Positions 1-33,537 of a stretch of 33,537 bases of DNA are shown piece by piece (position 1 is the first letter of the stretch; each line of letters opens with the position of its first letter). Origin of the DNA: an uncultured Pseudomonadota bacterium (GTDB taxonomy: Bacteria; Pseudomonadota; Gammaproteobacteria; Xanthomonadales; Wenzhouxiangellaceae); NCBI GenBank assembly GCA_937138395.1, contig CAKZPB010000071.1, positions 1-33,537 on the forward strand, written 5' to 3'. Both the position numbers and the translations under genes were made by a program. The notes under the pieces were generated by a model. The model was not told the origin of the DNA. It did no database searches and was given only the letters and a program-made list of their open reading frames with translations.

Positions 1-62
1 TCGCGATACGCGAAGGTGGTCGTACCGTCGGTGCAGGTGTGGTTGCCAAGATCCACAAGTAA
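1..62 (+). CDS. tuf: Elongation factor Tu, C-terminal end (partial)
   Basis: The first 62 bases encode the last 19 residues of EF-Tu in frame from base 3, ending IREGGRTVGAGVVAKIHK and TAA. This is the invariant end of domain 3 of the GTPase that delivers aminoacyl-tRNA to the ribosome. The last two residues (HK) vary between species. The rest lies upstream of the window. Its position before tRNA-Trp and secE-nusG is the standard arrangement in many proteobacteria. Many genomes of this type carry two tuf copies; which one this is cannot be told from here. Confidence 0.95.
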   Translation, partial: AIREGGRTVGAGVVAKIHK

Positions 63-75
63 CGCGCTTTAATGC

Positions 76-106
76 CCGCGCGCTCGAATCGAGTGCGCGG
101 AGTTTT
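76..106 (+). terminator. Intrinsic terminator of tuf
   Basis: An 11-bp stem (76-86 pairs with 90-100, one G-U pair, loop AAT) begins 14 bases after the tuf stop and is followed by AGTTTT. The stem is very GC-rich and the U-run is short, so termination may be partial. It separates tuf from the tRNA-Trp/secE unit. Confidence 0.6.
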
Positions 107-113
107 GAACCGA

Positions 114-143
114 TTGGATCCTGGGCAAGTCTGAAAATAGGAC
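114..143 (+). promoter_or_regulatory. Weak candidate promoter for tRNA-Trp/secE-nusG
   Basis: TTGGAT at 114-119 could be a -35 element, with TAGGAC at 138-143 as a poor -10 (18-bp spacer). It is the only plausible pair between the tuf terminator and the tRNA. The match is weak; read-through from tuf is equally possible. Confidence 0.25.
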
Positions 144-169
144 GATGTCGAGAGATAGATCAACAATTT

Positions 170-245
<76 letters not shown>

Positions 246-279
246 TTGAACACGCCTTGGAAGTAATTGAAGCGAACTT

Positions 280-657
280 ATGACAGCCGAAACCAATTCA
301 TCGCGAGATATCGTTCTCTGGATTCTGTTTGCACTGATCCTGGGTGCCGGCATTTACGGCTTTGTGTTTTTTGAAAACCAGGTCCTGGATTTAGTCCGGA
401 TTGTAGGCCTGCTGGTTGTGGCGCTGGTTGCCGCCTTCGTGGCCGCAAAAACGGTTCACGGTCGGCAGCTGGTGGATTACGTTCGCGAAGCGGATGTTGA
501 ACGCCGCAAGGTGGTCTGGCCAACCCGGCAGGAAACCACACAGACAACGCTGATTGTTGTGGCAGTCACCATCGTAATCGGCATTCTGCTGTTTTTCATG
601 GATACGATCTTCGGCTTTCTGGTCCGCCGCTTGATTGGTATTGGTGGAGGGCTGTAA
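280..657 (+). CDS. secE: Preprotein translocase subunit SecE
   Basis: A 125-residue inner-membrane protein of the SecYEG channel, about the length of E. coli SecE (127). Hydrophobic segments lie near residues 10-31, 38-58 and 88-116, the three-helix topology typical of gammaproteobacteria. The conserved amphipathic region around 68-82 contains [16 protein letters not shown], the family signature that clamps SecY. The stop overlaps the nusG start by one base (TAATG), indicating translational coupling. The ribosome-binding site upstream of the ATG is weak. Confidence 0.97.
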
Positions 658-1190
658 TGGCGAAGCGCTGGTACGTAGTTCATGCCTTTTCGGGCTATGA
701 AAAGCAGGTCCAACGCTCGCTGAAAGAACGCATCGAGCGCGCTGAGATGCAGGATCAGTTCGGCGAAGTGCTGGTTCCGACCGAAGAAGTCGTGGAAATG
801 AAGAAAGGCGTCAAGCGCAAGAGCGAACGCAAATTCTTCCCGGGCTATGTTCTGGTCGAGATGGAGATGAACGAGGATTCCTGGCACTTGGTCAAGGATG
901 TCCCGAAAGTGATGGGCTTTATCGGTGGTCGACAGGATCAGCCTGCGCCAATCAGCCAGAAAGAGGCGGATGCCATTCTGAACCGGGTTGCAGAAGGTGT
1001 CGACAAGCCGAAACCGAAAGTGTTGTTCGAGCCCGGCGAACTGGTTCGCGTAATTGATGGGCCGTTCAATGATTTCAACGGTACCGTTGAAGAAATCAAC
1101 TACGAGAAAAGTCGTTTACGCGTTGCCGTATCGATTTTTGGTCGTTCAACCCCGGTTGAGCTGGATTTCCAGCAGGTTGAAAAGCTCTAA
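657..1190 (+). CDS. nusG: Transcription termination/antitermination protein NusG
   Basis: A 177-residue protein, close to E. coli NusG (181). It binds the RNA polymerase clamp, suppresses pausing, assists Rho, and links RNAP to ribosomal S10. The N-terminal NGN domain starts with [16 protein letters not shown] and contains [10 protein letters not shown] (about 62-71). The C-terminal KOW domain is visible from about residue 122 ([20 protein letters not shown]). A GGAGG ribosome-binding site lies inside the end of secE, with which it overlaps by one base. Confidence 0.98.
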
Positions 1191-1256
1191 CAATTTGGAT
1201 TGCCCGGTTACGGGCGTTGAATACAGGCTCGGTATTGGGCCTGATGAATATTAGAT

Positions 1257-1297
1257 GTTGGGGAGCCGGGGCATTAGAACCCGGCGACTGGACCCAC
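1257..1297 (+). promoter_or_regulatory. Putative L1-binding operator in the rplK leader
   Basis: Just upstream of rplK the mRNA can form GCCGGG (1265-1270) paired with CCCGGC (1280-1285). An asymmetric internal loop follows (GA on one side, GACTGGA on the other), closed by an outer stem (1257-1262 with 1293-1297). A GC stem over an asymmetric purine-rich loop is the layout of the ribosomal protein L1 site that mimics its 23S rRNA target and represses the L11-L1 operon. The assignment rests on position and shape; no alignment was possible. Confidence 0.5.
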
Positions 1298-1307
1298 GGA
1301 GAAGCAA

Positions 1308-1742
1308 ATGGCTAAGAAAGTTCAAGCGTATATCAAGCTGCAGGTGCCTGCTGGTCAGGCCAACCCCAGTCCGCCGGTGGGCCCGGCACTGGGCCAGCAC
1401 GGTGTGAATATCATGGAGTTCTGTAAAGCATTCAATGCAGAAACCCAAAACCAGGAAGCCGGTTTGCCGGTACCGGTTGTGATTACCGTGTACGCCGATC
1501 GCAGCTTTACCTTTATTACCAAGACTCCGCCCGCAGCCGTACTGCTGCGTAAAGCTGCCAAGATCGCCAAGGGTAGTGGTGAGCCGAACATGAAAAAAGT
1601 CGGCACGGTAACCCGCGCCCAACTCGAAGAGATTGCGAAGACCAAAGAGCCTGATCTGACTGCGGCCGACATGGACGCGGCTGTCCGTACGATTGCCGGC
1701 AGCGCGCGCAGCATGGGCCTGAATGTGGAGGGAGTGGAATAA
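1308..1742 (+). CDS. rplK: 50S ribosomal protein L11
   Basis: A 144-residue protein of the GTPase-associated centre, where it binds the 23S thiostrepton loop together with the L10-L12 stalk. The N-terminal domain shows [19 protein letters not shown] with prolines 22, 23 and 26, the thiostrepton-contact helix. The C-terminal RNA-binding domain ends with [18 protein letters not shown], typical of the family. The ribosome-binding site is GGAGA. The stop overlaps the rplA start by one base, so L11 and L1 are probably co-translated and controlled together through the leader. Confidence 0.98.
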
Positions 1743-2440
1743 TGGCTGCCAAGAACACCAAACGAAATCGCGCGATACGCGAAAAGATCGAAGCCGGAAA
1801 GCAATATCCCCTGGATGAAGCGGTCGGACTGCTGAAAGAACTGAGTAAAGTGAAGTTTACCGAAAGCGTCGAAGTGGCAGTGCGCCTGGGTATTGACCCG
1901 CGCAAATCAGACCAGGTTGTGCGCGGTGCACTGGTGCTGCCACACGGAACAGGCAAGAGCGTGCGCGTAGCCGTGTTTGCTCAGGGCGAAAACGCCGACA
2001 AAGCCAAAGAAGCTGGAGCCGATATTGTCGGGTTCGAAGATCTGGCTGAAACCATCAAAGGCGGCGAGATTGACTTCGATTTGTGTATTGCAACGCCCGA
2101 CGCCATGCGAGTAGTGGGCCGTTTGGGCACCGTGCTTGGACCGCGTGGTCTGATGCCCAACCCCAAGGTCGGCACAGTCACCACTGACGTTGAGCAAGCC
2201 GTGCGCAATGCCAAAGCAGGGCAAGTTCAATTCCGCACCGACAAGGGCGGCATTGTCCACACCATTATCGGGAAGGCCGATTTTGATGAGGACAAGTTGA
2301 AAGCCAACTTGACCGCGCTGCTGCAGGAACTGGTCAAAGCCAAGCCCGCAGCGTCCAAGGGACACTATTTGAAGAAGGTTGCACTGTCGACCACCATGGG
2401 CCCCGGCCTGACGGTTGACAACTCGACACTGGAACTTTGA
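1742..2440 (+). CDS. rplA: 50S ribosomal protein L1
   Basis: A 232-residue protein of the L1 stalk, which helps release E-site tRNA; in enterobacteria it also represses its own operon by binding the rplK leader. Family signatures visible include [14 protein letters not shown] and [22 protein letters not shown], the central L1 motif. Length matches E. coli L1 (234). GGAGGGA precedes the start within the end of rplK. Followed by the long rplJ leader. Confidence 0.98.
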
Positions 2441-2497
2441 TTGAGCGCATCGGTTGATTCAATCGATGTCAATAATTGCCGGTTAAAACCGGTAGTA

Positions 2498-2604
2498 ACG
2501 GGCGTTTCGCGAAGTCAACTTCGTGCCCGTCCAAGACCGCAGGCCCGAAACTGCTGTGACGAGTTTCGGTTAATGGATTACACGTCCACCTGCGCAGATG
2601 GTGT
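2498..2604 (+). promoter_or_regulatory. Ribosomal protein L10 leader (autoregulatory site)
   Basis: A hairpin with ACGGGC (2498-2503) paired to GCCCGT (2525-2530) and an upper stem CGAAG/CTTCG leads into GTCCAAGACCGCAGG (2529-2543). On the far side is CCTGCGCAGATGGTG (2589-2603). These conserved blocks, with CCTGCGG-like pairing between them, are the hallmark of the L10 leader, where the L10-(L12)4 complex binds its own mRNA and shuts down rplJ-rplL translation. The motifs were recognised by eye; a covariance-model search would confirm. Confidence 0.85.
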
Positions 2605-2614
2605 CGCCCGATTA

Positions 2615-2630
2615 CCTTGAATATTCAAGG
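2615..2630. repeat. Perfect 16-bp palindrome in rplJ leader
   Basis: CCTTGAATATTCAAGG reads identically on both strands. It lies 11 bases after the L10 leader core. It could be an RNA hairpin with a minimal loop or a DNA operator; nothing shows which. Confidence 0.6.
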
Positions 2631-2762
2631 GAAACGGCCACCAAAGCCCCGCAGTGGCAACACCGCGGATATGTAAAAGCCCGAAGTCGTTTTTGGGTTG
2701 TAACTGGTGAAAGTTTTACAGATCGTAGCGAGCGGGTGGCTGTCTTTGGTCGCCGGCGCACA

Positions 2763-2797
2763 GGAATCGCAATGTACGTTTTGTACATGAGGATTCC
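2763..2797 (+). promoter_or_regulatory. Two-part hairpin upstream of rplJ
   Basis: GGAATC (2763-2768) pairs with GATTCC (2792-2797). Inside, ATGTAC (2772-2777) pairs with GTACAT (2783-2788), with a symmetric 3x3 internal loop (GCA/GAG) and loop GTTTT. It is a 12-bp interrupted stem about 80 nt before rplJ, possibly an RNase III target or a part of the structure that transmits L10 repression. Function is inferred from position only. Confidence 0.5.
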
Positions 2798-2876
2798 GAT
2801 TGTTATGACAATCGCCGCCGGATGCGCACAGACGCACTCGCGACAGATCTGCGGAATTTTCAGGAGGAGGTAGCAG

Positions 2877-3404
2877 ATGGCGCTCACATTCGAGCAAAAG
2901 AAAGCAGTTGTAACGGAGGTGGCTGAAGTAGCCCAAACCGCGCATTCTGCCGTGGCTGCCGAGTATCGCGGCATTACCGTCGAGAAGATGACGGATTTGC
3001 GTGCAAAAGCGCGTAATGAAGGCGTTTTCTTGAAGGTGGCGAAAAACACGCTGGTCAAGCGTGCTGTCGAAGGTACTGAATTTGAATGCATGGTCGATGG
3101 ATTGACCGGTCCGTTGCTGTTTGCCTTTTCGATTGATGATCCAGGCGCAGCGGCACGACTGATCAAGAATTTTTCCAAGGACGAAGACAAGATCATCGTC
3201 CGCATGGTCGCAATGGGTGCGCAGCTGTATGACGCATCGGAAATTGGTCGTCTGGCCGATATGCCAACCCGCGACCAGGCCATATCCATGCTGATGGGCG
3301 TGATGAAAGCGCCGATCGAAAAATTCGTACGTACTTTGGCAGAGCCGCATACCAAGCTGGTTCGCACCGTCGCAGCGGTGCGTGACAGCAAACAGGCTGC
3401 TTGA
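2877..3404 (+). CDS. rplJ: 50S ribosomal protein L10
   Basis: A 175-residue stalk base protein that anchors L7/L12 dimers to the ribosome and recruits translational GTPases. The N-terminal rRNA/L11-binding domain contains the family motif AEYRGITVEKMTDLRAKAR (about 28-46) and LKVAKNTLVKRAV. The C-terminal helix from about 135 carries the L12-dimer binding segments. An unusually strong AGGAGGAGG site lies seven bases before the ATG. rplL follows after 33 bp; the pair is expected to be repressed by L10-L12 via the upstream leader. Confidence 0.98.
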   Translation: MALTFEQKKAVVTEVAEVAQTAHSAVAAEYRGITVEKMTDLRAKARNEGVFLKVAKNTLVKRAVEGTEFECMVDGLTGPLLFAFSIDDPGAAARLIKNFSKDEDKIIVRMVAMGAQLYDASEIGRLADMPTRDQAISMLMGVMKAPIEKFVRTLAEPHTKLVRTVAAVRDSKQAA

Positions 3405-3437
3405 TTCATTTATTACTAACTATTTGGAGTATTTCCC

Positions 3438-3821
3438 ATGGCCGTTTCAAAAGAAGATATTCTCGAAACAATCTCAAGCATGACCGTTGTTGAAGTCGTT
3501 GACCTGATTGAAGCAATGGAAGAAAAATTCGGCGTTACAGCTGCTGCCCCCGTGGCTGCTGCTGCGGCCGGTCCTGCTGCAGGCGGTGACGCTGCTGCGG
3601 CTGAAGAAAAGGACGAATTCGATGTCGTTCTGGCTGGTTTTGGCGACAAGAAAGTCCAGGTCATCAAGGCCATTCGTGGCGTGACCGGACTGGGTCTGAA
3701 AGAAGCCAAGGATCTGGTCGAAGGCGCACCTTCTCCTGTCAAGGAAGGAGTATCGAAAGACGAAGCCGAAGATATCAAGAAGCAGTTGGAAGAAGCTGGC
3801 GCGACTGTCGAGGTCAAGTAA
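3438..3821 (+). CDS. rplL: 50S ribosomal protein L7/L12
   Basis: A 127-residue acidic stalk protein present in several copies per ribosome. Three regions are visible: the N-terminal dimerisation domain (1-33), an Ala/Gly-rich flexible hinge (about 34-57), and the C-terminal factor-binding domain with [20 protein letters not shown] and [19 protein letters not shown] precedes the ATG. Codon use is strongly biased, as expected for the most abundant ribosomal protein. Confidence 0.98.
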
Positions 3822-3857
3822 TCTCGTTCAATCAAAAGCCAGCATAAGGAATCGGCT

Positions 3858-3875
3858 GGGCGTTGAAAAACGCCC
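3858..3875 (+). promoter_or_regulatory. GNRA-capped hairpin after rplL
   Basis: GGGCGTT (3858-3864) pairs with AACGCCC (3869-3875) around a GAAA tetraloop. There is no U-run, so it is not a simple terminator. With the hairpin at 3901-3929 it may form the RNA processing and attenuation region known between rplL and rpoB in enterobacteria. Confidence 0.45.
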
Positions 3876-3900
3876 GGCCTGTTCCCGTTGTGAGAAATCA

Positions 3901-3940
3901 AATTCAGGCCTGTTCCGGGTGCCTGAATTCTTTGAGTCGT
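3901..3940 (+). terminator. Attenuator-like hairpin between rplL and rpoB
   Basis: A 9-bp perfect stem AATTCAGGC (3901-3909) / GCCTGAATT (3921-3929) with an 11-nt loop is followed by CTTTGAGTCGTTTGTT, a loose U-rich stretch. The position matches the partial attenuator that lowers rpoBC expression relative to ribosomal proteins in E. coli. The stem is AT-containing and the U-run broken, which suits partial termination. Confidence 0.55.
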
Positions 3941-3983
3941 TTGTTATCCCGGATCAACGCAGCATCAGGCGGGTGAAACACCA

Positions 3984-8063
<4,080 letters not shown>

Positions 8064-8084
8064 TCACAGGAGGAGGATCCCAAC

Positions 8085-12314
<4,230 letters not shown>

Positions 12315-12328
12315 TCCCGCGGTCAGGG

Positions 12329-12371
12329 ACCGGCTGCTGCCACAGCGCAGCAGCCGGTGGTAATTGTTTGA
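12329..12371 (+). terminator. Terminator of the rpoBC operon
   Basis: An 11-bp GC-rich stem (12329-12339 pairs with 12348-12358; 12 bp counting C12340-G12347) is followed by GGTAATTGTTTG, a weak U-rich tail. It lies 14 bases after the rpoC stop and is the natural end of the secE-rpoC cluster, probably with some read-through. Confidence 0.6.
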
Positions 12372-12386
12372 ATTTGCGGGTACAAT
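12358..12386 (+). promoter_or_regulatory. Candidate promoter for rpsP-rimM-trmD
   Basis: TACAAT at 12381-12386 is a five-of-six -10 match. The -35 at 17-bp spacing, TGGTAA, is poor and overlaps the terminator stem. The 5' leader to rpsP would be about 60 nt. Confidence 0.45.
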
Positions 12387-12453
12387 TCCGCGGCTAACAG
12401 ATTGATTTGTCGGCGGTCGTTCCGTCGATTACAGAATATTTGCAGGAGTAATC

Positions 12454-12714
12454 ATGGTCAAAATCAGATTGGCACGTGGTGGTGCCAAAAAACAACCGTT
12501 CTATCACATCGTGGTAACGGACAGCCGGAATCGTCGTGATGGCCGAAATATCGAGCGCCTCGGGTTCTTCAACCCGGTTGCACGAGGTCAGGAAGAGCGT
12601 CTGCGCATCAACCAGGAGCGGGTTGATCACTGGGTTGGGCAGGGTGCACAGATTTCCGAGCGCGTCAGCCATTTGCTGGTTGAGGAACGCCGCTCGAGCA
12701 CTGCTGAAGCCTAA
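12454..12714 (+). CDS. rpsP: 30S ribosomal protein S16
   Basis: An 86-residue small-subunit protein needed for early 30S assembly. It starts [20 protein letters not shown] and contains [12 protein letters not shown], both diagnostic for S16. CAGGAGT lies ahead of the ATG. It is the first gene of rpsP-rimM-trmD, with rimM starting 8 bp after the stop. In many gammaproteobacteria ffh lies upstream of this operon; here rpoC does. Confidence 0.97.
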
Positions 12715-12722
12715 GGTCTTCA

Positions 12723-13250
12723 GTGTCGAACGGGACCCCCGACGATCGAGTTGAACTCGGTCGACTCGACGGGGCCTGGGGCGTTTCAGGCTGGGTCAAG
12801 GTGTTTTCCTTTACCGATCCAGTCACCAATATTTTCAACTACCAACCGTGGCAGTCCGATCAGCAAGGCGATTCATTGTCGGTGCTGGATTGGAAACAAC
12901 AGGGTCCCCGGTTGGTTGCACGCCTGAAGGATATCGATCACCGTGAAGCTGCGGAAGCGCTACGCGGTGTGCGCATTTATATTCAGGCAGATCAACTGCC
13001 TTCTACCGGGGATGAGCACTATTATTGGCGCGATCTGATTGGCCTCAGCGTGATGAATCGCGCCGGCGAATCACTTGGTGTCGTCAGGCAATTGTTGGAT
13101 GCCTCGGTTCACGATGTCTTGTGCGTGGAGCGGGCCGGATTCGACGATCTCCTGATACCTTTTGTGCCCGGCCACTTTATCGACAGGGTCGACCTGGATA
13201 CAGGCTGTATTCGGGTGGACTGGCAGCATGACTGGGCCGATGCTGAATAA
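12723..13250 (+). CDS. rimM: 16S rRNA processing protein RimM
   Basis: A 175-residue 30S maturation factor that binds S19 and helps assemble the 30S head. The start is GTG at 12723, chosen because the coding frame opens there and [19 protein letters not shown] is the expected N-terminal beta-barrel. The C-terminal PRC-barrel runs from about residue 95 ([14 protein letters not shown]) to the end ([17 protein letters not shown]). It lies 8 bp after rpsP and overlaps trmD by 11 bp, consistent with one co-translated unit. Confidence 0.95.
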
Positions 13251-13980
13251 GATCACGGTCATCAGCCTGTTTCCTGACTGGTTCGATGCATTCATGGCAA
13301 TGGGATTGACTGGCAAGGCGTTAAGCGAGGGCCGGGTCGAATTGCAGTGCATCAATCCGAGAGACTTTGCTCAAGGGGTCCATCGAAGTGTAGATGACCG
13401 TCCGTATGGCGGTGGCCCTGGCATGGTCATGCGCCCTGAGCCACTGGCGCTGGCCATCGAGCATGCACGAAGTGATCCATCCGATATTGTTTCCGGCATG
13501 AGTCCTCAGGGCGCCAGGCTGAACCAGTCGGCGGTTGAATCATTAGCCCTACGCGAACAATTGATTCTGGTCTGTGGGCGGTACGAAGGCATTGACGAAA
13601 GGGTCAATGAGGCACTGATCGACGAGGAATGGTCGTTGGGGGACTATGTACTATCGGGAGGCGAATATGCTGCTGCGGTCCTGATGGACGCCGTGCTCAG
13701 GCTTCAGCCCGGTGTGCTGGGGCATTGTGAATCTGCAGCACAGGACTCGTTCACCTCGGGCCTGCTGGACTACCCGCACTACACCCGACCACCGAAATGG
13801 CGTGGCCGCTCGATTCCCGAGGTGCTGCAAAGTGGTGATCATTCGGCTATTGAAGCCTGGCGCAGGCAACAGGCGTTGAAACGAACGCTGGAACGCCGTC
13901 CCGACCTGCTCACACAGACCGATTTAAGCGATCAGGATCGGGCACTGCTTGCAACGCTGCAGGATAGTGATACGGATTGA
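13240..13980 (+). CDS. trmD: tRNA (guanine-N1)-methyltransferase TrmD
   Basis: A 246-residue enzyme that methylates G37 of tRNAs reading CNN codons, using S-adenosylmethionine, to prevent +1 frameshifting. The trefoil-knot cofactor site is seen in [13 protein letters not shown] and [15 protein letters not shown], followed by [10 protein letters not shown] start at ATG 13240 ([15 protein letters not shown]) because homologues begin within a few residues of the SLFP motif. ATG 13228, with a better upstream GGTGGA, is possible; an in-frame ATG at 13162 deep inside rimM is unlikely. Confidence 0.95.
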
Positions 13981-14053
13981 CAGAATCCCCCTGGTGGCTG
14001 TTGCCAGATGCGGTGCAGCTGCGTCGAATTCCGTGTACGGCGTGGATGAATAT

Positions 14054-14081
14054 TTGATTTCCAGCAAAAAATAGCTATAAT
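14054..14081 (+). promoter_or_regulatory. Sigma-70 promoter of rplS
   Basis: TTGATT (14054-14059) and a perfect TATAAT (14076-14081) are separated by 16 bp. Transcription would start near 14088, giving rplS a leader of about 110 nt. So rplS can be expressed separately from rpsP-rimM-trmD although it follows trmD. Confidence 0.75.
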
Positions 14082-14102
14082 TGCCTGCTGACTTACGCGC
14101 GC

Positions 14103-14138
14103 GATCATGATGACCAAGAATTATTGGGTTTCATGATC
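14103..14138 (+). promoter_or_regulatory. Long leader hairpin of rplS
   Basis: GATCATGA (14103-14110) pairs perfectly with TCATGATC (14131-14138). CCAA (14114-14117) pairs with TTGG (14124-14127) further in. A second hairpin GGGCAC/GTGCTC with loop TTCGG follows at about 14155-14171. These two stems fill most of the rplS 5' leader and look like a possible ribosomal-protein autoregulatory leader, which is inference. Confidence 0.5.
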
Positions 14139-14198
14139 CGGCGGCAAACCATTCGGGCACTTCGGGTGCTCATTACTGAATATATCGGGAACAGGATC

Positions 14199-14567
14199 AT
14201 GTCCAATATCATCGACCAGATTAACGCAGAACAGACCGAGCGCGATATTCCGGATTTCTCGGCCGGTGATACCGTGGTGGTCAACCTCTGGGTGCGAGAA
14301 GGTGACCGTCAGCGCCTGCAGGCCTTTGAAGGTGTTGTCATTGCCCAGCGCAATCGAGGTCTGCACTCGGCTTTTACCGTTCGCAAGATTTCTCACGGCA
14401 CTGGCGTCGAGCGTGTGTTTCAGACCTACAGCCCCTTGATTGACTCGATTGATGTCAAGCGCCGTGGTCGCGTTCGTCGTGCCAAGCTGTTTTATCTGCG
14501 TAACCTTGAAGGCAAGGCTGCACGTATCCGCGAAAAACTCACAGGCCGGCATCGCGCCAACGCCTGA
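14199..14567 (+). CDS. rplS: 50S ribosomal protein L19
   Basis: A 122-residue protein at the 30S-50S interface. Family motifs include [44 protein letters not shown] and [24 protein letters not shown]; the length fits L19 (E. coli 115). The ATG at 14199 is chosen because [11 protein letters not shown] is the family N-terminus. The open frame extends upstream to 14124, but that part lies in the structured leader. It has its own promoter and terminator. Confidence 0.96.
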
Positions 14568-14575
14568 TTACTGCA

Positions 14576-14589
14576 CTACCCGCGGGTAG
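14576..14589. repeat. Perfect 14-bp palindrome after rplS
   Basis: CTACCCGCGGGTAG is self-complementary and lies between the rplS stop and its terminator. No clear role; a small extra stem in the 3' UTR or a DNA-protein site. Confidence 0.5.
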
Positions 14590-14601
14590 ACGACCATTTC
14601 G

Positions 14602-14634
14602 AAATCCGGCCTCCCGATAGGCCGGATTTTTTTG
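14602..14634 (+). terminator. Intrinsic terminator of rplS
   Basis: An 11-bp stem (14602-14612 pairs with 14619-14629, loop CCCGAT) runs into a T stretch ending at 14633. It is a classical strong rho-independent terminator. The next gene begins only about 20 bp later. Confidence 0.92.
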
Positions 14635-14653
14635 TATTCAGCATTGGCTTCTT

Positions 14654-15142
14654 ATGCCTGTTGCCATCGACCTCCAGAAAAACCGAATGAAAGCAGCCCG
14701 ACTCCGCTGGTTGATGAATTGCTGGCCGCCGTTTCTGGCAGCGGGCATCCGCGTGCGGGAAATTGCACCTGACTTTGGATACGTTCGCGTCGACCTCGTC
14801 AACTGGGGCCTGAACAGAAACTATGTAGGAACGCACTTTGGCGGCAGTCTGTTTGCCATGACCGACCCGTTTTATATGCTGATGTATATGAAGCGGCTGG
14901 GACCGGAATTCATTGTCTGGGACTATTCGGCTTCGATCCGTTTTATGCAGCCGGGACGGGGCCGAGTGACTGCACTGTTTGAACTGACAGAGCACGATCT
15001 GCAGCGGGTCCGCGTTCATACGCAGGGTGGTGAGCGCTTCCTGTTCGATCATGTCGTTGAAGTCAAGAACCCGAACGGCGAACTGGTCGCCAAGGTCGAT
15101 CGAACCTTGTACTTCAAGCGTAAAGCAGACAGCAGGTCATAG
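14654..15142 (+). CDS. DUF4442 hotdog-fold protein (thioesterase-like)
   Basis: A 162-residue protein resembling the DUF4442 family, small proteins with a predicted hotdog fold like acyl-CoA thioesterases (e.g. PaaI/YiiD-type). Recognisable segments are NRNYVGTHFGGSLFAMTDPF (about 56-75) and DYSASIRFMQPGRG. The HFGG region resembles the hotdog substrate-binding helix, but no substrate can be named. No good ribosome-binding site precedes ATG 14654; ATG 14687 is an alternative. The gene starts 20 bp after a strong terminator with no obvious promoter, and is convergent with the bactofilin gene. Confidence 0.8.
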   Translation: MPVAIDLQKNRMKAARLRWLMNCWPPFLAAGIRVREIAPDFGYVRVDLVNWGLNRNYVGTHFGGSLFAMTDPFYMLMYMKRLGPEFIVWDYSASIRFMQPGRGRVTALFELTEHDLQRVRVHTQGGERFLFDHVVEVKNPNGELVAKVDRTLYFKRKADSRS

Positions 15143-15184
15143 AAGCTGCCGGCGATCGGCGTTTTGCGCCAAACACCAGATCGA

Positions 15185-15619
15185 TCAAGCCGGCCCTTCA
15201 GCCAGGTCACCACTGCTTTTGCCGCTGGCCTTGGCCTGACTCGATGGCGGTTCTGGTTCGGCAACGGATCCCAGAATAGTGCTGGTGCCGTTGAACTTGC
15301 CGCCTGGCTCAATCACCAGATCATTGACCTCGATTTCGCCTTCGACTTGACCGCCGCTGACGATTTCGACCCGCTGAGCCTCGATTTTTCCGCTGAACCG
15401 CCCACTGACATAGACCTGTTTTGCGCTCAGGTTGCCGGTCAATGAACCCTCATCGCCGATCGTGATATTGGCTTCAGATTCAATTTCACCCTCGACACTG
15501 CCGTCGATATGCAGGTTGTCTTTCAGGGTGATGCGGCCGTCAAGGTGGGTGCCAGCGGCGATGATGGTTGATCCACCAGTCGAATGGTGCTGCGCACGGT
15601 CTCCGTTAAAGATTCCCAT
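15185..15619 (-). CDS. Bactofilin (polymer-forming cytoskeletal protein)
   Basis: A 144-residue bactofilin. These proteins self-assemble without nucleotide into filaments that organise cell-wall enzymes. The repetitive beta-helix core is visible from about 20 to 115 as short Gly-containing turns, e.g. HLDGRITLKDNLHIDG, SGKIEAQRVEIVSGGQVEG and PGGKFNGTS. The N-terminus (MGIFNGDRAQHH) is short and polar and the C-tail is Ser/Pro/Ala-rich. ATG 15619 is chosen because GGAGG stands nine bases upstream. The start lies inside the end of the upstream M23 peptidase gene, out of frame by 97 bp, suggesting coupled translation and a shared job in cell shape. Confidence 0.92.
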   Translation of the reverse strand: MGIFNGDRAQHHSTGGSTIIAAGTHLDGRITLKDNLHIDGSVEGEIESEANITIGDEGSLTGNLSAKQVYVSGRFSGKIEAQRVEIVSGGQVEGEIEVNDLVIEPGGKFNGTSTILGSVAEPEPPSSQAKASGKSSGDLAEGPA

Positions 15620-16473
15620 TGTATTCGTGCCTCCTGTTCGAAAATCTGGTCGTACTGGTCGATCGACCACTCGAGAAAAGGTTTTGGATCAAGCTTGCGT
15701 CCAAGGTAGTGCACTTCGTAATGAAGATGCGGGGCAGCGCTACGGCCGGTATTGCCTGATCGGCCAATCATCTGACCTTTGGTGATGTATTGCCCAACGC
15801 GGACATCGGTCTTGTCGAGGTGAGCATAGAGCGTCGAAAAGCCGTAGTTATGAACGATCTTGACCATGGTGCCAAGACCGCTGCTGTGATTACCTGAAAA
15901 TTCGACAACGCCGTCGGCGGTGGCCAGAACTTCGGTGCCGGGTGCAGCGCGAAAATCAATTCCCCCGTGCAGACGGGTTGCTTCAAGTATCGGGTGGTCG
16001 CGCATGCCGAATCGGCTGGTCACGATGGCGTTGACCAATGGATAGCCGCTTGGAATCGAGTTCAGTAGCCAACGACGCTCGAACGCGGTATGACTGGCTG
16101 CCGAAATACGTTGTTCCATTGGCTGCATCGGCGCATGATCCAGACCGATCATCGACTCGATCTGAGTCAACTCATCGCTCAGGGCCAGCAGCTCTCTGGC
16201 CCGCTCATCCACCTGCTGGCTGAGGTTCGACTGTTCTGCCAGCAGGACCGCATTTTCCTGCCGGATATCCTGGTTTTGCTGCGCCAGCGCCGCCAGGTCT
16301 CCATCCATGGTGTGAAGCTCATCCGACAGGAAATGAATCGTGGCAAAGCTGGCCAGCAGCACAACGGCGATCCCGGCAAATCCACCCAGCGCAATGCGGG
16401 ACATGACCTGAGTCAGCGTGTAATGACGCGCACGATGCAGGTCGGTGACAGTAATTCGATATTGGTTTCGCAT
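15523..16473 (-). CDS. Membrane-anchored M23 family peptidase (LytM-like)
   Basis: A 316-residue murein endopeptidase candidate. It has a cytoplasmic basic N-terminus, one membrane segment (about 29-49), a coiled coil (about 55-110), and a C-terminal periplasmic LytM domain. The zinc ligands are complete: H169 and D173 in HGGID, H251 in HLHYEVH, plus H218 (YAHL) and H249, so the enzyme looks active. ATG 16473 is preferred over the TTG six bases earlier. The last 32 codons overlap the bactofilin gene in another frame. In other bacteria bactofilins recruit M23 peptidases to local sites of wall remodelling; the same role is inferred here. Confidence 0.92.
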   Translation of the reverse strand: MRNQYRITVTDLHRARHYTLTQVMSRIALGGFAGIAVVLLASFATIHFLSDELHTMDGDLAALAQQNQDIRQENAVLLAEQSNLSQQVDERARELLALSDELTQIESMIGLDHAPMQPMEQRISAASHTAFERRWLLNSIPSGYPLVNAIVTSRFGMRDHPILEATRLHGGIDFRAAPGTEVLATADGVVEFSGNHSSGLGTMVKIVHNYGFSTLYAHLDKTDVRVGQYITKGQMIGRSGNTGRSAAPHLHYEVHYLGRKLDPKPFLEWSIDQYDQIFEQEARIQWESLTETVRSTIRLVDQPSSPLAPTLTAASP

Positions 16474-16533
16474 ATTCAATTCTATTTTGTGATCAGCTGC
16501 CGCAACCGGTGACCGATTGGCTCGTCATGCGGC

Positions 16534-16567
16534 CGCATAGTATGCGTGACCCGTCTATGGGATGCAA
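16534..16567 (-). promoter_or_regulatory. Candidate promoter of the M23-bactofilin pair
   Basis: On the minus strand TTGCAT (16562-16567) and TACTAT (16537-16542) are 19 bp apart, a long spacer. The -10 sits in a perfect 13-bp inverted repeat, CGCATA-G-TATGCG (16534-16546 on the + strand), which could be an operator. Low certainty. Confidence 0.35.
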
Positions 16568-16667
16568 CTCGCTGATTTGACGCGAATTAGTACGCTACTC
16601 ATTGGTCATGAAGAATTTGGAACGACCAACCCGACGACTTGAATGATGTGCAGGTGCGGCAGGGTCT

Positions 16668-17114
16668 TCATGTGTATTCTTTGCAACCGGATCTCGACGG
16701 CTGCAGATTCGCAGCCTGAAAATCCTGTTCGGCCACTGCACTGCAAAGATCAAACCATTCACAGCCCTGGCAGGCTGAACGGATCGTGCGCGCAGCGAAC
16801 CCTGCGCGTAGCTGCTGAACCTGCTGACTGGTCAGTTCAATGCGTTGGCGGTCGATGGCAAGGCCGACTGTACCAGAGAGGTCGCGCAGCGCCAGGCGGT
16901 CCCGCTCCTGCACGCTATCTGAAAAACAATGACAGTCGGGCGAGGCAAGCTGGGGCTGACAGACGTCGTCCGGACCCGCAACCAGTTCGATGGATTCACC
17001 TTGATTGATCTGTTCGATAATTCGTTCGAAATTCGCTTCGAACGCTGGGCTGTAGCCTCGCCCCGAATAGGTCAGAATGCACAGAAGGTGATGGGCTCTG
17101 AGTCGAACCGTCAC
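16668..17114 (-). CDS. DUF1284 cysteine-rich protein
   Basis: A 148-residue protein of the uncharacterised DUF1284 family, recognised by the N-terminal VRLRAHHLLCILTYSGRGYS and GPDDVC. It has eight cysteines. C52, C61 and C63 cluster in the middle, and C115, C118 and C124 form CxxCx5C near the end, with C144 close by, a pattern compatible with an iron-sulfur cluster or zinc. H8 and H9 are also conserved-looking. The GTG start overlaps the bioY stop as GTGA, so translation is likely coupled. A longer frame reaching 17276 exists only because it is open inside bioY. Function unknown; a link to biotin uptake or use is inferred from the coupling. Confidence 0.82.
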   Translation of the reverse strand: MTVRLRAHHLLCILTYSGRGYSPAFEANFERIIEQINQGESIELVAGPDDVCQPQLASPDCHCFSDSVQERDRLALRDLSGTVGLAIDRQRIELTSQQVQQLRAGFAARTIRSACQGCEWFDLCSAVAEQDFQAANLQPSRSGCKEYT

Positions 17115-17698
17115 CGTGCCAAAGTTGTAATGCGCCTGCGCGAAAGCAGTTTCAGCGTGGCTGCGGCCAGCGCTGATTTCAAGATGGCGCCCAGGATGAA
17201 GGGCGTAACGCCTGCAGCCATGGCGGCTTTTGTGCTCATCAGCGTGGTTAACCAGGCCGCGCCCAGCATCAAGCAAAGCCCGTGGCCTACTAGCGCAGCG
17301 GAAAATGCCAACGCGATATGCTGGCCATTCCAGCCGCGCTGTGCCAACCAGCCCACCAGTGCCGCTACTATCGGGAATGAGAACAGGTAGCCGGCGGTTG
17401 GGCCAATGAATGCCAAGGCGCCACCGCTCCCGCCGGAAAGCACTGGCAGTCCAACCGCAGCCTGGCCAAGCCAGGTCAGCACTGTAATGGCCCCGAGGCG
17501 CCAGCCATACAGCGCACCAATCAGCACCACCACATAGGTCTGCATGGTCATCGGTACAGGAATCATCGGCACTTCGATGTAGGACGACAATGCCAATAAC
17601 AGACTGCCAGTGATGACGGCCATGATTTGCCAGGGCAACGACCGCTGCTCAAGCAGCAGCGGACTCGCGGGAGAAAGACTGGAAGCGGTCGAATTCAT
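17111..17698 (-). CDS. bioY: BioY family biotin transporter S component
   Basis: A 195-residue integral membrane protein matching BioY, the biotin-binding S component of ECF transporters. About six hydrophobic segments are visible. Family motifs include SSYIEVPMIPVPMTMQTYVV near the N-terminus and LSGGSGGALAFIGPTAGYLF in the middle, the biotin-pocket region. No bioM/bioN energising genes lie nearby, so it acts alone or with distant ECF modules. No BirA-type operator is visible upstream. It shares its upstream region with htpG and is coupled to the DUF1284 gene by a 4-base overlap. Confidence 0.93.
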   Translation of the reverse strand: MNSTASSLSPASPLLLEQRSLPWQIMAVITGSLLLALSSYIEVPMIPVPMTMQTYVVVLIGALYGWRLGAITVLTWLGQAAVGLPVLSGGSGGALAFIGPTAGYLFSFPIVAALVGWLAQRGWNGQHIALAFSAALVGHGLCLMLGAAWLTTLMSTKAAMAAGVTPFILGAILKSALAAATLKLLSRRRITTLAR

Positions 17699-17727
17699 GA
17701 TCAGATGATCCGGTTGGTGATCTGCTG

Positions 17728-17733
17728 ATTATA
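17728..17733 (-). promoter_or_regulatory. -10 element of bioY-DUF1284
   Basis: A perfect TATAAT on the minus strand lies 30 bp before the bioY start. The -35 at 17 bp spacing (TCGCGA) is poor. The promoter is divergent from that of htpG. Confidence 0.5.
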
Positions 17734-17802
17734 CGCTGCGCTCGAATCGATCGCGAGCCGGGGCGTAGCTTGAGCAAGAAGCGAAATTCGACGTGCTCAG
17801 AA

Positions 17803-17831
17803 CTTGAAAATGGCACTCGCCAAGCCCACTT
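17803..17831 (+). promoter_or_regulatory. Sigma-32 heat-shock promoter of htpG
   Basis: CTTGAAA (17803-17809) is a perfect sigma-32 -35 element. After 14 bp comes GCCCACTT (17824-17831), close to the CCCCATNT -10 consensus. Transcription would start near 17838, just ahead of the htpG start. The match places htpG under RpoH control. Confidence 0.85.
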
Positions 17832-17860
17832 AGTCAGCATTCCACATCCTGATGCTTGCT

Positions 17861-19879
17861 ATGACAGAAACGAAAGCCCAATCGACATCAACCGTTGAAA
17901 CGCGTGCGTTTGATACCGAAGTCCATCAGTTGCTCAAGCTGATGATCAATTCGCTGTATTCCAATCGTGAAATCTTCTTGCGCGAGCTGATTTCCAATGC
18001 GTCCGACGCGATTGACAAGCTGCGCTTTGAAGCACTGACCGATGACAAACTGCAGGCCAGCATTCAGGCGCCGACGATCGATGTGTCGTTCAACGCCGAA
18101 GAAAACGAGTTGGTGATTGAAGATACCGGTATCGGGATGACGCGCGATGAAGTCATCGATAACCTCGGCACCATTGCCCGCTCCGGCACGGCCAGGTTTC
18201 TGGAATCGCTGAGCGGTGATGCCAAGCAGGATGCACGATTGATCGGCCAGTTCGGCGTCGGATTCTATGCCTCATTCATCGTGGCAGAATCCGTTACAGT
18301 TGAAACGCTCAAGGCAGGTCAAGCCGAGACTCAGGCCGTGCGCTGGCGCTCGGAAGGCCAGGGCGAATATACGTTGGAGCCTGTGCAGCGTCAACATCAC
18401 GGCACCCGAATTGTGCTGAAACTGGCCGAGGATCATCATGACTTGCTGGACAGCCATCGGCTGGAAAACATCATTCAGCACTATTCCAACCACGTAGCGT
18501 TCCCGATTCGGCTGCAAAAACCAGCCGAACACGAGCCGGGTGATGCACCGGACGAGGCCGAGGAAAGCCAGCAGGAATGGTCTCAGATCAACGACACGCA
18601 GGCGCTGTGGACGCGGCCCAAGGCGGAGTTGTCCGAGCAGGACTATCAGGAATTCTATGGCGGCCTCAGCGGTGATTTCGAACCGCCCGCAACCTGGGCG
18701 CATCATCACGTCGAGGGCTCGCAGTGTTACTCGATGCTGTTGTACCTGCCGGCTCATGCCCCATTCGACCTGGCCTGGAATCGAGACGAGCAAACCGGGT
18801 TGAAGCTGTACATCAATCGTGTGTTCATCATGGATGCGGCCGAATCGTTGGTGCCGCGCTATCTCCGCTTCGTGCGCGGCGTGGTGGATTCAGCCGATCT
18901 GCCGCTGAACGTCTCTCGCGAGATTTTGCAGGATAGTCCGCTGCTGGGCAAGATACGCTCGGCCGTGATCCGTCGCAGTCTCGACATGCTCGAGAAACTG
19001 GCGGAGGAAGGCGGAGACGCATGGCTCAGGATTCGCGATGATTTCGGTAACGTGCTCAAAGAGGGTGTCATCGAAGATCCCGAGAATCGAGAGCGTATTG
19101 CCAAGCTGCTTCGCTTTGATTCAACCGAGATGAAGGACGGCAAGAAGACCAGTCTGCACGATTATCTGACGCGGGCCACCGCTACGGACAGCGAAGACAA
19201 TGAGACGGATGACGCCAGTTCGCCAATCTGGTACCTGCTTGCCGATACGCGGTCGCAGGCGCTGTCCAGCCCACATCTTGAAGCCTTTGACCAACAGGAT
19301 ATCGAGGTACTGCTGCTGACCGATCCGATTGACCACTGGCTGGTCAATCATCTGGCTGAGTTCGAGGGCCATTCCTTGAAATCCGCAGCCAGTGGTGAGG
19401 TCAAGCTCGATTCAGCCAATCAGCCAGCCGACGCTGCGAGCAGCGATTCAGGCAGTACAGCAACTGGTGGATCTGAAGCGCAGGCCAGCGTGATCGAGTC
19501 ATTGAAAAAAGCGCTGGGCGATCAAGTCGGCGAGGTGCTGGCCAGTCAGCGTCTTGTCGATTCAGCCAGCTGTCTGGTCGAGGCACCCGGTGCCCTGAAT
19601 GCGCAGATGCGAAAAATGCTGAAGCAAGCGGGTCAGGATGTGCCGGATGTGAAGCCGAATCTTGAAGTGAACCTGCATCACCCCTTGTTGAAGATGATGG
19701 CAGACCCGGCATTCCGGGATTCTGACCTCGGCCAGTCGCTGGCGAATATTCTGCTCGGCCAGGCCCAGTTGGTCGAGGGTGGTGAATTGGCTGATCCAGC
19801 CGGTTTCGTCAAGCAGGTCAATCAGCTTCTTGAGCAGAGCATCGGGGCACCAAAAACAGATCCAATAAAACAGGATTGA
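17861..19879 (+). CDS. htpG: Molecular chaperone HtpG (Hsp90)
   Basis: A 672-residue bacterial Hsp90, an ATP-driven dimeric chaperone. The N-terminal GHKL ATPase shows LISNASDAIDKLRF, EDTGIGMTRDE and GQFGVGFYASF. The middle domain has QALWTRPK, LKLYINRVFI and DLPLNVSREILQDSP with the catalytic-arm arginine. It is longer than E. coli HtpG (624) mainly through a Ser/Ala/Gly-rich linker near residues 520-545 and an acidic stretch near 225-240. ATG 17861 and 17852 are both possible; neither has a clear ribosome-binding site. Single-gene unit with its own heat-shock promoter; no obvious terminator before the tRNA promoter. Confidence 0.97.
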   Translation: MTETKAQSTSTVETRAFDTEVHQLLKLMINSLYSNREIFLRELISNASDAIDKLRFEALTDDKLQASIQAPTIDVSFNAEENELVIEDTGIGMTRDEVIDNLGTIARSGTARFLESLSGDAKQDARLIGQFGVGFYASFIVAESVTVETLKAGQAETQAVRWRSEGQGEYTLEPVQRQHHGTRIVLKLAEDHHDLLDSHRLENIIQHYSNHVAFPIRLQKPAEHEPGDAPDEAEESQQEWSQINDTQALWTRPKAELSEQDYQEFYGGLSGDFEPPATWAHHHVEGSQCYSMLLYLPAHAPFDLAWNRDEQTGLKLYINRVFIMDAAESLVPRYLRFVRGVVDSADLPLNVSREILQDSPLLGKIRSAVIRRSLDMLEKLAEEGGDAWLRIRDDFGNVLKEGVIEDPENRERIAKLLRFDSTEMKDGKKTSLHDYLTRATATDSEDNETDDASSPIWYLLADTRSQALSSPHLEAFDQQDIEVLLLTDPIDHWLVNHLAEFEGHSLKSAASGEVKLDSANQPADAASSDSGSTATGGSEAQASVIESLKKALGDQVGEVLASQRLVDSASCLVEAPGALNAQMRKMLKQAGQDVPDVKPNLEVNLHHPLLKMMADPAFRDSDLGQSLANILLGQAQLVEGGELADPAGFVKQVNQLLEQSIGAPKTDPIKQD

Positions 19880-19892
19880 TCAGCGTGTCGTG

Positions 19893-19921
19893 TTGCAAAA
19901 AAAAACCATCCGTCATATAAT
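19893..19921 (+). promoter_or_regulatory. Promoter of initiator tRNA (metY-type)
   Basis: TTGCAA (19893-19898) and a perfect TATAAT (19916-19921) are spaced 17 bp, ending 12 bp before the mature tRNA 5' end. A run of nine A residues sits in the spacer. Confidence 0.8.
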
Positions 19922-19933
19922 TACTGGCTCGAT

Positions 19934-20010
19934 TGCGGGGTGGAGCAGTCTGGCAGCTCGTCGGGCTCATAACCCGAAGGTCGCAGGTTCGAATCCTGCC
20001 CCCGCTACCA
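19934..20010 (+). tRNA. Initiator tRNA-fMet (anticodon CAT)
   Basis: A 77-nt tRNA with encoded CCA. The anticodon loop is CTCATAA, and the anticodon stem holds the three consecutive G-C pairs (GGG/CCC) that mark initiator tRNA. The acceptor is TGCGGGG (19934-19940) opposite CCCCGCT (20000-20006), leaving positions 1 and 72 unpaired as U-U, where E. coli has C-A. The lack of a 1-72 pair is the formylation determinant, so function is kept. In gammaproteobacteria this gene typically leads the rimP-nusA-infB operon, as here. Confidence 0.96.
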
Positions 20011-20021
20011 GGTAATCGGTG

Positions 20022-20060
20022 AAGAAAGCCCCTGGTTTGGTCAGGGGCTTTCTTTTTTTT
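20022..20060 (+). terminator. Strong intrinsic terminator after tRNA-fMet
   Basis: A 13-bp stem (20022-20034 pairs with 20042-20054, 7-nt loop) is followed by an uninterrupted T stretch to 20060. It should release most tRNA transcripts before rimP; read-through or a separate weak promoter in 20061-20210 must supply the operon. Confidence 0.93.
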
Positions 20061-20210
20061 GGGATCCGCCCGAGAGTTGAGAACAAGATGTAATCGGGGG
20101 GTTGATCAGACCAATAGCCCTGCGCTCGCATTTGAGAGCCGAATGATTCTGGTCTTGTCACCCTTAAAAAGTTGATTGGGCTCAATCTGAAGTGGACAGG
20201 AAGTAAGGAC

Positions 20211-20714
20211 ATGGCGATTGAACAAGACCTGAGCAAACTGCTACGGCCGGCCATCGAAGCCATGAACTTTGAATTTGTCGGGCTGGAGTACCTGCCAAAC
20301 CCGAAGAACCGGCTGCTCAGGGTGTACATCGACCGGGAACCGGATGGAATCACCGTTGAAGACTGCGCCGAGGTAAGTCGTGAGGTTTCGGCCCAGTTGG
20401 ACGTTGAAGACCCGATTCGGGGACACTACAGCCTTGAAGTGTCTTCACCCGGTGCAGAGCGGCCGCTGTTCGAGCCGGAGCATTATCAGCGGTTTGCAGG
20501 ACATGAAGCCATCATCCAGCTGTTTTCGCCGCATCAGGGGCGACGCAAGCTGAGCGGCACGTTGATCGGTGCCAATGAACACGACGAGGCCGAGATTGAT
20601 GTTGATGGCGAGCGGTTCAGCGTGCCGATGAGCCTGATTCGCAAAGCACATTTGAAGCCCGATTACGAGTCCCTGCTGGCTGCGCAATCGGCCAACAAGG
20701 ATGATCGCGCTTGA
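20211..20714 (+). CDS. rimP: Ribosome maturation factor RimP
   Basis: A 167-residue 30S maturation factor. The N-terminal domain has FEFVGLEYLPNPKNRLLRVYID and the motif EDCAEVSREVSAQLDVEDPI, then YSLEVSSPGAERPL, all diagnostic. The C-terminal SH3-like domain follows from about residue 90. ATG 20211 is chosen over 20172 because GGAAGTAAGG lies just upstream and homologues begin near EQDLSKLLRP. First protein gene of the nusA-infB operon. Confidence 0.96.
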   Translation: MAIEQDLSKLLRPAIEAMNFEFVGLEYLPNPKNRLLRVYIDREPDGITVEDCAEVSREVSAQLDVEDPIRGHYSLEVSSPGAERPLFEPEHYQRFAGHEAIIQLFSPHQGRRKLSGTLIGANEHDEAEIDVDGERFSVPMSLIRKAHLKPDYESLLAAQSANKDDRA

Positions 20715-20768
20715 ATTTCGCATGCCACCATGCGCGTCAATACGGATTGAATTTTAACGAGACTAATT

Positions 20769-22280
20769 ATGACAACTACGGGTAAGGAAATTTTGCAGGT
20801 CGCTGAGGTCGTCTCGAACGAGAAGGGCCTGTCTCGCGACATTATTTTCGAGGCCATCGAGGCTGCGCTGGCTTCGGCGGCGCGCCGCCGGCACCCGCTG
20901 GATATCGATACTCGGGTTGCAATCGATCGCAGCACCGGCGAATACGAAGCCTTTCGTCGCTGGGAAGTCCTCTCGGACGATGAAGAAGAGGTTGAACTGG
21001 AATCGGAAGATCGTCAAATCCGTCTGGCTGCAGCCAAGGAAATGGATGCTGATCTCGAGGTTGGCGATTTTATTGAAGAGCCTCTTGAGCCGCCTGCATT
21101 TGGCCGCATCGAGGCCCAGGCGGCCAAACAGGTGATCGTGCAGAAAGTGCGTCAGGCCGAGCGCGTCCAGGTCGTCGAGGCATACCATGACCGGGTCGGT
21201 GAACTGGTCAGCGCCAAGGTCGAGCGTGCGGAGCGCGGCGGTATTTACCTTGAATTGGGCGAAAACGCAAAGGCGTTCATTCCTTCACGTCATACGATTC
21301 CGGGCGAAAACGTGCGTTCGAATGACCGGTTGCGCGGTTACCTCTATGAAGTGCGCGCCGAACAGCGCGGACCGCAATTGTTTGTCAGTCGGACCATCCC
21401 GGAATTTCTGATTGAACTGTTCAAGATCGAGGTGCCCGAGTTTTCGCAAAACCTGATTGAGTTGAAAGGTGCTGCGCGTGATCCGGGCCGGCGCGCCAAG
21501 ATTGCGGTCCATGCGCTGGATTCACGCACAGATCCGATTGGCGCGTGTGTCGGCATGCGCGGTTCACGTGTCCAGGCGGTATCCAATGAATTGGCCGGCG
21601 AACGGATCGATATCATCCTGTGGGACGAAAATCCGGCCCAGTTTGTCATCAATGCCATGGCACCAGCTGAGGTGGCCTCCATCATTGTCGATGAAGACGC
21701 CAAGAGCATGGATGTTGCAGTTGAGGAGGAAAACCTGTCTCAGGCCATTGGCCGTGGTGGCCAGAATGTTCGATTGGCTGCCGAATTGACCGGCTGGGAG
21801 CTCAATGTCATGACAATCGAGGATGCCGAGAGCAAGAGCGAAGAAGAATCACAGAAGATTCTCGAAATGTTCGTCAGCAAACTGGACGTGGACCAGGAAC
21901 TGGCCAGTATTCTGGTCCAGGAAGGCTTCACCAATGTCGAAGAAGTTGCCTACGTTCCGGAAGCCGAACTGCTATCGGTTGAAGAGTTTGATGAAAACAT
22001 TGTGGCCGAACTCCGCCAGCGTGCGCGCGATGCTTTGCTTACGCAGATGATTGCCTCGGAAGAGCAGCTTGAGGAGAATCGTCCTGCTGAGGATCTGCTC
22101 GAGCTTGAAGGCATGTCCGAGTCCATTGCCTTTCGACTGGCCGAGAAAGGGATCCGTACGCGCGATGATCTGGCTGAGTGTTCGGTTGATGAGCTCGAAG
22201 ACGTCAAGCATCTTGAGCCGGAGCAGGCCGCCGAGTTGATCATGAATGCACGTGCACACTGGTTTGCCGAGGAAGATTGA
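20769..22280 (+). CDS. nusA: Transcription termination/antitermination factor NusA
   Basis: A 503-residue RNA polymerase-binding protein (E. coli 495). The N-terminal domain (1-130) starts KEILQVAEVVSNEKGLSRD. An S1 domain (about 138-200) holds SAKVERAERGGIYLELG. KH1/KH2 (about 205-345) include IGACVGMRGSRVQAVSNEL and LSQAIGRGGQNVRLAAELTGW. Two acidic repeats occupy about 365-495, including the hallmark FTNVEEVAYVPEAELLSVEEFDE, so the alpha-CTD/N-binding C-terminus is present. It lies 54 bp after rimP. Confidence 0.98.
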   Translation: MTTTGKEILQVAEVVSNEKGLSRDIIFEAIEAALASAARRRHPLDIDTRVAIDRSTGEYEAFRRWEVLSDDEEEVELESEDRQIRLAAAKEMDADLEVGDFIEEPLEPPAFGRIEAQAAKQVIVQKVRQAERVQVVEAYHDRVGELVSAKVERAERGGIYLELGENAKAFIPSRHTIPGENVRSNDRLRGYLYEVRAEQRGPQLFVSRTIPEFLIELFKIEVPEFSQNLIELKGAARDPGRRAKIAVHALDSRTDPIGACVGMRGSRVQAVSNELAGERIDIILWDENPAQFVINAMAPAEVASIIVDEDAKSMDVAVEEENLSQAIGRGGQNVRLAAELTGWELNVMTIEDAESKSEEESQKILEMFVSKLDVDQELASILVQEGFTNVEEVAYVPEAELLSVEEFDENIVAELRQRARDALLTQMIASEEQLEENRPAEDLLELEGMSESIAFRLAEKGIRTRDDLAECSVDELEDVKHLEPEQAAELIMNARAHWFAEED

Positions 22281-22310
22281 GCCAGTTCGTTCAAGTTATA
22301 CGACACACCC

Positions 22311-22350
22311 GATGTTTGTCAGCAATGGGATGTCCATTACAACAAACGTC
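22311..22350 (+). promoter_or_regulatory. Hairpin in the infB leader
   Basis: GATGTTTGT (22311-22319) pairs with ACAAACGTC (22342-22350) with one G-U. Inside, AATGG (22324-22328) pairs with CCATT (22334-22338). The structure ends seven bases before the AGGAG site of infB and could affect its translation or RNA processing. Confidence 0.5.
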
Positions 22351-22367
22351 ATATCCAAGGAGTTTTC

Positions 22368-24974
22368 ATGTCGCAGGTCACAGTTAAACAATTAGCGGAA
22401 GTACTGGGCGTTACGCCTGATCGTCTGCTGGTTCAGTTCAAGGAGGCCGGCATCAAAATCGGAAAGCCCGATGCACCGGTGACCAATGACGACAAGAAAA
22501 AGCTGTTGGCCTATCTACGGACCAGCCACGGCAAGACCGAAAATCGTGATTCGGGAGATTCACCGCGCAAGGTCACGCTGCGCCGTAAAACGGTCAGCGA
22601 AATCAAGGTGCCAACGGCTGGCGCAGGTCGTACCCGCGGCGCCCGTGGGTCTTCGGCATCAAGAACCGTCAATGTCGAAGTGCGCAAGAAGCGGACTTAC
22701 GTCAAGCGCGGGGCCATGGACGAGTCGGCCACCGATGATGCGGACCGCGAAGCTGCGCAGAAGGCCCTGGAGGAATCTCGTGCCGCGCGGGAAGCGGCCG
22801 AGCAGGCCGAGCGTGAGCAGGAAGAAAAACGCAAGGCCGAGCAGGCAGAGCGTGAACGGGCCGAAGCCGAAGCGGTGGAGCAGCGCAAAGCCAAGAAAGA
22901 GGAAAAAGAAGCCGAAGCACAGCGTCAGCGTGAGGCTCAGGAAGCCGAGCGAGCTGCAGCCGAAGCACAGGCTGCAGCCGAAGCAGAAGTGGCGCGCAAG
23001 GAAGCCGACCAGGATACCCGACGCAAGCGCGAAGACGAGAAAAAACGCGGCAAAGCCGGCAAGTCGAGCAAGACCCGTTACGGCCGGGAGGAACTGCATG
23101 TCACGGCCAAGAGCAAGCGCCGCAAATCAACCAAGCGTCGTCCTCGGCAGGCTACCAGTGGCAGCGGGGAGCATGGCTTCCAGAAACCGACGGCACCGAT
23201 CAGGCGCGAGCTGGAAATCCCTGAATCAATCACGGTTGGCGATCTGGCCAAACTGATGGCGATCAAGGCCGGCGAAGTCATCAAGGCTCTGATGAACATG
23301 GGCTCGATGGTGACCATCAACCAGATGCTGGATCAGGAAACAGCCATTCTGGTTGCCGAAGAAATGGATTTCGAAGCGCGTCCGGCTGCTGTCCAGGATA
23401 TTGAAAGTGAACTGGTTTCGGAGCCGGAAGAGGGTGGTGAAACGCAGTCTCGTCCGCCGGTCGTCACCGTCATGGGGCATGTTGACCATGGTAAGACCTC
23501 GCTGTTGGACTATATCCGCCGGGCCAAAGTTGCCGCCGGCGAAAGCGGCGGCATTACGCAACACATTGGTGCCTACCACGTGGAAACCGACAATGGCGTC
23601 GTGACGTTTCTGGATACGCCGGGCCATGCGGCGTTCACTGCCATGCGTGCACGCGGCGCCCAGGCGACGGATATCGTTGTTCTGGTTGTAGCCGCCGATG
23701 ATGGCGTCATGCCGCAGACCAAGGAAGCCATTCAGCACGCACGCGCTGCTGGAGTTCCGCTGATTGTGGCCGTGAACAAGATCGACAAACCGGAAGCTGA
23801 ACCCGATCGCGTCAAGAATGAACTGTCAGCCGAAGAGGTCGTGCCTGAAGACTGGGGTGGCGAAGAAATTTTTGTCCATGTTTCTGCCATTACCGGTGAA
23901 GGCATCGATGCATTGCTCGAAGCCATACTGCTGCAGTCCGAGGTATTGGAATTGAAGGCCGTACCCGAGCGTCGTTCCCGCGGTGTCGTGGTCGAATCCT
24001 CATTGGACAAGGGCCGTGGCCCGGTTGCCACTATCCTGGTCCAGGACGGTACGCTGCGCCGTGGTGACATGATCCTGGCCGGCGAAGAGTTCGGCCGTGT
24101 TCGCGCCATGTTTGATGAATCGGGCCAGCCGATCGAAGAAGCCGGGCCTTCCATTCCGGCCGAAATTCTGGGCCTGTCCGGCGTGCCCAACGCCGGTGAT
24201 GACGTGCTGGCCGTGGCCGACGAGCGCAAGGCCCGTGATGCGGCGGCGCAACGCCAGTCGCAGTCGCGTGAAGGGCGTCTGGCCGAACGCCAGGCCGCCA
24301 AACTGCAGAACCTGTTCGATCAGATGGAAGAGGGCGGTCAGGTCGGTGAAGCCCAGACCGTTAACCTCGTCATCAAGGCCGATGTGCAGGGCTCGGTTGA
24401 AGCGCTGCGTGACGCGATGACCAACCTCAGTAACGAAGAAGTCCAGGTCAACGTGGTGTCATCAGGCGTTGGTGGAATCACCGAATCCGATGCCTCACTG
24501 GCCCAGGCCTCCAATGCCATCCTTATCGGGTTCAACGTACGTGCCGATGCTTCCGCGCGCAAGATCATCAACGAAGCCGATCTTGACCTGAACTATTACA
24601 GCATCATTTATGAAGCCATCGACGACGTCAAGAAAGCGATTGGCGGCTTGCTTGGGACCGAAGTCAAGGAAAAGATCATCGGCCTGGCCGAAGTCAAGGA
24701 CGTGTTCCGTTCGTCCAAGCTCGGTGCGATTGCCGGCTGTCTGGTGGTCGAGGGATCAGTCAAGCGCTCCAATCCGATTCGCGTGCTGCGAGACAACGTC
24801 GTGGTGTTCGAGGGTGAACTGGAATCGCTGCGCCGCTTCAAGGATGACGCCAGTGAAGTTCAGGCCGGTACCGAGTGCGGTATCGGGGTCAAGCAATACA
24901 ATGACGTGAAGCCTGGCGATCAGATCGAATGCTATGAGCGTTATGAAGTGGCGCGGACACTCGACGACGAATGA
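22368..24974 (+). CDS. infB: Translation initiation factor IF-2
   Basis: An 868-residue GTPase that brings initiator tRNA to the 30S and promotes subunit joining. An IF2_N module is at 1-55. A highly charged Glu/Lys/Ala coiled coil spans about 115-245 and a second IF2_N module about 285-340. The G domain has GHVDHGKT (370-377), DTPGH (416-420) and NKID (470-473). Domains II-IV follow, with the fMet-tRNA-binding C-terminus ending [18 protein letters not shown]. The start has CCAAGGAG. The stop overlaps rbfA as ATGA. Confidence 0.98.
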
Positions 24975-25318
24975 GCCATCCTCGCTCCGAACGTGTTGCA
25001 GGACTGCTGCGGCGCGAGCTGGCCAGCATTGTGCAGCGCGAGATGGAGCAGGAACTGCCGTCGCTGATCAGCATCACCGACGTGGAAGTTTCACGCGATC
25101 TGTCGCATGCCAAGGTGTATGTGTCAGCCCTTGAAATTGAACACGGCGCTGAAATCACACAGTTGCTGAATGAGGCCAGCCCTCAAATCCGGCATGAATT
25201 GGCCGGTCGGGTTCGATTGCGTCTGGTGCCAACGCTGCGCTTTTTGCACGATACGTCCAGTGAATCCGGCCAGCGTATCGAACAGCTGCTGGCTGCATCG
25301 CGCAGAAAGTCGGACTAA
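24971..25318 (+). CDS. rbfA: 30S ribosome-binding factor RbfA
   Basis: A 115-residue KH-fold protein needed for 16S rRNA 5' end maturation and cold adaptation. It shows [18 protein letters not shown] at the N-terminus, then [18 protein letters not shown] and [17 protein letters not shown], the RbfA signature. The ATG overlaps the infB stop (ATGA), so it is translationally coupled. Confidence 0.96.
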
Positions 25319-25345
25319 CCATTGATCGCATGGCTTGCATAAGCG

Positions 25346-26227
25346 ATGACCACCCACGGCATTCTGCTGCTGGATAAACCCGCTGGGCTGACTTCAACCG
25401 CCGCCTTGACGCGCGCGAAGCGCATCCTGGGTATAAAGAAAGCCGGTCACACCGGCGCATTGGACCCAATGGCCACCGGCCTGCTGCCGCTGTGTTTTGG
25501 GCAGGCGACCAAGGTCTCGCAGTTCCTGCTGGAGTCCGATAAGCAGTACCTGGCCGATATCGAGCTTGGCGTGACCACCGACAGCGGCGATGCCGATGGC
25601 AAAGTCACAAGCGAGAGAACGGTACCGGAATTAACGGCTAGACAGATTGAAACGGTGCTCGATTCATTTCGCGGCCCGATCGAACAGATTCCGCCGATGG
25701 TTTCAGCGCTAAAGCACAAAGGCAAACGACTGCATGAGTTGGCCCGGCAGGGCATCGAAGTCGAACGTAAGCCGCGGTCAATCACGATCCATCAACTCGA
25801 CCGGCTGGATTTTGATACAAACCGTCTGACCGTGCGTGTCGGCTGCAGCAAAGGCACCTACATCCGCAGCCTGGCCATGGACATTGGCGAAGTGATCGGC
25901 TGCGGTGCACACTTAAGCATGCTGCGCCGCGAACAAAGCGGACCGTTTTCGCTCGATAAGGCCACCACGCTGGATGAGTTGAGTGATAGGGACCAAGAAG
26001 CTGCTCGTGCTGCGCTGATATCCCCCGATCAGGCCCTGATCCATCTCGATGCAATCAGCATCAAAATGGAACAGGCCAGGGCGCTGCGACACGGTCAGCC
26101 AGTCAGCCTCGAGCATGGTCCGGTTGAACTCATCCGAATGTATTCGGACCAGGAGTTCATAGGTGTTGGAGGTATTGATGGACTCGGCGTACTCCGCTCC
26201 AAGCGCCTGTTTGATCTTAAGGCATGA
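25346..26227 (+). CDS. truB: tRNA pseudouridine(55) synthase TruB
   Basis: A 293-residue enzyme that makes pseudouridine-55 in the T loop of nearly all tRNAs. The catalytic aspartate is D40 in GHTGALDPMATG. Other family blocks are GILLLDKPAGLTS, IEQIPPMVSALKHKGKRLHELARQG and CSKGTYIRSLAMDIG. The C-terminal PUA-like domain runs from about 230. It is the last recognisable gene of the operon; rpsO and pnp, which usually follow, are absent here. Confidence 0.97.
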   Translation: MTTHGILLLDKPAGLTSTAALTRAKRILGIKKAGHTGALDPMATGLLPLCFGQATKVSQFLLESDKQYLADIELGVTTDSGDADGKVTSERTVPELTARQIETVLDSFRGPIEQIPPMVSALKHKGKRLHELARQGIEVERKPRSITIHQLDRLDFDTNRLTVRVGCSKGTYIRSLAMDIGEVIGCGAHLSMLRREQSGPFSLDKATTLDELSDRDQEAARAALISPDQALIHLDAISIKMEQARALRHGQPVSLEHGPVELIRMYSDQEFIGVGGIDGLGVLRSKRLFDLKA

Positions 26228-26375
26228 GCGTCGTTTTCGCACCTTGAAGTCGTTGGGTATCGTCGCTCCTGTTTGCCATACCACCCGTGCGACCTGAATG
26301 TTCGGTCGGGCCGGGTTGCCGCGTCCCTCCGTCCAACGGATCCAACCCTATGATCCCGATTCGGGTCGGGCATAC

Positions 26376-26413
26376 CGACTCGTATGAGTCGATACCGTAA
26401 ACAGCGTTAAAAT
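26376..26413 (+). promoter_or_regulatory. Upstream region of icmF with dyad and -10-like element
   Basis: The 216-bp gap 26228-26443 has no gene. CGACTC (26376-26381) pairs with GAGTCG (26386-26391) around GTAT. TAAAAT at 26408-26413 could be a -10, but the -35 position holds part of the dyad and no match to TTGACA, as might occur with an activator. No clear terminator for truB is present in the gap. Confidence 0.35.
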
Positions 26414-26443
26414 AAGCACTTAAATTACTGCCGCTACAACAGA

Positions 26444-29400
26444 ATGGTTATGAACCAAGCCGCCGAACAGCTGACCGATCCGACTGCCTCCGAACACGCC
26501 GAAGCGCCGCTGCGTTTTGTAACGGCTGCGAGCCTGTTTGACGGCCATGATGCAGCCATCAACCTGATGCGTCGGCTGATTCAGGCCGAAGGCTGCGAGG
26601 TCGTGCACCTGGGGCACAATCGCTCGGTGGCTGACATTGTTCGCGCGGCAATCTGCGAGGATGCCGACGGTATCGCGGTCAGCTCGTATCAGGGCGGGCA
26701 CAACGAGTTCTTCAAGTACATGGTCGACATGCTGGCCGAGCAGGGGGCTGGACATATTCAGGTGTTTGGCGGCGGTGGCGGTACGATCACGCCGGACGAG
26801 ATCAAGGCCCTGGAATCGCACGGCGTTAACCGCATCTATCATCCCCAGGACGGCATGAAGATGGGTTTGACGGACATGATCAGTGATCTGGTCCAGCGCA
26901 CTGCCAAGGTGCGGCGCGCTCAGCCTGTCCTGGAAGCGGTGGATCACGCGCGTCCGGAAACGCTTGCCGCCATGCTCAGCGCGCTCGAAAACGGTCGATT
27001 AAGCGAGGCCGAACTGAAGCTGAAGCGGCGCGAATGGACAGGCGTTGGACAATCGGTGCCGGTGATTGGCTTGACTGGCACTGGCGGAGCGGGGAAATCG
27101 TCTGTCACCGACGAGTTGATCAGTCGATTTCTGCAGTATTTCCCGGAAATGAATATTGCCGTATTGGCCGTGGATCCAACGCGCCGTCGTACCGGTGGTG
27201 CGCTGCTGGGTGATCGAATTCGCATGAACACACTACGCTCCGAGCGAGTGTTCATGCGCTCGATGGCGACGCGACGCGCGCACAGGGCCACGTCGGAGGT
27301 CGTGCGGGATTGTGTTTCCCTGCTAAGAGCGTCGGAATTTGATCTGGTGATTCTGGAAACCGCCGGCATCGGCCAATCCGATTCCGATGTGGTTGATCTG
27401 GTTGATTTCCCGATTTACGTCATGACGTCCGAATACGGTGCGGCCAGTCAGCTTGAAAAGATCGACATGCTCGATTTCGCTGAACTGGTGATTTTGAACA
27501 AGTTCGATCGCCAGGGCAGCCAGGACGCGCTGCGTGATATACGCAAACAATGGCGACGCAACCGACTGGCCTTCCAGATGGCCGACGATGACACGCCGGT
27601 CTATCCAACCATTGCCAGCCAGTTCAACGATCCGGGCGTGACCTGGATGTTCATGAACCTTTGCCGGCTTCTGCGTGAAAAAGGGCCGGAACACAGCACG
27701 AATGAATCTTCACAGAGCGGAGAACGGGACGCGGGGCCCGATGCTCGAGACGCGCAGTTCGGGACAGGTCGTTGCGACTTCAGTCCCGACGTCGATCTCG
27801 ACGACAAAGCGCCAAAACCCTCCGTTCTGATCCCGGGCAAGCGCGTGCGGTACCTGGCCGAAATTGCCGAGCAGGGCCGCGGTATCAACGAGGCCATTGC
27901 TGGCTGGGCAGATGATGCCAGGCGGGCGCAGCATTATTATGAAGTCTTGCGCGAGCTGAGCCCAAACACGTTGCCCCAGCCACTGGAGCCGTTTCGGGCG
28001 AGTGTCGAATCCAACGACCCGGTTGCCGATCTGGTCACTCGCTATAACGAATTGCTCAAGTCTGTCCCGGAGGCTGCCCGCGAATTGCTGCAGCAGTGGC
28101 CGGACCTCAAGCATTCAGTCGAGTCCGAGGAATTTTCGTATCAGGTGCGCGACAAGACCATTACCGGTCCCAACTATCGGGAATCACTGTCGCGGCTGAA
28201 GATTCCAAAAATTGCCGCGCCACAGACCGACGACTGGGGCGATCTGCTGACCTTCGTGCTGAAGGAGAACCTGCCCGGGTATTACCCCTATACGGGCGGC
28301 GTTTATCCCTACCGCCGCAGCGGTGAGGACCCGATCCGGATGTTTGCCGGCGAGGGCACGCCAGAACGAACGAATCGCCGCTTTCATTACCTGTCGGCGG
28401 GCCAGGACGCGCGCCGTTTGTCGACTGCGTTTGATTCGGTCACGCTGTACGGTGAGGACCCCCACCAGCGGCCGGATATCTACGGCAAGGTCGGTAATTC
28501 CGGTGTATCGATTGCCACGCTGGATGACATGAAAAAACTGTATTCCGGTTTCGATCTGTGCGATCCGGCCACTTCCGTTTCGATGACGATCAACGGCCCG
28601 GCGCCGATGATTCTTGCCATGTACATGAATACGGCCATTGACCAGCAGGTCGAAAAGCATTTGAAACAAACCGGTGATTGGAATGCGGCGCAGAACAAAA
28701 GGGCCGAGCTGCTGGGTGATCAGCACCCCGAATATACAGGTGATATTCCGTCCGGCAGTAACGGGCTGGGGCTGGACATGCTTGGCGTCAGCGGTGACCG
28801 TCTGGTCGATGCCGATACCTATGAACGCATCAAGTCCGACACGCTCAAGGTCGTTCGCGGTACTGTCCAGGCCGATATCCTGAAAGAAGACCAGGCCCAG
28901 AACACCTGTATTTTTTCGACTGAATTCGCACTGCATATGATGGGCGATATCCAGCAGTATTTCATCGAACAGGGCGTGCGCAATTTCTACTCGGTCTCGA
29001 TCTCCGGCTACCATATTGCCGAGGCGGGCGCGAACCCGATCAGCCAGCTGGCGTTCACGCTGTCGAACGGCTTCACCATCGTCGAGTATTACCTGGCGCG
29101 TGGCATGGACATCAATGACTTTGCGCCCAATCTGTCGTTTTTCTTTTCCAACGGGATGGATCCGGAGTATTCGGTCATCGGACGCGTGGCACGTCGCATC
29201 TGGGCGCGTGCCATGCGCGAGCGCTATGGTGCAAACAAGCGATCTCAGATGATGAAGTATCACATCCAGACGTCCGGCCGCTCGCTGCACGCGCAGGAAA
29301 TCCAGTTCAACGACATCCGCACCACCCTGCAGGCGCTGTACGCGATTTTCGACAACTGCAACAGTCTGCATACCAACGCCTACGACGAAGCCATCACCAC

Positions 29401-29959
29401 GCCGACCGAAGCGTCGGTGCGCCGTGCCGTCGCCATCCAGATGATCATCAACAAGGAACTGGGCCTGAACTATTGCGAAAACCCGCTCCAGGGCAGTTTC
29501 ATCATCGACCAGCTGACCGATCTGGTTGAAGATGCGGTGTACAAGGAATTCGAGCGTATTTCCGAGCGTGGCGGCGTGCTGGGTGCCATGGATACCATGT
29601 ATCAACGCGGCAAGATCCAGGATGAGTCCATGGTGTACGAGCACAAAAAGCACGATGGCTCCCTGCCGCTGATCGGCGTCAACACGTTTCTGCCGGATGA
29701 GTCCGAGCAGCAGGAAGGCGGCGAGATTGAACTGATGCGCTCGACCGAGCACGAAAAACAGCAGCAGGTTGCTAATGTGCAGGCCTTCAAGGGGCGCAAT
29801 GCCGATCGAGGCCAGCAGGCGCTGCTGAATCTGCAGCATATCGCCCGTCAGCGCGGCAATACCTTCGCCGGCCTGATGGACGCGGTCAAGGTCTGCTCAT
29901 TGGGTCAGATCAGCCATGCACTGTACGAGGTGGGTGGCGAATATCGAAGAAACATGTGA
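26444..29959 (+). CDS. icmF: Fused isobutyryl-CoA mutase IcmF
   Basis: A 1171-residue coenzyme B12 enzyme that interconverts isobutyryl-CoA and n-butyryl-CoA. The cobalamin domain (about 22-155) contains FDGHDAA with cobalt ligand H35. A MeaB-like G-protein chaperone domain follows with P-loop GTGGAGKS (212-219), ETAGIGQSD and NKFD (352-355). The TIM-barrel mutase domain starts near 560. F634 (RMFAGEG) and Q819 (DQAQNT) stand where methylmalonyl-CoA mutase has Tyr and Arg, which argues for isobutyryl-CoA rather than methylmalonyl-CoA. It ends YRRNM as in known IcmF. It seems longer than the Cupriavidus enzyme, with extra sequence near 415-460 and 740-800. Start 26444 or 26450; no strong ribosome-binding site. 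Confidence 0.95.
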   Translation: MVMNQAAEQLTDPTASEHAEAPLRFVTAASLFDGHDAAINLMRRLIQAEGCEVVHLGHNRSVADIVRAAICEDADGIAVSSYQGGHNEFFKYMVDMLAEQGAGHIQVFGGGGGTITPDEIKALESHGVNRIYHPQDGMKMGLTDMISDLVQRTAKVRRAQPVLEAVDHARPETLAAMLSALENGRLSEAELKLKRREWTGVGQSVPVIGLTGTGGAGKSSVTDELISRFLQYFPEMNIAVLAVDPTRRRTGGALLGDRIRMNTLRSERVFMRSMATRRAHRATSEVVRDCVSLLRASEFDLVILETAGIGQSDSDVVDLVDFPIYVMTSEYGAASQLEKIDMLDFAELVILNKFDRQGSQDALRDIRKQWRRNRLAFQMADDDTPVYPTIASQFNDPGVTWMFMNLCRLLREKGPEHSTNESSQSGERDAGPDARDAQFGTGRCDFSPDVDLDDKAPKPSVLIPGKRVRYLAEIAEQGRGINEAIAGWADDARRAQHYYEVLRELSPNTLPQPLEPFRASVESNDPVADLVTRYNELLKSVPEAARELLQQWPDLKHSVESEEFSYQVRDKTITGPNYRESLSRLKIPKIAAPQTDDWGDLLTFVLKENLPGYYPYTGGVYPYRRSGEDPIRMFAGEGTPERTNRRFHYLSAGQDARRLSTAFDSVTLYGEDPHQRPDIYGKVGNSGVSIATLDDMKKLYSGFDLCDPATSVSMTINGPAPMILAMYMNTAIDQQVEKHLKQTGDWNAAQNKRAELLGDQHPEYTGDIPSGSNGLGLDMLGVSGDRLVDADTYERIKSDTLKVVRGTVQADILKEDQAQNTCIFSTEFALHMMGDIQQYFIEQGVRNFYSVSISGYHIAEAGANPISQLAFTLSNGFTIVEYYLARGMDINDFAPNLSFFFSNGMDPEYSVIGRVARRIWARAMRERYGANKRSQMMKYHIQTSGRSLHAQEIQFNDIRTTLQALYAIFDNCNSLHTNAYDEAITTPTEASVRRAVAIQMIINKELGLNYCENPLQGSFIIDQLTDLVEDAVYKEFERISERGGVLGAMDTMYQRGKIQDESMVYEHKKHDGSLPLIGVNTFLPDESEQQEGGEIELMRSTEHEKQQQVANVQAFKGRNADRGQQALLNLQHIARQRGNTFAGLMDAVKVCSLGQISHALYEVGGEYRRNM

Positions 29960-30130
29960 CTTGTCACTGCCAAGCAATCCGCAGGCCATGCTTTTATTGA
30001 TCAGGCAAACAAACGGAGAACAGGCTTGCATATCGTTGGCGCGGTTTTTCAGGCCGTGATTGCCTTGATTTCGGGCTGTTGAAGAGCTTTGGCATCGATT
30101 GCTATTGCGGCAGCAATTCGGTCACCAGGC
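29960..30130. other. Intergenic region between convergent icmF and regulator
   Basis: 171 bp without a gene. The only structure is a bulged inverted repeat around 30096-30120 (ATTGCT/AGCAAT) with no U-run in either direction. No convincing intrinsic terminator for icmF or for the opposing gene is visible. Confidence 0.5.
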
Positions 30131-33100
30131 TTACTCTTTCAATGTCGAAGAATCGCGGGCCTGTTGCTTGCGCCACTGACGAGGCGACATGCCCATTTTT
30201 TTTGAAAATGCGCGTGAGAAAGTCGAGACGTCCCTGAAGCCGGTGGCATCGCCGATCGTTGAAATGCGTTCCTCGGTTTCCAAAAGCAACCGGCCCGCCT
30301 GTTCCAACCGTAGATCCCGGATCAATTCTGCTGGACTGCTATCACTGAATTCAGCGACCCGCCGATAGAGGACGCTTCGGCTCATAGCCATGGTAGCGGC
30401 AAGTTTGTCGACCGTAAATTCAGGGTCGCTCAAATTCAGAAGCACCTCAAGCCGGACCCTGTTTTCCAAATCACTCGTGTCATCTGTGCGGTAACGAGTT
30501 GACTTTGATTCGTTTTCAGATTGGTTCAAGCCTGCATTCGGTGAGGGATCCGGTTTGGTCTCGACCGAATGGGATGAGCCATCGCCAAATTCGTTGACTT
30601 GATCGACCAGCCTTCCAAGCGTTCGTGCTTTTGACTGGATTTCGCCTAGTTCCTTCTTGGAAGGCGGTGGATCCATTCGATCGAGTAAGGGCTCGATCGC
30701 TGCATCAAGCACCGCTTTTAATTCGCCGCTTACTGCCTTGAGCGCGGTTCGGTGGCGTAGGTCCACACGCTGCATTGAATCATTCAGCTTGGTAACTTGT
30801 TGAGACGCTTGATCCAGCCGCAGTGAACGTTCTTTTACTTTGCGCTCCAAAGCGCGCTGTCGATTCCTCATCAGCAGCCAGATTCCTGACAAGCCTGTCA
30901 GGGCGAGCAATAGCAATACGGTCTTTGTCGCCGGGTGCTCATGTGTCAGATAGCCCACATGAAGTTCCAGCATCGTGGCCGGGCCACGCCATTCCAGTTC
31001 TGGATAGCGGGCCTGGAACTCAATTCGCTGGGGTCCTGGGGGCAGGTTGGTCAAGGTCATTCTTCGTTGTTTACCGAGCATGAACCAATCTTCAGACCGA
31101 CCGAAACGGTAGCGAAACTCAACGTCTTCAGGCCGCGTTAAAGCGATGGCTAGAACCTCGAGCTCAAGCTGTCTTGCAGTAGCGTCCAATTCCAATGGTT
31201 CGTTGACCGTCTCTCCTTGAACACGAATCAACGGTTTCAACGTTGGCAGCGCGGTCGTTGAATCTGAATGCGTTTGAATGATCACAAGGCCCTTTTGATT
31301 AGGCAACCAGATTCGACCGTCAGCTGTATAAACGCCGGCCCGATTGACGCCACCGTTGCCCTCCAGGCTCAGCAGGCCCTGGCGTTCACCAAATTGTCTG
31401 AATACCGGCACACTGCTATGACCGCCTTCGATGTAGGTAAGCAAGTTGGTCAAATCGACCGAATAAATTCCGCTATTGGTGTTGACCCATAGTCGGTGTA
31501 GTTCGTCGACCAGCATGAAATGGACGCTGTGATGGGGCAGGCCGTCAGCGGTAGAAATACAACCAACCATATCCATATCAGAATTCAACAGACACATGCC
31601 GGCATCTTCCGTACCGACCAGAATACGGCCATTGGAGACACTCAGTAGTGACCGGATGAATTGACTCGACAAGCCAGCTTCATGGCCCAGCTGAGTGACC
31701 GGAAAGGCTGGGCCATCATGAATGGACAAGACCAGCAGTCCATCACCATTCGTACCCAGAACGAGTTCTCCATGCTGATTCTCGAGCGCCGCCCTGGCTG
31801 CGGATGGATGAATCAAGCGACGCTGCCAGGCACCGTCCGGACTGCGGCGGAAAATGCCGGCTTCCGTTCCGGCCCATACTGCGCCGGTTGAATCGCGGTG
31901 CAACAGCGGAACATCTGCTGTAGGGAGCGGAAAATCAACAGCAGGTAGGCATTTTCCCGGGCCAGAAAGTCGACATACGCCATTGTTCCCGACCAACAAG
32001 CCATCGCCGTCTGGAATCACGTCACGGGCAGCGCGGTCCAGCAGGTGTTGCCATTCACCGGTCTCCGGATCCAGCTTGGACAGTGCCACCCAGCCACCTG
32101 CCAGTATGTCGCCTTCGATTTGTGTAACCATGGTGATATTCGGATCGGGCAGGCCTGCAGGTCCTTGTCCGATAATCCTGATCATGCTGCGCTTGAGTAA
32201 TTTAAGGCCTTGACCGGGTTGTGCCATCCAGATCTGATCAAATGAATCCACAATGAAATCGAAGATCCGGTTCTTGCTTGTATAGATGAGTTCTCCATCA
32301 CGAAACAAACGATGCCCGTCGTTGATCCAGCGCCGCTCCCGGGCATCGATGCGCACGATTGTTGCAGCGCTTCGATCCGCATCAACGCTTCTGACTGCAT
32401 CAACGGGGAGTGCGCGAGCGCCTGATGTGAGCAGGGTCGTAGGGCCAACTCCTGAATCGGTAAACAAGTTGGCAATATGCCAGCCATCGGCGGTCCATGC
32501 TGCTCTGAGCAGGCGAGGCTGTGTGTTTTCCCAATTGGTCAGATGAGTCGTTTGAAGCGTCTCCGAACCTGAGGACACTTGATGCGCGGAGCGGGAAGTC
32601 AGAATCAACGTGGCTTCGTTCGGACCGCCAGCCACGCCGATAACGGGATCGGGTGTCGTGCTGATGATCTGGGTATATCCCACCAGGCCTTCATTGGTCA
32701 AGCTCATCGCTTGCACGCCGCCATTAACGCCCCCAAGCAGCAATCGCTCGTTGAATCGATCAACCGCCAATTTGGTCAGGATTGTGCTCGTGCGTGGTTG
32801 AAGTCCGCCTGAGTTACTCCATGAATACAGGCGCTGGGTTTGTTGATCAATGAACCAGATCAGTTCATTCCATACCGCGACATTGGAAATTTCTGAATGA
32901 CCGATGGGTTGATACCCGTGCGACCCTAGATACCCCAGCGCTCCGTTTTCAAAGTGAACAATGACACCGGATTCAGGGGCCGCGAATACCGCGAACGCCC
33001 GGTTGTTGGGGAAGGCCGGTTCGGTTTCCCGCGTATAGACCCGAAAGTCGAACCCCTGATGACGCACGATTCCATCGTACGTAGCCATCCATAGATAGCC

Positions 33101-33253
33101 TTGTTCATCGATCGCCAGTCGGCTGATTGTGTCGGCGGGAAGCCCATCGGCAGCAGTCCATTGCTGTACCACTCCATAGTCCGGACCCAGGCTTTCAGCC
33201 TTCAGCGTCCCGCTGATTGTCACCAAACACAGGATAAAAATCGATCGGATCAT
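30131..33253 (-). CDS. Transmembrane propeller-AraC regulator lacking kinase domain
   Basis: A 1040-residue predicted one-component sensor. A signal-like segment (1-19, MIRSIFILCLVTISGTLKA) leads to a periplasmic region with two-component-regulator propeller repeats, e.g. YLWMATYDGIVRHQG (53-67), GAVWAGTEAGIFRRS and RLWVNTNSGIYSVD. A Y_Y_Y-type beta-sandwich covers about 690-765. One membrane helix (about 778-795) is followed by a helical stretch to about 890 and a polar linker. The AraC-type double HTH spans about 930-1030, ending ATGFRDVSTFSRAFSKKMGMSPRQWRK. There is no HATPase or receiver domain. ATG 33253 is preferred over a TTG at 33334 because it starts the signal segment. Target genes and ligand unknown; glycan sensing is the usual role of such propellers. 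Confidence 0.88.
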   Translation of the reverse strand: MIRSIFILCLVTISGTLKAESLGPDYGVVQQWTAADGLPADTISRLAIDEQGYLWMATYDGIVRHQGFDFRVYTRETEPAFPNNRAFAVFAAPESGVIVHFENGALGYLGSHGYQPIGHSEISNVAVWNELIWFIDQQTQRLYSWSNSGGLQPRTSTILTKLAVDRFNERLLLGGVNGGVQAMSLTNEGLVGYTQIISTTPDPVIGVAGGPNEATLILTSRSAHQVSSGSETLQTTHLTNWENTQPRLLRAAWTADGWHIANLFTDSGVGPTTLLTSGARALPVDAVRSVDADRSAATIVRIDARERRWINDGHRLFRDGELIYTSKNRIFDFIVDSFDQIWMAQPGQGLKLLKRSMIRIIGQGPAGLPDPNITMVTQIEGDILAGGWVALSKLDPETGEWQHLLDRAARDVIPDGDGLLVGNNGVCRLSGPGKCLPAVDFPLPTADVPLLHRDSTGAVWAGTEAGIFRRSPDGAWQRRLIHPSAARAALENQHGELVLGTNGDGLLVLSIHDGPAFPVTQLGHEAGLSSQFIRSLLSVSNGRILVGTEDAGMCLLNSDMDMVGCISTADGLPHHSVHFMLVDELHRLWVNTNSGIYSVDLTNLLTYIEGGHSSVPVFRQFGERQGLLSLEGNGGVNRAGVYTADGRIWLPNQKGLVIIQTHSDSTTALPTLKPLIRVQGETVNEPLELDATARQLELEVLAIALTRPEDVEFRYRFGRSEDWFMLGKQRRMTLTNLPPGPQRIEFQARYPELEWRGPATMLELHVGYLTHEHPATKTVLLLLALTGLSGIWLLMRNRQRALERKVKERSLRLDQASQQVTKLNDSMQRVDLRHRTALKAVSGELKAVLDAAIEPLLDRMDPPPSKKELGEIQSKARTLGRLVDQVNEFGDGSSHSVETKPDPSPNAGLNQSENESKSTRYRTDDTSDLENRVRLEVLLNLSDPEFTVDKLAATMAMSRSVLYRRVAEFSDSSPAELIRDLRLEQAGRLLLETEERISTIGDATGFRDVSTFSRAFSKKMGMSPRQWRKQQARDSSTLKE

Positions 33254-33341
33254 CAGTAACCAACGCAATACTGCACAATAAGCCCGACTTCGCAATGCAT
33301 AAGATTTAGAAACACAAGTGATACAAATCGACAACTATTAA

Positions 33342-33357
33342 TGTGAAAAATCTCACA
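33342..33357. promoter_or_regulatory. Perfect CRP/Clp-type operator
   Basis: TGTGA-AAAATC-TCACA matches the CRP consensus TGTGA-N6-TCACA exactly. It is centred about 96 bp before the regulator ATG. TATCAC (minus strand, 33318-33323) could be the -10 of a promoter activated from a site near -40. It could equally serve a divergent gene beyond the window end. Confidence 0.7.
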
Positions 33358-33537
33358 ATAATTTATCAAATTGTACATTCAAATCACAATTCAACCCATT
33401 ATGTTGCATTCAATTCTGACGCCAAAAAAATGAATTGCAAAAAAATCGGGATAAAACAACAAAAATAAGGCTTCACTTTAAGTCTACCCGACAGTAATGT
33501 AACGCCGTTGAAAGAATTTGACCGAATTCAAAATTAA
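33358..33537. other. AT-rich intergenic region at window end
   Basis: 180 bp to the window end contain no recognisable gene and are much richer in A/T than the rest. CAAAAAAAT occurs twice (33423-33431 and 33438-33446). TGTAC-N7-TCACA at 33372-33388 is a degenerate second CRP-like site with the wrong spacing. A divergent gene probably starts just beyond the window. Confidence 0.5.

Follow-up and report, generated by a model that had tools for sequence, protein, structure and literature searches.

The window analysed here, a 33,537-nucleotide stretch of DNA from an uncultured bacterium of the family Wenzhouxiangellaceae, encodes a 1040-amino-acid protein (P0001) that, judged by its domains, retains the sensing and output parts of a hybrid two-component system (HTCS) and lacks the phosphorelay. 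On the cytoplasmic side of its membrane helix it carries a two-helix hairpin that we read as a remnant of the kinase phospho-acceptor and dimerisation domain (DHp), now without the acceptor histidine. We think it likely that P0001 is a membrane-bound one-component regulator descended from an HTCS, in which the DHp hairpin pairs AraC domains and a ligand controls a divergent promoter with no phosphate being moved.

Domain architecture of the regulator

The reading frame of P0001 is single and open on the minus strand, running from 33253 down to 30131, and its parts are as follows.

30131..33253, minus strand: kinase-less HTCS-derived regulator gene, 1040 amino acids plus stop; L007 matches the protein almost end to end at 45% identity
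30950..33253, minus strand: putative periplasmic sensor, residues 1-768, with putative signal peptide, propeller repeats and Y_Y_Y-like domain (Reg_prop, weak Y_Y_Y at 708-759, 4a2l and 3v9f matches)
30863..30931, minus strand: putative transmembrane helix, residues 775-797, a hydrophobic stretch judged by eye
30677..30862, minus strand: juxtamembrane coil and apparent DHp-derived helix 1, residues 798-859 (alignment, DHp profile controls, structure prediction)
30752..30754, minus strand: H834, outside the phospho-acceptor column (alignment)
30725..30727, minus strand: G843, at the position of the kinases' phospho-acceptor histidine (alignment)
30584..30658, minus strand: apparent DHp-derived helix 2, residues 866-890, weakly conserved (alignment, structure prediction)
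30485..30583, minus strand: polar linker, residues 891-923, predicted disordered; relatives have the catalytic (CA) and receiver (REC) domains here (pLDDT, alignment)
30164..30469, minus strand: AraC-type DNA-binding domain, residues 929-1030 (HTH_18, Foldseek, identity to L007)
33254..33537, no strand: upstream intergenic region, whose last 15 bases are the first 15 of contig C58

The signal peptide and the membrane topology are our own reading of the protein and should be taken as putative. Pfam finds Reg_prop (4.6e-15) and HTH_18 (1.1e-20) in P0001, and Y_Y_Y at 15.2 bits, below the cut-off of 26.6 that the homologue L007 passes with 27.8. The sensor matches the solved HTCS sensors 4a2l (6e-23) and 3v9f (1.2e-18), and the best Foldseek matches for the DNA-binding domain are the AraC-type domains of YesN and AraT. 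Searches for HisKA, HATPase_c and Response_reg gave no match in P0001 at E up to 10. From these matches and absences we conclude that the sensor and output of an HTCS have been kept and that the phosphorelay is missing, much as an earlier note on this DNA had proposed when it described an HTCS-type sensor, a membrane helix and an AraC output with no ATPase or receiver domain between them. With a sensor, a membrane helix (by eye) and a DNA-binding domain in one kinase-less chain, P0001 has the layout of the transmembrane transcription regulators (TTRs).

Structure predictions, all of single chains, reproduce the two-helix hairpin that had been proposed, with helices at about 797-859 and 866-891. 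From a three-row alignment, AlphaFold2 places them at 799-859 and 866-890 (overall mean pLDDT 75), and from the hairpin sequence on its own at 797-858 and 866-891 (mean pLDDT 79). Block mean pLDDT is 83-94 over most of the predicted AraC domain, and pLDDT falls below 50 over residues 892-923, such that about 32 residues from hairpin to HTH are predicted to be disordered.

Relatives with and without a kinase

Homologues were sought in 151 genomes (the window's own and 150 relatives, 43 of them, own included, from the same family), with at most five candidates scored per genome. Among the matches listed, L007 from genome G029 is the only other near end-to-end homologue: residues 10-1036 of P0001 are matched at 45% identity in a 1041-codon frame, and Pfam detects no HisKA, HATPase or REC in it either. 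Given that L007 shares the architecture and that both frames are open, an assembly or frameshift artefact can be dismissed. A third kinase-less sequence is a fragment in G002, a genome of the same genus as the window, which matches residues 766-853 at 49% identity. The frames around this fragment read as dapB-, dnaJ- and dnaK-like. The kinase-less members seen in the P0001 branch are thus two intact proteins and one broken fragment.

The question of whether any homologues retain HATPase and REC has a positive answer. L008, L009 and L010 match P0001 at 35-36% identity, from residue 8 or 11 to residues 901, 889 and 888, respectively. In tblastn the sensor alignment stops at 901, 889 and 886 at these loci, and a second alignment restarts in the HTH region past an insert. 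Pfam assigns HisKA, HATPase_c and HTH_18 to all three and Response_reg to L008 and L010, not to L009. Because it also has Gln at the phospho-acceptor position, L009 appears half-eroded, with the receiver gone and the HATPase kept.

Another protein with this general layout is L020 from genome G010, a 994-codon frame with a propeller sensor and an AraC domain, in which no HisKA/DHp, HATPase, REC or Y_Y_Y was detected. It was also recovered as L074 among four loci that were fetched; in L076 and L077 none of the four cytoplasmic domains is missing, and the 299-codon frame of L075, truncated where its contig begins, has REC and HTH only. Ten further loci, fetched as possible kinase-less HTCSs, were rejected because DHp, CA, REC and HTH are present in 10/10. 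Rejected too were six homologues of the sensor, about 1000 codons long and lacking the kinase domains, which are GGDEF proteins in 6/6. A scan of genome contigs gave three distant loci only. One search of the order (398 genomes) and two of the class (369 genomes each), in which at most five or at most two candidates were scored per genome, revealed among the matches listed no other frame of comparable size that is matched continuously from hairpin to HTH. Three listed order matches do run from hairpin or linker into the HTH, in frames of 299 (L075), 1476 and 1543 codons. With few candidates scored per genome, the absence of further kinase-less members from the matches listed should be regarded as a weak negative.

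A sensor tree of 22 proteins, drawn from its midpoint, makes P0001 and L007 sisters (100/100) that adjoin L008-L011 (six-row fork, 100/99), with the kinase-bearing L012 and L013 coming next (eight-row fork, 100/100); L011 is truncated by the end of its contig, ahead of any output domain. The remaining rows are made up of kinase-bearing HTCSs, L020 and six GGDEF-output proteins with the same sensor. Since the kinase-less pair adjoins kinase-bearing HTCSs, the kinase was probably lost on the P0001/L007 branch, which is the simplest reading of the tree. L020 lies elsewhere, beside the kinase-bearing L015 and L016 (91/95), and this placement makes a second, separate loss likely, although the support for it is not firm. 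The corresponding HTH tree (18 rows) resolves few of its groupings, and the HTH might therefore have been exchanged instead of being brought next to the hairpin by a simple internal deletion.

The hairpin and its former phospho-acceptor site

The earlier note had recognised a DHp-like hairpin from the pattern of helices, and comparison with relatives upholds this resemblance. The kinase-bearing sisters at 35-36% identity align collinearly through the P0001 hairpin, and their Pfam HisKA matches cover that segment; in L008, for example, the match spans residues 838-895. A DHp-core model built from 11 kinase-bearing homologues, with 2000 shuffles as the control, gave 21.1 bits for the excised P0001 segment and 14.6 for the full-length protein (best shuffle 8.1). 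After removal of the three nearest homologues from the model, the excised segment scored 11.0 and full-length L007 8.9 against a best shuffle of 6.3, and full-length P0001 fell below that shuffle at 4.5 bits. With a longer model, one that also covers the juxtamembrane coil, P0001 scored 36 bits and L007 27. In profile-profile comparison by hhalign, the hairpin scored 47.2, the highest of 200 column shuffles reaching 19.4 and the reversed control 14.6; the core by itself scored 27.6 versus 17.2 (shuffled) and 12.7 (reversed). On these alignments and scores we take the P0001 hairpin to be a DHp remnant, homologous to the DHp of kinases.

General profiles do not see it. Pfam HisKA matches neither P0001 itself nor, at E up to 0.001, L007, and there is no kinase among the 3 matches that the hairpin gave in a PDB profile search at E up to 10; the remnant is thus visible only through profiles of the close family. 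Foldseek with the single-sequence hairpin model gave no match at E up to 0.001. Seven of its first 8 rows are CpxA kinase structures, and among the best 50 of 127 rows at E up to 10 there are 17 whose titles mark them as DHp structures of histidine kinases or receptors. All of these have E of 1.6 or worse, so that the structural likeness is suggestive only.

The same alignment disposes of H834, which had been put forward as the phospho-acceptor, by placing the acceptor column at G843, nine residues further on. That column holds H in 10/11 kinase-bearing homologues (Q in L009), and in the kinase-less sequences G843 in P0001 and R in both L007 and the G002 fragment. Four residues after the site there is Thr in 10/11 kinases (Ala in L009), and five after it Pro in 10/11 (Gln in L008); the site and these two positions read G-A-V in P0001, R-S-A in L007 and R-A-A in the G002 fragment. 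By this comparison the nearly invariant H/T/P catalytic neighbourhood is lost in the kinase-less sequences. The question of whether H834 is conserved has a divided answer: column 834 is H in all three kinase-less sequences (P0001, L007 and L039, the G002 fragment), and K or R in 11/11 kinase-bearing ones. H834 is, on this alignment, a clade-specific residue.

Conservation between P0001 and L007 is uneven along the chain. Identity is 310/684 in the propeller part, 2/23 in the membrane helix, 13/28 in the juxtamembrane coil, 19/36 in helix 1, 7/20 in helix 2 (over 870-889), 12/35 with 4 gaps in the linker and 64/102 in the HTH. Differences at codon positions 1/2/3 number 16/7/31 over the 36 codons of helix 1 and 36/23/62 over the 102 codons of the HTH, and both segments look to be under constraint. 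The corresponding counts are 9/7/16 for helix 2 and 20/19/27 for the linker. Helix 2 therefore seems little better conserved than the linker, and we take this as evidence against an intact four-helix bundle.

Probable target and mode of signalling

Upstream of the P0001 start codon the window's contig continues for 284 bases. Its last 15 bases have 2 matches in the genome, both at contig ends, namely the window's own end and the start of C58 (control, 0). C58 begins with AAGGGGAG, which resembles a ribosome site, followed by the ATG of a 1972-aa protein with DUF11, DUF7507 and GEVED domains. If adjacency is accepted from the 15-nt overlap, this gene reads away from P0001. The intergenic region also contains short repeats that might be due to chance. 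A divergent frame of the DUF11/DUF7933 type is found at 8/8 examined loci of the P0001 branch (the window's by overlap). Pfam detects DUF11, DUF7507 or DUF7933 in the frames divergent to L007, L009, L010 and L011 (DUF7933 only in the last) and DUF11 in that divergent to L012, and the frames divergent to L008 and L013 were typed through tblastn matches with one another's neighbours. Three of the frames run into contig ends, so that at least 943 codons are present beside L007, 579 beside L009 and 478 beside L011. Among six other HTCS loci, 3/6 face a divergent frame of 2394-2709 codons, whereas the remaining 3/6 do not. A broken frame beside the G002 fragment is also DUF11-like. The conserved divergent neighbours suggest that the giant secreted DUF11-type protein is the target of the regulator, and that loss of the relay left both input and target in place. 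A kinase and receiver encoded next door were looked for and rejected, the neighbours being a methylmalonyl-CoA-mutase-family gene and, by the contig overlap, the giant secreted gene.

We propose that a hybrid two-component ancestor suffered an in-frame loss of its CA and REC domains. The periplasmic sensor would still bind an extracellular ligand, and the hairpin would still dimerise, so that a pair of AraC domains stays joined at the membrane. On binding, the ligand might then alter the dimer and thereby determine whether the paired AraC domains can bind and control the divergent promoter of the giant secreted DUF11-type protein. Because P0001 would descend from an HTCS, has neither kinase nor receiver and carries a DHp-derived hairpin, no phosphotransfer of the usual kind is expected in its signalling. 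To this extent the proposal of signalling without phosphotransfer stands. Its other part, a rigid conformational relay through the former kinase dimer to the DNA-binding domain, is unproven and weakened: it is doubtful since the linker is predicted to be disordered, and that linker is poorly conserved, with helix 2 faring hardly better. A signal carried by the state of the dimer, or by the local concentration of tethered AraC domains, would be likelier. A bolder version of the proposal, in which the dead hairpin is an active phosphate-free transmitter while sister species serve the same kind of sensor and target by a full phosphorelay, is one that we offer tentatively and would not yet favour.

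A rival view takes the hairpin for a passive leftover and the protein for a membrane-tethered activator or repressor that would be constitutive, having ceased to read a ligand. The disordered linker, the lack of a REC to keep the DNA-binding domain off, the low identity to L007 in the membrane helix and in helix 2, and the absence of a detectable DHp from the other kinase-less protein, L020, all fit this view. However, the identity retained by the propeller and helix 1 argues against it, and we consider it unlikely. The long disordered linker could also be a cleavage site from which the AraC part is released on signal, an idea to which we attach rather little probability.

The two remaining explanations seem to us more remote still. 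Phosphorylation of P0001 by another kinase, on H834 for example, might account for the retention of this histidine in 3/3 kinase-less sequences, but the residue lies outside the phospho-acceptor column, is K or R in the kinases and has no REC domain left to act on, which makes this route very improbable. Equally hard to credit, and already disfavoured by our analysis, is an unrelated coiled coil with a DHp likeness arising by chance. The blank Pfam HisKA and PDB profile results, together with the weak 4.5-bit score in one control, would be expected of such a coil, whereas the collinear alignment with HisKA-bearing sisters, the other shuffled and reversed controls and the CpxA structures leading the Foldseek rows (albeit not significantly) point the other way.

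A one-component regulator that reads its ligand through a paired DHp hairpin, which is our preferred interpretation of P0001, can be set beside several known systems. The passages of PMC3243724 that treat the HTCS of the Bacteroides type describe a propeller and Y_Y_Y sensor, a membrane helix and an AraC output. P0001 resembles these in its propeller/Y_Y_Y sensor (Y_Y_Y below cut-off), membrane helix and AraC domain, and differs in having no HATPase, REC or phospho-acceptor His. According to portions of PMC7564644, TfoS of Vibrio, listed as an AraC-family protein with a role in chitin use and natural competence, is a transmembrane regulator without a two-component signature domain, whose sensor is structurally related to that of HTCSs. 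An HTCS-related periplasmic sensor on a kinase-less membrane regulator is thus a likeness to P0001, compared by description only, and on that partial account kinase-less HTCS-type regulators are already known in outline; no TfoS was recognised among the matches listed in the class searches. Parts of a TTR survey (PMC10269533) raise the descent of TTRs from two-component systems and cite Rsp of Neisseria, in which the PilS receptor is joined to the PilR DNA-binding domain. As there described, these share membrane-anchored one-component regulation with P0001, which differs in keeping a kinase dimerisation hairpin and in having kinase-bearing sisters within the same bacterial family.

Closer at hand, L020 is likewise a kinase-less HTCS-like protein, set apart by its undetected DHp and Y_Y_Y and by its other place in the sensor tree. 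The same kind of sensor also occurs in propeller/Y_Y_Y diguanylate cyclases from this order, among them one encoded by the window's own genome; GGDEF is present in 6/6 scanned, and their output is enzymatic instead of DNA binding. ChiS of Vibrio retains kinase and receiver domains, and P0001, with neither, is distinguished from it by general description only. Among the matches listed, judged by open-access titles and abstract openings, we found no description of a regulator of HTCS origin that keeps a DHp lacking its histidine.

Gao, Wu and Stock argue, in the sections of PMC11253607 that concern HTCSs, that AraC domains tethered to a kinase dimer need a receiver clamp with an S/CHIP motif to stay off DNA. 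In the receivers of P0001's relatives, the S/C-H pair before the conserved proline is missing in 9/9 (alignment, by eye), and a regular expression for the clamp motif, which was too narrow, matched 1/13 sequences. Given receivers without this pair, the P0001 lineage may not have depended on a receiver clamp.

In P0001 the receiver and kinase are gone, yet the sensor, the hairpin and the type of neighbouring target remain, unlike the clamp requirement argued for HTCSs in those sections of PMC11253607. The series formed by P0001, the apparently half-eroded L009 and the kinase-bearing L008 and L010 offers a test, in matched proteins, of the evolutionary route from two-component systems to one-component membrane regulators, and of whether a DHp can signal without phosphate. 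If the hairpin does prove to be a phosphate-free transmitter, P0001 and its kinase-bearing sisters would be a natural matched pair for learning what a phosphorelay adds.

Genes alongside the regulator in the window

The regulator gene, which encodes the kinase-less propeller/AraC protein P0001, is convergent with a fused mutase gene that we take to be IcmF-like. The housekeeping block runs in the order secE, nusG, rplA, rpoB, rpoC, then trmD, htpG and nusA-infB-rbfA-truB. No Pfam match was found for the 551-codon frame, which is probably a shadow frame.

Features of the window
280-26227: housekeeping gene block on a single contig
26444-29959: fused B12-binding, MeaB-like and methylmalonyl-CoA mutase domains
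28184-29839 (-): 551-codon open frame, antisense within the mutase gene

The probable contig junction and long divergent frames

The 15 bases at the contig end (window 33523-33537) are identical to positions 1-15 of L128, the stretch that opens with the start of C58, another contig of the same genome, and are found nowhere else in that genome. The two contigs are probably adjoining assembly pieces. A 1972-aa DUF11/DUF7507/GEVED protein begins past the window edge, on C58.

Three further hybrid two-component systems (HTCSs) of the order (L131, L132 and L135) are each divergent to a frame of 2394-2709 codons, lengths cut by the limits of the stretches fetched. Of the two such frames scanned, one carries a legume-lectin domain and the other lactonase-propeller and DUF11 domains. 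Locus L039, from another genome of the window's genus, carries a fragment of the kinase-less regulator at about 1797-2447, directly beside a fragment of a DUF11-like protein on the opposite strand; both are close to dnaJ/dnaK-like frames and look as though a deletion had taken away their 5' ends.

Related sensor proteins

Within the order, propeller/Y_Y_Y sensors of the P0001 kind are also fused to GGDEF diguanylate cyclase domains, both in the window's own genome and at L021, L026, L028, L030 and L034. L020, from genome G010, is another kinase-less propeller/AraC protein; it has no detectable DHp, and the sensor tree places it apart from P0001. L009, one of the kinase-bearing sisters of P0001, retains its HATPase, lacks a receiver and has Gln in place of the phospho-acceptor His; it is a half-eroded HTCS.

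Related proteins
L002 172-3147: propeller/Y_Y_Y-GGDEF protein, own genome
L074 5492-8473: L020 protein
L043 8273-11884: L009 protein
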